DNA of 64,000 bases from Chitinophaga pinensis (GTDB lineage: Bacteria; Bacteroidota; Bacteroidia; B-17B0; Aurantibacillaceae). The stretch is from NCBI GenBank assembly GCA_945887955.1, contig CAMCZO010000005.1, forward strand, positions 1 to 64,000, written 5' to 3'. The notes beneath the pieces are model-generated. The model did not search any database. It was not told where the DNA came from and was given only the letters and a program-made list of their open reading frames with translations. This document shows, piece by piece, positions 1 to 64,000 of this stretch (within the stretch, counting starts at the first letter, position 1; each line of letters opens with the position of its first letter). A program made the translations under genes and the position numbers.

Positions 1-344
1 AAAAAAAATAAAAAAATAAATGTTGATTTTAATTTGGCCTGACTCATATTTTTAAGATTTAAATTGATTAAAAAAAGCAATAATTTGATAGCCTCCAAAT
101 TCTAATAGTTAAAATTATGCAACCCGTCTTTTTCAAAATTTATTTTCATTTTTGAATTGGGTTTTTTAATTCACTCGCAAGGTCTATTTTAATTAAAGGT
201 AAAAAAATAATTTTTAAAATTATATTTTATTTTGATAAAAAGCATTCTATTCCAAAATTAGCGCATTAATCTAAGTTTAATTTAAAAAAATTTATATATT
301 TACTTAGCTCTAATTATTTATCAAGCTTAAATTAATTTTAAATA

Positions 345-2528
345 ATGAAAAAATTTATTTTTAGTGTTCTTGTTTTGGCAAGCCTTATTGCTAAGCCACA
401 ATCCTCTTCAGATGCAGCAGTTCAAATTAGTGTATCTGTTCAAGTTAATCCTGCTCAAATTACGTTGAATTGGATCGGAAATGCAACATCTTCTCAATAC
501 CAAGTGTTTCGAAAACTAAAATCAAGTTTAACATGGGGTACTGCTATTGCTAATCTTAGCGGTGCAACTAACCAGTATATTGATAATGCTGTTTCTGTTG
601 GTATAAACTACGAATATAAAATTGCTAGATCAGGCACCGGATACGTTGGATATGGCTATGTTAATTCAGGCATTCGTGTTCCCGAAATTGAAAATAGAGG
701 CAAATTAATTTTAATGGTTGATAGTAGTTTCATTTTACCATTAGCTAACGAAATCTCTCGCTATGTTAAAGATGTTGAGGGAGACGGTTGGGAAGTAATT
801 AGGCACAACGTGTTAAGAACAGGCTCGGTAACTCATGTTAAAAATTTAATTTTAAATGATTATTCACTCGATTCAACAACTATAAAAGCCGTTTTTTTAT
901 TTGGCCATATTCCAGTGCCATATAGTGGCAACATAAATCCAGATGGCCACCCCGATCATCTGGGCGCATGGCCCGCCGATGTTTATTATGGCGATGTTGA
1001 TGGAATTTGGACCGATGTTTCAGTTAATTCCACTACAGCTTCGCCTGCTCGAACACAAAATGTTCCGGGCGACGGAAAGTTTGATCAAAGTGTAGTTCCT
1101 GGTAATGTTGAATTACAAGTAGGTCGTGTCGATTTTAATGGCATGCCCAGTTTTACATTAACCGAACAGCAGCTACTACAAAATTATTTAAACAAAAATC
1201 ACGAGTATCGAAAAAAAATATTTGCACCCAATAAGCAAGCCGTTATTGACGATAATTTTGGATATTTTAATAGCGAAGCTTTTGCCGCAAGTGGATACAA
1301 AAATTTTGCGCCTTTAGTTGGGTCTTCTAATATTTTTGCCGCAGATTATTTTACAAGCTTAACTGTCAATAGTTATTTATGGTCTTATGGTTGTGGTGGC
1401 GGCACTTATAATAGTGCCGGGGGCATAGGCACAACAGCAAATTTTGCAAGCGCTAATTTAAAAGGCGTTTTTACTATGATTTTTGGTTCGTATTTTGGCG
1501 ACTGGGATTCGCAAGATAATTTCTTAAAAGCACCTTTAGCTCAAGGTAAAACGCTAACCAACGTTTGGTCAGGAAGGCCTCATTATCAATTTCATCACAT
1601 GGGGCTTGGCGAAAATATTGGATACGGTCTTTTAATTACTCAAAATAATATTAATGGATTATATTATGCTAGCCCTACTAATATTACAGGCAAATGGATA
1701 CACAACGCATTAATGGGTGACCCCACCTTAAGGCAAGATATAGTTGCGCCAGCATCAAATGTTGTTGCCACCAAATCAGGCAACAATTGTTTAATTTCTT
1801 GGGCAGCTTCTTCCGAAACCAATACAATAGGATATAATATTTATTCTAAAAACGACAGCGCTACTAATTTTGTAAAAATTAATACTGCGCCAATTGCTGG
1901 CAATACCTTTACTGATAATTGTTTAATTTATAAAGGCGTTTATACCTATATGGTGCGCGCTTTAAAATTAGAAAGTGGGCCAAGTGGCACTTATTTTAAC
2001 ATGAGCGAGGGCCTTGCCGATACCGCCTATAACGCCAGCAACATCGCCTCTATTGCTGCATTTACATCTTCTGTTGTTGGGGCTACTGTTTTTTTTGCGA
2101 ATACTTCATCTATTAGCGCGTCATATGTTTGGGATTTTGGTAATGGCGCCAGTAGTAATTTAGCAAACCCAAGTTTAACTTATAACGCAAATGGCGCTTA
2201 TAACGTGATGTTAATTGCCGCGCACCCTTGCCTTACAGATACTGCCATTAGCACAATTAATATTTACGAAGTAGGCCTTAAACAAAATAATATTGAGCAA
2301 ACCCTTCAGGTTTTTCCTAACCCAAGCAATGGCAAAATTAGTTTAATTTTAAATTTTAACGATATGGCTGATCTTGTTTTATATAATTTAGCGGGCCAAT
2401 CTGTTTTTAATCAAATGGGGATAAGCAGGTATAAAATTATAGATTTAGGCCATTTAGCCAAAGGGATTTATAATTTGCAACTAAAAACTAACAACAAAAT
2501 CTTTAATAAAAAACTAATTTTAAATTAA
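345..2528 (+). CDS. T9SS-sorted secreted protein with FN3-like, gingipain (C25)-like and PKD-like regions
   Basis: Signal peptide MKKFIFSVLVLASLIAKP; PKD-like YVWDFGNGASSNLANPSLTY; C-terminal QVFPNPSNGKISL...KKLILN typical of T9SS type A sorting domains; C25-like central region around FLFGHIPVPYSG and MIFGSYFGDWDSQDNFLKAPLA. Confidence 0.75.
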   Translation: MKKFIFSVLVLASLIAKPQSSSDAAVQISVSVQVNPAQITLNWIGNATSSQYQVFRKLKSSLTWGTAIANLSGATNQYIDNAVSVGINYEYKIARSGTGYVGYGYVNSGIRVPEIENRGKLILMVDSSFILPLANEISRYVKDVEGDGWEVIRHNVLRTGSVTHVKNLILNDYSLDSTTIKAVFLFGHIPVPYSGNINPDGHPDHLGAWPADVYYGDVDGIWTDVSVNSTTASPARTQNVPGDGKFDQSVVPGNVELQVGRVDFNGMPSFTLTEQQLLQNYLNKNHEYRKKIFAPNKQAVIDDNFGYFNSEAFAASGYKNFAPLVGSSNIFAADYFTSLTVNSYLWSYGCGGGTYNSAGGIGTTANFASANLKGVFTMIFGSYFGDWDSQDNFLKAPLAQGKTLTNVWSGRPHYQFHHMGLGENIGYGLLITQNNINGLYYASPTNITGKWIHNALMGDPTLRQDIVAPASNVVATKSGNNCLISWAASSETNTIGYNIYSKNDSATNFVKINTAPIAGNTFTDNCLIYKGVYTYMVRALKLESGPSGTYFNMSEGLADTAYNASNIASIAAFTSSVVGATVFFANTSSISASYVWDFGNGASSNLANPSLTYNANGAYNVMLIAAHPCLTDTAISTINIYEVGLKQNNIEQTLQVFPNPSNGKISLILNFNDMADLVLYNLAGQSVFNQMGISRYKIIDLGHLAKGIYNLQLKTNNKIFNKKLILN

Positions 2529-2891
2529 GATAGTTATAAAAAAAACAAAATGGACTTGGATAAAAATAAATATTAATATAATGTTTTAATGCCTTGTCTG
2601 AGGAATTGAAATTTGACTAATTGAATTTTTTTTTCGTGGTTATTTTTCGATATTTTTTTGTAAATGCCATTTAAATTATTTTAAAAATAATTTAGTCTGG
2701 TGTTAAAAAAAATTGGTTTTCAAATGAAAGATATTTTTTATTTCTAAATCCAATGAACCGGTATATATTTAAAGGATTGATAGTTGGAAATCGTACTAAA
2801 AAAAGCAAATCTAATGACAAAAAACCCCTATTTGAAAATTTGATAAAATGAAGGAATACTTATATTTAAAATATAATAATTTTTGTTTTTT

Positions 2892-3617
2892 TTAATTTCC
2901 AAAAACTTTTTTTAGTAATTCTGAAGCTCTAGCCATTGGATCTTTTCTTATTTTAGCTTCTTCCTCAGCAATTAAATACATTAATCCTGCGATTGCTTTA
3001 TCTGTAATATATTCATCTAAGTTTGGATTTTGTTTTTTTACAAAAGGTATTGTATTATAAGTATTTGCTAAAGGCTCCCAATAGGCGGTAACTTTTGTTT
3101 TAGAAATAGCTTCTTTTACAATTGGCATAAATTTATTTTTTAAAGGACTAGAAGTGGTTTTTATTAAGTATTCGGTTGCTGCATGCTCAGTTCCCTTTAA
3201 AATACTATAACCATCTTGAACGCTCATGTTTTTAATAGCATCTAAAAAAATAGTTGCGGCAGTTTTTGATGCTTCTTCAGCGGCTCTATTTAGGCTTTGT
3301 TCAAACTCAATTATTTTATTAGACATACCCATACCGCTTAATTTAGACTTCATATCTTTCGCTTCTTCGGGCCATGGAATAAAGATAGCAGGGTTTTTAT
3401 AAAACCCATCCATTTTACTTGCTAAGCCAGAAGCACCCGAAGCGCCAACATTAAGAGCTTCTTTTAATCCAGCTACAATTTCTTCGCTTGATAAATTAGA
3501 TTTAGGAGCAGTAAAAGCGCCAAGCTTGTCTTTTCCTTGATTTAACGCATTTTTAAAAGATTGTGAAAAAAAAGTAGAAGAAAAAAGTAAAGAAAAACAA
3601 TAGATAAAAAGTTTCAT
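2892..3617 (-). CDS. DUF4197 domain-containing protein
   Basis: Signal peptide; LSSEEIVAGLKEALNVGASGASGLASKMDGFYKNPAIFIPWPEEAK resembles the DUF4197 family. Confidence 0.8.
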   Translation of the reverse strand: MKLFIYCFSLLFSSTFFSQSFKNALNQGKDKLGAFTAPKSNLSSEEIVAGLKEALNVGASGASGLASKMDGFYKNPAIFIPWPEEAKDMKSKLSGMGMSNKIIEFEQSLNRAAEEASKTAATIFLDAIKNMSVQDGYSILKGTEHAATEYLIKTTSSPLKNKFMPIVKEAISKTKVTAYWEPLANTYNTIPFVKKQNPNLDEYITDKAIAGLMYLIAEEEAKIRKDPMARASELLKKVFGN

Positions 3618-3775
3618 AATGGAATAGATTTAAAATTAATGATAATGAAGTAAAAAGTTATTTTATTTAAACTGCAACTTGTGTAAAATTAATAATTAAT
3701 AATTATAAGTTAAATAATTTTTTGATTAATTTAAATTAATGAATTTTACAGAAATTAAATAAGCACAGCTCTTTC

Positions 3776-5053
3776 ATGAAAGCAGAAATTTTAACCATTG
3801 GCGACGAAATTTTAATAGGCCAAATAACCAATACAAATAGTGTTTGGATTGCCCAGCAATTAAATTTAATGGGAATTAAAATTGTTCATATGGCAAGTGT
3901 TTCGGACAATGAGGATGAAATTATAAAAGCTTTAGAAGATGCTACATTACGTGCAGACTTTGTATTTATAACCGGAGGCTTAGGGCCAACCAAAGATGAT
4001 ATTACAAAAAAAACAATTGCAAAGTTTTTTAATACTGAATTAGTCATAAACGAAACAGTTTTAAAAATGGTTTCAGATTATTTTTTAAAAAGAGATAAAA
4101 AACTATTACCAACAAATTATAATCAAGCACTAGTTCCTAAAGGCTGCCAAGTAATTTTAAATCAAAATGGAACAGCACCGAGTATTTGGATGAAAAAGAA
4201 CAATACTGTTTTTATATGCATGCCCGGTGTACCATACGAAATGAAAGCCATGATGACGGACATTATATTACCAAAAATAAAAACAGAAAACAATTTGCCT
4301 TTTATTTATCATCATACGGTTCTTACAACTGGCATTGGCGAAAGTGCATTAGCAGAATTAATAGCTGATTGGGAGGATAAATTAATTAATAAAAATATAA
4401 AGCTAGCATATTTACCACAATTAGGCATTGTAAGATTAAGACTATCGACTTTTGGAAATTATTTAGAAGTTTTGAAAAAAAACATTTATTCTGCTATCGA
4501 AGAATTAAATATAATTATTGAGGAATTTATTTTTGGCCATGAAAATTATGGAGAAGAATCACCTTCGTTAGAAAAAATAGTTAGCGAACTTCTTAGAGAA
4601 AAAAAACAAACTCTTGCTTTAGCAGAAAGTTGTACAGGAGGATATATTTCTAATTTATTTATTCAGTTACCTGGCGCTTCAGAAATTTTTAAAGGAGCTA
4701 TCGTCCCTTATACAAATTTTTCAAAACAAGATTTATTAAACGTAGATAAAACTATTTTTGAAACTGTGGGGGCGGTTAGCAAAGAGTGTGTAACTCAATT
4801 AGCAAAACAAGTCTTATTAAAATTTAATAGTGATTATTCTATAGCAATTTCTGGAATTGCCGGGCCAAGTGGAGGAACAGATGAAAAGCCAGTTGGAACT
4901 GTTTGGATAGCAGTTGCAAATAAAGAAAAAGTTAGGGCGCTTAAATTTCAATTCGGTGATCATAGGCAAAGAAATATAATTATGAGCGCAAATGCGGCAA
5001 TTAATTTGTTAAGGAAATTTTTAATAAAAATAAATCATCAAAATAATGAGTAA
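3776..5053 (+). CDS. cinA: CinA family competence/damage-inducible protein (nicotinamide-nucleotide amidase)
   Basis: MKAEILTIGDEILIGQITNTNS; FITGGLGPTKDD; C-terminal LALAESCTGGYISN and GIAGPSGGTDEKPVGTVWIA. Confidence 0.95.
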   Translation: MKAEILTIGDEILIGQITNTNSVWIAQQLNLMGIKIVHMASVSDNEDEIIKALEDATLRADFVFITGGLGPTKDDITKKTIAKFFNTELVINETVLKMVSDYFLKRDKKLLPTNYNQALVPKGCQVILNQNGTAPSIWMKKNNTVFICMPGVPYEMKAMMTDIILPKIKTENNLPFIYHHTVLTTGIGESALAELIADWEDKLINKNIKLAYLPQLGIVRLRLSTFGNYLEVLKKNIYSAIEELNIIIEEFIFGHENYGEESPSLEKIVSELLREKKQTLALAESCTGGYISNLFIQLPGASEIFKGAIVPYTNFSKQDLLNVDKTIFETVGAVSKECVTQLAKQVLLKFNSDYSIAISGIAGPSGGTDEKPVGTVWIAVANKEKVRALKFQFGDHRQRNIIMSANAAINLLRKFLIKINHQNNE

Positions 5054-5137
5054 ACAGCTTGTTTAAACTATTGAAAGTCGAAAATATAAATTATTTTTTA
5101 TTTACATTTACATTTATATTAATTAAACCAAAATCAA

Positions 5138-7078
5138 ATGAAAATATTTACGCGTAATGTAATAATATTGTTTACACTATTATTTACACAAAAACTAACA
5201 TCGCAAGTTTTTTGTTCTCCAAATTTTACTTATACTATTAACGGTGGTAATGTAACTTTCACAAGCACATCAGCTGGAGTTAGTTCTATTAGCACAACCT
5301 ATTATTGGAATTTTGGCAATAACACCAATGCAAGTGGGTTAAATTTAATATTTACTAATACTACTTATACAACAAATGGCACTTACACTGTTACTTTATT
5401 TATTTCAAGTGCAGTCCCGAGCTGCTCAAACCAAATTTCTTATACCATTAATATTACAGGGGCTATTACGCCAACATGTTCTTTAATAAGTAATTTTGCA
5501 TCTTCTCAGGGCGCTAACGGATTGGTTAATTTTAATAACACATCTACAGGCACTGTCGGTGGAACAACCTATTTCTGGAATTTTGGCGATGCAACAAATA
5601 GCACTAGCTTTTCGCCCGCGCACACCTATACAAGTAATGGAACGTACACCGTATCTCTGGCAGCAAATAATAATTTTACAGCATCTTGCGCATCTACTAA
5701 GACTGCGGTAGTGGTTGTTAACTCCATCTGTAATTTAGCAGCTAACTTTACCTATACTATGGGAGCAAATGGTTTAGTTAATTTTATAAGCACTTCAATA
5801 GGAACAAATTCTTTTACTAATTATAGATGGACTTTTGGTAATGGAATTGTTTTATCAGGAAATAACATGACATCAACAGCTCAAACTTATACAGCAAATG
5901 GAACGTATGTTGTAACATTAAAAGACTCTACTTCGAATCCAGCTTGTGTAAGTCAAATTTCTCAAACTATAAATATTGGTAATGTTGTAAATCCATGTAA
6001 TTTATCGGCAAATTTTTCGGGAGCAGGAACCAACGGTGTTTTTAATTTTAATAATACAAGTACTGGAACTTCGGCAGGGGTAACCTATTTATGGAATTTT
6101 GGAGATGCGACAACATCTCCAAGTGTTTCACCAAGCCACACATATACTAATGCAGGCAATTATACGGTAACATTAAGTGCAAATAACAATTATTCCTATT
6201 CATGTGTTTCGACAAAAACTACAGTGATATCAGTTTCGATTTGCAGCTTGGCAAGTAATTTTACTCATACTGTTGGTGCGAATGGATTGGTTAATTTTAG
6301 CAGTACCTCAACTGGAACTAATGCACTTACAGGCTATTCTTGGAATTTTGGAGATGGGAATAATGGGAATGGAGCAAACACTTCACATGTATATAATAAT
6401 GGAAATTATATAGTAACATTAAATGCTGTTAATTATTCAGTTAATCCATCATGCTCCGACACCTCATCTCACTCTATAATTGTAAATACTAACACCTGTA
6501 TTGCCAATGCTAACTTTTCAATTGCTCCAACAGCAACGGCTCAATATTGGAATGTTATTCCTGCGTCTCCGGCAAACGTATCTAGTGCAATATGGACATG
6601 GGGAGATGGATCTTCGAGTAACACACTTTATACTTCTCATCAATATTCTGCTGCAGGAACATACTCTCTTTGTTTAACAGTAACCGTTAATTGTGGAGCT
6701 ACTTCTTCCCATTGTTCTTCATATTATATATTTAGATCAAGCGAACAAGATAATTCGACAATGATTTATGTGAATGTGATTGATCCATATATTTTTATGG
6801 CTAATTCAAACATAGAGATGAAAAGCATACTTTATACAATTTATCCTAATCCAAGTAATGGAGATTTTAATTTAAATGTAAGCGGATTGGATTATGGGCT
6901 TGTTAAAGTTTCAATATCTAACATTATTGGCAAGCAAGTTTTTGAAACAGAAGTGGAAGCATCGAATGGATCTTTGTCTAAAGAGTTACACGTAAATTAT
7001 TTATCTAACGGAATTTATTTTGTAAAAATAAATTCAGGAAAAAAAGAGCACATTAAAAAAATAGTAATTAATAACTAG
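5138..7078 (+). CDS. T9SS-sorted protein with about six PKD-like repeats
   Basis: Repeated YxWNFGDG/A...SPxHTYTxxGxYTVxL motifs; C-terminal IYPNPSNGDFNLNVSG...KKIVINN. Confidence 0.85.
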   Translation: MKIFTRNVIILFTLLFTQKLTSQVFCSPNFTYTINGGNVTFTSTSAGVSSISTTYYWNFGNNTNASGLNLIFTNTTYTTNGTYTVTLFISSAVPSCSNQISYTINITGAITPTCSLISNFASSQGANGLVNFNNTSTGTVGGTTYFWNFGDATNSTSFSPAHTYTSNGTYTVSLAANNNFTASCASTKTAVVVVNSICNLAANFTYTMGANGLVNFISTSIGTNSFTNYRWTFGNGIVLSGNNMTSTAQTYTANGTYVVTLKDSTSNPACVSQISQTINIGNVVNPCNLSANFSGAGTNGVFNFNNTSTGTSAGVTYLWNFGDATTSPSVSPSHTYTNAGNYTVTLSANNNYSYSCVSTKTTVISVSICSLASNFTHTVGANGLVNFSSTSTGTNALTGYSWNFGDGNNGNGANTSHVYNNGNYIVTLNAVNYSVNPSCSDTSSHSIIVNTNTCIANANFSIAPTATAQYWNVIPASPANVSSAIWTWGDGSSSNTLYTSHQYSAAGTYSLCLTVTVNCGATSSHCSSYYIFRSSEQDNSTMIYVNVIDPYIFMANSNIEMKSILYTIYPNPSNGDFNLNVSGLDYGLVKVSISNIIGKQVFETEVEASNGSLSKELHVNYLSNGIYFVKINSGKKEHIKKIVINN

Positions 7079-7120
7079 CCCTTTTTCGAATAAAAATACT
7101 TTCGCTTAAAAAACGTTTTT

Positions 7121-8242
7121 TTATTTTAAATGAATGAGTTCGTTTGTTTTTAGCATTAAATCCATAAAAAGAATTTTCGGATTTGCATTGCGTTCGATAT
7201 AATAATAATTTTGATTAAACTCATTAATGAGCGTTTCATAATTTTTATGATTTATAAAAGGTGCAAACTTTTCTAAAAATTGATATTCTTGCCCGGTTAA
7301 TCTTACAAGATTTTTATCGCCATAATTAAACATTAAACTATCTCTAAAAACTTCTAAAGCATATTGTAAAAATTGTTTTTGTTTTTCGCGACCAGTTGCT
7401 GCGTTATCGTCAATCCACTGTAATACTTTTCCACAATCAAATCTTAATGTTAAACGCATAAAGTTTTGAAAGTTGTTTAAAAAAGAAATACTTTCTTCGT
7501 TATTTGTTAGTATTAGAATAGCTTCTGCATAATTTCCGTTTGCTAATAATGCCGATTGTTTAGATACTTCATCAGAAACGCCAAAATGTTTTATTAAACC
7601 ATTGCTAATTTCATCTTCGCTACATTGTTGAAAAGGAATTTGCTGTACTCTAGATATAATTGTAGGAAGTAATTTTTCAATATTATTGCTTACAAGAATA
7701 AAAATTGTTTGATCGGGTGGCTCCTCTAATATTTTTAATAATTTGTTGGCCGCTTCAGCGTTCATTCGTTCTGGTTGCCATATAATCATTATTTTGTAAG
7801 AGCCCTCGAAGCTCGTGTAGCTCAATTTTTTTATTATATCATTCGATTCTTCAACGGGAATGATGGGTTGTTTGTTATCTGCTTTTAATTCATCGAACCA
7901 AGAATCAATTGTTAAGTAGTGATTTTGTAAAAAAGCACTTCTAAATTCTGAGATTAAATCGTTACTACTTTTAATTGATTTGCTTTTTGCAATTGGGAAA
8001 ACGAGGTGCAGATCGGGATGAATAAGTTTTGAAATTTTATTACAGGAATTGCAAGCCCCGCAAGGACCATCGGCTAATTTGGTTATGCAAAATAAATGTT
8101 GAGCAAAAACAATAGCAGTGGGTAAATTACCGCTTCCATCATGGCCACCAAACAATAATGCATGAGGGACCCTGCCTTCGTTTACCATTTTAATTAAACG
8201 ATGCTTGGGTTCAGATTGGCCAATTATTTGATTATAGTTCAT
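7121..8242 (-). CDS. holB: DNA polymerase III subunit delta'-like
   Basis: GQSEPKHRLIKMVNEGRVPHALLFGGHDGSG; zinc-binding CGACNSCNKI; AANKLLKILEEPPDQTIFILVSNN. Confidence 0.9.
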   Translation of the reverse strand: MNYNQIIGQSEPKHRLIKMVNEGRVPHALLFGGHDGSGNLPTAIVFAQHLFCITKLADGPCGACNSCNKISKLIHPDLHLVFPIAKSKSIKSSNDLISEFRSAFLQNHYLTIDSWFDELKADNKQPIIPVEESNDIIKKLSYTSFEGSYKIMIIWQPERMNAEAANKLLKILEEPPDQTIFILVSNNIEKLLPTIISRVQQIPFQQCSEDEISNGLIKHFGVSDEVSKQSALLANGNYAEAILILTNNEESISFLNNFQNFMRLTLRFDCGKVLQWIDDNAATGREKQKQFLQYALEVFRDSLMFNYGDKNLVRLTGQEYQFLEKFAPFINHKNYETLINEFNQNYYYIERNANPKILFMDLMLKTNELIHLK

Positions 8243-8254
8243 TAAAATTAAAAC

Positions 8255-8821
8255 TTATTTTACATTAAATTCATTCATACAACGTGGCAAGCCAATAAAA
8301 GCGAATGCTTTAATAGCATCGCAGCATAATTTAACACGATCGTTTAAGGTCTTTAATTCTTCCTCGTTCCACTTACCAAGAACATAATTAACTTGAGAAC
8401 CTTCATTAAAACTATTACTTATGCCAAATCTAAGTCTAGGATATTGTGTGGTATTTATTAATTCTTGAATATTTTTTAATCCATTGTGACCACCATCGCT
8501 GCCCTTGGGGCCTATTCGAATTTTCCCAAAAGGCAAGGCCAGATCGTCTAAAATAACCAGTAAATTTTCTGGATTTATTTTTTTTGCTTGTAACCAATAT
8601 TGTACGGCTTTACCACTTAAATTCATAAAAGTAGTTGGCTTTATTAAAATTAAATGTTGGCCTTTATATTTTAATTCTGCAATTTCGACATGCCTATCTG
8701 ATTTAAATATAAGGCCAGCTTCCTTTGCAAGTTCATCAATAATTTTAAACCCAATGTTGTGTCGGGTTTCGGCATACTCTTCGCCTATATTTCCTAAACC
8801 AACGATTAAAAATTTACTCAT
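8255..8821 (-). CDS. pth: Peptidyl-tRNA hydrolase
   Basis: LIVGLGNIGEEYAETRHNIGF; KPTTFMNLSGKAV; DDLALPFGKIRIGPKGSDGGHNGLKNI. Confidence 0.97.
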   Translation of the reverse strand: MSKFLIVGLGNIGEEYAETRHNIGFKIIDELAKEAGLIFKSDRHVEIAELKYKGQHLILIKPTTFMNLSGKAVQYWLQAKKINPENLLVILDDLALPFGKIRIGPKGSDGGHNGLKNIQELINTTQYPRLRFGISNSFNEGSQVNYVLGKWNEEELKTLNDRVKLCCDAIKAFAFIGLPRCMNEFNVK

Positions 8822-8862
8822 TGTAAACCCTTTAATTAAAATTATTTATTGTTACAAAGTAT

Positions 8863-9282
8863 TTAATTTTTTTTGTGCAAATTGTGTTTAATATTATATC
8901 TAACACATTTCCAATACTCTTTGCTATAACTTACAAAAACCTCTTCGCCTTTATCAATATCACGATCGGCAACAATAAAGCAATTATTTGAAATAACTTT
9001 ATAAGAGGCGTTATTTTTAATTCCTTTATTTCTGCTTATGCCTTGCGCATCGTTTGCATAACGGGCTTTATAGTTTGGTGTTGAGAAGGCATCGATGCAT
9101 CTTTTTTTATTTATAAAAAATAAATAGCCATCTTTATCTTCAAGAACTCTTTTTTCGTATTCTTTCCAATCTATAATTTCTCCTTTGTATTCAATAATAA
9201 TAGAGCCTTTTTTAATTTGTTTGTTTGTAAAAAGGCCTTTGCCTGCATTTGATAATAATGATTTTTTAACTATTAGTGTCAT
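8863..9282 (-). CDS. SET domain-containing protein
   Basis: KKSLLSNAGKGLFTNKQIKKGSIIIEYKGEII...ARYANDAQGI...DIDKGEEVFVSYSKEYW matches the SET domain pattern. Confidence 0.88.
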   Translation of the reverse strand: MTLIVKKSLLSNAGKGLFTNKQIKKGSIIIEYKGEIIDWKEYEKRVLEDKDGYLFFINKKRCIDAFSTPNYKARYANDAQGISRNKGIKNNASYKVISNNCFIVADRDIDKGEEVFVSYSKEYWKCVRYNIKHNLHKKN

Positions 9283-9395
9283 AATGGCGACAAATGTAAA
9301 TGTTTTTTTTGAATACCTCGTTCGATAAAAAAAAGTTCTTGAAATTGGTAAAAACTTGTTGTGTTTTGTTAAGAATTAAGGTAATACGACCTTCT

Positions 9396-10151
9396 TTAAT
9401 AATACTGTTGTATATGTCCGCCGCTAATTATTTGAAAGGATTTATTTTCTTTTGCTATTTTAGTTGAAATTAATTCACATCCATTTTCGGAAATTATTAA
9501 AAGTCGGTTACAGTATTTTAATAATAAGTCTAAATCGTGGGAGCTAATTAAAATGCATTTATTTTTTTCTTCACTTAATTTTTTTAGGAGAATAAAAATA
9601 TCATGTTTAGATGCATAATCTAAAAAGGCGCTCGGCTCATCTAAAAGCATAATTGGAGTTTGTTGTGCTAAAGCTTTTGCAATTATTGTTTTCTGAAATA
9701 AGCCATCACTCAATTCGGAGCTTAGTTTATTTATATGGTCTGACAAATTACAGGCTTTTATAGCCTCATTAATATAGGCTTTATGATTATTAAATAATTG
9801 ATTGAATGAATTAGAATAAGGCATTTGGCCAGATGCAACAATGTCGTATGCAGTTAAATTAAACCCTTCAATTTTTTCTGTTAAAACAACAGAAATTTGT
9901 TGCGATAGCTCCAATAAAGACATTTGTTTACGAGGTCGCTGATTAATAAAAATTTCACCAGTCAAAGGCAAAATAAGGCCGCTGATACTTTTTAATAATG
10001 TTGATTTTCCAATGCCGTTTATGCCAACAATTCCAACCATTTCGCCCATAAAAAAAGACGCATTGATGTTTTTTAAAACAGTAAGGTGACTATTGTTTTT
10101 TATATAACCTAGATCGGCATTTTTTATTGAGATACATTCTGTCTGATTCAT
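9396..10151 (-). CDS. FecE/BtuD-type ABC transporter ATP-binding protein
   Basis: Walker A GINGIGKSTLLKSISG; signature-like ELSDGLFQKTIIAKALAQ; Walker B PIMLLDEPSAFLD. Confidence 0.9.
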   Translation of the reverse strand: MNQTECISIKNADLGYIKNNSHLTVLKNINASFFMGEMVGIVGINGIGKSTLLKSISGLILPLTGEIFINQRPRKQMSLLELSQQISVVLTEKIEGFNLTAYDIVASGQMPYSNSFNQLFNNHKAYINEAIKACNLSDHINKLSSELSDGLFQKTIIAKALAQQTPIMLLDEPSAFLDYASKHDIFILLKKLSEEKNKCILISSHDLDLLLKYCNRLLIISENGCELISTKIAKENKSFQIISGGHIQQYY

Positions 10152-10155
10152 CTTA

Positions 10156-11142
10156 TTACCAGTGTTTAGTTTTAAACATTAAATAAATTACTAGCGGAGC
10201 CCCAATAAAAGTTGTTATCATGTTTATTGGCAGAGAAATGGAATTAAAAATTGAATTTGATATTGCGTCTGATATTAATAAAGTTGAGCTTCCAATAAGT
10301 ATGCATGAAAATAAATGAACTTGTTGTTTAGAGGTTTTAAAAATTAAGCGGGACACGATAGGAATAGCAATTCCTATAAATGCTATTGGTCCGCAAAAGG
10401 CAGTTGTTAAACCGGTTAATGCAGAAGAAATTAGAATTAAATAAAATCGGTTTTTGTAAAAATTTATGCCAAGATTAGTTGCGTAATTTTCTCCTAAAAG
10501 CATAGCGTTTAATGGTTTAATAAAAAACAAAATAGACAGCATAAAAATAAAATAAAATGGTAAATAAATAGTTAGATCACTAAGGTTTGTATTTGCGAGA
10601 GAGCCCATGCCCCAAACAACAAATGTTTTTAAGCTATTAGAATCAGAAAAGTATTCTAGTGAAGTTTGAATTGCACCACATATTTGAGAAATCATTAAAC
10701 CTATTAAAAGTAATATCACATTACTGCTTATTTTTTTAGAAATAAATAGTATTAGAATTGTAACTATAAAACTTCCTGTTATAGCAGATAAAACTATAAA
10801 CCCTTTTCCATAAAAATAATTAGTCATAAAACTAAATGAGCTACCTGCTAAAATACTTGCAGCTACCATTAACGAAGCGCCAGAGCTTATTCCTAATACA
10901 TAAGGCCCTGCCAAAGGGTTTCTAAAGATTATTTGTAAAATCAAACCAGATAGTGCTAGTGAAGATCCAGCAAGAATAGCGGTGATTGATTTTGGAACAC
11001 GAATTTGCCAAAAAATAAAATTATTCGTAAAAGTTATTTGATTATTTAAATCCTCTGATCCACCATACCATAAACTTAAGAAGCATGAGGCTAAAAAAAA
11101 GAGCATCAAGAAGCTAAATTTTATTGAAATATTATTTTGCAA
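10156..11142 (-). CDS. FecCD-family ABC transporter permease (iron/cobalamin type)
   Basis: RVPKSITAILAGSSLALSGLILQIIFRNPLAGPYVLGISSGASL; CGPIAFIGIAIPIVSRL. Confidence 0.93.
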   Translation of the reverse strand: MQNNISIKFSFLMLFFLASCFLSLWYGGSEDLNNQITFTNNFIFWQIRVPKSITAILAGSSLALSGLILQIIFRNPLAGPYVLGISSGASLMVAASILAGSSFSFMTNYFYGKGFIVLSAITGSFIVTILILFISKKISSNVILLLIGLMISQICGAIQTSLEYFSDSNSLKTFVVWGMGSLANTNLSDLTIYLPFYFIFMLSILFFIKPLNAMLLGENYATNLGINFYKNRFYLILISSALTGLTTAFCGPIAFIGIAIPIVSRLIFKTSKQQVHLFSCILIGSSTLLISDAISNSIFNSISLPINMITTFIGAPLVIYLMFKTKHW

Positions 11143-11212
11143 AGCTAAGATTTATAATAAAAAATTATAAACGAAGATATATCAAAAAATTTAATCTTTA
11201 GATTTATAAAAT

Positions 11213-12370
11213 TTAGTTTATTTTTTTATAAAAAGTTAATTTATTAGAAATAGAATTGATTAATTCAGGATGAAAAATTAAAATTAAATCATTTAAAATT
11301 TTATTGGGATAAATCATCCCTGTTTCCCAATATTTACTATATCCAAGAGCATTAGTGTTTTTATTATTATTGTATAAATTACCAACTTTAAATGCATTAA
11401 ACTCTCGATATCTATTTTCAAAGCCTAATAATTCTTTTTTTGTTTTAATATTAGATAAGTTAATCCAAAATTCTGCTTTATTTGCTTTCGAGAAAACTTG
11501 TTCAAAGCTTAAAGGAAAGCTTCCTGTATTAATATCATTAGCCCAAATATAATTTGCGTTGGCATCTTTGATTAATTGAGCTATATAACTATTTCCTCCA
11601 GGAACATACCAAGCATCACTATATTTTATCTCAGTAAAAACGCTTGGTTTATAACTTGAGTTTTTAGCTATTTTTTTTAATTCTAAATAATTTTTTTCTA
11701 TTTCATTAAAAAGCGAATCGGCTAGTTCTTTTTTGTTTACAAAGGCAGCAAAAAATTTAATCCATTCGGCTCTAGCTAGAGGAGAAGATTCAAGGTGATC
11801 AAGAATTATTGCAATAGGAATACCTGTTTGATCAAGTTTTTTATTTTTGTCTTTTTCACCCTCACCCATTCCAAAAGAAAAAATAATATCAGGAGATAGC
11901 GTTATGGTTTTTTCTAAATCAATTTGAGGTCCTTTTGACAATTCGATAATTTTATTTGACTTTTGTTTTTCAATTATTTGAATATTGGTTATGTAATCAA
12001 CATTGTCTATAGCGGCAATCGAATTAATACAATTTAATTCGCATAGCATTGCTGAATAAATGCTACTTAATGCTGCAATTTTATTACAAGGAGAATTGAT
12101 AAAAAAAGTATTTTTTGAATTTGCCCTTAGTTTATTTACCGTTTTATAAATATAAAATACAGCAGTGGTATCTATGCTGTTCTTGTTACCAAATAGACAA
12201 ACTTTTGTAATTTTATGAGAATATATAATAGTAAATCGTTTAGCATACTTTATCTCTATATTTTTTTCTAGTATAGTTTTTTGCTTAATTATATTTTGAT
12301 CTGGAGCTTGGCAGCTCATCATAATAAAATAGAAGGAACAATGAAAGTATAATAATTTACTAAGCTTCAT
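11213..12370 (-). CDS. ABC transporter substrate-binding lipoprotein (BtuF/FecB-like)
   Basis: Lipobox-like MMSC; PQIDLEKTITLSPDIIFSFGMGE; PGGNSYIAQLIKDANANYIW; adjacent permease and ATPase genes. Confidence 0.82.
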   Translation of the reverse strand: MKLSKLLYFHCSFYFIMMSCQAPDQNIIKQKTILEKNIEIKYAKRFTIIYSHKITKVCLFGNKNSIDTTAVFYIYKTVNKLRANSKNTFFINSPCNKIAALSSIYSAMLCELNCINSIAAIDNVDYITNIQIIEKQKSNKIIELSKGPQIDLEKTITLSPDIIFSFGMGEGEKDKNKKLDQTGIPIAIILDHLESSPLARAEWIKFFAAFVNKKELADSLFNEIEKNYLELKKIAKNSSYKPSVFTEIKYSDAWYVPGGNSYIAQLIKDANANYIWANDINTGSFPLSFEQVFSKANKAEFWINLSNIKTKKELLGFENRYREFNAFKVGNLYNNNKNTNALGYSKYWETGMIYPNKILNDLILIFHPELINSISNKLTFYKKIN

Positions 12371-13334
12371 TTAATTTGATTTCGAAGGTAATTCCTTTTG
12401 GCAGATTATTTTTTACTACTATTTCTCCTTTATGACCTTTTACAATTTGTTTTACAATATATAAACCAAGGCCTGTTCCTTTTGAGTTTCTGATGTTTTC
12501 ATTTTCAGCACGAAAAAATTTTGTAAAAACGTTTACTTTATCTTTATCAGAAATGCCACAACCATTATCGCTTATTTTGAAAGTAATAAATTCGTTTTCG
12601 CATATTAAATCGATATAAATATTTTTTGGATCAAGGCTATATTTTACAGCATTATCAACTAAATTTGTTATGATTGAAGGGAATGAAAATTCGTCGATTG
12701 AAGCAAATAAATTGTCTTGAATGCAAACAGTAATTTCTCCTAATTCAATTTCTTTTTTATAGTATCGATTTATAACTTGATTTATAATTTGGCTAAGATT
12801 TTGTTTTTTTAATTTAAAATCAAATTCGTTGGCGTCCATGCGGCTGGCAATAAGAACGTTATCTATTAGTGAATTTAAACGCTCTGTTTCTTTTAATGCA
12901 GTATTAATTAAATCGTGTTGAGTGGATTCATTTAATTTTTGTTTTAATAAGGTTTGTAGCTGAAGTTTGGTTGCTGCAATGGGAGTTTTTAATTCGTGAG
13001 TGACACTTAAAAAAAAGTTTTTTTGTTGATTATTTAAAGCACTTTCTTTTTCTTGCGCCAACTTTATTTTATAAACACCAAAAAGGAGTAATAATAAAAA
13101 AACGCTTCCTTCGCTAACAATCATTATGGTTTGCATATTTTTTTTATGATGTAAAACAGCAATATCTTTTTTTAATTGAATTTCATTCGGGGAACTAAGC
13201 TCGATAAGTTTTTGTTTTTCATCAATTATTTTTCCATTTTGGGTTACTAATAAAAATTCCCACCATAAAAATTGCAAAAGAATATAAACTAATAGAACTA
13301 TAAAAATTATTTTAGAATTAGATTTAATTTTCAT
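12360..13334 (-). CDS. Membrane sensor histidine kinase
   Basis: H-box SVTHELKTPIAATKLQ; N-box NLVDNAVKYS; G-boxes DNGCGIS, GTGLGLYIVKQIV; two predicted TM segments. Confidence 0.92.
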   Translation of the reverse strand: MKIKSNSKIIFIVLLVYILLQFLWWEFLLVTQNGKIIDEKQKLIELSSPNEIQLKKDIAVLHHKKNMQTIMIVSEGSVFLLLLLFGVYKIKLAQEKESALNNQQKNFFLSVTHELKTPIAATKLQLQTLLKQKLNESTQHDLINTALKETERLNSLIDNVLIASRMDANEFDFKLKKQNLSQIINQVINRYYKKEIELGEITVCIQDNLFASIDEFSFPSIITNLVDNAVKYSLDPKNIYIDLICENEFITFKISDNGCGISDKDKVNVFTKFFRAENENIRNSKGTGLGLYIVKQIVKGHKGEIVVKNNLPKGITFEIKLNEA

Positions 13335-16300
13335 TGTTGGCTTCTTGAGGGATTTGAATAAGGGATTCTATTTGAGACAAAACTTCATCAGCGCGTTTTA
13401 TGGATTTTACATCGTCGATAGCTAAATATAATTTACCATTTTGTTCTTTTAGTTTGCACAAACTATGATATTTTTGACTAAACATGAGTGAGCCTTGAAA
13501 TATTGGGCTAGAAAAGTATTCACTTTTTTGTTTGTTTAAAAAATATGCAAACATTTTATTGTTTTTTAGAGTTAATTTTTCGAATCCTAATTTCATGGCT
13601 TTCCATCGCATTTTAACAACTCTAATTAATTCAATTGTTTCAATTGGAACAGGGCCAAAACGATCTTTTAAATTTTTTTCAAAAATCAATAAATCTTCTT
13701 CTTTTGTTATGTTATCTAATTCTCGATATAACAACAATCTTTCAGTAATACTGTTTATATAAATATCTGGTATTAGTAATTGAAGATCTGTATCAATAAC
13801 TGTTTCTTTTACAAACTGTCTTGAAAATACGGATTTATTTTGTGTTTCTCCATTTTCGTTAACTATTTCTTTGTACCAATTTTCTTCTTTTAGTTCTTCA
13901 ACCGCTTCGTTTAAAATTTTCATATAGGTATCAAAACCCATGTCGTTTATAAAGCCACTTTGTTCGCCACCCAATAAGTTTCCGGCTCCTCTAATGTCTA
14001 AATCGCGCATCGCAATTTGGAAACCGCTTCCTAAATCATTAAAATCAACTATTGCTTTTAATCTTTTACGTGCTTCGCCTGATAGTAAAATTTGTGCGGG
14101 AGCGAATAAAAAACAAAACGCTTTTTTATTACTTCTTCCTACACGGCCTCGCATTTGATGTAAATCGCTTAAACCAAAGTTCTGAGCATCGTTTATTATT
14201 ATTGTATTTGCATTACTTATATCTAAGCCACTTTCAATAATGGTGGTTGCAATAAGAACATCATAATCGCCTTCCATAAATCCTAACATTACTTTTTCAA
14301 GTTTATCTCCATCCATTTGCCCGTGGCCGATAGCAATTCTAGCATCTGGAACTAAACGTTGAATAATTCCAGCAATGTCAGTAATATTTTGAACTTTATT
14401 ATGTACAAAAAAAACCTGGCCGCTTCTGTTTAATTCATAGCTAATTACGTCTCGAATCAACTCTTCGTTAAAAGAATGCAATTCAGTTTGAACAGGATAC
14501 CTATTTTGAGGAGGAGTAGAGATGACAGAAAGATCACGCGCGCCCATCAAGCTAAATTGCAATGTTCTGGGAATTGGAGTTGCGGTAAGGGTTAGGGTAT
14601 CAATTGTTGATTTAAATGTTTTAAGTTTATCTTTTACTCCAACTCCAAATTTTTGTTCTTCGTCAATAATTAATAAGCCTACATCTTTAAATTTCACATC
14701 TTTTCCTACTAATTTATGAGTTCCAATTATAATATCAATTCTACCATCGCCTAATTTTTTAATAATTTCTTTGGTTTCTTTAGAGCTTCTAAATCTATTG
14801 ATATAGTCTATATTACATGGCAGATCTTTGAGCCTTTCTTTAAAAGTTTTAAAATGTTGATAAGCTAAAATAGTAGTTGGCACTAATATAGCCACTTGTT
14901 TACTATCACAAACGGCCTTAAATGCAGCTCGAATTGCAATTTCTGTTTTCCCGAATCCAACATCTCCACAAACTAATCTATCCATAGGATGAGGTTTTTC
15001 CATATCCCGTTTAACATCGTTGGTTACTTTAAGTTGATCAGGCGTATCTTCGTAAATAAAAGACGCTTCAAGTTCGTGTTGTAAATAATTATCTTTTTGA
15101 AACGAAAAACCTGGTTTTGATTTTCGCTCGGCATACAATTTAATTAAGTCGTAAGCAAGTTCTTTTACGTTTCGTTTTGTTTTATTTTTTAAATTTTGCC
15201 ATGTCGCACTTCCCAATTTATCAATTCTTGGTACTTGCCCTTCTTTACCGCTAAATTTGCTAATTCTATGTAAACTATGAATGCTAACATATAAAGCGTC
15301 GTTATCTTTAAATAATAATTTAACGCTTTCTTGTTCTTTGCCATTTATATTTAATTTTTGTAGACCAGCGAAACGACCAATTCCATGGTCAATATGAGTT
15401 ACATAGTCGCCTGGATTTAAAGTTAAAAGTTCTTTTAAAGTAAAAGTTTCGGCGCTTTTATGTTTTAGGTCTTTAAGTTTAAATCTGTGGTAGCGTTCAA
15501 AAATTTGATGATCGGTATAAATTGCAATTTTTAAATCTTCATCAATAAATCCTTCGTGTATATTTAATGGAAGGTAGTTAATAAGACTATCGTAGGTTTT
15601 ATTTTCTTTAGCTAGCAGATCGTTAAAAATTGAAATTAATCTTTCGGCTTGTTTATTATTATCGGTAAGAAAATAATTTTGAAAGCCATTATTTTTATTT
15701 TCTTTTAAATTTGAAATAAGTAAATCGAAGTTTTTATTAAAACTTGGTTGTGGTTTTTGATTAAACTCTATTCTGTTTTTGCTAAGTACTGATTTTATTC
15801 CAAATTCGAAACAAGTATATTCTTTTAATAAAACTTTTAATTCATTAGAATTGGCATACAATTTTTCTGGTAAAACTTGTGTTATTTCTCCAAGATAATT
15901 TTTGTGTGCTTTTTTCGCTGATTCGAGTTTTTTTTCAAAAACATCAAAAGCAAATTCTACATCATCAAAAAATAAGAGGGTGTTAGAAGAGCTAAAATAT
16001 TCTAAAAGTAACCCTTTTTCATCTATAAATAAAGAAGAATTAATGTTTGGAATAATGGTGATAAATTCGAAAACGGCATTGGAAAGTTGAGAAGATGGGT
16101 CGAATGTTTTAATTGCTTCAACATCGTTTCCAAACAACTCAATACGATAAGGAAGTTCGTTCGCAAAAGAATAAATGTCAATTATGCCGCCTCTAATACT
16201 AAACTGCCCTGGTTCATAAACAAAATCGACTAGTTCAAATTTAAATGAAATTAAAAACTCCGAAATAAATTGAATTGATAGCTTTTCGTTTTTTTTTATT

Positions 16301-16713
16301 TGCAATGTATTTTTATGCAATTGTTTTTTTAAAGCAACTTTTTCTGATAGTGCTTGAGGATAGGTTATTACAACTCCTGAAAAACTTTCTTTAGCTATTA
16401 AATTTAAAACCTCTGCTCTTTCTTGAATATTGGCATTTGTTGTTTTTTCTATTTGATAGGGCTGCTTGTAGCTTTCAGGAAAAAATAAAATTTGATTATC
16501 AGGCATTAGAGCATCCATATCATTTAAAAGATAGGCCGCTTTTTCTTTATCAGAGGCAATAATAACACATGTTTTTTTTGTTTTAGCAAGAAGTGATTGA
16601 ATAAAAAAAGACAAAGAGGATCCGTTTAAACCATTTAAATAATGGTTTTGAGAAAGGGGATTATCGGCTAATTTAGAATGAAAAATTCCTTCTAGCGATT
16701 TATTTAAGATCAT
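13324..16713 (-). CDS. mfd: Transcription-repair coupling factor
   Basis: VTHIDHGIGRFAGLQKL; MDRLVCGDVGFGKTEIAIRAAFKA; DEEQKFGV; TLTATPIPRTLQFSLMGARDLSVI; QMRGRVGRSNKKAF. Confidence 0.97.
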   Translation of the reverse strand: MILNKSLEGIFHSKLADNPLSQNHYLNGLNGSSLSFFIQSLLAKTKKTCVIIASDKEKAAYLLNDMDALMPDNQILFFPESYKQPYQIEKTTNANIQERAEVLNLIAKESFSGVVITYPQALSEKVALKKQLHKNTLQIKKNEKLSIQFISEFLISFKFELVDFVYEPGQFSIRGGIIDIYSFANELPYRIELFGNDVEAIKTFDPSSQLSNAVFEFITIIPNINSSLFIDEKGLLLEYFSSSNTLLFFDDVEFAFDVFEKKLESAKKAHKNYLGEITQVLPEKLYANSNELKVLLKEYTCFEFGIKSVLSKNRIEFNQKPQPSFNKNFDLLISNLKENKNNGFQNYFLTDNNKQAERLISIFNDLLAKENKTYDSLINYLPLNIHEGFIDEDLKIAIYTDHQIFERYHRFKLKDLKHKSAETFTLKELLTLNPGDYVTHIDHGIGRFAGLQKLNINGKEQESVKLLFKDNDALYVSIHSLHRISKFSGKEGQVPRIDKLGSATWQNLKNKTKRNVKELAYDLIKLYAERKSKPGFSFQKDNYLQHELEASFIYEDTPDQLKVTNDVKRDMEKPHPMDRLVCGDVGFGKTEIAIRAAFKAVCDSKQVAILVPTTILAYQHFKTFKERLKDLPCNIDYINRFRSSKETKEIIKKLGDGRIDIIIGTHKLVGKDVKFKDVGLLIIDEEQKFGVGVKDKLKTFKSTIDTLTLTATPIPRTLQFSLMGARDLSVISTPPQNRYPVQTELHSFNEELIRDVISYELNRSGQVFFVHNKVQNITDIAGIIQRLVPDARIAIGHGQMDGDKLEKVMLGFMEGDYDVLIATTIIESGLDISNANTIIINDAQNFGLSDLHQMRGRVGRSNKKAFCFLFAPAQILLSGEARKRLKAIVDFNDLGSGFQIAMRDLDIRGAGNLLGGEQSGFINDMGFDTYMKILNEAVEELKEENWYKEIVNENGETQNKSVFSRQFVKETVIDTDLQLLIPDIYINSITERLLLYRELDNITKEEDLLIFEKNLKDRFGPVPIETIELIRVVKMRWKAMKLGFEKLTLKNNKMFAYFLNKQKSEYFSSPIFQGSLMFSQKYHSLCKLKEQNGKLYLAIDDVKSIKRADEVLSQIESLIQIPQEANNEN

Positions 16714-16877
16714 TTTAGTACAGGTAAAATTAAGAATAATTCGCTATAGAATGCTAATCACATTTATACTTCTTGCAATTTATTTTTTGAAGAAAATTAA
16801 TCTTGATAATTTTTTTTTAAATCAAATAACATTATTATCTTAGAAGAAATTAATTTATCTAAAAATACAGAAGATTT

Positions 16878-18836
16878 ATGAAAAAAAAAGTATTTTCAAT
16901 TTGCATCGTTTTAATAGGGCTTAATAGTTTTTCGCAAACCCCTCGATTATCTTTATACGAAGAATTTACTGGCGAAACTTGCCCGCCATGCGCATCAGCT
17001 AACCCCCCGTTAAATCTTTTGTTGGCATCCCCAACAAATACACCAAAAATTGTTGCTATTAAATGGCAAGTTCCTATTCCTTCTGCGCCATCTAATACAT
17101 GGTCGTTATATCAAACCAATAAAGTAGAAATTGATTGGAGATGGAAAAGTGTTGCAAATGGAGGTTATGGCTATATTCCAGCAATTAATTCAGCCCCATC
17201 GGGCAAGATTGATGGAGAAGCGCCTACTGTTTTTGGTGCAGCCTCAGCCCACCCGGCAAATCTAAATAACAATGTCATTTCTACTGCTCAATCTTTTACA
17301 TCTGCTTTTTCAATTTCTGTTTCTCGTGCATGGGATGCAAGCTGTAGTTCAATTAACTTAACGGTAAGTATTGCAGCAACTGCTAACTTTACTGCTGTTG
17401 GGGCCTTAAAATTCAGAACAGTAATGGTTGAAAATAACATCGACTTCCTGACTGCTCCCGGATCAAACGGCGAAAAACATTTTGAAGACGTAGCCATTAA
17501 ATCTTTTCCAACTCTTCAATCAGGAATTTCGATGGCATCTAATTGGATAGTAAGCCAAACTCAAACATTTACACTTAATTGCCCTATTCCATCTTATGCT
17601 AGAAAAAAAGAAGAAATTGCTTTTGTTGGATTTATTCAAGATGATGGAAACCAAAGAGTAGCTCAGGCAGTGAGAGTTCAAAAATCAGTATTATCTAATG
17701 ATGCCATAGCTTTATCAGCTAAAGTAGCAGCAACTTGTTCTTCAACAATTTCGCCTATAATTTCTGTCTATAATAATGGATTAAATGCAATTACTGCATT
17801 AACCATTACACCTTATATAGATGGAGCCATTGCCCCAACTATATCTTGGAATGGTAATATTGCTCCGGCAACTTCTGCTACCATTTCTTTAAATACTATT
17901 TCTTCGCCAACCAATACAGGCGCCCATACCTTTTCATATAATATTTCGGCAATGAATGGAACAGATGGAAATATGACTAATAATTCGACTAAAGTATCTT
18001 ATTTAGTTGCTTCTGATTTTCAAGGATCTCCTGTTTCAGAAGATTTTGCTTTAACAAATTTTCCGCCTGTTAAATGGGCTGCAGTTAATTCAAATTCAGG
18101 ACCTTCTTGGACAAGAGTTACTAATGCTGGAGGATATAATTTGTCGACGCAATGTACTAAATACGACTTTTTTAATAATAAAGTAATTGGCGACATGGAC
18201 GAATTATTTATTACTCCAATGAATTTATCTGGCACTGCAGCTCCAGTTTTATCATTTGATTATGCTTATGCGCAACGTGATGCTAATAGTAATGATAAAT
18301 TAGAGGTGATGGTGTCTAATAATTGTGGTTCGTCATGGACTAATGTTTATAGTAGCTCGGGTTACACATTAGCTACTGCACTTCCTATGCCAATGGCTTA
18401 TTTGCCAGATGTTAATGATATAAGTCAATGGCAAACGGTTACAATTAATTTAAATGGTTATAATTCAGCATCTGTTTTAGTAAAATTTGTAGTTACTAAT
18501 GATAATGGAAATAATTTATATATTGATAATGTAAATTTAAATCAAACACAACCTGTTGGACTTATAAAAGAAACTAAATTAAGTAATCAAGTAAGTATTT
18601 TTCCAAATCCCACAAGTGGCAATGCTACTTTAAAAGTTTTCTCATTGACTTCTGGAAAATCTAAATTGATTTTAATTAACACTATGGGACAAATCGTTTC
18701 ATCAAAAACGATTGATTTATTTTCAGGAAATAACAATATACTTATAGATACAAAAGAGTTTTCAAACGGCATTTATTCAGTTATACTAGAAACTGCAACT
18801 GAAACTGTGGTTAAAAAAATATCAATTTCTAAATAA
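16878..18836 (+). CDS. Omp28-like T9SS-sorted protein with thioredoxin-like CPPC motif and choice-of-anchor J-like domain
   Basis: LYEEFTGETCPPCASANPPL; SWTRVTNAGGYN...LSFDYAYAQRDANSNDKLEVMVSNNCGSSW; C-terminal IFPNPTSGNATL...VKKISISK. Confidence 0.82.
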   Translation: MKKKVFSICIVLIGLNSFSQTPRLSLYEEFTGETCPPCASANPPLNLLLASPTNTPKIVAIKWQVPIPSAPSNTWSLYQTNKVEIDWRWKSVANGGYGYIPAINSAPSGKIDGEAPTVFGAASAHPANLNNNVISTAQSFTSAFSISVSRAWDASCSSINLTVSIAATANFTAVGALKFRTVMVENNIDFLTAPGSNGEKHFEDVAIKSFPTLQSGISMASNWIVSQTQTFTLNCPIPSYARKKEEIAFVGFIQDDGNQRVAQAVRVQKSVLSNDAIALSAKVAATCSSTISPIISVYNNGLNAITALTITPYIDGAIAPTISWNGNIAPATSATISLNTISSPTNTGAHTFSYNISAMNGTDGNMTNNSTKVSYLVASDFQGSPVSEDFALTNFPPVKWAAVNSNSGPSWTRVTNAGGYNLSTQCTKYDFFNNKVIGDMDELFITPMNLSGTAAPVLSFDYAYAQRDANSNDKLEVMVSNNCGSSWTNVYSSSGYTLATALPMPMAYLPDVNDISQWQTVTINLNGYNSASVLVKFVVTNDNGNNLYIDNVNLNQTQPVGLIKETKLSNQVSIFPNPTSGNATLKVFSLTSGKSKLILINTMGQIVSSKTIDLFSGNNNILIDTKEFSNGIYSVILETATETVVKKISISK

Positions 18837-18854
18837 TTAATTTCTAAAACTATT

Positions 18855-18889
18855 AAATCCCCGTTATTAAACTAACGGGGATTTTTTTA
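18855..18889 (+). terminator. Intrinsic terminator downstream of the Omp28-like gene
   Basis: AATCCCCGTTA (18856-18866), loop TTAAAC, TAACGGGGATT (18873-18883) followed by a T tract. Confidence 0.9.
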
Positions 18890-18909
18890 TTTAGTTAATA
18901 AAGTAAAAG

Positions 18910-20562
18910 TTATTTTTTTATAAAAAATTCGTTTAAAGGATCAGAAATACAACCATTAGTTTGATTTATTTGTAATAATTCACAAATTGTTGGGGCAATT
19001 TGAGTAATTGAAACGTATTGAAAATAGTTTCCTTTTTTTATGCCATTACCATAAAAAATTATTGGCACATGGGTATCGTAATTATAACCAGCGCCATGAG
19101 TGGTTCCTTTTTCTGAATAGTCCATCCATGCAGGATTATATATATAACAAACGTTCCCGCTTAATTTATGATTATACCCGTTTTGTAATAATGTATGGTA
19201 GTCGTTTTTATAAAAACATTGAGTTTTTAAAGTTGATGAGGTAAAAGCTTCTGAAATTCCATTTATTGTAATCAAGAAATCAGCAAGTTTTGATTCTACT
19301 TCAGCTGTTTTTAAATTTAATTGATTAATTTTTCTCGAATCTAAAAAAATCTGTTCATTGCTATTATTTTCAAAAATTGAAGAATCTCCAAAAGAAGATT
19401 GAAAGAATTTTTTTATTTCAGTTACAAGATATTTTTCTTTGATGTAGCCTGCTGGAATTTTGGAATCAATTAAATGATTTGGTACATCTGCCCCGCCATG
19501 ATCGGCCGTTAAAAAAATGGTATAATTATTTTTACCTACTTGCTCGTCAAGTGTATTTAGTAAATCTTCAATATCTTTATCTAAACGCAAATAAATATCT
19601 TCTGCTTCAATTGATCTTGGTCCATAATAATGTCCAATATAGTCGGGGCTAGAAAAACTAATACAAAGCAAATCAGGAATATTGTCTTTGCCTAAAGATT
19701 CATTTATCAAGCAACTAATAGCTAAATCTTTTGTAATAGTATTTCCGTAAGGATTAGATTTAATAATAGAAAAATCATTCTTTTCAATAAAATCTTTATA
19801 GTTGTAGGGAAAAGTAATGGCTGCTTTTTTAATAGGCGATGCTTCATAATTATTATTATCGGCAAGAGAATTAGAATAGCTAGAAATAGGATATAGGGTT
19901 TGCCAGCCTTTTGTTAAATAAACTTTAGGAAAATTTTTATTGTTAAATTCATTAACCCAAGAAGGAAGTTCTTTAATATACCATGAAGATGAAATAAAAT
20001 TACCTGTAATTTCGTCGTACCAAAAAGCTGCATTGGCAGCATGCCCAGCGGGTAAAATAGAACTTCTATCTTTTAATGCAATTGAAAATACTTTCCCAAT
20101 TTGATTTGTGCTTATTTTAAGTTCGTCGCCAATGGTAGAGCTTAATTGATTTTTTGGAGACATTTTGCCGTTTTTATTTGTGCAACCAATACTTTTAACT
20201 CCAGTGTCAGATACACAATAATTAGAAATGGCGCTAGATTTTATGTGCCAGTCGTTAGCAATAATAGCATGAGTTCGAGGGGTTGCGCCTGTATAAATAG
20301 AAGAATGACCGGGGCCAGTGTATGTTGGAATATAATTGTAATGAGCATTTTTAAAATAAAAGCCATTATTAATAAGGCGTTTAAATCCCCCCTCACCAAA
20401 TCGATCCCAATAACGATAAATATAATCATTTCGCATTTGATCAACAACGATGCCAACAACTAGTTTTGGCTTTACAGAAGAATTATTTTGAGATAGCAAA
20501 CACTGGCTAAAAATAAAAAGAAAAACAACCAAGAGTTTTGAAATAGAATTTAAGAATGACAT
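18910..20562 (-). CDS. PafA-like alkaline phosphatase family protein (type I phosphodiesterase/nucleotide pyrophosphatase fold)
   Basis: PKLVVGIVVDQMRNDYIYRYWDRFGEGGFKRLINNG; YTGPGHSSIYTGATPRTHAIIANDW; FLTADHGGADVPNHL; GTTHGAGYNYDTHVPIIFYG. Confidence 0.9.
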   Translation of the reverse strand: MSFLNSISKLLVVFLFIFSQCLLSQNNSSVKPKLVVGIVVDQMRNDYIYRYWDRFGEGGFKRLINNGFYFKNAHYNYIPTYTGPGHSSIYTGATPRTHAIIANDWHIKSSAISNYCVSDTGVKSIGCTNKNGKMSPKNQLSSTIGDELKISTNQIGKVFSIALKDRSSILPAGHAANAAFWYDEITGNFISSSWYIKELPSWVNEFNNKNFPKVYLTKGWQTLYPISSYSNSLADNNNYEASPIKKAAITFPYNYKDFIEKNDFSIIKSNPYGNTITKDLAISCLINESLGKDNIPDLLCISFSSPDYIGHYYGPRSIEAEDIYLRLDKDIEDLLNTLDEQVGKNNYTIFLTADHGGADVPNHLIDSKIPAGYIKEKYLVTEIKKFFQSSFGDSSIFENNSNEQIFLDSRKINQLNLKTAEVESKLADFLITINGISEAFTSSTLKTQCFYKNDYHTLLQNGYNHKLSGNVCYIYNPAWMDYSEKGTTHGAGYNYDTHVPIIFYGNGIKKGNYFQYVSITQIAPTICELLQINQTNGCISDPLNEFFIKK

Positions 20563-20582
20563 ATTAAACAGTATAAAATAAA

Positions 20583-22466
20583 TTAATCTAATTTTTGAAA
20601 AATAGAGTTGTTGCTTTTAAATTCAGGAACGAGGTCTTTCATTCGTTGAACAATTAATTCGTTATTTTGAGTATCAAATGTTTTAATTAATTCTGTTATT
20701 ATAGTATCTACTTCTTCGAAATCGTATTTACGAACTTTTCCTATAAGTATTTGATCATGGTGTGTAGGCAAAGTATTTTCGGTATTTGCTAAAAGCTCTT
20801 CATAAAGTTTTTCGCCAGGCCTAAGGCCAGTATAGATAATATTGATGTCTTTGCCTTCTACCATTCCTAAAAGTAAAATCATTTTTCGAGCTAAGTCAAC
20901 AATTTTAATAGATTCACCCATATCAAAAACAAAAATCTCCCCCCCTTTTCCCATAGCAGTCGCTTCTAAAACTAATTGACTTGCTTCGGGAATAGTCATA
21001 AAAAAACGAGTAATTTCTGGATGGGTAATTGTGATTGGACCGCCTTGCTCAATTTGTTTTTTAAAGCGAGGAATTACCGAACCATTTGACCCCAAAACAT
21101 TTCCAAAACGCGTGGTAATAAATTTTGTTTTTGAAGTTATTCCTAAACTTTGTATATAAATTTCGGCAATGCGTTTACTTGCACCCATTACATTAGTTGG
21201 ATTGACTGCTTTATCTGTGCTCACAAATATAAAACGCTCTGTGTTATATTCATGTGATAAATCTGCAATAATTTTTGTGCCCAAAACATTTGTAAGTATA
21301 GATTCAGAAGGATTGTTTTCCATCATGGGAACATGTTTATATGCAGCCGCATGAAATACCACTTGAGGTTTAAATGTTTTAAATACATTTTTCATTCGGT
21401 CAGTATTCCTGATATCTGCCATAATAACTTCAAAAGCAGGCTTTATTAATTTATCTGTAAATTCTAATTCTATATCATGTAATGGGCTTTCGGCTTGATC
21501 TAATAAATAAATTTTTTTAGGATTAAATTTAGAACATTGTCGAGCGATTTCACTTCCTATGCTACCTGCAGCCCCAGTTATTAAAATAGTTTTATTTTCG
21601 AGTTGACTCGAAATCATATCTGTATTTAATTTTATTGAATCGCGCTCTAATAAATCTTCTATTCTAATACTTTTAATTTGATTAAAACTTAGTTCTCCGT
21701 TTATCCATTTAGAAGCTGGAGGAACGTTTAACACCCTGACACCATTATTTAAACAAATGTCGGTTATTTGATTTTTATTTTTTATAGAAATCTTTTGAAT
21801 GGAAATTATAATATATTCTACATTATTCGTTTTGATTAAATCCTCTAAATTATTTTGGGAGAAAATAAAAATGCCCTCTAAGCTTTGCCCATGTTTTTTT
21901 AAGTCATCATCTAAAAACCCAACTACATTATATTTAATTGCCACATCCCTATCGAGTGTTCTTTTTGTTATAATGCCAGATTCACCAGCGCCATAAATAA
22001 TTACATTTATTTTTTCTTTTGCAGGATTTTTCATCTCAAAATAAAGCGCTTTAATTACAAATCTTGAGCTTATCAAAACAAATAAAGACACTAGCGCATC
22101 AATAATAATTACTGAAGTTGGAATGAAATAATAACCAATAAAAAAATATAAAGAAAGTAGATTAAGACAAAAAACAAAAACGCTTCCTAGTACTATTACT
22201 AAAAATATTCTAGAAACATCTTTTGAACTGGTATACCTCACTACACCTTTGTATGTTTTTGTATAAGAAAAGCTGAAAAGTCTTATCAGTAGAACAATTA
22301 AAAAATCATAAGGGACATTACGAAAATCGGTTTCAGGAATTGTATTGAAATCAAATTTAATAATAAATGCTAATGATAAAGACCCCGCACAAATAATTAG
22401 ATCTATAAATAGAATTGACCATCGGGGCAAATTATATTGCCAAAAAAGATTAAACAGTCTATACAT
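20583..22466 (-). CDS. CapD/WbpM-like nucleoside-diphosphate-sugar 4,6-dehydratase, membrane-anchored
   Basis: N-terminal TM helices; CoA-binding-like GAGESGIITKRTL; TILITGAAGSIGSEIARQ; FHAAAYKHVPMMENNPSESILTNVLGT; RPGEKLYEELL. Confidence 0.92.
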   Translation of the reverse strand: MYRLFNLFWQYNLPRWSILFIDLIICAGSLSLAFIIKFDFNTIPETDFRNVPYDFLIVLLIRLFSFSYTKTYKGVVRYTSSKDVSRIFLVIVLGSVFVFCLNLLSLYFFIGYYFIPTSVIIIDALVSLFVLISSRFVIKALYFEMKNPAKEKINVIIYGAGESGIITKRTLDRDVAIKYNVVGFLDDDLKKHGQSLEGIFIFSQNNLEDLIKTNNVEYIIISIQKISIKNKNQITDICLNNGVRVLNVPPASKWINGELSFNQIKSIRIEDLLERDSIKLNTDMISSQLENKTILITGAAGSIGSEIARQCSKFNPKKIYLLDQAESPLHDIELEFTDKLIKPAFEVIMADIRNTDRMKNVFKTFKPQVVFHAAAYKHVPMMENNPSESILTNVLGTKIIADLSHEYNTERFIFVSTDKAVNPTNVMGASKRIAEIYIQSLGITSKTKFITTRFGNVLGSNGSVIPRFKKQIEQGGPITITHPEITRFFMTIPEASQLVLEATAMGKGGEIFVFDMGESIKIVDLARKMILLLGMVEGKDINIIYTGLRPGEKLYEELLANTENTLPTHHDQILIGKVRKYDFEEVDTIITELIKTFDTQNNELIVQRMKDLVPEFKSNNSIFQKLD

Positions 22467-22547
22467 ATATTAATGTAAAATTACTTAATTTTTTGATGGA
22501 TAACGCAGCGCGAATTTTTAGACTATTAAAACGAATGCGAATTTTAT

Positions 22548-24074
22548 TTATCCGAAATCAAATTTTATTCCTTGTGCTAATGGCAAATTGTCGCCCCAAT
22601 TTATCGTGTTGGTCTGTCGACGCATATAAGCTTTCCAAGCATCAGAGCCACTTTCTCGGCCTCCACCTGTTTCTTTTTCACCACCAAAAGCTCCACCAAT
22701 TTCAGCACCACTTGTTCCAATATTTACATTAGCAATTCCGCAATCGCTTCCAGAAGCACTCAAAAATAACTCCGCTTCACGCATATTTAAGGTCATAATT
22801 GCACTTGATAATCCTTGTGGAACAGAATTTTGAAGTTTAATTGCTTCTTGAAGTGTTTTGTATTTTATTAAATATAAAATAGGCACAAATGTTTCGTGTT
22901 GCACAATAGAAAAGTGGTTTTCTACTTCGGCAATAACTGGTTTAACATAGCAGCCACTTTCGAATCCTGGGCCTTCTAATACAGCACCAGGAACAATAAT
23001 TTCGCCCCCATCTTTTATAATACTTTCTAGAGCTGAAATATAATTTTTAACCGCTTCTTTATCAATTAATGGGCCAACATGATTTGATTCGTCTAGGGGA
23101 TTACCAATTTTTAATTGGCCATATGCTTTTATTAAATTATCTTTTACTTTTTGATAAATATTTTCATGGATAATAAGACGACGAGTAGAGGTGCAGCGCT
23201 GTCCAGCCGTGCCAACGGCGCCAAAAACAGCACCAACAATTGACACATTTAGGTCTGCATTTTCTGTGATAATTATGGCATTGTTACCTCCAAGTTCTAA
23301 AATACTTTTTCCAAAACGCTCTGCAACTTTTGCGCCAACTATTTTTCCCATTCTAGTAGATCCTGTTGCGGATATAAGCGAAACGTTATGATCTGCAGTC
23401 ATATATTCCCCAATTTTATAATCGCCATTAATTAAAGACGAAATGCCTTCGGGTAGATTATTTTCGAGGGCCACTTCGTTCCAAATGTTTTGACAGGCAA
23501 TTGAACACAAGGGAGTTTTTTCTGAAGGCTTCCAAATGCAGACATTCCCACAAATCCAAGCTAAAGTTGCATTCCATGCCCAAACAGCAACAGGAAAATT
23601 AAAGGCACTTATAATTCCAACAACACCTAAAGGATGCCATTGTTCCATCATTCGGTGTTTAGGCCTTTCGCTGTGCATTTGTAAACCAAATAACTGTCGA
23701 GACATGCCAACAGCTAAATCACAAATGTCTATCATTTCTTGAACTTCGCCTAATCCTTCTTGATATGACTTTCCCATTTCATATGAAACAAGTTTACCTA
23801 ATTCATTTTTCTTAATCCTTAATTTATCACCAAATTGACGAACGAATTCTCCGCGTTTTGGGGCAGGAATAGTTTTCCAAATTTCAAAAGCTGCTTTTGA
23901 TGTTGAAATTATTTTTTGGTAATCTTCTGAATTAGCAGTTTTTACTTTTGAAATTAATTTGCCATCAACGGGACTAAATGAAGAAATTGATTCCCCTGAA
24001 GAAAACCAATTTAATCCTGATGAACATCCTTCGTTAATTTGTTTGATGCCTAATGCGCTTAATGTGTCTTGCAT
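22548..24074 (-). CDS. Aldehyde dehydrogenase family protein (ALDH7/aminoadipate-semialdehyde-dehydrogenase-like)
   Basis: LELGGNNAIIITENADL; GTAGQRCTSTRRLIIHE; FGGEKETGGGRESGSDAWKAYMRRQTNTIN. Start moved from the ORF start 24095 to the internal ATG 24074 because a promoter -7 element overlaps the upstream ATG. Confidence 0.9.
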   Translation of the reverse strand: MQDTLSALGIKQINEGCSSGLNWFSSGESISSFSPVDGKLISKVKTANSEDYQKIISTSKAAFEIWKTIPAPKRGEFVRQFGDKLRIKKNELGKLVSYEMGKSYQEGLGEVQEMIDICDLAVGMSRQLFGLQMHSERPKHRMMEQWHPLGVVGIISAFNFPVAVWAWNATLAWICGNVCIWKPSEKTPLCSIACQNIWNEVALENNLPEGISSLINGDYKIGEYMTADHNVSLISATGSTRMGKIVGAKVAERFGKSILELGGNNAIIITENADLNVSIVGAVFGAVGTAGQRCTSTRRLIIHENIYQKVKDNLIKAYGQLKIGNPLDESNHVGPLIDKEAVKNYISALESIIKDGGEIIVPGAVLEGPGFESGCYVKPVIAEVENHFSIVQHETFVPILYLIKYKTLQEAIKLQNSVPQGLSSAIMTLNMREAELFLSASGSDCGIANVNIGTSGAEIGGAFGGEKETGGGRESGSDAWKAYMRRQTNTINWGDNLPLAQGIKFDFG

Positions 24075-24092
24075 GAAATTTTCTTTATTTAT

Positions 24093-24123
24093 CAAAGATA
24101 ATTATATTTTAAGGCTTGTTCAA
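24093..24123 (-). promoter_or_regulatory. Bacteroidota-type promoter for the aldehyde dehydrogenase gene (TTG-N20-TATCTTTG)
   Basis: Minus-strand TTG (24121-24123), 20-nt spacer, TATCTTTG (24093-24100), about 19 bp upstream of the ATG at 24074. Confidence 0.7.
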
Positions 24124-24241
24124 ATTAAAGAGATTAAATTAGCATTGAATTTGTATTATATTTTAAAAAAATATATCTTTAATTAAACTATTAGATAACA
24201 TTTAATTCAACAAAAGTATTTAATTTAAAAAAACTAATTTT

Positions 24242-26413
24242 ATGAAAATTTATAAAAATAAAATCAAAATAAGTGTTTGTCTTTTATTGTTAATTGTATC
24301 TAATTCTTATTCTCAATTTTCATCAGGAAACATTACTGTTTTTCAATCAGGAGATGGATCTAACCCACTTTCTAACACAGGAAATCCAATTGTGCTTAAA
24401 GAATTTTCTACATCAGGGGTATTAACTTATTCGATGACTGTTCCTAATACATCAACAGTAAATTCTCTTGTTGTTAGTGGTTCAGCAACATCTGAAGGAT
24501 TACTATCTCGCTCTAACAACGGGCTTTATTTAGTATTTACCGGATATTCTCAATCGCTTCCAAACTTAATCAATGTAACTTCAGCATCTAGCACATTAAT
24601 ACCTAGATCAATAGGAATTGTTGGAGCAGCAGGCTTATCATCTTTTTCAATTGCATCAACAAACACTTTGTTTTTTTCGGGGAGCAATATTCGTGGCGCA
24701 ACGGCTACAGATAATTCAAATTTTTGGGCGTCGGGATCATCTCAAGGAACAAATTATTATGGCACAGCTGCAACTCCAACAACAATTCAAAACACAAAAT
24801 TAAACTTAAGAGCGATTAATATTTTTAATAATCAGCTTTACGCCTCTTCTCAGGTGGCAAGCGGAACCCCTACTGATATTGGAGTTTATGCTATAGGAAC
24901 TGGAACATCTACCTCTGCCGGACAAACTGCCTCTTGTGTAATTATAACAGGGGCATCTTCTCAACCCGCACAATTTTATTTTAATTCAGGAAATAATATT
25001 TGTTATGTTGCTGATATGCGAAATTCTTCATTAGGTGGAATTCAAAAATGGGTTAATGCTTCAAACACGTGGACTCTAGCTTATACTTTATCTACTGGAT
25101 CTGCAGCAATAGGAGCAACTGGTGTTGTGGCAGATTTTTCAGGTTTAAATCCGATTATTTATGCAACAACTAACGAGAGCATTTCAAATAGATTAATTTC
25201 TATTCTAGATCAAGGGGCCTTATCTTCAGCTACAACTTTGGCAACTGCAAGTACAGCTAATACTGTTTTTAGAGGACTAGCTTTTTCGCCAACATGTAAT
25301 GCGCCAACCCTAACGATATCTGCAACCACAGCTTCTATTTGTTCTGGCCAATCTGTAGCTTTAAATGCGAGTGGAGCTCAATCTTATACTATATCTAGCG
25401 GCTTACAAAATGGTGCAACATTTAATCCAAGTGTGACAATGGTTTATACAGTTACAGGAAACACTAATGGATGTATTACATCAAATACTATTTTAATTAC
25501 AGTAAATCAATTGCCTTTAATTATTTCAAATTCAATTACAATTTGTTTAGGGCAGCAAGGAGTTTTATCAGCAAGTGGAGCTAATTCATATTCATGGAGT
25601 ACAGGAAGTTCGAGTTCAACAATTTCTGTATCACCTGCTGTAAATACATCTTATACAGTTATAGGGACTAGTTTAGCTGGATGTCAAAATTCAATAGTAA
25701 CTCAAGTCGCAGTTGCGAGTTCTCCATCAATAACAGTAAATTCTATCACGATTTGTTCTGGAAAATCTGCTACTTTAATTGCGGGAGGAGTTTCTACTTA
25801 TACTTGGAGCAACGGAGCGCTTACAAATTCTATTATTGTAACACCAACTACTAACACAACATATAGCCTAGCAGGAAATTTATCTGGTTGTCCGGGATTA
25901 GCGTCTAATACAGTAAACGTAAATGTTAATCCAACACCAACCATTACAATAATACCATCAGCCTCATTAATTTGTAGAGGAAATTCAGTTTCTCTTACTC
26001 CAATTGGCGCATTAACTTATACTTGGACAGGAAATAATTCAGGTGGATTATTAGTTTTAAGCCCAACTGTGACATCAACATACAGTGTTTTTGGAACTAG
26101 TTCTTTAAACTGCAGTTCAAATAGTCAAATTACAATAATAGTTTCACCTTGTACTGGAATAGAATTTGATGATGAATTGATTAATGATGTTGTAATTTAT
26201 CCAAACCCGGCAAAAGAAAAAATCGAATTATTTTTTAATGATATTGTAATTAGGGAAATTCAGATTAAAAATAGTTTGGGGCAGAGTGTATATTCATTAA
26301 AAACTAATGAAAATAAAATAACAATAGATTTGAATGAATTTAAAGGTGGACTATATTTTATTCAAATAATTACTCCAAAAGATAAGTTTAACAAAAAAAT
26401 AATAGTACAATAA
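24242..26413 (+). CDS. T9SS-sorted secreted protein with N-terminal repeat region and Ig-like repeats
   Basis: Signal peptide; repeated TICxGxxxxLxAxGxxxYxWS...VxPxxxTxYxVxG units; C-terminal IYPNPAKEKIELFF...NKKIIVQ. Confidence 0.8.
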   Translation: MKIYKNKIKISVCLLLLIVSNSYSQFSSGNITVFQSGDGSNPLSNTGNPIVLKEFSTSGVLTYSMTVPNTSTVNSLVVSGSATSEGLLSRSNNGLYLVFTGYSQSLPNLINVTSASSTLIPRSIGIVGAAGLSSFSIASTNTLFFSGSNIRGATATDNSNFWASGSSQGTNYYGTAATPTTIQNTKLNLRAINIFNNQLYASSQVASGTPTDIGVYAIGTGTSTSAGQTASCVIITGASSQPAQFYFNSGNNICYVADMRNSSLGGIQKWVNASNTWTLAYTLSTGSAAIGATGVVADFSGLNPIIYATTNESISNRLISILDQGALSSATTLATASTANTVFRGLAFSPTCNAPTLTISATTASICSGQSVALNASGAQSYTISSGLQNGATFNPSVTMVYTVTGNTNGCITSNTILITVNQLPLIISNSITICLGQQGVLSASGANSYSWSTGSSSSTISVSPAVNTSYTVIGTSLAGCQNSIVTQVAVASSPSITVNSITICSGKSATLIAGGVSTYTWSNGALTNSIIVTPTTNTTYSLAGNLSGCPGLASNTVNVNVNPTPTITIIPSASLICRGNSVSLTPIGALTYTWTGNNSGGLLVLSPTVTSTYSVFGTSSLNCSSNSQITIIVSPCTGIEFDDELINDVVIYPNPAKEKIELFFNDIVIREIQIKNSLGQSVYSLKTNENKITIDLNEFKGGLYFIQIITPKDKFNKKIIVQ

Positions 26414-26551
26414 ATCATTTAAATTGATTTTTCATTTAAATTAAAAAGTCAATTTTGTGTTAAATTAAATTAAGAAAAAATTACAATTATTTAATTTTTT
26501 TATAGGATATGCTTAATATGAATGCATCAAATTTGCGTAAAATATTAACAC

Positions 26552-29500
26552 ATGAAAAAAGCAATTACTATTTTAATTACATTATTTGTATTCAATTCTA
26601 AAGCCCAAAATCCAGGTTTAATAATAAGCGAAGTTTTTGCAAACCCATTAGGCACTGACAGTTGCAAAGAATATGTAGAGTTAATCGCATCACAAAATAT
26701 AAATTTTTCTTTAACCCCATACACAATAATTGTAACTAATAACGGTGCTGCATCAAGTTCAGGATGGGTAGCAGGTGGAAGCATTACATATGCATTTGGC
26801 ATTAATTCAGGTTCTGTAGGAATCGGCCAAGTGGTTTATGTTGGAGGCAATTGTATGATTCCTAATGTGAATTTAATTAGAACCATTAATGTAAAATATG
26901 TAAATGGTGATGGTGGAATTGGTCTTCCAAATGCATCGGGTGTTTTTGGAAATGGAGGAAGTAATGCAGATGCCGTTGCCGTTTTTAAATTACCAGTTGC
27001 GGCTATAAATAGTTTAACTGTTCCATCAGATGTATTGTTTTTTGGAACCGGAATTGGAACTGCTAGCGTTAGTCCAGGTAATATTGGTTATCAATTACCA
27101 ATAAGTGATTTATATTCTGGAGGTTGTTTAACTGGAACTAGTTTTTTTGGACCTGACCCAGGCAGCGATGTTTTAATAACTACATCAGGTTTATTTAATT
27201 TAGCAAATAATACTTGGTCTATTTCAAGAACAGTTAGTTCTGGAACTGTTCAAACCGTTGCAGTATCATCAGTTTCGCTCATAACTTCAGGTATGGTTAG
27301 TCCAGCCAGCATTTCTTTTTTGAGTAACGACACCACTGTTAACGAAAGTGTTTCTTCAGCAAATATATTTATGAGATTAACTTCTACAAGTACCATGTCT
27401 TCTTCTATTTCTGTTTATGCTTCGGTAATATCCAATGCTTCGGCTAGTGATTATACTTTAGCCAATATTACAGTTACTTTTGCCCCGAACGCGCCAATAA
27501 ATTCTAGCGTTCCAATTACTATTAATTTAAATAATGATGTATTAGCAGAAAGTGCAGAATATATAATTTTAAGATTATATGATCCTCAAAATTGTAATTT
27601 AGGCTCTATTACTCAGTTTGCTTTTTATATTTCAGATAATGACAAAGTAATTCCTCAAGCATCAAACACCCTATCATTAAATCTATTATCTAGCTTTTCA
27701 AACACAGTAAGTGGATCAAATTCGGCCGAAATTGTTGCACACGACCCAGTTACTCAACGCTTATTTATAGCAAACAGTATAGGCGGAAAATTGGATATTG
27801 TAAATTTTATAAATCCATCAAGCCCAAGTTTACTACTTTCTGTTCCAATTACAACTTACGGAAACATAAATTCTATTGCTGTTAAAAATGGAATAGTGGC
27901 TGCCGCTATTGAAAATGGAATAAATCCTCAAGATTCAGGAAAAGTCGTATTTTTTAATACAAATGGCGTTTATTTAAATCAAGTAAAAGTTGGAATGATG
28001 CCAGATATGATAACTTTTAATAGAGCTGGTACAAAAGTACTAACCGCTAACGAAGGAGAGCCAAATGCAGCTTATACTCTAGATCCTGACGGATCAGTTA
28101 GCATTATTAATATTTCGGGAGGGATTGCAAATTTAAATCAATCAAATGTTTCTCATATAACATTTACAGCTTATAATGGCCAGGAAGCAAGCTTAAGAGC
28201 TCAAGGAATAAGAATTTATGGATTAAATGCGAGCGCTTCGAAAGACTTTGAGCCAGAATATATTTGTGTTTCAGAAGATGATTCAAAAGCATGGGTGGGC
28301 CTTCAAGAAAATAATGCAATGGTTGAAATTAATTTGCAAAACAACACAATTACTTCTATTAAATCTTTGGGAACAAAAAATCATTCCTTATTAAATAATG
28401 GAATTGATGCTTCGAACGTAACACGTGGAGTTAACATTTCTAATTTTCCTATAAAAGGATTTTATTTACCCGATGCAATAGCCACATATACTGTTGGTGG
28501 TGTAGATTATATAATTTCTGCAAATGAAGGAGATGCACGAGCTTATAATGGGTTTTCAGAAGAGAGCCGAGTTGCTCTATTAAACTTAGATCCACAAAAG
28601 TTTCCAAACGGAAATGAATTAAAAAACAATTACGTTTTAGGTAGATTATTGTCAACTAATAAAAGTGGAGATATAGATAATGATGGAGATATTGATACTA
28701 TTTATACGTATGGCTCTCGCTCATTTTCAATTTGGAACGGAAGTACCGGAAATTTAGTTTATGATAGTAAAGATGATCTTGAAATGATTACAGCAACCAA
28801 TTCTTATTCAGTTCTTTTTAATGCAAGCAATTCAAATTCAACAAGAAAAGACAGAAGCGACGATAAGGGTCCAGAGCCAGAGGGTGTTGCTATTGGAAAG
28901 ATAGGATTAAATACATATGCTTTTATCGCGATAGAAAGAATAGGAGGGGTAATGGTTTATGATGTTTCAAATCCATTAACGCCTGTTTTTGTTACTTATG
29001 TTAATAACAGATATTTACCAGCTAATGGCCCAGATTTGGGTGCCGAAGGAATTATTTTTATTCCTCAATCACAAAGTCCAAATGGTCAAAACATAGTTAT
29101 TGCAGCAAATGAAATTAGTAGCACATTAAGTATTTGGGGAATCCCAGGTTGTTTAGCACCTATTTCAAGTTCTATTACTGCAGTAGGACAAACTTCGAAT
29201 AATTGTTCAAATAACGCGCCTGTTCTTAGTGTAATAAATTCTGCAAGCTTAACGTATCAATGGAGTAATAATGGAAATCTAATTTCAGGTGCAAATTCAC
29301 ATTCTATCATTGCTATTAATTCAGGAAACTACTCAGTAGCAATAATTGGAGGCACAAATTGCGCAACTGGTTCTATTTTGCAAACACTTACAGTTAATCC
29401 ATCACCAACAATAACAATTTCTGGAGCAAATAACATTTGTTTGGGATCATCATTATCACAAACATTGTCAGGAGCAGTTAGTTATTCAAATAATGGCTTG

Positions 29501-30274
29501 CCAACAAACTCATTAGTATCATTCAGTCCTATAAGTTCAGGAAACTATTCAATTGTTGGAATTTCATCAAATAGTTGTAGTAGTTCTTTAAATGTTTCTT
29601 ATACTGTAAATTCTAATCCAACTATTACAGTAAACTCTGGATCAATATGTGCTGGAAATAATTTTACTATTAATCCAAATGGAGCAAATACTTATACCAT
29701 ACAAGGAGGTACCGCAGTAGTAAGTCCACTAAGCAATTCTTCTTATACTGTAATTGGAACTAATACCATAACAGGATGTAGATCACAAACATTTGCAACA
29801 AGTAATTTAATTGTTAATGCTAGTCCAACAATTACTGTAAACAGTGGAGTTATTTGTGCAGGAGAAAACTTCAGTATTAATCCAAGTGGAGCAAATACTT
29901 ATACCATACAAGGAGGTAATTCAGTAGTAAGTCCAAGCATTAGTGCTAGTTATACGGTAGCAGGCACAAGCACAGCAGGATGTGTATCTCAAATATTTGC
30001 CACTAGTAACATAACGGTAAATGCTTGTACCAGCATAAGTCAAATTACAAACTCTGGTAATGAATTTATTGTATACCCTAATCCTTTCAATAATAAAATA
30101 ACAATTATTTCAAGCTCATCAAATCAAAGTGTTCAAGTATATAATGCTATTGGTTCTTTAGTTTATTATTCAAGGATAGAAAATGAAAAAATAGAAATTG
30201 ATTTAAACCAACAAGCCAAAGGTATTTATTTTGTTAGAATAGGTTTAATAACTAAAAAACTAATTAAGGAGTAA
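26552..30274 (+). CDS. T9SS-sorted mosaic protein: lamin-tail-like, Calx-beta-like and choice-of-anchor I-like regions, then Ig-like repeats
   Basis: LIISEVFANPLGTDSCKEYVEL (LTD-like); DTTVNESVSSANIFMRLTS...ASDYTLANITVTFAPNA (Calx-beta-like); EASLRAQGIRIYGLNASASKDFEPEYICVSEDDSKAWVGLQENNAMVEI (choice-of-anchor I-like); C-terminal VYPNPFNNKITIIS. Confidence 0.82.
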   Translation: MKKAITILITLFVFNSKAQNPGLIISEVFANPLGTDSCKEYVELIASQNINFSLTPYTIIVTNNGAASSSGWVAGGSITYAFGINSGSVGIGQVVYVGGNCMIPNVNLIRTINVKYVNGDGGIGLPNASGVFGNGGSNADAVAVFKLPVAAINSLTVPSDVLFFGTGIGTASVSPGNIGYQLPISDLYSGGCLTGTSFFGPDPGSDVLITTSGLFNLANNTWSISRTVSSGTVQTVAVSSVSLITSGMVSPASISFLSNDTTVNESVSSANIFMRLTSTSTMSSSISVYASVISNASASDYTLANITVTFAPNAPINSSVPITINLNNDVLAESAEYIILRLYDPQNCNLGSITQFAFYISDNDKVIPQASNTLSLNLLSSFSNTVSGSNSAEIVAHDPVTQRLFIANSIGGKLDIVNFINPSSPSLLLSVPITTYGNINSIAVKNGIVAAAIENGINPQDSGKVVFFNTNGVYLNQVKVGMMPDMITFNRAGTKVLTANEGEPNAAYTLDPDGSVSIINISGGIANLNQSNVSHITFTAYNGQEASLRAQGIRIYGLNASASKDFEPEYICVSEDDSKAWVGLQENNAMVEINLQNNTITSIKSLGTKNHSLLNNGIDASNVTRGVNISNFPIKGFYLPDAIATYTVGGVDYIISANEGDARAYNGFSEESRVALLNLDPQKFPNGNELKNNYVLGRLLSTNKSGDIDNDGDIDTIYTYGSRSFSIWNGSTGNLVYDSKDDLEMITATNSYSVLFNASNSNSTRKDRSDDKGPEPEGVAIGKIGLNTYAFIAIERIGGVMVYDVSNPLTPVFVTYVNNRYLPANGPDLGAEGIIFIPQSQSPNGQNIVIAANEISSTLSIWGIPGCLAPISSSITAVGQTSNNCSNNAPVLSVINSASLTYQWSNNGNLISGANSHSIIAINSGNYSVAIIGGTNCATGSILQTLTVNPSPTITISGANNICLGSSLSQTLSGAVSYSNNGLPTNSLVSFSPISSGNYSIVGISSNSCSSSLNVSYTVNSNPTITVNSGSICAGNNFTINPNGANTYTIQGGTAVVSPLSNSSYTVIGTNTITGCRSQTFATSNLIVNASPTITVNSGVICAGENFSINPSGANTYTIQGGNSVVSPSISASYTVAGTSTAGCVSQIFATSNITVNACTSISQITNSGNEFIVYPNPFNNKITIISSSSNQSVQVYNAIGSLVYYSRIENEKIEIDLNQQAKGIYFVRIGLITKKLIKE
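29618..30031 (+). repeat. Two tandem 207-bp (69-aa) near-identical Ig-like repeat units
   Basis: PTITVNSGxICAGxNFxINPxGANTYTIQGG occurs twice; 31-bp identity GGAGCAAATACTTATACCATACAAGGAGGTA at 29681-29711 and 29888-29918, offset exactly 207 bp. Confidence 0.9.
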
Positions 30275-30292
30275 TTTAATTAATTCAATTAG

Positions 30293-30327
30293 AAAGCCGT
30301 TAGAAATTAAACTAACGGCTTTTTTTA
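30293..30327 (+). terminator. Intrinsic terminator downstream of the choice-of-anchor I-like gene
   Basis: AAAGCCGTTAG (30293-30303), loop, CTAACGGCTTT (30312-30322) with T tract. Confidence 0.9.
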
Positions 30328-30575
30328 TAATTTTTTTTAGATTAATTATTTAACTCAATAACCTTATTAATTTAAAAGGAAACTATTCTAGATATATCAG
30401 GTATTGTTTTTGATTATTAAGAATTTGAATTGAAAATATATAGACTTAAAAATTTAATATTAAATATTTTCATTAGTTAACTTTATTATAACATTAGGAT
30501 GTATTATTTAATAAATTAATAGTTTTTAATTTTAAATTAATTTATACAGGTTAAGTAGTTTTGTAAAAACTATTG

Positions 30576-31406
30576 ATGAAGACTTTTTACAAAACAATCG
30601 TTTTATCAGATATTCATTTGGGGATTAAAGCCAGTAAGGCAAAAGAAGTTATCAACTTTTTAAAGCATCACAAATGTGAAACCCTAATTCTAAATGGAGA
30701 CATTATAGATGGATGGCAATTAAGAAAAAACGGAAAGTGGACTAAGCAGCATAGTAATTTTTTTAAATACATCATTTCATTATCATCTAAAAAAAAATCT
30801 AAAATAGTTTATATTAGAGGAAATCATGATGATTTTTTAGAAGAGATTATGCCATTAAAAATAGGCAACTTTTCAATACATAAATCATATATCCATTTTG
30901 GAGTTAACAAAAAGTATTTTGTTACGCATGGCGATTTGTTTGACAGCATTACATCAAAATTAAAATGGATTGCCAAATTAGGAGATATAGGTTATACTTT
31001 TTTATTATGGATAAATAGACATTTTAATGCATACAGGGAAAAGAAAGGAATGCCTTATTATTCAATTTCTAAAGTAATTAAAGCCAAGATCAAGTCAGCG
31101 GTTTCTTTTATATCTGATTACGAAAACGAATTAGTAAAAGTGGCAAAGTATAGAAAGTGTGATGGTATAATTTGTGGCCACATTCATCAAGCTGCAATAA
31201 AAAATATTGAAGGAATAGAATATTTAAATTCAGGAGACTGGGTTGAAAGTTTAACCGCATTAGTAGAAGATAACGAAGGGAATTGGAAAATTATTCAGTA
31301 TCAAGAATGGCTAAATTCTTTAGCTATTAATCAACCTCTAATTCCTAATACGCAAGAAAGCGATATATCCTTCTCACAAGGATTAGACATTCAATTTAAT
31401 TATTAA
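30576..31406 (+). CDS. LpxH-like metallophosphoesterase (UDP-2,3-diacylglucosamine diphosphatase family)
   Basis: VLSDIHLGIKASKAKEV; LNGDIIDGW; YIRGNHDDFL; THGDLFD; DGIICGHIHQAAIK; YLNSGDWVESLTALVED. The ORF track starts at a TTG (30573); the ATG is at 30576. Confidence 0.87.
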   Translation: MKTFYKTIVLSDIHLGIKASKAKEVINFLKHHKCETLILNGDIIDGWQLRKNGKWTKQHSNFFKYIISLSSKKKSKIVYIRGNHDDFLEEIMPLKIGNFSIHKSYIHFGVNKKYFVTHGDLFDSITSKLKWIAKLGDIGYTFLLWINRHFNAYREKKGMPYYSISKVIKAKIKSAVSFISDYENELVKVAKYRKCDGIICGHIHQAAIKNIEGIEYLNSGDWVESLTALVEDNEGNWKIIQYQEWLNSLAINQPLIPNTQESDISFSQGLDIQFNY

Positions 31407-31407
31407 T

Positions 31408-32496
31408 ATGTCTAAAAAATTTATTTTAGCAATTCAAGGTGAGGGTAGGGGGCACCTAACACAGGCAATTAGTATGTATGAATTATTAATTGAAAAAGGT
31501 CATACCGTTAGCGCAATTATTATAGGTTCAAGTGGCAAAAGAAAAATCCCAGAATTTTTAAATCAAAAAATTAAATCCCCTATTATACAATTAACAAGTC
31601 CAAATTTTGTAACTGATAATAAAAACAAAAGTATTAATATTAGAAAGTCAATAATTAAAGGAATAAGAGAAATCAAATGCTATAAAAGTAGTTTAAAAAA
31701 AATAGATGATATTATAAAAACACATCAGCCTGATGTGATAATTAATTTTTTCGATTTATTAATAGGGTTATATTATCGTTTTTATAAACCTCAAATAAAG
31801 TTAATTTGTGTTGGACATCAATATATTTATTTTCATCAAGACTTTGAGTTTCCAATCGGAAAAATGCTTGATAAGTTCTTAATTAAATCATTTACTCGAC
31901 TAACAGCTTATGGTTCATCAAAAAATTTAGCATTATCTTTTTATAATATCCATACAAATAGTAAAGATGTAATTGTTGTACCACCTTTATTAAGAAAAGA
32001 AATTTTTGAATTAAAGGCGACTAAAGAGGATTTTTTTTTAGTTTATTTAGTAAATAATGGTTATTTCGAAGAGATTTTAGTTTGGCATAAAGATAACCCT
32101 TGTGAGGAAATCCATTGTTTTACAGATCAGCCAGAAACGCTATATCATTTATATCAATTTGATAGAAATAAATTATTTATACATGCCATAAACGATTTTC
32201 TTTTTATGGAAATGATGAGTCGTTCAAAGGGCCTTGCAAGTTCTGCAGGTTTTGAAAGCGTTTGTGAGGCTATGTATTTAGGCAAGCCAGTTTTGATGGT
32301 TCCAATCAAGGGACATTTCGAACAATTTTGTAATTCAAGGGATGGTTATAAAGCTGGTGCCGGAATTTTTTCAGATTGTTTTGATTTAACTAAACTTATT
32401 GATTTTTCAATTACCTTTGATGGAATTAACCCTAGGTTTATAGAATGGGTTAGTACTGCAAAATTGAGAATTTATAACGAAATAAGTATAAGTTAA
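31408..32496 (+). CDS. Glycosyltransferase-like protein (GT-B fold; MJ1255/MurG-like)
   Basis: QGEGRGHLTQAISMYELLIEKGHTVSAI; SRSKGLASSAGFESVCEAMYLGKPVLMVPIKGHFEQFCNSR. Confidence 0.75.
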   Translation: MSKKFILAIQGEGRGHLTQAISMYELLIEKGHTVSAIIIGSSGKRKIPEFLNQKIKSPIIQLTSPNFVTDNKNKSINIRKSIIKGIREIKCYKSSLKKIDDIIKTHQPDVIINFFDLLIGLYYRFYKPQIKLICVGHQYIYFHQDFEFPIGKMLDKFLIKSFTRLTAYGSSKNLALSFYNIHTNSKDVIVVPPLLRKEIFELKATKEDFFLVYLVNNGYFEEILVWHKDNPCEEIHCFTDQPETLYHLYQFDRNKLFIHAINDFLFMEMMSRSKGLASSAGFESVCEAMYLGKPVLMVPIKGHFEQFCNSRDGYKAGAGIFSDCFDLTKLIDFSITFDGINPRFIEWVSTAKLRIYNEISIS

Positions 32497-32497
32497 A

Positions 32498-33388
32498 ATG
32501 CCACGCAAATTATTGTTTATAGTAAATCCCAATGCAGGAAAAAAAAAATCTGATAAAATTATTCAAACTATCCGAAAAACCTTTCCCATTAATATTTATT
32601 ATCAGTTTGTTATATGGAAAGACAAAAATAATTTTGATGAAATTGTTAAGTTATTAAAATCAGAAGGTTATACTGATGCTATTGCAGTTGGTGGCGACGG
32701 AACAGTAAATCAAGTTGCTAAAAATATTTTAAATTCAAATATTACTTTAGGGATTATCCCTATTGGATCAGGTAATGGCTTAGCAAGAACATTGGGAATT
32801 TCTATAGACATTGAACAAGCTATTAAACAAATAGTTGATGGCCAAACTACTACAATTGATTCTGGAAACGTGAACAACATTCCATTTTTTTGCACCAGTG
32901 GTATTGGATTTGATGCTCACATAGGTAATTTGTTTGCCACATCTAAAACAAGAGGATTAAACAGTTATATAAAAATCACTTTTAGAGAATTATTTAAATA
33001 TCGAGCTAAAAATTACACCTTAATTTTTAATAATCAAACCATTCAGAGAAAAGCTTTTTTAATAACAGTAGCTAATGCCGGGCAATATGGCAACGATTTT
33101 TATATTGCCCCTCAAGCTAATCTTCAAGATGGATATTTTCATGTGGCCTTATTAAAGCCTTTTAATATAATAAAAAGTATAGGTATTTTTATAAACATAC
33201 TAAAAAGAAGCGCTCATTTAAGTTCTTCAATTGAAACATTTGTTACAGATAAAATTACCATTATCAGAAATGAAAAAGACGTAATTCATTTTGATGGTGA
33301 GCCTTATTTTGAAGGTGAAGAGATTATTTTTGAAAATAAACCAAACTCGCTAAAAGTATTAATAGGCGATTCTTTTAAAGTCGCTTAA
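32498..33388 (+). CDS. Diacylglycerol/lipid kinase family protein
   Basis: LFIVNPNAGKKKSDKI; DAIAVGGDGTVNQVAKNI; LGIIPIGSGNGLARTLGI; IHFDGEPYF. Confidence 0.92.
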   Translation: MPRKLLFIVNPNAGKKKSDKIIQTIRKTFPINIYYQFVIWKDKNNFDEIVKLLKSEGYTDAIAVGGDGTVNQVAKNILNSNITLGIIPIGSGNGLARTLGISIDIEQAIKQIVDGQTTTIDSGNVNNIPFFCTSGIGFDAHIGNLFATSKTRGLNSYIKITFRELFKYRAKNYTLIFNNQTIQRKAFLITVANAGQYGNDFYIAPQANLQDGYFHVALLKPFNIIKSIGIFINILKRSAHLSSSIETFVTDKITIIRNEKDVIHFDGEPYFEGEEIIFENKPNSLKVLIGDSFKVA

Positions 33389-34166
33389 TAAATTCTAAAA
33401 ATAATTGCAACCCTTTTCTTTTATCTGCAGTTAAATTGTAATTAATTCTTTTAGTAAGATAATTAAATGCTTCTTTTTTTGAGAGGCTTGTTAATTTAAA
33501 ATCATCATTAACTGCTTGCTGTATATTATTTACACCATATTTTAATACAGAATTAAATTCATTAATAAAAGAAACGGGTAATTTTTCTATACTCACCCAT
33601 GCGGCAAAAACAAAAGGAAGATTTGTAAATTTTTTCCATTCTTCGGCCAAATCAAATTCAAAAGAATATTTTTTATTTAATAAAAAAGTTCTGTCTCCAA
33701 TAATAACTGCGGCATTGTTATTTTTAATTTCATTTTCAAATCCTGGTGAGCCATCTCGAAAACCCACATCTAATTTCCAAAAAAACTTAGTTAGAACTTT
33801 TATTAAAGTAACAGAAGATTTAGATTGATAATCAAGGGTTATTGTTTTTATTTGGTTTAATGGCACCTCACTATAAAGTTTTACGCTATCTACCTTCCCG
33901 TCAGCACTAATACAAAAATCAGTTTCTATAAAATACGAGTTTAATTCAGGCAGTAATGCAACGGGAACTAAGGCAATGTCTACTTGGCCAAATTTTAATT
34001 TTTGAGCACAAATGCTTGGTATATCCTCTTGTAAGTCGATTTTATCTGATAAATCGCTTCTTTTTAATGCCCATTTATAAGGCATAGTGTTTGTATAATT
34101 TACTATAGATATTTTTATTTTTTTTGAATTCACCTTGTGTAAAAATAAACATAATAAATAAATCAA
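33375..34166 (-). CDS. mqnA: Menaquinone biosynthesis protein MqnA-like (chorismate dehydratase)
   Basis: KIKISIVNYTNTMPYKWAL; LKFGQVDIALVPVALLPEL; ISADGKVDSVKLYSEVPL; IGDRTFLL. A GTG at 34133 (MNSKKIKISIVNYTNT) is a likely alternative start. Confidence 0.87.
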   Translation of the reverse strand: MIYLLCLFLHKVNSKKIKISIVNYTNTMPYKWALKRSDLSDKIDLQEDIPSICAQKLKFGQVDIALVPVALLPELNSYFIETDFCISADGKVDSVKLYSEVPLNQIKTITLDYQSKSSVTLIKVLTKFFWKLDVGFRDGSPGFENEIKNNNAAVIIGDRTFLLNKKYSFEFDLAEEWKKFTNLPFVFAAWVSIEKLPVSFINEFNSVLKYGVNNIQQAVNDDFKLTSLSKKEAFNYLTKRINYNLTADKRKGLQLFLEFIKRL

Positions 34167-34189
34167 ATATTTTATCTTTGACTTAGATT

Positions 34190-35395
34190 ATGAGCGATAA
34201 TAAATATCATTTAAGAGGAGTTTCTTCAGGCAAAGAAGATGTGCATGCAGCCATAAAAAACATCGATAAAGGTTTGTTTGCAAGGGCATTTTGTAAAATT
34301 GTGCCTGATAATTTAACAGGGAGCAATGATCACTGCTTAGTAATGCATGCAGATGGCGCTGGAACAAAATCAGCCTTAGCATATATGTATTGGAAGGAAA
34401 CTGGAGATTTAAGTGTTTGGAAAGGCATTGCTCAAGACGCTGTAATTATGAATTTAGATGATTTAATTTGTGTAGGCGCAATTGAAAATATTTTATTATC
34501 TTCTACGATTGGTCGAAATAAAAACTTAATTCCTGCTGAGGTTCTATCGGCAATTATAAATGGAACCGAAGACGTTTTACAAAATCTTCGCGATAATGGA
34601 ATTTCAATTTTTTCAACTGGCGGAGAAACCGCTGATGTTGGCGATTTAGTTCGAACGGTAATTGTTGACAGTACAGTAATTTGCCGTATGGAGAGAAAAA
34701 AAGTTATTTCGAATGCTAATATAAAAGCAGGTAATGTTATAATTGGCCTTTGTAGTTACGGTAAAGCCTCTTATGAAACTGAATATAATTCAGGAATGGG
34801 TAGTAATGGATTAACTAGCGCGAGGCATGATCTTTTTAATAAATCATTGGCAAAAAAATATCCTCAAAGTTATGATGCCGCCTTGCCTGAAAATATAGTT
34901 TATTCAGGTGGATTAAATTTAATGGACCAGGTTGAGGTAAGTTATTCAAATAATGAAAATCAAAATATAATAGAACAAATTGATGTTGCTAAACTGGTAT
35001 TATCTCCTACCAGAACTTATGCGCCAATTATTAAAAAAGTAATTGAATCTTTAGGAAATAATATTGATGGCATTGTGCATTGCAGTGGTGGTGGCCAAAC
35101 AAAAGTATTACACTTTATGAGCGAAGGACTAAATATAATAAAAGATAATTTATTTGATTTGCCTCCATTATTTAAAATAATTCATGAACAAAGCCACACT
35201 AATTATAAAGAAATGTATCAGGTTTTTAATATGGGACATAGAATGGAATTGTATGTTGAAGAAAATTTGGCGGAAACAATTATTTCGATAAGCAAAAGTT
35301 TTAATGTGGAAGCCAAAATAATAGGAAGAGTTGAAGCATCAAAAGAAAAAATGGTAACTATTAAAAGCCAATTTGGAACTTTTGAGTATAAATAA
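34190..35395 (+). CDS. purM: Phosphoribosylformylglycinamidine cyclo-ligase (AIR synthase)-like
   Basis: LVMHADGAGTKSALAYMYWKETGDLSVWKGIAQDAVIMNLDDLICVGA; STGGETADVGDLVRT; GIVHCSGGGQTKVLHF; VFNMGHRMELYV. Confidence 0.87.
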   Translation: MSDNKYHLRGVSSGKEDVHAAIKNIDKGLFARAFCKIVPDNLTGSNDHCLVMHADGAGTKSALAYMYWKETGDLSVWKGIAQDAVIMNLDDLICVGAIENILLSSTIGRNKNLIPAEVLSAIINGTEDVLQNLRDNGISIFSTGGETADVGDLVRTVIVDSTVICRMERKKVISNANIKAGNVIIGLCSYGKASYETEYNSGMGSNGLTSARHDLFNKSLAKKYPQSYDAALPENIVYSGGLNLMDQVEVSYSNNENQNIIEQIDVAKLVLSPTRTYAPIIKKVIESLGNNIDGIVHCSGGGQTKVLHFMSEGLNIIKDNLFDLPPLFKIIHEQSHTNYKEMYQVFNMGHRMELYVEENLAETIISISKSFNVEAKIIGRVEASKEKMVTIKSQFGTFEYK

Positions 35396-35399
35396 AGTT

Positions 35400-35927
35400 T
35401 TATTTATCTCTATAAATTACCATATTAATAACCCCTTTTGATGTGCTAGAGTTATCACTTAATGAAATGTTATAAGGCTTAGGAGAACCTTCATTTCCAT
35501 TATAAACAACATGTCCTTTATCTTCAATGGGATTTGGTAATTTGTTGGCATAAAAATCTTTAAGATCACAAAATAAATACGAAACCAGCTCTAAATCAGT
35601 ACTATTTATTTGAAGGCTAATTTCTTCTAAACTATCATTATTTAAAGAATATTGAATTGAATAATTCATAGCGCTATCCAAAACATATTCGAAATACAAT
35701 TGTTCTGGAGATGACTCAATAGGTGCCACTTTTTCAGTTTTTTTAATAAAGGCCGAATTATTGTTTAGATCAATCCCTCTAAACGCCCCTTTTTTCGAAA
35801 TAATTATTTCGTCTAAATATTGATGATAGCCCTCAAAAATTCGAGGAGATTCTGCTTTTTGATTACAAGAAATAAATAGTAAAGAAAAAGAATAACTAAA
35901 AATAAATATTTTAAAGCACAATCGCAT
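35400..35927 (-). CDS. Putative lipoprotein of unknown function
   Basis: Signal sequence with lipobox-like LLFISC; no recognised domain. Confidence 0.6.
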   Translation of the reverse strand: MRLCFKIFIFSYSFSLLFISCNQKAESPRIFEGYHQYLDEIIISKKGAFRGIDLNNNSAFIKKTEKVAPIESSPEQLYFEYVLDSAMNYSIQYSLNNDSLEEISLQINSTDLELVSYLFCDLKDFYANKLPNPIEDKGHVVYNGNEGSPKPYNISLSDNSSTSKGVINMVIYRDK

Positions 35928-36021
35928 GTTGAAGATTTCTTTTATACAAAAGTATAAATATTAACACTTCAAATTTATACTTTAAAAAAAAGCATAAACA
36001 GACATTTGTTATTAAATAAAA

Positions 36022-37563
36022 TTAAATTGTTTCTTCATGATTTTTAATATGACTCACTTCTGGTCGCATAGTTGGAAAAAGCAATACGTCTTGTATCGAA
36101 GATTGATTTGTCATTAACATACATAGTCTATCAATTCCAATTCCAATACCAGCAGTTGGAGGCATTCCATATTCTAAAGCACGTAAAAAATCATTGTCAA
36201 TAAACATGGCCTCATCGTCGCCCCGTTCCATTAATTTTATTTGTTCTTCAAATCTTTCTCGCTGATCGATGGGGTCGTTTAACTCAGAGTATGCATTTGC
36301 AATTTCTTTGCCATTTATCATAAGTTCAAATCGCTCAACTAATCCCTCTTTACTGCGATGTTTTTTGGTAAGGGGGCTCATTTCAATTGGATAATCGGTA
36401 ATAAATGTTGGTTGAATGTAATTAGATTCACATTTTTCGCCAAAAATAATATCAATGAGTTTTGCTTTACCCATTGATGAGTCTGTCTCAATATGAAGTG
36501 TTTTGCAAGCATCTCTTAAGTCGTTTTCGTTCATATTACTTACATCAAAATTTGTGAATTCTTTGATGGAATCATAAATACTGATTCGTTTAAATGGTGC
36601 TGAAAAATTAATTATTTTATCGCCAACAGTTAATTCTGTTATGCCATGTAAATCGAGAGCAATTTTTTCGATTAAATGCTCGGTAGTATTCATCATCCAT
36701 AAATAATCGCGATAGGCCACGTAAAATTCTAAAACAGTAAATTCAGGGTTGTGTGTGCGATCCATACCTTCGTTTCTGAAGTTGCGACTAAATTCATATA
36801 CCCAATCAAAACCACCAACAATTAAACGTTTTAAATACAATTCGTTTGCAATTCTTAAGTAAAGCGGAATGTCTAATGCGTTATGATGAGTTAGAAATGG
36901 CTTTGCTGCTGCACCTCCAGGAATAGATTGTAATACTGGAGTATCAACTTCTAAAGCGCCGCCTTCGTTTAAAAATGTTCTTATAGTATTAATAATTTTT
37001 GTTCGTTGCTCGAATGTTTTTTTTACGTTTGGATTAATAATTAGATCAACATAACGCTGACGATATCTAAATTCTGGATTTGTTACTTCATCAAAGGAAT
37101 GTCCATCTGCATCAGTTTTTACTATAGGCAGTGGTTTAAGCGATTTACTTAATAGTTTTAGACTGTTAACATGGATAGAAGTTTCGCCAGTTTTAGTAAT
37201 AAAAACATAGCCCTCAAGCCCTATAATGTCTCCAATATCAATTAGTTTTTTCCAAACAACATCATAAAAAGTCTTGTCTTCATTAGGGCAAATATCATCT
37301 TTTCTAATATATATTTGAATACGACCAGAAGCATCTTGAATTACTGCAAAACAGGCTTTTCCCATGTCGCGAATGCTCATAATGCGACCCGCAATTGAAA
37401 TATTTTTATAATTCTGTTGATTGAGTTCGAAATTTATTTTTATGTCCGCAGCATTAGCGTTTATTTTAAATTCTTCAGCTGGATATGGATTAATGCCCAG
37501 TTCTTTTAATTCGATTAACTTTTGTCTTCTTTGTAATTCTTGTTCGCTAAGGGTTACCGACAT
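36022..37563 (-). CDS. lysS: Lysyl-tRNA synthetase, class II
   Basis: EFRYRQRYVDLI; FRNEGMDRTHNPEFTVLEFYVAY; MSPLTKKHRSKEGLVERFELMINGKEIANAYSELNDP; GIGIGIDRLCMLMTN. Confidence 0.98.
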   Translation of the reverse strand: MSVTLSEQELQRRQKLIELKELGINPYPAEEFKINANAADIKINFELNQQNYKNISIAGRIMSIRDMGKACFAVIQDASGRIQIYIRKDDICPNEDKTFYDVVWKKLIDIGDIIGLEGYVFITKTGETSIHVNSLKLLSKSLKPLPIVKTDADGHSFDEVTNPEFRYRQRYVDLIINPNVKKTFEQRTKIINTIRTFLNEGGALEVDTPVLQSIPGGAAAKPFLTHHNALDIPLYLRIANELYLKRLIVGGFDWVYEFSRNFRNEGMDRTHNPEFTVLEFYVAYRDYLWMMNTTEHLIEKIALDLHGITELTVGDKIINFSAPFKRISIYDSIKEFTNFDVSNMNENDLRDACKTLHIETDSSMGKAKLIDIIFGEKCESNYIQPTFITDYPIEMSPLTKKHRSKEGLVERFELMINGKEIANAYSELNDPIDQRERFEEQIKLMERGDDEAMFIDNDFLRALEYGMPPTAGIGIGIDRLCMLMTNQSSIQDVLLFPTMRPEVSHIKNHEETI

Positions 37564-37784
37564 AATTTATATTTTATTTTGATATAAAAGTACATTTAAT
37601 ATTAATAAACAAGCGAATACATTTTTTCACAAATCACACTTATTTTCAAACTTTATTCTTTATTAATAAAGTTGTATTTTAAATAATTTTTATTAAAATT
37701 CGAGATTAGCAAAAAGAATTATTTTTAAATTTATTTAAAAAATTTAGCAACTGATAATCAGGCTTTTACGAATTTAAGACCTTT

Positions 37785-37858
37785 TTGTTTAATGTTTTTA
37801 TTTTACGATTAAACAAATGTGTATATTTGTTTAACTATTTATATTAAAAGTTAAACAA
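37785..37858. promoter_or_regulatory. Four-half-site dyad-symmetric operator candidate upstream of the ECF sigma gene
   Basis: TTGTTTAA 37785-37792, TTAAACAA 37809-37816, TTGTTTAA 37827-37834, TTAAACAA 37851-37858; all exact and symmetric about 37821.5; TATATTTG (-7-like) at 37822-37829. Confidence 0.7.
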
Positions 37859-37859
37859 G

Positions 37860-38366
37860 ATGACGGCAATTGAATTTAATACTCGAATTACTCAAGAAAA
37901 AACTTCGTTAAAAAGTTTTGCATTAAGCCTTACTCATAATATTGATGACGCCTTAGATCTTTTACAAGACACCTATGTTAAGGCAATTACATATCGTGAA
38001 AAGTTTGAAGACAGCACTAATTTAAGGGCATGGCTATTTACTATCATGAAGAATACATTTATAAATGCTTATCGCCGTAACAGAAAAACTAAGCAATTAA
38101 TAAGTAAGGGCGACGAAATCGCTTTAAATCGTGCTTTTAAACAAAATAGTTATGATCACTGCGAGAGTAGAATGAATGCAAAAGAAATTATCAGGCAGAT
38201 TGAAACTCTTGAAGATCAATATAAAGTCCCGTTTACTAGATATTATACTGGATATAAATACGAAGAAATTGCTCATGAAATGAACTTACCTTTAGGTACA
38301 ATCAAAAGTAGAATTTTTATTGCTAGAAAAATTTTAATGGAGAGCTTAAAGCATCTAAATAATTAA
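37860..38366 (+). CDS. ECF-type RNA polymerase sigma factor
   Basis: DALDLLQDTYVKAITYREKFEDSTNLRAWLFTIMKNTFINAYRR (region 2); YEEIAHEMNLPLGTIKSRIFIARKIL (region 4). Confidence 0.93.
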   Translation: MTAIEFNTRITQEKTSLKSFALSLTHNIDDALDLLQDTYVKAITYREKFEDSTNLRAWLFTIMKNTFINAYRRNRKTKQLISKGDEIALNRAFKQNSYDHCESRMNAKEIIRQIETLEDQYKVPFTRYYTGYKYEEIAHEMNLPLGTIKSRIFIARKILMESLKHLNN

Positions 38367-38410
38367 ATACATAATTTTTATTCATTAAGTATTAAGATTA
38401 ATTTAGATAA

Positions 38411-39727
38411 ATGAATAAAGATGTTTCTATTTTTTGGTTTAGAAGAGATTTACGACTAGAAGATAATGTAGGTTTATTCTACGCTTTGAGTGAAAATGAA
38501 AACGTACTCCCAATTTTTATTTTTGATAAAAACATTCTAGATAAGTTAGAAGATAAATACGACCGAAGAGTTCATTTTATTCATCAAGCACTTGAAAAAA
38601 TTCAATTAGAGCTCACAAAAATATCTTCTACTTTACTAGTTTTCAATAGCACTCCAAAAGAAATATTTAATAAATTATTAATAGAGTATAAGGTTAAGCG
38701 TGTTTATGTTAATCATGACTACGAGCCATATGCCCAACTAAGAGACGCTGAGATTTTAGAGTTGCTAAATCAACAACATGTTGAGTTTAAAACATATAAG
38801 GACCAATGTATTTTTGAAAAAAAAGAAGTTGTTAAAGATGATGGAACTCCTTATACAGTTTTTACTCCATATAGTAACAAATGGAAAAAAACCCTCAGTT
38901 ATTTACATTACAAATCTTACGAAACTCAAAAATATTTTAATCATTTTCTCAAACAAAGTCCAGAAGAATTGCCAAGCCTTTCGCAACTAGGTTTTGAAGA
39001 AACAGATATAAAGTTATTACCAAACAAAACAGTAAGCGAAGAGTTGATTCAAAAATACAAAGAGCAAAGAGATTTTCCTGCTATTGAAGGCACCAGTAAA
39101 TTAAGTGTTTATTTGCGATTTGGTTTAATAAGTATTAGAGGGCTCGTTTCAAAATCAATAAACTTAAGCCAAACATGGCTTAACGAATTGATTTGGAGAG
39201 ATTTTTATATGATGATTTTATCTAATTTTCCTCATGTCGCAGAACATGCTTTTAAATCAAAATACGAGAGAATTGTTTGGCAAAATAATGAAACAGATTT
39301 TAAAAAATGGTGTAATGGAGAAACTGGCTTTCCTATTGTAGATGCTGGAATGCGGGAATTAAATGCGACAGGATTTATGCACAATCGTGTCCGAATGATT
39401 GTAAGCAGTTTTTTAATAAAAGATTTACTAATTGATTGGCGTTGGGGCGAGGCATATTTCGCGAAAAAATTAAATGATTTTGATTTAAGTGCAAATAACG
39501 GTGGCTGGCAATGGGCTTCAGGAAGTGGTTGCGACTCCGCCCCTTATTTTAGAGTTTTTAATCCATCAGAACAACAAAAAAAGTTTGACCCCAATTTTAT
39601 TTACATAAAAAAATGGATTCCCGAATACGGTTCCACCAACTATCCTGCACCTATAATAGATCATGCCATTGCACGATTAAGGGTAATCAAATTATACAAG
39701 GAAGCCTTAACTGGATTTGGAAATTGA
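38411..39727 (+). CDS. Deoxyribodipyrimidine photolyase/cryptochrome family protein
   Basis: IFWFRRDLRLEDNVGL; TSKLSVYLRFGLIS; WLNELIWRDFYMMIL; FPIVDAGMRELNATGFMHNRVRMIVSSFLIKDLLIDWRWGEAYFAKKLNDFDLSANNGGWQWASGSG. Confidence 0.96.
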   Translation: MNKDVSIFWFRRDLRLEDNVGLFYALSENENVLPIFIFDKNILDKLEDKYDRRVHFIHQALEKIQLELTKISSTLLVFNSTPKEIFNKLLIEYKVKRVYVNHDYEPYAQLRDAEILELLNQQHVEFKTYKDQCIFEKKEVVKDDGTPYTVFTPYSNKWKKTLSYLHYKSYETQKYFNHFLKQSPEELPSLSQLGFEETDIKLLPNKTVSEELIQKYKEQRDFPAIEGTSKLSVYLRFGLISIRGLVSKSINLSQTWLNELIWRDFYMMILSNFPHVAEHAFKSKYERIVWQNNETDFKKWCNGETGFPIVDAGMRELNATGFMHNRVRMIVSSFLIKDLLIDWRWGEAYFAKKLNDFDLSANNGGWQWASGSGCDSAPYFRVFNPSEQQKKFDPNFIYIKKWIPEYGSTNYPAPIIDHAIARLRVIKLYKEALTGFGN

Positions 39728-39773
39728 AAAAGAATTTATTTATTAAAATAAATTTGAGTTGAAAAATTATTAT

Positions 39774-40121
39774 TTATTCTATTAAATAAATAATAAGAAT
39801 ATCATCTCGAACACCTACAGAACTCATTTTGTCAAACGGTATAATATAGTAACCTGCCGCTTTATTTTTTTTTGAGTCCGGATAATAGATAATATAAAAA
39901 GAATTATTTTTAATTTCGTAATTAGTTGCAGAAGTTTTGTATGTAAAATAAGTCAATTTACTTGTACCGTCATCATTATGATATCTAACATTATTTACAA
40001 CAATAGTTTCTATTTTTTCAAAAGGAAATTCTAAAAATATAGCTTCAAAATCTGATTTTGTTATTTGTGAAAAAAAGTTTGACGCACTAAAAATTAAAAA
40101 TATAAACCAAAGTCGACCCAT
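39774..40121 (-). CDS. Hypothetical secreted protein
   Basis: Intact 115-aa ORF with signal-peptide-like N terminus, filling the gap between flanking genes. Confidence 0.5.
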   Translation of the reverse strand: MGRLWFIFLIFSASNFFSQITKSDFEAIFLEFPFEKIETIVVNNVRYHNDDGTSKLTYFTYKTSATNYEIKNNSFYIIYYPDSKKNKAAGYYIIPFDKMSSVGVRDDILIIYLIE

Positions 40122-40190
40122 TCTGTTTAATTAATAATTTTGATTATCTAAAATTAGAATAAATATTTATAGGGGATAAAATAAAGTAAT

Positions 40191-40925
40191 TTATTTTTCT
40201 AATCTTACTAATTTGATTACTCGGATTTTGTGTAAAAACAATATAATGGGATAGGTAGGATCAAATTCAAACCATTTAGCAGCAAAATTTGGTTTTGCCC
40301 CAGCTTGGTGGTGATTATTTTGAAATAATTCTCCCATTAATAAAAAATCAATAAACAAAGTGTTTTTAGATTTGTCAGGACTATCAAAATTTCTATATCC
40401 ATATTTGTGGCCAGCCCAATTAACAATAGCTCCCTGTATAGGCCCAATTAAAAAATTAATTGGTAAAAATAAAAACATCCACCAATGAGTTGCAAAAACA
40501 ATGTAAAATGCAATGTAAGCCCCTGCAAATAACAAGCGTGTGGCCCAGTTATCAGCAATTTTATCAATTGCCGGATATACAGGAAAATTACGGTCGAATT
40601 TATCCTCTACAACAACTTTATTATTTAATACATTGTTATAAATTGTGCGAGTGTGAAGCATCATATGGTAAGCGTCTTTAAAAAAATGCGGCGTATGAGG
40701 ATCTTTTTCGGTGTCGCTGTATGCATGATGCATGCGGTGTAAAATTGCATAGGCTCTTGCATTTAGGTATGATGAACCTTGAGTAATCCAAGAAAATATA
40801 TAGAAAAATTTTTCCCAAAATTTATTCATGGTAAACATTTTGTGAGCAGCATAACGGTGTAGAAAGAATGTTTGCCCGAAAAGTGAAAGGTACCAGTGCA
40901 AGATAATAAAAAGTAAGATGACCAT
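40191..40925 (-). CDS. Acyl-CoA/fatty acid desaturase family protein
   Basis: Histidine boxes HRYAAHK, HRMHHAYSD, NNHHQAGAKPNF with intervening hydrophobic segments. Confidence 0.88.
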   Translation of the reverse strand: MVILLFIILHWYLSLFGQTFFLHRYAAHKMFTMNKFWEKFFYIFSWITQGSSYLNARAYAILHRMHHAYSDTEKDPHTPHFFKDAYHMMLHTRTIYNNVLNNKVVVEDKFDRNFPVYPAIDKIADNWATRLLFAGAYIAFYIVFATHWWMFLFLPINFLIGPIQGAIVNWAGHKYGYRNFDSPDKSKNTLFIDFLLMGELFQNNHHQAGAKPNFAAKWFEFDPTYPIILFLHKIRVIKLVRLEK

Positions 40926-41029
40926 TTTGTGTTGTTAATTTATTAAATGAAATAAGGCAATTAATTAATACTAAATTTTAATTAATTACAATTTTACAAA
41001 CATATTATAAGTAAAATTGTTTAGATTTT

Positions 41030-41932
41030 TTATCCTTTTAATGCTTCAGCGCCACCAACAATTTCTAAAATTTCTTTAGTGATAGATGCTTGTCTTGCCT
41101 TATTATAAGTGATTTTTAAGTCGCGTTGCATGGCTTTAGCGTTATCTGTTGCTTTATGCATGGCGGTCATACGCGCACCATGTTCACTTGCAACCGAATC
41201 TAAAAGTGCTTTATAAAATTGGGTTTTTACTGAACGAGGAATTAATTCGTTAACAATAAATTCTTCGCTAGGCTCAAAAATATAATCTTGTTTACTCTGT
41301 TTAATTGTTTTTGAAGACTCTGATATTGAATCTGTTTTAGCAGATAAAACAGGTAATAATTGTTCTTCGGTAGGAACCTGAATGGCCGCATTTCTAAATT
41401 GGTTATAAACAACTATTACTTTATCAAACTGTTTATTTAAAAAAGAGTTGATTATTTTATCAGCAATTAGAGAAGCGTTATCGTAATTTAGTTGATTAAA
41501 AATCTCGTTGGTATGATGCGGCAAATCTTGTCCACTAATAATATATTTTGTTTTTTTAAAAGCATCTTGTACTTTTTTTCCAACGGGAATAATCGTAATA
41601 TTTGAGTCTTTATATTCATTAGTAATAAGACCATTTACTTTTTTAATAATATTAGAATTAAAAGCTCCTGCTAGCCCTCTGTTTGATGAGATCGCAATAA
41701 TTAATAGATTATTATCGCCTTTGTTTCTGGCATAAATATTATCAGAAGAATCAATACTTGCGCTTACGTTTTCTAAAATATCTTTAAGTTTATTGGCATA
41801 AGGTCGCATTTGAATGATAGCATCTTGAGCTCTTTTCAATTTAGCAGCACTTACCATTTTCATGGCGCTGGTAATTTGCATTGTTGAACCAACGGACGTT
41901 ATTTTATTTCTTACTTCTTTTAAACTTGGCAT
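41030..41932 (-). CDS. atpG: ATP synthase F1 subunit gamma
   Basis: MPSLKEVRNKITSVGSTMQITSAMKMVSAAKLKRAQ; SNRGLAGAFN; ASEHGARMTAMHKATDNA. Confidence 0.98.
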   Translation of the reverse strand: MPSLKEVRNKITSVGSTMQITSAMKMVSAAKLKRAQDAIIQMRPYANKLKDILENVSASIDSSDNIYARNKGDNNLLIIAISSNRGLAGAFNSNIIKKVNGLITNEYKDSNITIIPVGKKVQDAFKKTKYIISGQDLPHHTNEIFNQLNYDNASLIADKIINSFLNKQFDKVIVVYNQFRNAAIQVPTEEQLLPVLSAKTDSISESSKTIKQSKQDYIFEPSEEFIVNELIPRSVKTQFYKALLDSVASEHGARMTAMHKATDNAKAMQRDLKITYNKARQASITKEILEIVGGAEALKG

Positions 41933-41967
41933 GTTTTTATTTGTAAACTAACAGTTAAAAACTAATA

Positions 41968-43545
41968 TTATTTATATTTAGCTAATAATTCGTTGGCACA
42001 AGCTTCCAATGTTTTTGTTATCTCATCGGTGTATTGCCCTGCTTTTAATCCATCAAGTGTTGTTTTATGTTTACGTTCTAAAACATCTAAAAATTCACTT
42101 TCAAATTCACTTACTTTATTTATTGGAACACTTCTTAATAAGTTTTTTGTTCCTAAATAAATAATTGCGATTTGTTGTTCAACTCTGAATGGAGAAAACT
42201 GTCCTTGTTTTAAAATTTGAGTGTTACGAGCACCTTTATCTAAAACAGATTTTGTAGCAGCATCTAAATCTGAACCAAATTTAGAAAAAGCTTCTAATTC
42301 TCGATATTGAGCCTGGTCGAGCTTTAAGGTACCTGCTACTTTTTTCATTGATTTTATTTGAGCATTTCCTCCAACTCTAGAAACTGAAATACCAACGTTA
42401 ATTGCTGGACGAATACCTGAGTTAAATAAATTCGATTCTAAGAATATTTGACCATCTGTAATTGAAATAACATTGGTAGGGATATAAGCCGAAACGTCGC
42501 CAGCTTGCGTTTCTATAATTGGTAAAGCGGTTAATGAACCACCACCTTTTACAAGAGCTCGTATTGACTCTGGTAAATCATTCATCCGCTGAGCGATGTC
42601 GTCGTTTTGATTAATTTTTGCTGCACGCTCTAATAATCTACTATGAAGATAAAATACATCACCGGGATATGCTTCACGGCCTGGCGGTCTACGCAACAAT
42701 AAAGATACTTCACGATAAGCAACAGCTTGTTTAGATAAATCGTCGAATACGATTAAAGCTGGGCGGCCAGTATCTCTAAAAAATTCACCTATTGCTGCCC
42801 CTGAAAAAGGCGCATAAAACTGAAGAGGTGCGGGATCAGCAGCACTAGCAGTTACAATAACGGTATAAGGCATGGCACCATTTTCTTCTAAAACACGAAC
42901 CACGTTGGCTACAGTTGAAGCTTTTTGACCAATGGCAACATAAATACAATATACAGGATTGCCAGCTTCATAAAATTCTTTTTGATTAATAATGGTATCA
43001 ATACAAACAGCAGTTTTACCAATTTGACGGTCACCAATAATTAATTCGCGCTGTCCGCGTCCAATAGGAATCATTGCATCAATTGCTTTAATTCCAGTTT
43101 GAAGTGGCTCCGTAACAGGCTGACGATAAATTACGCCAGGAGCCTTTCTCTCAATTGGCATTTCGTAGGTAGCACCTTGTATAGGCCCTTTACCATCTAT
43201 TGGCATTCCTAAAGTATCTACAACACGACCTAACATCCCTTCGCCAACTTTTATAGAGGCAATGCGTTTGGTTCTTTTACATGAGCTACCTTCTCTAATT
43301 CCAATACTAGATCCTAGTAATACAGCACCTACATTGTCTTCTTCAAGATTTAATACAATTGCCTGAACACCCGTTTCAAATTCAATTAATTCTCCAGATT
43401 GAACTTTAGATAGTCCGTATATTAGGGCAATTCCATCGCCCACTTGTAAAACGCTTCCAACTTCTTCTAATTCAGTTTCAGTTTTAAAGCCACTTAATTG
43501 TTCTCTTAATATTGCAGATACTTCTGCTGGTTTAATTTCAGCCAT
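41968..43545 (-). CDS. atpA: ATP synthase F1 subunit alpha
   Basis: [88 protein letters not shown]. Confidence 0.99.
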
Positions 43546-43560
43546 GTTTGATGGGTTATT

Positions 43561-44100
43561 TTAATTTAATATTTTGCTTGTTAATTGTTTTTTGATATCA
43601 TTCAATTGTCTAGAAACACTTTTGTCAATTTGAACGTCGCCTACTTTTAAAATAAATCCTCCAATTGTATTGGGGTCTATTTTTTCAATTATTTCAACAT
43701 CTCCATTCATTTGAGATTTAATAAGCTCTTCGATTTTTTTCTTTGTACTAGTATCTAAAGCGGCAGCAGAAGTAACAATTGCAGTAAAAATATTTTTATT
43801 AATTTTAAATTGCTCGTCAAAAGCAATCGCAATTTCTTTAATAATGAATGCCCGGTGTTTTTTTGTAATCAGAATTAAAAAATTTAAAGTGATTTTATGA
43901 ATATGTTTAGTGAAAATACTTTCAATGATTTTTATTTTTTTATCAATTTGAATAATTGGACTTTGAAGAAATAGTGAAAATTCGCGATTAGTGTTACATA
44001 AATTTTCAACGCTTTTCATATCAAATCTGATGGCATCCAATTGATTATGTTCAATGGCTAAATCCATTAATGATTTGGCGTATCTATTGGCAACAATCAT
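43561..44100 (-). CDS. atpH: ATP synthase F1 subunit delta
   Basis: NRYAKSLMDLAIEHNQLDAI; EKIDPNTIGGFILKVGDVQIDKSVSRQLNDIKKQL; between atpF and atpA. Confidence 0.95.
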   Translation of the reverse strand: MIVANRYAKSLMDLAIEHNQLDAIRFDMKSVENLCNTNREFSLFLQSPIIQIDKKIKIIESIFTKHIHKITLNFLILITKKHRAFIIKEIAIAFDEQFKINKNIFTAIVTSAAALDTSTKKKIEELIKSQMNGDVEIIEKIDPNTIGGFILKVGDVQIDKSVSRQLNDIKKQLTSKILN

Positions 44101-44101
44101 C

Positions 44102-44617
44102 TTAATTAAGTTTCAAATTTTTTGTTAAAGCAGAAACCAATTCTTTCTGTTTATCGATATTTGATAATTCAGTTTTTAATATTTTTTCGGCAATTTCGAT
44201 AGATAAACTCGCAACTTGCTTTTTTAAATCTGCTACAGCAGAATTTTTTTCACTAATAATTTGTTCTCGAGCTGATGAAATAATTCTGTCGGCATCGGCT
44301 TGAGCTTTTTGTTTCGCTTCAGAAACAATTGCGTCCTTAGTTTCGCGAGCTTCTTTAAGCATCATGTCGCGTTCGGCTCTTGCTTGATTTAATATGGTTT
44401 CATTAGTTGACTTTAATTCTAGCATATCTAATTTAGCTTTTTCAGCACTTTCTAATGCAACTTTTATGCTTTCTTCGCGAGTTTTTATTGCATTAAGTAT
44501 AGGTTTCCAAGCAAATTTTCCAAGTAAAACCAATAATAATAAAAAGGTAATACTAGTCCAAAATATTAAACCCACTGCGGGTTCTAATAATCCTGCTAAA
44601 ATAAATAATTGGTTCAT
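44102..44617 (-). CDS. atpF: ATP synthase F0 subunit b
   Basis: N-terminal TM then long charged helix KFAWKPILNAIKTREESIKVALESAEKAK...; position in operon. Confidence 0.95.
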   Translation of the reverse strand: MNQLFILAGLLEPAVGLIFWTSITFLLLLVLLGKFAWKPILNAIKTREESIKVALESAEKAKLDMLELKSTNETILNQARAERDMMLKEARETKDAIVSEAKQKAQADADRIISSAREQIISEKNSAVADLKKQVASLSIEIAEKILKTELSNIDKQKELVSALTKNLKLN

Positions 44618-44694
44618 TTTTTATAAAGGGTTTAATTAAATTTTAAAATAACCAGAGCCAATACCAACCGTAATGGCTCTGGAAAAGAATTGAA

Positions 44695-44913
<219 letters not shown>

Positions 44914-44929
44914 TTATTTGTTTATTAAT

Positions 44930-46039
44930 TTAATGATGGTTTGATGCTGCTTCTTCATTAGAATGCCCGTGGTCTTCCATGGCAGATCCAATAAATAATG
45001 CAGTTAACATTGTAAATATATAAGCTTGTAATAAAGCGACTAAGCACTCTAAAATATCTATAAATAAAGTAAAGGCAACTGATACTGGAGCAATGTAGAT
45101 GCTTTTAAAAATAAAAATAAGGCCAACTAAAGAAATAACCACAATATGCCCTCCAGCAATATTAGCAAATAAACGAATCATTAAAGCAAATGGTTTACTA
45201 AAAACTCCTACTAATTCAATTGGCATTAAAATTAACCAGAGAGCAGCAGGTTTAGGGGCAAATATATGTTTCCAATATGTTTTTGAAGCATTAAAATTAG
45301 TTACAAGCAAAGTTACCACAGCCAGAACCAAAGTAAAAGCTATATTACCAGTTAGGTTTGCACTTATGGGGATTAATCCTAAAACATTGTTTATTAAAAT
45401 AAGAAAAAAAACAGTTAGTAAATATGGCACAAAACGTTCATACTTATTACCACCAATATTTTCTTTTGCAATATCGTCGCGAACAAAAATAATTAGAGGT
45501 TCAAAAAAAGACTGTTTACCATTAGGCGCTGAAGTAATTCCTGTTTTTTTATAGGCATTTGCAATTGAAATAAATAACCACAATAATAATGCCATTGAAA
45601 TAAACATTTGCGTTACATTTTTTGTAATTGAAAAATCATAAATGGTTTCATTTAGATCTTCAGATTTAATTACCTCTTCTTCTAAATTATATCCATTATA
45701 GGAAGCATGACCGTGATCAAACTTTGAAGACATAAAGGTTTGTAACCCTTTGGTATTAGAATAAATAATTATGGGTAATGAAAAAACCAAGGCGTCGTGT
45801 CCTTCGCCCCAAAAATGCCAAGAATGTGAATCTAAAATGTGCTCAAATGCAACTTTAGTGATATCAACCGTTTCACTTTTTGAAGCGTTTTTATTTAGTG
45901 AATCACTAACAGAATGATTTTCTGAAACAGAAGAATGTTGATTTGGTTTGTTGCTGTATGATGAAGATGATGAAAAAAGCACTAAAAACACTGCTAAAAC
46001 AACTTTTAATAGGCCAGAAGTATTGATTTTACTAATCAT
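44930..46039 (-). CDS. atpB: ATP synthase F0 subunit a with N-terminal extension
   Basis: KPFALMIRLFANIAGGHIVVISLVGLIFIF; LECLVALLQAYIFTMLTALFIGSA; long N-terminal signal/extension. Confidence 0.96.
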   Translation of the reverse strand: MISKINTSGLLKVVLAVFLVLFSSSSSYSNKPNQHSSVSENHSVSDSLNKNASKSETVDITKVAFEHILDSHSWHFWGEGHDALVFSLPIIIYSNTKGLQTFMSSKFDHGHASYNGYNLEEEVIKSEDLNETIYDFSITKNVTQMFISMALLLWLFISIANAYKKTGITSAPNGKQSFFEPLIIFVRDDIAKENIGGNKYERFVPYLLTVFFLILINNVLGLIPISANLTGNIAFTLVLAVVTLLVTNFNASKTYWKHIFAPKPAALWLILMPIELVGVFSKPFALMIRLFANIAGGHIVVISLVGLIFIFKSIYIAPVSVAFTLFIDILECLVALLQAYIFTMLTALFIGSAMEDHGHSNEEAASNHH

Positions 46040-46076
46040 TAGCTGTAACTCTTATCAGATTTTTTTAATTCGGTGA

Positions 46077-46106
46077 CAAATGTAGTTATTTGTTTACTAA
46101 AACCAA
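46077..46106 (-). promoter_or_regulatory. Bacteroidota-type promoter for the atp operon (TTG-N19-TACATTTG)
   Basis: Minus-strand TTG (46104-46106), 19-nt spacer, TACATTTG (46077-46084), 37 bp upstream of the atpB start. Confidence 0.65.
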
Positions 46107-46192
46107 AGCAAATTTTTTAGAAAAATTGAGCACATTTAGGTAAATTAACTATTAATATCTTAAATTAACACCCAAAATTAATTAACTATTAA

Positions 46193-46606
46193 ATGAATTA
46201 TTGGCTTATTAAATCAGAACCCGCAAAATATAGCTGGGAGCAATTTAAAAAAGATAAAAAAACAACTTGGGATGGCGTAAGAAATTATGCTGCAAGAAAT
46301 AACTTGAGGGCTATGAAAAAAGGAGATTTAGCATTTTTTTATCATAGTAACGAAGGCATGGAAATTGTTGGCATCGCAATGCTTACAAAAGAACATTATC
46401 CGGATCCTAGCTCAAACGAACCGGCATGGTCAGCAGTGGATTTTAAGCCATATAATGAGTTTAATAAGCCCGTTACCTTACAACTATTAAAACAAAATGA
46501 TTTTTTTAAAAATATGGATTTAATTCGTTTGGCCAGATTAAGTGTAGGGAAAGTAACTGAAACCGAGTTTTATAAAATTTGTGATTTGGGCGGAGTAAAA
46601 TTATAA
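46193..46606 (+). CDS. EVE domain-containing protein
   Basis: MNYWLIKSEPAKYSWEQFKKDKKTTWDGVRNYAARNNLRAMKKGDLAFFYHSNEGMEIVGIA. Confidence 0.95.
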   Translation: MNYWLIKSEPAKYSWEQFKKDKKTTWDGVRNYAARNNLRAMKKGDLAFFYHSNEGMEIVGIAMLTKEHYPDPSSNEPAWSAVDFKPYNEFNKPVTLQLLKQNDFFKNMDLIRLARLSVGKVTETEFYKICDLGGVKL

Positions 46607-46629
46607 ATAAAAAATAGTCCATTCAATTT

Positions 46630-47154
46630 TTAAATCGATTGAACAATTTTAATTGCTTCATTTAATCGACTATCATCAAATCCTTTTACAATAAAATAAG
46701 GCAAGCCTGTTTTTTTAATTTCATCTTCATTCAGTTTAAAAATTAGTTCTCTATTAAATTTATTTTGCCTTTGATTATCTGCTTGCCAAGGTAAATCATT
46801 GTTTGTGAGCAAAAAGCAATTGTAGTCACTTTTACTAATTTGATCATAAATAAAAGTGGGTACTTTTTTAAATTCAAGTTCAGCCCATATTTTTATTGTA
46901 ATTATTGAAGTGTCACAAAATAAAAGCTGATTTGCCTTTGAGGCATAATCTTTTTCAAGTTCAATTTGTTTTTTTGCAATTTTAATTAAATCAGAAAGCG
47001 CGTAATTAGAACTATTAAAATTATTAAAATATTCTCTTGCATATTCAGGCACCCAAATAGTATTAAAATGTTTTGCTAATCTTTCGCAAAGCCAAGATTT
47101 TCCGGTACTTTCAGCACCAATAATTGCTATTTTTTTTAAGTTGTTTTTTTCCAT
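46630..47154 (-). CDS. NadR-like AAA/ATP-binding kinase domain protein
   Basis: Walker A IAIIGAESTGKSWLCERLAKHF; VPEYAREYF; FCDTSIITIKIW. Start placed at the internal ATG 47154 (MEKNNLKKIAIIG) rather than 47214. Confidence 0.85.
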   Translation of the reverse strand: MEKNNLKKIAIIGAESTGKSWLCERLAKHFNTIWVPEYAREYFNNFNSSNYALSDLIKIAKKQIELEKDYASKANQLLFCDTSIITIKIWAELEFKKVPTFIYDQISKSDYNCFLLTNNDLPWQADNQRQNKFNRELIFKLNEDEIKKTGLPYFIVKGFDDSRLNEAIKIVQSI

Positions 47155-47678
47155 TTTATCCAACCATAACAAGCCATTACTGCAAATAAAAAATATAACA
47201 AAGCAAATGGCCACATATTTTTAATGCCATATAATAATACATAAGAGATATCAATTAAAATCCAGACAAGCCAATTTTCAAGCCATTTTTTAGTCATTAT
47301 AAAAGTGTTGGTTAAGCTGGCTGCAGTAAGAATTGCGTCGAACAAGGGTTTATCGCCGCCAAAATAAATTAATAAATAATAATACACAATGGCTTGTATT
47401 ACTGTGATAACAAGAAGTAAAGGGATTAATTTAGAGTCAATATGTTTTGTAACGAACGATTCATCTTTCTTTTTGTTCCAATACAACCAACCATAAACAC
47501 TGGCGAAAAAATAAAACACCTGTAAGGTCATATCGCCAAACAAATGCTGGCGATAAAATTCAATTACCGAAGCAATTACAGCAACCAAAGAAATTGGCCA
47601 ACAAAGAATATTCTGTTTTACAGTAAACCAAACTCCAGCTACCCCAAATATAAAAGCAAGAATGCCAAGACCTGTCAT
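47136..47678 (-). CDS. PnuC-family vitamin/nucleoside transporter
   Basis: NILCWPISLVAVIASVIEFYRQHLFGDMTLQVFYFFASVYGWLYWNKKK; NWLVWILIDISYVLLYGIKNMWPFALLYFLFAVMACYGWIKWKK. Confidence 0.9.
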   Translation of the reverse strand: MTGLGILAFIFGVAGVWFTVKQNILCWPISLVAVIASVIEFYRQHLFGDMTLQVFYFFASVYGWLYWNKKKDESFVTKHIDSKLIPLLLVITVIQAIVYYYLLIYFGGDKPLFDAILTAASLTNTFIMTKKWLENWLVWILIDISYVLLYGIKNMWPFALLYFLFAVMACYGWIKWKKTT

Positions 47679-48311
47679 CTAATTAATTTCAATACCAAGC
47701 TCTTTCATTTTCTTAATTATTTTTATAAAATTTCCTAAAGGATCTGTTGCTTTCCAGATGTAGGAATTAAAAGCAATTCCATGAAAACCTAATTGATGAG
47801 TTGTTTCAATATTTTTTTCTGAAGTACCGCCTTTAGCAACTAAATTTTTCCCACAGCTTTTAATGGCTGCCAAGAGGCTTTCTTCATAAAAGCCACTGAA
47901 TAATTTACCAGTCAAATTATTATACATTGTGCCAATTAAACAATAATTAAAATCATGATTTTCTGTCAAATAAACTTGTTGAATTCTAGAATAAGATCGA
48001 CTTTTATGAAAATTCGTATATTTTAGTTTAAGTCTTAACCTTACAAGCCAATATTCCCAATGATTAGATAAATGTATGCTGCCCAAGTGAATTCCTTTTA
48101 AATTAAATTTTAAAGCTAATTTATGATGAGAGTGAAGAACAATTCGGTTATGAAAGTGTTTGGGTATGCTGTTGATATAGTCTTGAATTTGAAGAGTTGT
48201 ATGTTTTGACTTTCTTATGTGTAAGGTATTCAAGCCATTTTCAAACATTTTTACTACAATGTCTTGTTCTAATGGCATATCTTTTGAAGGAGTAATAACA
48301 ATTAATTTCAT
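47679..48311 (-). CDS. ThiE/TenI-like family protein (divergent thiamine phosphate synthase fold)
   Basis: LIVITPSKDMPLEQDIVVKMFENGLNTLHIRKS; GIHLGSIHLS; AKGGTSEKNIETTHQLGFHGIAFNSYIW. Confidence 0.75.
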   Translation of the reverse strand: MKLIVITPSKDMPLEQDIVVKMFENGLNTLHIRKSKHTTLQIQDYINSIPKHFHNRIVLHSHHKLALKFNLKGIHLGSIHLSNHWEYWLVRLRLKLKYTNFHKSRSYSRIQQVYLTENHDFNYCLIGTMYNNLTGKLFSGFYEESLLAAIKSCGKNLVAKGGTSEKNIETTHQLGFHGIAFNSYIWKATDPLGNFIKIIKKMKELGIEIN

Positions 48312-48322
48312 TTTTTAAGATT

Positions 48323-49042
48323 TTAAAAAAGCAAACTTATTTTATTTAATAAAGATATGTTTTTTTCCAGTGCATTTCCAACTACTATTATATTTGCACC
48401 AGAACTAATAGCCTGCTTGGCTTTATTTATAGAGTCAATTCCACCTCCAACTAAAATAGGAAGTGATGTTTTTAGTTTTATTTGTTTTACTAATGCACTC
48501 GAAATTGGATTTTTTGAACCACTACCAGCTTCTAAATAAATTAATTTAAAACCCAAAAGTTCAGCAGTAATTGCTGTATTAATTATTTCTTTTTTATTTT
48601 TGGGATTTAATGGTTTTGTTTTTGTTATTTTTTGAATGCTAGAAACACAGGTGTTATTAATTAATAAATAAGCCATTGGAGCCGATTCTAATTTCATTTT
48701 TTTTATTAGAGGCGCCATTAATAATTGTTTGGTTATTAAATAATCAGGATTTGTACCCGAGATTAAGCTAGGTAAAAATAACCCATCGGCATCTTTTGTA
48801 AGTTGAGTTTCATCTCCAGGAAAAAGGATTATGGGAATATTAGAATGTTTTTTTATGGCTAAAACGGTAGTTTTAATATTACCTTTTTCAAGAATACTTC
48901 CGCCCACTAAAAAACAAAAAACAGAGCGTTGATTGCATAATTTTATTAAATCTAAATTAAATTTATCGGGATCGATAAGAACAGCTAAAAGAGGCTTTTT
49001 AGTCTCTGTAACGGATTTAATAAGCAAACTAAACTTCATCAA
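48323..49042 (-). CDS. Geranylgeranylglyceryl phosphate synthase (GGGPS/PcrB) family protein
   Basis: LAVLIDPDKFNLDLI; FCFLVGGSIL; PIILFPGDETQLTKDADGLFLPSLISGTNPDYLITKQ; IYLEAGSGSKNPIS; ILVGGGIDSINKAKQAISSGANIIVVGNALEKN. Confidence 0.92.
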   Translation of the reverse strand: MMKFSLLIKSVTETKKPLLAVLIDPDKFNLDLIKLCNQRSVFCFLVGGSILEKGNIKTTVLAIKKHSNIPIILFPGDETQLTKDADGLFLPSLISGTNPDYLITKQLLMAPLIKKMKLESAPMAYLLINNTCVSSIQKITKTKPLNPKNKKEIINTAITAELLGFKLIYLEAGSGSKNPISSALVKQIKLKTSLPILVGGGIDSINKAKQAISSGANIIVVGNALEKNISLLNKISLLF

Positions 49043-49601
49043 TACTATAAACTAAAATATAATCTTCTATTTTCTCTTTTTTTAAAAGATATCTTGTCTT
49101 TTTTTTACCAATTTCAATTCGGCCATAAAAAGTATTATTTAAAAAATCTTCAACAAACAAATTTTTTATAAAGTCAATATTTTTTAACCCATAAAGTTTA
49201 AATAAAGTTTCTTTACTCGACCAATAGGTAATTAATTTTTCAACATCGTTATTCGCAAAATTAAGTTCATGCTCGTTTAAATATTTGTGTTTAATTTTTA
49301 AAACTTTATTTCTAATTAATTCAATGTCTATTCCGCTTACTGCTTTTTTATTTATAATTATTGCCAATTTATCATAAGAGTGAGAAATTGAAATATGTTC
49401 TGTTCGATTATTTAAGAATGGTTTATTTTCAGGTGTATATAAAAGTTCAAATGCAGTAGAATTAAGTAAATGCTCTATAACCCATTTAGCTCCTGCTTTC
49501 TCAATTTCACGCCTTGTTAAATTTATTTTATTTAACGAGAACATCTTTAGGTCAAGAATTCCAATGGTAGAATCTTCATTTATTTTTTTTAAACTTAACA
49601 C
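49029..49601 (-). CDS. 4'-phosphopantetheinyl transferase superfamily protein
   Basis: ISISHSYDKLAIIINKKAVSGIDIELIRNKVLKIKHKYLNEHEL; YWSSKETLFKLYG. Confidence 0.9.
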   Translation of the reverse strand: MLSLKKINEDSTIGILDLKMFSLNKINLTRREIEKAGAKWVIEHLLNSTAFELLYTPENKPFLNNRTEHISISHSYDKLAIIINKKAVSGIDIELIRNKVLKIKHKYLNEHELNFANNDVEKLITYWSSKETLFKLYGLKNIDFIKNLFVEDFLNNTFYGRIEIGKKKTRYLLKKEKIEDYILVYSIDEV

Positions 49602-49612
49602 TAATTAATTTG

Positions 49613-49643
49613 TTGAGTTTTACAAACATATAACTTATCTTTG
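49613..49643 (+). promoter_or_regulatory. Bacteroidota-type promoter for ahcY (TTG-N20-TATCTTTG)
   Basis: TTG (49613-49615), 20-nt spacer, TATCTTTG (49636-49643), 28 bp upstream of the ahcY ATG. Confidence 0.75.
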
Positions 49644-49671
49644 TAATCTTTAAAAATAAAATATAAATAAC

Positions 49672-50988
49672 ATGTCAACAACCAAAACAAATTATAGTAA
49701 GTTTAAAGTTAAAGATATTTCTTTGGCTGAATGGGGTCGTAAAGAAATAAAATTAGCTGAAGAAGAGATGCCAGGATTAATGGCACTAAGACAAGAGTTT
49801 GGACAAACTAAACCATTAAAAGGAGCAAGAATTGCCGGCTGTTTACACATGACAATTCAAACAGCTGTGCTTATCGAGACTTTAAAAGAATTAGGTGCCG
49901 AAGTAACCTGGAGTTCATGTAATATTTTTTCTACTCAAGACCATGCCGCCGCTGCTATTGCCGCTGCAGGTATTCAGGTTTATGCATGGAAAGGAATGAC
50001 CGCCGAAGAATTTGATTGGTGTATTGAGCAAACATTATGGTTTGGAGAAGATCGTTTGCCTTTAAATATGATTTTAGATGATGGTGGCGATTTAACAAAT
50101 ATGGTTTTTGATCACAATCCAGAATTAGCTGCCGGAATTAGAGGCTTATCAGAAGAAACAACTACTGGTGTTCATCGTTTATATGAGCGAATGAAAAACG
50201 GAACTTTAATGTTGCCAGCTATTAATGTGAACGATTCGGTTACAAAATCTAAATTTGATAATAAATATGGCTGTAGAGAGTCATTGGTTGATGCTATTCG
50301 CAGAGCAACAGATATTATGATGGCAGGAAAGGTTGCTTTAGTTGCTGGATATGGTGATGTTGGAAAAGGTTCAGCGCAATCGTTATCATCGCAAGGGGTT
50401 CGTGTAATTGTTACCGAAATTGATCCTATTTGCGCATTGCAAGCCGCAATGGATGGATACCAAGTTCAAAAAATGGATAATGCAGTTAAAATTGCTGATA
50501 TTATTGTGACTACTACGGGTAATAAAGATATTGTTGTTGGCCGTCATTTTGAAAACATGAAACATGGTGCCATTGTTTGTAATATTGGCCATTTTGATAC
50601 TGAAATTGACATGGCTTGGTTAAATAAAACACATGGATCTTCTAAAGATACCATTAAGCCTCAAGTTGATAAATATACCATCAACGGAAAAGATATTATT
50701 GTTTTAGCAGAAGGACGCTTGGTTAATTTGGGATGTGCTACTGGTCACCCAAGTTTTGTTATGAGTAATTCATTTACAAATCAAACTTTAGCTCAATTAG
50801 AACTATGGACAAATACTTCTGCTTATGAGAAAAAGGTTTATGTTTTACCAAAAATTTTAGATGAGAAAGTAGCTCGTTTACATTTAGCTAAAATTGGCGT
50901 TGAATTAGATACTCTTAATAAAGATCAAGCAGATTATATTGGCGTAAAAATAGAAGGGCCGTTTAAAGGAGAGGCTTATCGCTATTAA
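49672..50988 (+). CDS. ahcY: Adenosylhomocysteinase
   Basis: [97 protein letters not shown]-terminal KGEAYRY. Confidence 0.99.
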
Positions 50989-51006
50989 TTCAAGAATAAA
51001 TTTAAT

Positions 51007-51040
51007 AAAAAACCTCAGCATTTAGTTGCGGTTTTTTTAT
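51007..51040 (+). terminator. Probable intrinsic terminator downstream of ahcY
   Basis: AAAAAACC...GGTTTTTTT hairpin with imperfect inner stem. Confidence 0.5.
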
Positions 51041-51091
51041 TTAAGAAAAGGTTTTATAGTTTATTGAAGGTATTATTGAGAATAAAACAAC

Positions 51092-52354
51092 TTAGGTTTT
51101 TTGCAACTCAATAACAGTAATCTCAGGCCAAATACCTAATCTGCCGGGATAGCCTAAAAACCCTAGGCCTCTATTTACATATAAGTATTGACTGCCTTTC
51201 TTATATAAGCCGGCCCAATTTTTATAAATATATTGAACAGGGCTCCATTTAAATCCTGGAATTTCTATACCAAATTGCATTCCATGAGTGTGACCGCTTA
51301 AGGTTAAATCTATGTCATTGTATTTTGATTCTTTTAAAACTTGATAATCCCAATGAGAAGGATCGTGTGATAATAAAATTTTAAATGGATAGGACTCTGT
51401 TCCTGCATGAGCATTTTCAAGCTTACCATATTTAGGAAATCTAAGATTACCCCCCCAGTTTTCGACTCCTAATAAAGCAATTTTTTGCCCGTTTTTTTCA
51501 ATAGAAACATTTTCATTCATCAATAAACGCCATCCACATTCAGCATGAATATTTTTTAAGTTATTTAAATTTTCTTTTTTTGCTTCGGAGCTTTCCCATA
51601 CTTTATAATCGCCATAATCGTGATTTCCTAAACAGGAGTATACCCCAAAAGGCGCTTTTAACATTTTAAAAGCTTCAATATATGGCTTCGTTTCAGCGGC
51701 TTCGTTATTTACCAAATCGCCAGTAAATAAAATAACATCTGGTTTTTGTTCTAAGCTAAGATTAAAAGCCTTTATTAAAGGGTCGGCATTCATAAAACTC
51801 CCACAATGTATGTCGGACAATTGAACAATTTTAAACCCAATAAATTCGTCTGGTAAATTTGGAAACGAAATATTTACTTTATGAATTTTGTATTTATATG
51901 CGCCACGAACAATGCCATAAATAAAGCCAATAGCCGGAATAACAGTAAAAACAATGGCCAGTTGACTAAAAAATTTTAAACGACTTATCCCTTCGTTTGA
52001 ACCTATGGTAGAAGTGATTTCGCTTTTTTTAAATAAAGAGATAAGCCATTTAAACAAACGGATTAAATCGTCAACAATTAAAAAAGTACAGCCAATTAAT
52101 TTACACAATAAAATAATTAAGAAAACCGAACAAATAAAGCGAAAAAAGTTATTCCATTGGGGAGGAGGGTAAAACAAAGAAACCAGGCCAATGAATAGAC
52201 TTATCCCCATTAAAAAGTAAGTACCTAATAATATAATGGATTTTTTATTTTGAGAAAAATCTTGAATAAAAGTTTTTACCGCTTGAAAGAAATAAAATTC
52301 AATAAAAGCAATAAATAGAAAAACAAGTAGGAACCGCAAAAACATCAAGAACAA
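51092..52354 (-). CDS. Membrane-anchored metallophosphoesterase
   Basis: N-terminal TM helices; QLSDIHCGSF; LFTGDLVNNEAAET; CLGNHDYGDY; LLSHDPSHWD; LTLSGHTHGMQFG. Confidence 0.93.
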   Translation of the reverse strand: MFLMFLRFLLVFLFIAFIEFYFFQAVKTFIQDFSQNKKSIILLGTYFLMGISLFIGLVSLFYPPPQWNNFFRFICSVFLIILLCKLIGCTFLIVDDLIRLFKWLISLFKKSEITSTIGSNEGISRLKFFSQLAIVFTVIPAIGFIYGIVRGAYKYKIHKVNISFPNLPDEFIGFKIVQLSDIHCGSFMNADPLIKAFNLSLEQKPDVILFTGDLVNNEAAETKPYIEAFKMLKAPFGVYSCLGNHDYGDYKVWESSEAKKENLNNLKNIHAECGWRLLMNENVSIEKNGQKIALLGVENWGGNLRFPKYGKLENAHAGTESYPFKILLSHDPSHWDYQVLKESKYNDIDLTLSGHTHGMQFGIEIPGFKWSPVQYIYKNWAGLYKKGSQYLYVNRGLGFLGYPGRLGIWPEITVIELQKT

Positions 52355-52479
52355 ATTTACAAAATTATAGACAAATCGTATTTACAAATCAATGTTAATT
52401 AATTCCAAAATTAATAGTTTGTTAATTAAAGGTTTCGCTTACTTTTGAAGATGAAAATAAAATTACAATTGATCTCATC

Positions 52480-55176
52480 ATGACAAAAAAAATAAATATT
52501 GGAATTATTTTTGGAGGTCAAAGCAAAGAGCGTGAAATTTCATTTGCTGGCGGAAGAACCGTATATGACAATTTGAATAAATTTTTATTTCATGCGGTTC
52601 CAATTTTTGTAGATAGTTTCGGAAATTTTATTGAACTTAATTGGGAATTTATTTATAAAGGGACTATTCGTGATTTTTATCCACCCGTAGAAGCTTTGCC
52701 AATTAAGAATTCGTTTCAGTTGTACGCCGAAAATTTAGGAGATTTAAACGTTGCTGAGCAGGAGCAGCTTATTTCAAAAATTGGCTATAAACTTAGTATA
52801 ACAGATTTAAAACAAAAAATAGATTTTGCTTTTTTATGTTTACACGGGCCTTATGGCGAAGATGGGCGAATTCAAGGGCTGTTTGAATTTAATCAAATAC
52901 CCTATAGCGGTTCAGGGATTTTAGCATCAGCTATTGGCATTGATAAAGGAATACAAAAAGAAATGATGGTAGGTCGGGGATTTAATAGCCCAAATTATAT
53001 TATTATTAAAAGAAAAGATTGGATTGAAGGAGGAGAAGCAAAGCCTTTCGAATTAGTAAAAGAAAAGATTGGATTTCCTTGCGTAGTAAAGCCAGCCAAT
53101 CAGGGATCAAGCATTGGTGTTAGTATATTAAATACCGAAAATGAATTTGAGTTTATGTCCGCGGTTGAAAAAGCATTATTTACCCGCTGGATAGACGCTT
53201 CACAATGGCAGGGTTTTTCGGACGAAGAAAAAATTAATTATGTTAAGATTCTGGCTGATATTAAAGAGGGAATAGGAATGCCCATAGTGGTTAGCTATCC
53301 TCACGATTTGCAAGCCCCAATTATTAATGACCCAAATGCGTTGTTAGAATTTTTGAATACCAATTTAAAAACAGATGGATTTGTAGTTGAGAGTTTGGAT
53401 GGAGAAAGCACGGTTTTGGTAGAGGGATTTATTGAAGGAAAAGAATTTAGTTGTATTGTATTAGAGGACGAAAAAGGAATAGCCATTGCTTTGCCACCAA
53501 CCGAAATAATAAAAGGAAAAGAATTATTTGATTACCGAAGTAAATATTTGCCAGGACTATCTCGAAAGATTACACCAATTGATTTGCCCGACCTTCAAAT
53601 CGAAGCAATTCGGAAAGAATGTGAAAGATTATTTTATGAATTGCATTTTGATGTGTATGCCCGCATAGATGGTTTTTTAAGTATAGATGGAAAAATATTT
53701 TTAAACGATCCCAATACAACTAGTGGCATGATGCCTTCATCTTTCTTTTTTCATCAAGCCGCCGAAATAGGATTAAGCCCTTCACAATTTCTGACCTTTA
53801 TTATTCGCACCTCACTTTCGAAAAGGCTTGTTCAGTCTAAAGGGAATTCAAAATATAAAGCATTGTTGCATCAATTAGACGAACAAATTATTAAAGACAA
53901 GAAAGCAAGTGGCACAAAAAAAAGAGTAGCGGTTATTTTAGGTGGTTACTCTTCTGAAAGACATATTTCTGTTGAAAGCGGAAGAAATGTGTATGAAAAA
54001 TTAGCTTCGTCAGAAAAATATAAGCCATTTCCTGTTTTTTTAACCGGAAATAAAGATGAGCATCAACTATATCAAGTGCCAATTAATTTATTATTAAAAG
54101 ATAACGCAGATGATATAAAAGAAAAGTTAGAAAATTTTAAAATTCATGAGGTAATTAAAAACATTATGAGACAATGTTCGGCCATTACTTCTAAATATGC
54201 GTCTAACGAACATTCCGAAACACCCGAAATTTTATCATACGATCTTCTTAAACAAAAATCCGATTTGGTTTTTATTGCTTTACACGGAAGGCCGGGAGAA
54301 GACGGGGCTATTCAGCAAAAGTTAGAAGAGATTGGTTTACCATATAATGGATCTAATAAAGAAAGTTCATCTATTACTATAGATAAATATCGCACCAACG
54401 AAATATTAAAATCAAATGGTTTTTTAATTGCAGATCATCTTTTAATTTCAAAGCAAGATTGGTTAACAGATAAACAAAGATTTTTACCTCTATTACAAAA
54501 TCAAATTAAGTATCCTTTTATTGCTAAGCCTGTTGATGATGGATGTAGTAGTGCAGTTAAGAAAATAAATAATATTGAAGAGTTTGAAGCATTTTGTATA
54601 TTGTTATTTAGAGAGGTTGAAGAATTAGATTTAGCAGCGGCGAATATTTTACATATAAAATTAAAAGAAGAGTTTCCTCAAAAGCAAGTTGTTTTAGTAG
54701 AAGAATTAATTAGCAAAAAAGATGCAATTCATTTTATAGAAATTACAGGCGGGATGATTACTTCCTTTAATCTAGAAGCAGAAATTGTTTATGAAGTTTT
54801 CGAGGCATCTGAAGCTTTGGCTGACGGAGAAATTTTAACATTAGAAGAAAAATTTTTAGCAGGGCAAGGACAAAATATTACGCCAGCTCGATACGCAAAA
54901 GGACTTGATGATCGTCAAAAAATAAGCGAACAAGTAAAACAAACATTAGGAGCTGCTGCAAAAGTTTTGGGCATAAATGGATATTGCAGAATAGATGCTT
55001 TTGTGAGAGTGTATGCCGATTGCCGTGTTGAAATTATTTTTATTGAATTAAATTCTTTACCAGGAATGACACCAGCTACTTGTATTTTTCATCAAGCGGC
55101 AATTAATAATTACAAGCCCTATGAGTTTATTGACAAAATCTTAGATTTTGGAGAGAGGCGAATGGGTTTAAAATAA
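52480..55176 (+). CDS. Tandem D-alanine-D-alanine ligase-like ATP-grasp fusion protein
   Basis: Two modules: NIGIIFGGQSKEREISFAGGRTVYDNL...HGPYGEDGRIQG...KPANQGSSIGVS; then RVAVILGGYSSERHISVESGRNVYEKL...HGRPGEDGAIQQ...ELNSLPGMTPATCIFHQAA. Confidence 0.88.
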   Translation: MTKKINIGIIFGGQSKEREISFAGGRTVYDNLNKFLFHAVPIFVDSFGNFIELNWEFIYKGTIRDFYPPVEALPIKNSFQLYAENLGDLNVAEQEQLISKIGYKLSITDLKQKIDFAFLCLHGPYGEDGRIQGLFEFNQIPYSGSGILASAIGIDKGIQKEMMVGRGFNSPNYIIIKRKDWIEGGEAKPFELVKEKIGFPCVVKPANQGSSIGVSILNTENEFEFMSAVEKALFTRWIDASQWQGFSDEEKINYVKILADIKEGIGMPIVVSYPHDLQAPIINDPNALLEFLNTNLKTDGFVVESLDGESTVLVEGFIEGKEFSCIVLEDEKGIAIALPPTEIIKGKELFDYRSKYLPGLSRKITPIDLPDLQIEAIRKECERLFYELHFDVYARIDGFLSIDGKIFLNDPNTTSGMMPSSFFFHQAAEIGLSPSQFLTFIIRTSLSKRLVQSKGNSKYKALLHQLDEQIIKDKKASGTKKRVAVILGGYSSERHISVESGRNVYEKLASSEKYKPFPVFLTGNKDEHQLYQVPINLLLKDNADDIKEKLENFKIHEVIKNIMRQCSAITSKYASNEHSETPEILSYDLLKQKSDLVFIALHGRPGEDGAIQQKLEEIGLPYNGSNKESSSITIDKYRTNEILKSNGFLIADHLLISKQDWLTDKQRFLPLLQNQIKYPFIAKPVDDGCSSAVKKINNIEEFEAFCILLFREVEELDLAAANILHIKLKEEFPQKQVVLVEELISKKDAIHFIEITGGMITSFNLEAEIVYEVFEASEALADGEILTLEEKFLAGQGQNITPARYAKGLDDRQKISEQVKQTLGAAAKVLGINGYCRIDAFVRVYADCRVEIIFIELNSLPGMTPATCIFHQAAINNYKPYEFIDKILDFGERRMGLK

Positions 55177-55482
55177 TTTTACAAGTTTAATATTCAGAAC
55201 TTCCATCAGCTTTAATTTTTAAATAAAGAGCTAATTCTTCAAATAAATAACGTTTAGATCTAAACAATTTTTTTATAATTTACCGACAAAAAGAATTTGT
55301 TCACCTATTTTGTATTAATAATTAAAAAACAATTGCATTTAAATTACTGTAAATCAAATTGTTACATTTTGTTTTGTTTTTAACAAATTTTATGTTTAAC
55401 TATGTTGAATGTGGAGTCCAGAACCCACAATAAAAAACGGGGTATTTAATTAATACCAATTAAAAAAATTAAAAAAAAAATT

Positions 55483-58179
55483 ATGGTATTTAGTTTATTC
55501 ATTATTCCTTTAACACCTAATGTAATTAATTTAATAGTTATATTATCTGTCTTGTTTTTTTGTGGAAAATTATATTCCGCAATAAATAATCAGAAGCCGT
55601 CTCAATTACTAGACCTTGCTGATATAAATGACACTATTCGTAAATTAAGTGGCGTTTGGCTTTTTTTAATTCCAATAGTTTCTTTGATGTCAGTATTTTA
55701 TAATATTGGAGTAACGGTTGTTTGGTTTTCTTTGAATATAATAAATTGGGTTGTTAAAGGCCTAAAATGGATTTGGAACGAAGTAATAATAGCAGGCGGA
55801 TTTTTATTACTTAAAGTGCTCTATCATTATCTTTTAATTTGGCCTTGGAATATTTTTAAATTAGCTTTTGAATCTATAAGGCCTGCAGCTAATCTTGCAA
55901 ATTATAAAGTTGCGGTTTATGCCTTGTTTTTATCTTTTTTTATCTCATTTTTTGGGAAATTCTTAGTTAACAATTTTCATTTATCAAATTATTATGAGAC
56001 TATTTTTACTCTATTATCTATCTTACCTATAGGTATTGCCATTTCTTCTATTATTAATTCTTTAAATGGTAATTCAGAAAAAAAAGTTGAGCATAGAAAT
56101 AAATATATTAAACACGCATCAATATTAATTATTTTATTTTGCGCACTATATTTAGTTGAAGGAATAATTATAAATATAGGATCTTTTAATTTTATTTTTT
56201 CAACAATAATGGTAGGCGGAAATTTATTTGCGTCTGCATTTATTATTTTAAATGCAGCCTTATTAATTTTTATTCTTAGCGCATTGCCTTCATTTTCTAT
56301 TAATTATGATGGAGATAATAAAGGACTTATTAAAGCATTTGGTTCATACTTGTTACATAAATGGCCGCAATATTTATTAGCATTACCAGCTATCATTATT
56401 CCTGCAATTTTAGTGAGTATTCTGCCTTATTTTTTAACAAAAGGCCTGTCGGTTGTTTCTCAATCATTTTCAAATTCTAACTATGAAAAGAAAATTAATG
56501 ATTTGCAAGCAGTAGTTGATTCTTCTAAAACGGCAAAATATGAATCTTGGTCAAAAGTAGATTCATTATCCAAGCTTACAATATCAGACGACTCATTATC
56601 TAAACTCATTACTATTGATAATTCGTCTTTAGATAATATTACTCAATTAACCGAATTAAGAATTAATCAACAATATTTACAAGAGTATTATTCTAAATTT
56701 TCAGATTCTATTGGTGCAACCCCATTTCTTTTATTAAATAAAGGATATAGTAAGTTTAAAAAGTTTAATAACCAATGGATTAATTCTATTGCTCTTGATT
56801 CAACAAAATATAAGTCTAAAGATACAACTTCAATAGTTGATTCTAGAAAAAAAAGCGCCGAAGATACAACAGCATTCATTAATGAAATGCTTATACTTAA
56901 TGCTAATATAGCTAATGTAGACTCGGTTTTTATTTCTCTTAAAGAACAATTGAATGCAGTCTGCCTCGACCCATCATTATCAGTTAAGGGCTCGCCATTA
57001 GAAGAAATCAAAAAGGAAACTAATGAGCCGGAGTTGAAAAAAGAGGAAGTGGATAAATGTTTAAGGGAGAGAAATGCAATTAACGCCAGAATAGACGATA
57101 ATAGAGCAAATAAATCACAACTATTAAATAAATTAGCACTTACTAAACTCCAAATAGAACGATCAAAAAAAATAGTTAATCATTTAAATTCTAAAATTAA
57201 ATGTATTAATGATACTTTTTTATCCCAAAAAGCAAATATCAAATGGATGTATTTATTTGTAAGTATTTGGCTTTGTCTTTTATTAGCATTAGCATTTGGC
57301 CTTGCTTTATCATTGTTTGCACATTTAAATCATGCAATTTATAATATATCAAGTCCTGATAATAAGTGGATGGTTTTATCAGAAATAGAGAATGCAAAAA
57401 GCATAAACCCAAATCAACCTTTATTAGGATTAACTTTGTTAACTATTTTTATTTTATTTTATAAACCAATAATGAATGTTTTCCCAACAAATTATAAAAC
57501 AATAATAGATATTGTTTCATTAAAGAGTGGGCCTAAAAATATTTTAGATAAAAGTTATAATAAAATAGATACAGCCCGAAGTAATTTATTTATGGATAGT
57601 AAAAAACAATGGAATAAAATAGATTCTATAATTCAAAATAAAAATACATATTCTCTAAAAAATATAACTTTTCTTAATTATTTATTAGGAGAAGATAAAA
57701 TACAAGATCAAAACACAGACCAAGATAAAGACGGTATTTTAGATAAAGAAGATGAATGTCCTACAGAATATGGTATTCAAGAATTAAACGGTTGCCCAGA
57801 GGTAGCTTTAAAAGAAGAAGAGCAAAAAATAATTGATTTTGCTATTAGTAGTTTAGAATTTGCTACAGCAGATTCTACTTTGATGCAAAATTCTACAACT
57901 GGCTTAGATGATTTAGCTGACTTAATGATTAAACACTCGGATTGGACACTAAAAATGGATGGACATACCGATAATGACGGTAAAGCAGCAGATAATTTAA
58001 AACTATCTAAAGGTCGTGTGTTAGCAGTCAAAAGATATTTGACAGATAAAGGCGTGCCTGAAAACCAGATAATTACCCAATATTTTGGGCAAACAAAACC
58101 AATAGAATCTAATAAAACAGCAGAAGGACGCAAAAAAAATCGTCGTGTAGAAATGAACGTGAAAATAAATAAAAAATAA
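55483..58179 (+). CDS. Polytopic membrane protein with coiled-coil-like region, TSP3-like repeat and C-terminal OmpA domain
   Basis: Multiple N-terminal hydrophobic segments; DQNTDQDKDGILDKEDECPTEYGIQELNGCPEV; OmpA signature LKMDGHTDNDGKAADNLKLSKGRVLAVKRYLTDKGVPENQIITQYFGQTKPIESNKTAEGRKKNRRVEM. Confidence 0.85.
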   Translation: MVFSLFIIPLTPNVINLIVILSVLFFCGKLYSAINNQKPSQLLDLADINDTIRKLSGVWLFLIPIVSLMSVFYNIGVTVVWFSLNIINWVVKGLKWIWNEVIIAGGFLLLKVLYHYLLIWPWNIFKLAFESIRPAANLANYKVAVYALFLSFFISFFGKFLVNNFHLSNYYETIFTLLSILPIGIAISSIINSLNGNSEKKVEHRNKYIKHASILIILFCALYLVEGIIINIGSFNFIFSTIMVGGNLFASAFIILNAALLIFILSALPSFSINYDGDNKGLIKAFGSYLLHKWPQYLLALPAIIIPAILVSILPYFLTKGLSVVSQSFSNSNYEKKINDLQAVVDSSKTAKYESWSKVDSLSKLTISDDSLSKLITIDNSSLDNITQLTELRINQQYLQEYYSKFSDSIGATPFLLLNKGYSKFKKFNNQWINSIALDSTKYKSKDTTSIVDSRKKSAEDTTAFINEMLILNANIANVDSVFISLKEQLNAVCLDPSLSVKGSPLEEIKKETNEPELKKEEVDKCLRERNAINARIDDNRANKSQLLNKLALTKLQIERSKKIVNHLNSKIKCINDTFLSQKANIKWMYLFVSIWLCLLLALAFGLALSLFAHLNHAIYNISSPDNKWMVLSEIENAKSINPNQPLLGLTLLTIFILFYKPIMNVFPTNYKTIIDIVSLKSGPKNILDKSYNKIDTARSNLFMDSKKQWNKIDSIIQNKNTYSLKNITFLNYLLGEDKIQDQNTDQDKDGILDKEDECPTEYGIQELNGCPEVALKEEEQKIIDFAISSLEFATADSTLMQNSTTGLDDLADLMIKHSDWTLKMDGHTDNDGKAADNLKLSKGRVLAVKRYLTDKGVPENQIITQYFGQTKPIESNKTAEGRKKNRRVEMNVKINKK

Positions 58180-58388
58180 TTTTTTTATGTAAACCTTTTA
58201 ATGTTAGTTTTTATTTTGCAACTAATCAATAAACCTTTTTTATAAGTTAAAATAAGAAAGACGCAAAACTAAAAGCTAAATGAGTAGGGAAAATAAAACA
58301 TAAAAAACTTAAAACGACGAACCCAATTTTAGGATTATCATTGTCTGCAAATCAAATTATTAGTGGATTAAAGATTAGTTCTAATTAT

Positions 58389-58422
58389 AAAAACCCTAAA
58401 AGTTTTACTTTTAGGGTTTTTT
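58389..58422. terminator. Bidirectional-looking intrinsic terminator between convergent genes
   Basis: AAAAACCCTAAAAG (58389-58402), loop TTTTA, CTTTTAGGGTTTTT (58408-58421); A tract and T tract on either side. Confidence 0.88.
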
Positions 58423-58461
58423 ATTTGAATTGTGTATTAATAAAAGAATTAATTCATTCCA

Positions 58462-59001
58462 TTAGGCGGTACCAGTTTTCCTAACTCCTGTAGTTTTTTT
58501 AACGCCTACACTTGTTTTGGTTTTTGAAGAAGCTTTAGTGACTGTTTTCTTTATTTTAGCTTTTTCATCTGTTTTTAAAGCGACACTTTTCTCATCTCCT
58601 GTTTTATTTTCTTCCTTTTCTTTAAGGCTTCCAGTTAATTGAAGTGTGTTGTACCAAGTAATTAACTTTCGCATATTACTAACATATACTCGCTCTTTGT
58701 CATATTCAGGTAAAATCGTTTCAAAATAGGCGGCCATTTCTTTATCATCAACTTTGTTGTCAATTGCGGCGCCTCCTTTTTCTTTTTCAAAAATAGAAGC
58801 CATTATAGCCTCTAAGGGTTTATCCTCTGAGGTTGTAAACATGCTAATATCAGATAATGTAGATACTTTTGTAGAAGCATACACATTTATTCGTTTTTTG
58901 TCAGACAAGCCTTCAACAATAATACCGTTTTTACTTTGTGCTACAATTTTAAATAAACCAGGTTGCCCAGAAATAGAAATTATGCCAGTTAAGTCAATCA
59001 T
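58462..59001 (-). CDS. DUF5606 domain-containing protein
   Basis: MIDLTGIISISGQPGLFKIVAQSKNGIIVEGLSDKKRINVYASTKVSTLSDISMFT; Lys/Thr-rich C-terminal tail. Confidence 0.85.
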   Translation of the reverse strand: MIDLTGIISISGQPGLFKIVAQSKNGIIVEGLSDKKRINVYASTKVSTLSDISMFTTSEDKPLEAIMASIFEKEKGGAAIDNKVDDKEMAAYFETILPEYDKERVYVSNMRKLITWYNTLQLTGSLKEKEENKTGDEKSVALKTDEKAKIKKTVTKASSKTKTSVGVKKTTGVRKTGTA

Positions 59002-59203
59002 AAAATTTTGTTTTTGTTCTTAGATTAGCAAAGATAAGTTTTTAATGAGAAATAAAAATTTTTTTTGATTTTTAAATCAATTAATTAGCTTTATTTGACT
59101 TCAAACTTTTTTAGATATAATCTCGAATTAAGTCGTTGTTGTTTTTAAATGCTTTAATAAGTAATTTAGCAATTATTAATTATTTTAAATAAAAAATAAG
59201 CTA

Positions 59204-60493
59204 ATGAAATATCAGGCAATAGACAACGCTTTATTTATTGAAAACAGAAAAAAATTTAAAAATAATTTAAAGCCTAATTCTTTAGGTATTTTTGTTAGTA
59301 ACGACATTATGCCTACCAATGCTGATGGCAGTATGGGATTTAAACAAAACAGCGATTTGTTTTATTTAAGTGGGATAGATCAAGAGGAAACAATTTTGGT
59401 TATTTTTCCTGATGTTAAAGACGGTAAGCATAAAGAAATTTTATTTATTAAAGAAACTAGCGAATTAATTGCTATTTGGGAAGGCGCGAAGTTAAATAAA
59501 GCCCAAGCAACTTCTGTTAGCGGCATTGACCATATTTATTGGATTCAAGATTTCGATAAAATCATGAAGCCTTTTATTCTGCAGGTTAATAATATATATT
59601 TAAATGCAAACGAACATGCTCGTAATTCTAGTTTAGTAGAATCTGCACAAGACCGTTTTAACAAAAAATTTCGCACTTCGTTTCCTCTACATAATTATGA
59701 GAGAAGTGCGCCTATTATGCATAATATTCGTTCTGTGAAAAGCGCTCAGGAAATTGATTTAATTCAACAAGCTTGTGATATCACCGAAAAAGGGTTTAGA
59801 AGAGTATTATCTTTTGTTAAACCAGGCGTTTGGGAATATGAAATTGAAGCAGAGTTGATACACGAATTTATTTCTAATCGTTCGCAAGGATGGGCATATG
59901 GCCCTATAATTGCAAGTGGAGCTAGCGCCTGCGTTTTGCATTATGTAGAAAACAACAAACAATGCAAAGATGGCGATGTTATATTGTTGGATGTGGCGGC
60001 TGAGTATTCAAATTATGCTAGTGATTTAACTCGATGCATCCCTGTGAATGGGAAATTTACTAAGAGGCAAAAAGAAGTTTATAATGCTGTTTTACGTGTG
60101 CATCGCGCCGCTGCTAAACAATTATTGCCTGGACAAACATTTGAAAATTATAATAAGTTTGTTGGTGAAATAATGACGGAAGAATTACTAAAGTTGAGCT
60201 TGCTAAAAACAACGGATGTAAAAAATCAAAATCCTAATTGGCCAGCCTATAAAAAATATTTTATGCACGGCACATCGCATTTTTTAGGATTAGATGTGCA
60301 TGATGTTGGTTTATTTTCGGAGCCTATGAGAGCGGGGATGGTTTTTACTGTTGAGCCAGGAATTTATATTCCAGAAGAGGGTTTAGGAATACGTTTAGAA
60401 AATAATTTAATGATTACCACAACTGGGCAAATGGATTTAATGAAAAACATTCCAATTGAAACAGATGAGATAGAAGAATTAATGGGAAAATAA
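59204..60493 (+). CDS. pepP: Xaa-Pro aminopeptidase (aminopeptidase P family)
   Basis: DVILLDVAAEYSNYASDLTRCIPVNGKFT; MHGTSHFLGLDVHDVG; GMVFTVEPGIYIPEEGLGIRLENNLMIT. Confidence 0.95.
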   Translation: MKYQAIDNALFIENRKKFKNNLKPNSLGIFVSNDIMPTNADGSMGFKQNSDLFYLSGIDQEETILVIFPDVKDGKHKEILFIKETSELIAIWEGAKLNKAQATSVSGIDHIYWIQDFDKIMKPFILQVNNIYLNANEHARNSSLVESAQDRFNKKFRTSFPLHNYERSAPIMHNIRSVKSAQEIDLIQQACDITEKGFRRVLSFVKPGVWEYEIEAELIHEFISNRSQGWAYGPIIASGASACVLHYVENNKQCKDGDVILLDVAAEYSNYASDLTRCIPVNGKFTKRQKEVYNAVLRVHRAAAKQLLPGQTFENYNKFVGEIMTEELLKLSLLKTTDVKNQNPNWPAYKKYFMHGTSHFLGLDVHDVGLFSEPMRAGMVFTVEPGIYIPEEGLGIRLENNLMITTTGQMDLMKNIPIETDEIEELMGK

Positions 60494-60515
60494 TTTATTT
60501 CAACAGGTTGATTTT

Positions 60516-62663
60516 TTACAAATTATCAATAAAGTAATTACAAATTTTTTCCATTAAATGCGAGCGGTCTTTACCAAGAACATTGTGTTCGTGTCCCGGA
60601 TAAACATAATAATCTAATTGTTTACCATTGTCTACCGATTTTTTTTGATACATCACACTGTGTTGCCAAACAACCACATCATCTTGTGCGCCATGAATCA
60701 TTAAAAGTTTACCTTGTAATTTATCTGTATAATTTAATAAATTATTTTTATCATAACCTTCTTTGTTTTCTTGAGGGGTATCCATATATCTTTCTCCGTA
60801 CATAATTTCATAGTAACTCCAATCAATTACTGGTCCACCAGCGACACCTACTTTAAAAACTCCTGGATAACGGGTCATTAGAGAAGTAGTCATAAAGCCA
60901 CCATAACTCCAACCATGAACCCCTAAGCGACTTGCATCTACGTAAGGTAAAGTTTTTAAATAATCAATACCCGCTAATTGATCTTCCATTTCTTTTGTGC
61001 CGAGTTGTCGATGAATAATTTGTTCAAATGCTTTGCCTCGATAGGAAGTTCCTCTGCCATCTAAAGTAAAAACAATAAATCCTTTTTGAGCCATGTACTG
61101 ATACCAAAGTTCTCCACCGGCCATCCAAGTGTTTGTAACCATTTGAGAATGGGGCCCATTATATAAATAAACAATAACAGGATATTTTTTTGTGCTATCA
61201 AAATCAACTGGCTTAAATAATCTACAATTTAAATTGAGACCTTCTTTATTTTTTATTTGAAATAATTTCCATGAGCCAGTTTTATAATCTTTAATTGGAT
61301 TATCGGCTTTAAAAATTGTGAAATTATTTTTTGTGGATGTATTTATTAAACGATACTCTCTAGGAATATTACAAGCACTGAAGTTATCTATAAAAAAGGT
61401 GCCATCACTATTTTTTACGGCAGTATGAAAGCCGTCATCTTTAGTTAGCCGAGAAATAGTTGCTGTGTTTAAATTAACCACATATAAATCTTGATTTACA
61501 GCCCCCTGTTCGTTGGCATGAAAATATAAGCTCTCTCCTTTTTCGTCAAATCCGTTTTCTGCTTTAACTTCCCAATTGCCTGAGGTTAATTGTTTAATCA
61601 ACTTTCCATCTATTGAGTACAAATAAAAATGATTAAAGCCGTCTTTACGGCTTTGCCAAATAAATTGTATCGGATTATTTTTTACAAACAACATCGGATT
61701 TGAAGGTTCGGTATATTTCTCATCTTTTTCTTCAAATAAAGTTTTAATAAAATTGCCCGTATTAGCATCATATTCATTTAATTTATAATGATTTTGTTCA
61801 CGATTAAGAACGGCGATATAAATCTTTTTTTCATCAGGGCTCCATGAAATATTTGTGAGGTACTGATCTTTTGGGCCTTCTGTTTTAATTTGAATGTTTG
61901 CTCCAGTTTTTAAATGATACACATGAAGAGTTACGTAATGACTTTTTCCTCCAGCCATAGGATATTTAATGTTATTATTTTTTGCTGGATAAACAGACCA
62001 GTCTATAATTGGATAATCTGTTACGTCGCTTTGATCCATTCTATAATAGGCAAGCGCATTTCCGTTTGGACTCCAATAGGTGCCTTTATGAATTCCAAAT
62101 TCGTCGCGATGCACGCTTTTTCCATTTACAATAGTGTAAGAACCGTCTTTAGTAATTTGTTTTACTTTCTCATTTGAATAAACAAACACATTATTATTAT
62201 TTACATAGGCATAAACTTCGCCTTGTTTATATTCATCTAAATTTTCTAAGGAGGCGTCGCTTATTTTTCTTAGTGAAGGAACAACTGATTTTGAAATAAA
62301 TGAATAAATCATCTCTCCTTTTTTACTTAAAAAGTAAAGTTCATTCTCGTTTTTAAATAAAATACCTTCAAGCACAGAAACGCTATCCATGTTTGCTTTA
62401 ATAAGAGCGGCATTTAGTTCATTTTTCGAAAGATGATTAATCTCTTTCCCATTTTTGGAATTTAAAACAAATAAGTGATTTTTATCAAGGTATGATATTT
62501 GGCTTGACCCCGGGATGAAACTTAAATTTTGTAGTCTTTTTGGTGCTAAACTAGTCCTTCCCTTAGAGACCGCATCTTGAATACTTAATAATTTTGTTTG
62601 CGAAATTCCATCAAAGGCGCTTAGGAATAAAATAAATAATAATGAGAAAAAAATGTTTTTCAT
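60516..62663 (-). CDS. S9 family peptidase (dipeptidyl peptidase IV-like)
   Basis: LGVHGWSYGGFMTTSLMTRYPGVFKVGVAGGPVIDWSYYEIMYGERYMDTPQEN; MIHGAQDDVVVWQHS; YPGHEHNV. Start placed at the internal ATG giving MKNIFFSLLFILFLSAFDG at 62663. Confidence 0.93.
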   Translation of the reverse strand: MKNIFFSLLFILFLSAFDGISQTKLLSIQDAVSKGRTSLAPKRLQNLSFIPGSSQISYLDKNHLFVLNSKNGKEINHLSKNELNAALIKANMDSVSVLEGILFKNENELYFLSKKGEMIYSFISKSVVPSLRKISDASLENLDEYKQGEVYAYVNNNNVFVYSNEKVKQITKDGSYTIVNGKSVHRDEFGIHKGTYWSPNGNALAYYRMDQSDVTDYPIIDWSVYPAKNNNIKYPMAGGKSHYVTLHVYHLKTGANIQIKTEGPKDQYLTNISWSPDEKKIYIAVLNREQNHYKLNEYDANTGNFIKTLFEEKDEKYTEPSNPMLFVKNNPIQFIWQSRKDGFNHFYLYSIDGKLIKQLTSGNWEVKAENGFDEKGESLYFHANEQGAVNQDLYVVNLNTATISRLTKDDGFHTAVKNSDGTFFIDNFSACNIPREYRLINTSTKNNFTIFKADNPIKDYKTGSWKLFQIKNKEGLNLNCRLFKPVDFDSTKKYPVIVYLYNGPHSQMVTNTWMAGGELWYQYMAQKGFIVFTLDGRGTSYRGKAFEQIIHRQLGTKEMEDQLAGIDYLKTLPYVDASRLGVHGWSYGGFMTTSLMTRYPGVFKVGVAGGPVIDWSYYEIMYGERYMDTPQENKEGYDKNNLLNYTDKLQGKLLMIHGAQDDVVVWQHSVMYQKKSVDNGKQLDYYVYPGHEHNVLGKDRSHLMEKICNYFIDNL

Positions 62664-62724
62664 AATATAATAGTAAGCCACTAATGTATTAAAAAACACG
62701 TATTAATTGGTATAAAAGATTGAA

Positions 62725-63717
62725 TTAATTTTCTTGAAATTCTGAGATATTGATTATTTCATCTAAAACTAAAAATAAATCTTCGGATTTGTTAAGGGTC
62801 ACTAATTTTATTCTTATGTCTTTAAAATTAGCAATGCCTTTAAAATAATTAGCGTAATGATTTCTCATTTCAACTACACCTAGCTTTTCCCCCTTCCATT
62901 CAATCGATTTTTGTAAATGATTTTTGCAAACCTCAACTCGATTTATAATACTTGGTTTAGGAAGCAATTGCCCGGTTTTAACAAAATGTTTAATTTCATT
63001 AAATATCCAAGGGTATCCAATGGCGGCTCTTCCAATCATAATTCCATCAACGCCATAAGTGTTTTTATAACTCAATGCTTTTTCGGGACTATTAATATCT
63101 CCATTTCCAAAAATAGGTATTTTAATACGAGAATTATTTTTCACATCGGCAATATATTTCCAATTTGCCTCGCCTTTATACATTTGAGCACGAGTTCTAC
63201 CATGAATAGTTAGCGCCTGAACTCCAACATCTTGAAGCCTTTCGGCCACTTCCATAATGTTAATACTTGATTCGTCCCAGCCCAATCGCGTTTTTACCGT
63301 TACGGGCAAATGAGTGCTTTTAATAACGGCTTTGGTTAATCGCACCATTAACTCAATATCTTTTAAAACACCAGCCCCTGCGCCCTTGCAAACTACTTTT
63401 TTTACCGGACAACCAAAATTTATATCTAATAAATCTGGATTAGTTGCATCTACTATTTTAGCAGATAAAGCCATCGCCTCCTCATCGCCACCAAAAATTT
63501 GAATTCCAATTGGGCGCTCATAATCAAAAATATCCAGTTTTTTTTTACTCTTGATCGCATCTCTAATTAAACCCTCGGAGCTAATAAATTCGGTATACAT
63601 TAAATCGGCCCCATATTGTTTGCAACCATATCTAAAAGGAGGGTCGCTTACATCTTCCATAGGAGCTAATAATAGGGGGAAGTCAGGAAGCTGAATATGT
63701 TTGCCGATTGAAATCAA
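62725..63717 (-). CDS. dusB: tRNA-dihydrouridine synthase
   Basis: LLAPMEDVSDPPFRYGCKQYGADLMYTEFIS; DINFGCPVKKVVCKGAGAGVL; VKTRLGWDE; LTIHGRTRAQMYKGEANW; GIMIGRAAIGYPWIF. Confidence 0.97.
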   Translation of the reverse strand: MISIGKHIQLPDFPLLLAPMEDVSDPPFRYGCKQYGADLMYTEFISSEGLIRDAIKSKKKLDIFDYERPIGIQIFGGDEEAMALSAKIVDATNPDLLDINFGCPVKKVVCKGAGAGVLKDIELMVRLTKAVIKSTHLPVTVKTRLGWDESSINIMEVAERLQDVGVQALTIHGRTRAQMYKGEANWKYIADVKNNSRIKIPIFGNGDINSPEKALSYKNTYGVDGIMIGRAAIGYPWIFNEIKHFVKTGQLLPKPSIINRVEVCKNHLQKSIEWKGEKLGVVEMRNHYANYFKGIANFKDIRIKLVTLNKSEDLFLVLDEIINISEFQEN

Positions 63718-63793
63718 GCCACAAAGGTAACAAAAGTAAATAGTTTATTGTGTAACTCCCTTGTAGCAATTAATTTTAATTTGAAAAAGCTAA

Positions 63794-64000
63794 CTAATAA
63801 ATTCGGAACGTTGTTAGGCTAGAACCACCAAGAATTCCTAAGCCATTAATTACATTACTATAAACAAGAACTGGCTCAGAAAAAAAACCACCCCCAGCTT
63901 CAGCTTGTTTTTTTAAGGTCATTTTATAATTATAATATTCTTGACTTAAATTGCTTATTTCCAGATAAACGCGTATACTTTTTAAATTTTCAGGGATGTT
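63794..64000 (-). CDS. C-terminal fragment of a DUF4249-like lipoprotein (truncated by window edge)
   Basis: Minus-strand translation NIPENLKSIRVYLEISNLSQEYYNYKMTLKKQAEAGGGFFSEPVLVYSNVINGLGILGGSSLTTFRIY*; YSNVxNGLGIxGG resembles DUF4249 C-termini; not in the supplied ORF track. Confidence 0.6.
   Translation of the reverse strand, partial: NIPENLKSIRVYLEISNLSQEYYNYKMTLKKQAEAGGGFFSEPVLVYSNVINGLGILGGSSLTTFRIY

Follow-up and report, generated by a model that had tools for sequence, protein, structure and literature searches.

Two genes of a probable light-response operon lie next to each other in the window (the whole 64,000-nucleotide stretch of DNA that was analysed): one encodes an ECF sigma factor and the other a member of the DNA photolyase/cryptochrome family, and the photolyase gene is probably co-transcribed with the sigma gene. 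Upstream of the sigma gene lies a 296-bp intergenic region of 83% A+T, beyond which lysS runs in the opposite direction. The start codon of the sigma gene is at 37860, one base before the position (37861) given in an earlier note on this DNA. A fatty acid desaturase gene (window 40191-40925, complement strand) adjoins the photolyase gene, and the neighbours are alike in the closest relative (L226). The features of the locus are as follows.

37785 to 37816, no strand assigned: putative operator unit 1, TTGTTTAA-N16-TTAAACAA, palindromic, upstream of the -7-like element
37785 to 37792, plus strand: half-site 1, TTGTTTAA, exact 8-mer
37809 to 37816, minus strand: half-site 2, TTAAACAA, exact 8-mer, including TAAACA (a TnnACA match)
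37822 to 37829, plus strand: TATATTTG, a -7-like element (TAnnTTTG) of a predicted promoter, beginning 37 bp after the start of unit 1
37827 to 37858, no strand assigned: putative operator unit 2, TTGTTTAA-N16-TTAAACAA, from the -7-like element to 2 bases before the start codon
37827 to 37834, plus strand: half-site 3, TTGTTTAA, exact 8-mer, overlapping the end of the -7-like element
37851 to 37858, minus strand: half-site 4, TTAAACAA, exact 8-mer
37860 to 38366, plus strand: ECF sigma factor, 168 aa (Pfam Sigma70_r2 and r4_2)
38411 to 39727, plus strand: DNA photolyase/cryptochrome family protein, 438 aa (Pfam DNA_photolyase and FAD_binding_7)

The 74 bp from 37785 to 37858 consist of two tandem copies of the palindromic unit TTGTTTAA-N16-TTAAACAA, and the 2.5-Mb assembly of this genome holds the exact spaced pair at the sigma locus alone. 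All four exact 8-mers that the earlier note had reported (at 37785, 37809, 37827 and 37851) were found, their mirror symmetry about 37821.5 is exact, and the arms of the central 10-bp inverted repeat (37809-37818 and 37825-37834) are perfect. TATATTTG was also recovered at 37822-37829, with TTG absent at the usual -33 spacing as the note had said; the two units flank and overlap this predicted TAnnTTTG element. The further claim that four symmetric half-sites are unlikely by chance held for their number, since four or more half-sites in any arrangement were reached in only 9 of 200,000 first-order simulations of the 296-bp intergenic region, and fell for their symmetry: any palindrome, once duplicated in tandem, yields a mirror-symmetric array by itself, and the four-way symmetry is therefore no evidence beyond the duplication of such a unit.

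Conservation was followed through close homologues of the sigma factor (62-92% identity), which were found in 26 genomes of the same genus and in three from other genera of the family. In this set of 30 upstream regions (the window's own included, one mismatch at most allowed per half), at least one TTGTTTAA-N16-TTAAACAA unit was present in 28 and two units, 41-44 bp apart, in 11, so that both the half-sites and the phasing of about 42 bp, whose conservation in relatives the earlier note had proposed to check, are kept. The half-sites are overwhelmingly spaced 24 bp start to start, and the consensus of the unit is roughly TTTTGTTTAAT.TTTT....AAAA..ATTAAACAA. Half-sites of the unit also lie upstream of most sigma homologues examined in more distant families. 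The central TTAAACAA-N10-TTGTTTAA palindrome, which the note had taken as the operator core, was rejected, being missing from the one-unit promoters, which retain the N16 unit; the only similar exact pair in this genome falls inside clpX.

An excess of the unit was also apparent at larger scale. The 7-mer form clearly exceeds the reversed pattern in 41 genomes of the genus, and the exact 8-mer form occurs 178 times in 297 genomes of the class as opposed to 4 times for the reversed control, an excess of about 45-fold. Single half-sites do occur at chance frequency (21 in the window vs 17.2 expected), as would be anticipated were the array a chance pattern in AT-rich DNA; its conservation, its fixed spacing and the reversed-pattern control rule that explanation out, leaving it a negligible probability.

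The genes behind the units were then surveyed. Units lie upstream of crtI-crtB, folE/PTPS, SRPBCC-DUF2805-SDR and photolyase-like genes and beside merR, and 20 of the 26 class loci examined match the query set within 1.5 kb (18 when two loci with DUF4397-like genes alone are left aside). A GTDB-wide scan for three half-sites returned 103 stretches, mostly from Bacteroidota, and 44 of the 80 readable ones carry genes for ECF sigma, CarH-like MerR, CrtI/B, FolE or photolyase (35 with a similar ECF sigma, 15 with crtI, 11 with MerR, 8 with folE and 5 with photolyase). Nine of the remaining stretches are intergenic and separate a rhodopsin gene (Pfam Bac_rhodopsin) from blh (TIGR03753); they typically hold the same four half-sites as the window. 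The earlier note had named many equivalent arrays at unrelated loci as a refutation; the equivalent arrays found elsewhere are mostly located at loci of related function, for example crtI, folE, photolyase and merR. These sequence comparisons show a real, conserved unit, a putative operator, fronting DNA-repair, carotenoid and proteorhodopsin genes across Bacteroidota.

Several other settings of the unit were recorded. The proteorhodopsin-blh arrays (L202, L203, L242, L250, L252, L259, L260, L267 and L272) belong to Flavobacterium-type genomes, 9 of 9 of which encode a CarH-like MerR. Fourteen flavobacterial array loci hold fasciclin-domain genes with no obvious light link; these lipoprotein loci (L211, L213, L219, L221, L222, L224, L225, L230, L232 and others) come from Flavobacteriaceae and usually adjoin mnmA. 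The unit also lies upstream of genes for secreted proteins with a repeated QVIHNCADAAA, DUF4397-like by eye (L115, L116, L117, L118, L170 and L180), and the L116 protein bears a T9SS tail. In Alkalibacillus (Bacillota; L209, L251, L256 and L262), three-half-site arrays of the same geometry lie away from light genes, and the genomes that carry them encode a more distant CarH relative.

Within the genome of the window itself, a second unit with one mismatch was located at C15:34072, 9 bp upstream of an operon for SRPBCC-like, DUF2805-like, SDR, flavin-reductase-like, photolyase-like and DUF2071-like products (names other than photolyase were assigned by likeness to the proteins of relatives). 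At two mismatches or fewer, units in this genome show no excess over the control (32 vs 31), and among them C15:34072 alone is supported by its context. The crtI-crtB promoter of this genome (contig C36) contains two half-sites at non-canonical spacing and no unit, and control of these two genes by the light operator is uncertain.

Since the motif most often adjoins this sigma gene (35 of the 80 GTDB loci), it might be the sigma factor's own promoter, with TTGTTTAA serving as the -35 box of an autoregulated gene. The motif is palindromic, however, and it adjoins merR and crtI in genomes without the sigma factor (G002, G009, G016, G023 and G039), and we regarded autoregulation as largely ruled out and gave it only a very small residual probability. 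In the crt clusters of the genus, units flank merR, including in genomes without this sigma factor, which indicates that the sigma factor is not the binder.

The same loci point to the MerR protein. Other families have merR side by side with one or two units and the sigma gene, joined in two cases by the photolyase gene. MerR is encoded in 27 of 27 sigma-positive genomes of the genus vs 6 of 14 sigma-negative ones (Fisher 3e-5, uncorrected for phylogeny), and a unit is present in at least 30 of 33 MerR-positive vs 1 of 8 MerR-negative genomes (4e-5, likewise without phylogenetic correction). G092, a genome without a CarH-like MerR, has no half-sites at its sigma homologue, which may be a different sigma factor. 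The genome of the window encodes one detected MerR with a B12-binding_2 domain (contig C95, C95:2-547), beside Skp-like genes; its gene ends at the contig end, before the axial-His motif, and Wx9EH is present in the cut protein. A two-mismatch match upstream of this merR was discarded as an operator because it resembles a terminator hairpin.

Among solved structures, the closest relative of the MerR by sequence is T. thermophilus CarH. An AlphaFold model of the homologue L217 (pLDDT 88.7) gave 5c8d/5c8e (TtCarH, E 5e-15) as top PDB matches, and its predicted fold comprises a winged helix, a helix bundle and a Rossmann domain, as in CarH. Alignment of 24 homologues revealed the recognition helix RIWE(Q/K)RY (RxWERRY-like, of the MerR-type winged helix) in nearly all; in the Wx9EH motif W140 and E150 are invariant and H151 nearly so, and in the B12 motif ExHxx(G/S) E187 and H189 are invariant and the Gly is often Ser, the later Ser/GG of this motif (second Gly, Ser) being variably degenerate. 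The protein scored 97 bits against the NCBIfam CarH equivalog model, whose cut-off is 400, and is therefore a CarH relative and not an orthologue by that model. The binder of the unit is almost certainly a CarH relative with a B12-binding domain. The earlier proposal of a light-responsive switch with a CarH/LitR-like MerR encoded elsewhere is thus supported by conservation, target genes and MerR co-occurrence.

The unit was compared with known sites of this protein family. CarH operators are built of 11-bp direct repeats in tandem, nAnnTnnACAn (PMC8156234, PMC9304148), which share a TnnACA core (PMC9304148). With CarH of Thermus thermophilus and Bacillus megaterium (class I LitR) the Bacteroidota system has in common the MerR-type DNA-binding and B12-binding domains, Wx9EH and, in the homologues, a putative axial His, and, at the operator, the TnnACA core (here in TTAAACAA), the overlap with promoter elements (here predicted), and the carotenoid and light-protection targets. 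It differs in that the halves are inverted, 24 bp apart, and that palindromic units rather than 11-bp direct repeats are repeated, at about 42 bp. The direct-repeat signature nAnnTnnACAn was looked for in the units and was absent; an inward offset of 11 scored best among 5-20, barely above 9-13, and hidden 11-bp CarH repeats within N16 are not claimed, the core C not being conserved (4% at 11 bp inward). The inverted-repeat, tandem-unit operator is unlike any characterised CarH site found in the comparison.

Other relatives resemble it in part. The myxobacterial CarA and Cystobacter CarH systems are alike in having an operator of about 55 bp bound stepwise by two dimers (PMC9304148), that of CarA having been reported to comprise two inverted repeats close to -35 (PMC9304148). 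Their operators differ from the Bacteroidota unit in sequence, spacing and promoter type, and these systems use CarS, while their ECF sigma factor CarQ is controlled by the anti-sigma factor CarR. In Streptomyces LitR-LitS, an ECF sigma gene is under the control of a LitR-type B12 MerR, and the sigma factor relays light to other genes (PMC12705666); the likeness here is the adjacency of regulator gene, putative operator and sigma gene in other families, the sigma factor of the window being a positional analogue only. The class II LitR proteins PplR and PmlR of Pseudomonas repress photolyase, SDR, folE and cryB (PMC9758184), gene kinds similar to those fronted by the unit, and their site T(G/A)TACA-N12-TGTA(C/T)A (PMC9758184) is of the inverted type with 18 bp centre to centre, like the inner half-site pair of the window. 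Class II LitR works with a LOV partner and has no B12-binding Rossmann domain, whereas the MerR identified here has a full B12 domain.

The departure from characterised CarH operators (PMC9304148), with halves inverted and 24 bp apart, would also be accounted for if a different dimeric repressor read the units and shared a regulon with the CarH-like MerR, and the fasciclin and DUF4397 targets broaden that regulon. We consider such a repressor improbable, given that many families have units immediately next to merR or between merR and the sigma gene, that 26 of the 27 genomes reached via unit-bearing loci encode a CarH-like MerR, and that the half-site matches the TnnACA core.

Our preferred reading is that the 74 bp serve a Bacteroidota light regulon as an operator of two units, read by a CarH/LitR-like MerR with a B12-binding domain, to which we assign a probability of roughly 0.83; the sites, the geometry of the units, their association with light genes and the co-occurrence with MerR are directly evident in the genomes. 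In the dark, AdoCbl-loaded MerR would occupy both units, unit 1 covering the -33 region and unit 2 the -7/start-site region, and would thereby block transcription of the sigma and photolyase genes; dark repression of these genes by MerR is probable on the layout of the promoter. The distance of about 42 bp corresponds to about four helical turns and makes cooperative binding of two dimers on the same face of the DNA plausible. Light would break the Co-C bond, release MerR and derepress the operon, and the ECF sigma factor would then probably pass the signal on to other genes, in the manner of Streptomyces LitR-LitS.

Instead of repressing, the CarH-like MerR could bind the units mainly as an activator that, in light, remodels a promoter without a -33 box. 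Light-activated LitR does promote litS transcription in Streptomyces (PMC12705666), and classical MerR proteins remodel promoters likewise. TAnnTTTG begins 36-37 bp after the start of unit 1 (37 in the window) in 12 of the 28 genus promoters with a unit, the commonest offset, and TTG at the -33 spacing is absent in most (12 of the 16) genus promoters that have a -7 element near unit 1. The units lie off the centre of the -33/-7 spacer, however, and unit 2 reaches from the last bases of the -7 element over the start site nearly to the ATG, which fits repression better; activation as the main role therefore appears unlikely, though less so than the other alternatives.

Repression by the CarH-like MerR, as preferred here, would overall be a variation on known CarH/LitR-type regulation whose inverted-unit architecture differs from known CarH operators. 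In a search of the open-access literature we found no description of the operator or of CarH in Bacteroidota, and no reports on binding, light or B12 for this regulator in any member of the phylum. Carotenoids induced by light have been described in Bacteroidota with no regulator assigned to them, as in Chryseobacterium lacus, whose authors call the mechanism unknown (PMC7064467), and the operator suggests how light-protection genes may be switched on. The site is defined by sequence, a candidate regulator can be named that nearly all carriers encode, and proteorhodopsin falls within the predicted regulon. That a CarH relative with a B12 domain, acting on this inverted-repeat, tandem-unit operator, directly controls the ECF sigma, photolyase, carotenoid and pterin genes throughout Bacteroidota, as well as the divergent proteorhodopsin-blh pair of Flavobacterium, is somewhat favoured by the evidence. 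If true, the CarH family would recognise the TnnACA core both in inverted and in direct repeats. The proteorhodopsin link matters most: such a regulon would supply the light switch that has been missing for flavobacterial proteorhodopsin, and its control would be directly testable in cultured flavobacteria, among them Flavobacterium gelidilacus, F. aquatile and F. dankookense.

Follow-up and report, generated by a model that had tools for sequence, protein, structure and literature searches.

The DNA analysed here (the window, 64,000 nucleotides in length) carries a gene for an 898-residue protein composed of two D-alanine–D-alanine ligase (Ddl, EC 6.3.2.4) modules in tandem, designated M1 and M2, the features of which are collected in Table 1. 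Its neighbours at this locus code for a metallophosphoesterase and an OmpA-family protein. The OmpA-family reading frame that follows (positions 55483-58179) is by chance also exactly 898 residues long; according to Pfam, the two proteins have no domain in common.

Table 1. Features of the two-module Ddl gene. Positions are those of the window; residues in parentheses are the E. coli DdlB equivalents.
Feature	Position	Strand	Basis or remark
Two-module Ddl gene, 898 aa	52480..55176	+	ORF; two PF01820 and two PF07478 domains; AlphaFold
M1, residues 1-478, predicted catalytic D-Ala-D-Ala ligase module	52480..53913	+	Complete DdlB catalytic set, with Asp at E270
M1 ATP-grasp loop KPANQGSSIGVSI: K204 (=K144), S210 (=S150), S211 (=S151)	53089..53127	+	Homologue alignment
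M1 insertion, ~75 aa, central domain to VLVEG strand	53179..53400	+	phmmer gap and model helices
M1 omega loop FDYRSKYLPGLSR: K355 (=K215), Y356 (=Y216)	53527..53565	+	K and Y invariant
M1 metal/oxyanion motif LNDPNTTSGMMPSS: D410 (=E270, changed), N412, G416, S421	53701..53742	+	Homologue alignment
M2, residues 479-898, second ATP-grasp ligase module, altered acceptor pocket	53914..55173	+	Profiles and alignment
M2 N-domain, first half, ~residues 480-575; only part of M2 retained in family f63	53917..54204	+	HMM and f63 model
M2 loop KPVDDGCSSAVKK: K683 (=K144), C689 (=S150, changed), S690 (=S151)	54526..54564	+	Invariant 140/140
M2 omega loop LEEKFLAGQGQN: K791 (=K215), F792 (=Y216, changed)	54841..54876	+	Invariant 140/140
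M2 metal/oxyanion motif ELNSLPGMTPAT: E856 (=E270), N858, G862, T867 (=S281, changed)	55045..55080	+	Invariant 140/140

Both modules pass the Pfam cut-offs for the Ddl N-domain (PF01820, matched twice, E 1.5e-49) and C-domain (PF07478, E 3e-53), values that lie far past chance. An earlier note on this DNA, made from the sequence alone, had described one reading frame with two full-length Ddl-like modules, and the two pairs of Pfam domains bear this description out. The motifs it quoted are all present in the protein, as are the insertions it reported in both modules: about 75 residues after the ATP loop of M1, and extra residues in both N-domains. When M1 is aligned with S. aureus Ddl by phmmer, its insertion shows up as a gap (residues 230-307); in the AlphaFold model this insertion contains helices at residues 240-259 and 285-295. 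The structure prediction that the note had suggested was computed for the whole protein with 79 homologues as input and is confident (pLDDT 88.7, pTM 0.88); the Foldseek matches listed all belong to the Ddl and Van-type ligases, 7u9k and 1iow (TMt 0.90 for each) among them.

The sequence identity between M1 and M2 is 26%. With two modules the protein exceeds the size of a single-module Ddl (approximately 300-380 residues), and its score with the Ddl model TIGR01205 (371.8 bits; cut-off 245.65) is reached only by summing the two modules, each of which lies under the curated cut-off (230.4 bits for M1 and 147.6 bits for M2). In the NCBIfam profile comparison, none of the equivalog cut-offs was reached. 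As two sub-threshold modules must be added together before the Ddl model is passed, automatic annotation hides the tandem form.

The catalytic residues were assessed by mapping the E. coli DdlB numbering, its sequence verified against the PDB, onto both halves of the protein and its homologues (128 two-module proteins, later enlarged to 140 to include the most divergent families). In M1 the entire DdlB set is present (E15, H63, K97, K144, S150, E180, E187, K215, Y216, R255, D257, E270, N272, G276 and S281, in 128-140 homologues), with a conservative E270D change throughout and, in one homologue, an Arg at K144. The Asp occupies position 270 in M1 of 140/140 two-module proteins and of the 3/3 proteins of the truncated family f63 described below; it is an unusual change for a metal ligand. 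The equivalents of E15, H63, K97, K144, S151, E180, K215, R255, D257, E270, N272 and G276 are also retained in M2 (140 homologues), and the residues predicted to serve the metal (D839, E856 and N858) and the oxyanion (R837 and G862), together with K683 and K791, are invariant in all 140. M2 nevertheless falls short of the full DdlB set: the substitutions S150C, Y216F and S281T, all situated around the D-Ala pocket, are fixed in each of the 140 proteins, and E187, which contacts the ATP ribose, is displaced. Its position falls inside an insertion in most M2 modules and is retained, as GPEW, in some divergent members only. A Glu slightly past this position (E754) is invariant instead. With E187 displaced, it is in some doubt whether M2 binds ATP.

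The earlier note had interpreted the two halves as degenerate in complementary places. The alignments contradict this view: the M1 motif NDPNTTSGMMPSS contains the equivalents of N272, G276 and S281, and the M2 loop contains those of K144 and S151, both motifs being fixed in the family. Two of the M2 changes, Y216F and S281T, had not been remarked upon. Since the signatures are fixed in 128/128 and subsequently 140/140 homologues, they represent conserved alternatives rather than decay. In comparison with relatives, dN/dS is 0.07-0.08 for M1 and 0.10-0.16 for M2 (where computable), and purifying selection acts on both halves. Decay or a pseudogene is thus ruled out by the 140/140 conservation and the low dN/dS. 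In the stand-alone Ddl proteins of Bacteroidia, S150, Y216, S281 and E270 are present in 51/51.

The phylogeny of the halves, also proposed in the note, shows M1 and M2 grouping together, apart from the stand-alone Ddl proteins (support 96/92), with strong support for M1 plus f63 (100/99) and for M2 (100/100). This grouping indicates one ancient internal duplication, although the stem of M2 is long and some long-branch effect is possible. The large subunit of carbamoyl-phosphate synthetase is an internally duplicated ATP-grasp protein whose halves have different jobs. The two-module Ddl resembles it in its internal duplication and differs in its ATP-grasp family, the match to CPSase_L_D2 (14.9 bits) being under the cut-off of 19.8.

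In the source genome (93% complete), the only PF01820 matches are the two inside this gene; a separate Ddl, for which the note had proposed a search, was thus not found. All 24 of the other genus members searched contain the two-module gene or pieces of it, as do seven of 16 other families, the remainder having one stand-alone Ddl each. Among 296 Bacteroidia genomes, 129 contain the two-module family (126 of the two-module type and three truncated), 166 a stand-alone Ddl, and one (G308) no match, and in none of the 129 carriers does the family co-occur with a stand-alone Ddl. A hidden second Ddl was thus found neither in the source genome nor in any carrier of this class sample: the apparent doubles (G042, G080, G222 and G239) are split matches of one gene, and the second match in G211 spans just 23 positions where a contig ends, and probably reflects contamination or a damaged copy. 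A phylum-wide draw contained 8 carriers in 393 genomes, and those listed included no further representative of the genus or the family to which the window belongs; because the class and phylum draws cover different groups, neither fraction is an estimate for the population. In a species-level collection, related stretches numbered at least 573, with Pontibacter and Rhodocytophaga among their sources. A viral origin was considered, and no relative was found in the viral contigs searched. The plasmid matches to M2 were ordinary or Van-type ligases throughout, none of which reached 60% identity (24-26% among the matches listed). In one genome (G012; L037 and L115) the two-module gene is split into frames of 200 and 732 residues, probably through a frameshift introduced in sequencing or because the gene broke recently.

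MurF is present in 8/8 genomes checked, including the source genome and f63. The source genome also contains a second, MurF-like frame of 815 residues (G000:C10:27924-29168; 819-917 residues in other genomes), which is the length expected of the fusion of MurF with alanine racemase that Bacteroidota are known to have.

Pontibacter, Rhodocytophaga and many uncultured genomes carry a gene for a PASTA-domain protein directly after the two-module gene. By a motif test this neighbour occurs at 20 of 53 loci (three confirmed by Pfam), with two more assigned by position, and a pseudouridine synthase lies downstream at one two-module locus. Several of the stand-alone Ddl genes of the class, judged by eye, also adjoin PASTA-like or pseudouridine-synthase-like genes. 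In a single genome (G309, L231:2790-6341) one reading frame of ~1184 residues encodes the whole two-module Ddl, a hydrophobic, probably transmembrane, segment and the PASTA protein, the sole such triple fusion found. The PASTA neighbourhood has been lost in the window's genus.

Family f63 (three genera; L228, L229 and L230) represents a natural deletion experiment for the role of M2. Its proteins (557-590 residues) consist of a complete M1 and the first half of the M2 N-domain, and no other Ddl N-domain was found in the f63 genomes, such that the truncated protein is their sole Ddl. The C-terminal tail reaches 28.8 bits at most with the HMM of the M2 N-domain and ~0 with that of M1, which identifies it as a leftover of M2 and rules out f63 as an ancestral intermediate. 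The half-domain is predicted to be folded (pLDDT 87.7, pTM 0.87) and probably has a structural role. Since M1 and this half-domain form the only Ddl in genomes that have kept MurF, M1 with its Asp270 very likely suffices for the essential function, and very likely supplies D-Ala-D-Ala in the two-module proteins; M2 activity is dispensable in f63, where most of M2 is lost. The earlier note had taken a sole Ddl with one fully active module as speaking against its own interpretation; the former is what we find, and the latter holds in part, in that f63 apparently manages with M1 plus a half-domain. At one f63 locus (L228), the gene immediately upstream of the truncated Ddl belongs to the beta-lactamase family (PF13354).

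Like the stand-alone Ddl proteins (E. coli DdlA and DdlB, S. aureus Ddl), the two-module protein exhibits the PF01820-PF07478 order, the fold, the catalytic residues and the PASTA neighbourhood; it differs in its two modules per chain, the Asp at E270 of M1, the Cys, Phe and Thr at positions 150, 216 and 281 of M2, and the extra insertions. In lacking Tyr216 and Ser150, positions linked to a change of acceptor (PMC7691350), M2 resembles VanA, VanC, VanG and LmDdl2, which produce D-Ala–D-Lac or D-Ala–D-Ser, and the Van-type hallmark of a residue other than Tyr at 216 is found in M2 as Phe in 140/140. Unlike the Van ligases, however, M2 has its own Cys/Phe/Thr set, is always fused to M1, and scores far under every curated Van cut-off (the best, VanG, being 104 of 495 bits). 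The chlamydial-type MurC-Ddl fusion (PRK14573) also places a Ddl within a larger cell-wall fusion protein, but there the partner is MurC and here a second Ddl, and the modules score 105 and 72 of 1015 bits with its model. A search of the open-licence literature for tandem Ddl, Pontibacter Ddl and PASTA with Ddl in Bacteroidetes returned no description of the tandem architecture.

Taken together, we favour, with a probability of about 0.57, a two-headed Ddl in which M1 serves the cell wall, while M2 would be a further ligase site that has been kept with its acceptor specificity altered. An ancient internal duplication would have generated an enzyme with two heads that serves as the organism's only D-alanine–D-alanine ligase. 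M1 would bind ATP, two Mg2+ and two D-Ala to form D-Ala-D-Ala for the cell wall. M2, which keeps the residues for the ATP phosphates, Mg2+ and the oxyanion hole as well as E15, the residue that holds the first D-Ala, would most likely still use D-Ala but ligate it to something other than a second D-Ala, or be looser in its choice of acceptor. In Ddls that make only D-Ala-D-Ala both S150 and Y216 are reported to be conserved, and DdlB with both replaced shows weak D-Ala-D-Lac activity (PMC7691350); in combination with the M2 changes around the substrate pocket, these data suggest that M2 catalyses a ligation of its own, with a different acceptor or a broader range of them. M2 would thus most likely be a second ligase site and not a remnant. 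The note had also suggested a different activity, and this part survives for M2, which appears changed in substrate specificity; its further suggestion that the protein is not an ordinary cell-wall Ddl is unlikely to hold, the gene being the sole Ddl and MurF being present. More tentatively, the universal, essential Ddl may have been replaced in many Bacteroidia by a bifunctional ligase, the second D-alanyl product of which (a dipeptide or depsipeptide) would be new for these bacteria, with its formation physically coupled to D-Ala-D-Ala synthesis and linked to a cell-wall protein with PASTA domains.

M2 might instead be a non-catalytic domain that regulates M1 and has ATP, D-Ala or the dipeptide as its ligand. 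The displaced E187, the changes at S150, Y216 and S281, and the loss in f63 of most of M2 but not of the structural half-domain are all consistent with such a role, which we consider unlikely as the strict invariance of the metal, oxyanion and lysine positions goes beyond the needs of mere binding. That both modules make D-Ala-D-Ala, the M2 substitutions being neutral and the fusion boosting output or stability, would agree with the retained E493, H602 and R837 of M2, the hydroxyl still offered at 281 by Thr, and the location of the fused gene in a ddl-PASTA neighbourhood. The contrast between Cys/Phe/Thr in every M2 and Ser/Tyr/Ser in every stand-alone Ddl, at positions of which 150 and 216 are tied to D-Ala-D-Ala restriction (PMC7691350), renders this distinctly improbable.

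A decayed intramolecular pseudo-dimer with complementary half-sites, one of the two interpretations in the earlier note, would be in line with the shared dimer arrangement common in Ddl (PMC6899670) and with the fixed arrangement of modules suggested by the pTM of 0.88. Yet neither half shows decay, and M1 survives in f63 without most of M2. Moreover, the conserved dimer-face residues of Ddl (G77, G81, V95, A99 and D103 in BpDdl; PMC6899670) are retained in M1 alone, where the G81 equivalent is Gly in 124/128; in M2 at least 125 of the 128 have no Gly at this position, and the next two positions are variable, often polar or charged. This pattern suggests that the faces of M1 may pair between chains with M2 outside, and leaves such a pseudo-dimer very improbable. 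Scarcely credible, finally, is an amino-acid ligase of another kind with no cell-wall function: the failure to reach any equivalog NCBIfam cut-off would fit it, but the gene is the sole Ddl in every sampled carrier genome, and both MurF in the genomes checked and the ddl-PASTA neighbourhood argue against it.

The enzyme Ddl is essential, and antibiotic action is directed at it (D-cycloserine). Many Bacteroidia (129 of the 296 sampled genomes) use a double-length form of it with a second, strictly conserved and altered active site. Activity of M2 would mean that a second D-alanyl product, which seemingly nobody has sought, is made in these bacteria. The most divergent two-module proteins are those of family f39 (L246, L248-L251 and L257), in which the M1 loop reads KHPxQGST and some M2 modules exhibit a GPEW-like E187; by their sequences, the f39 M2 modules are perhaps nearer to the ancestral M2.
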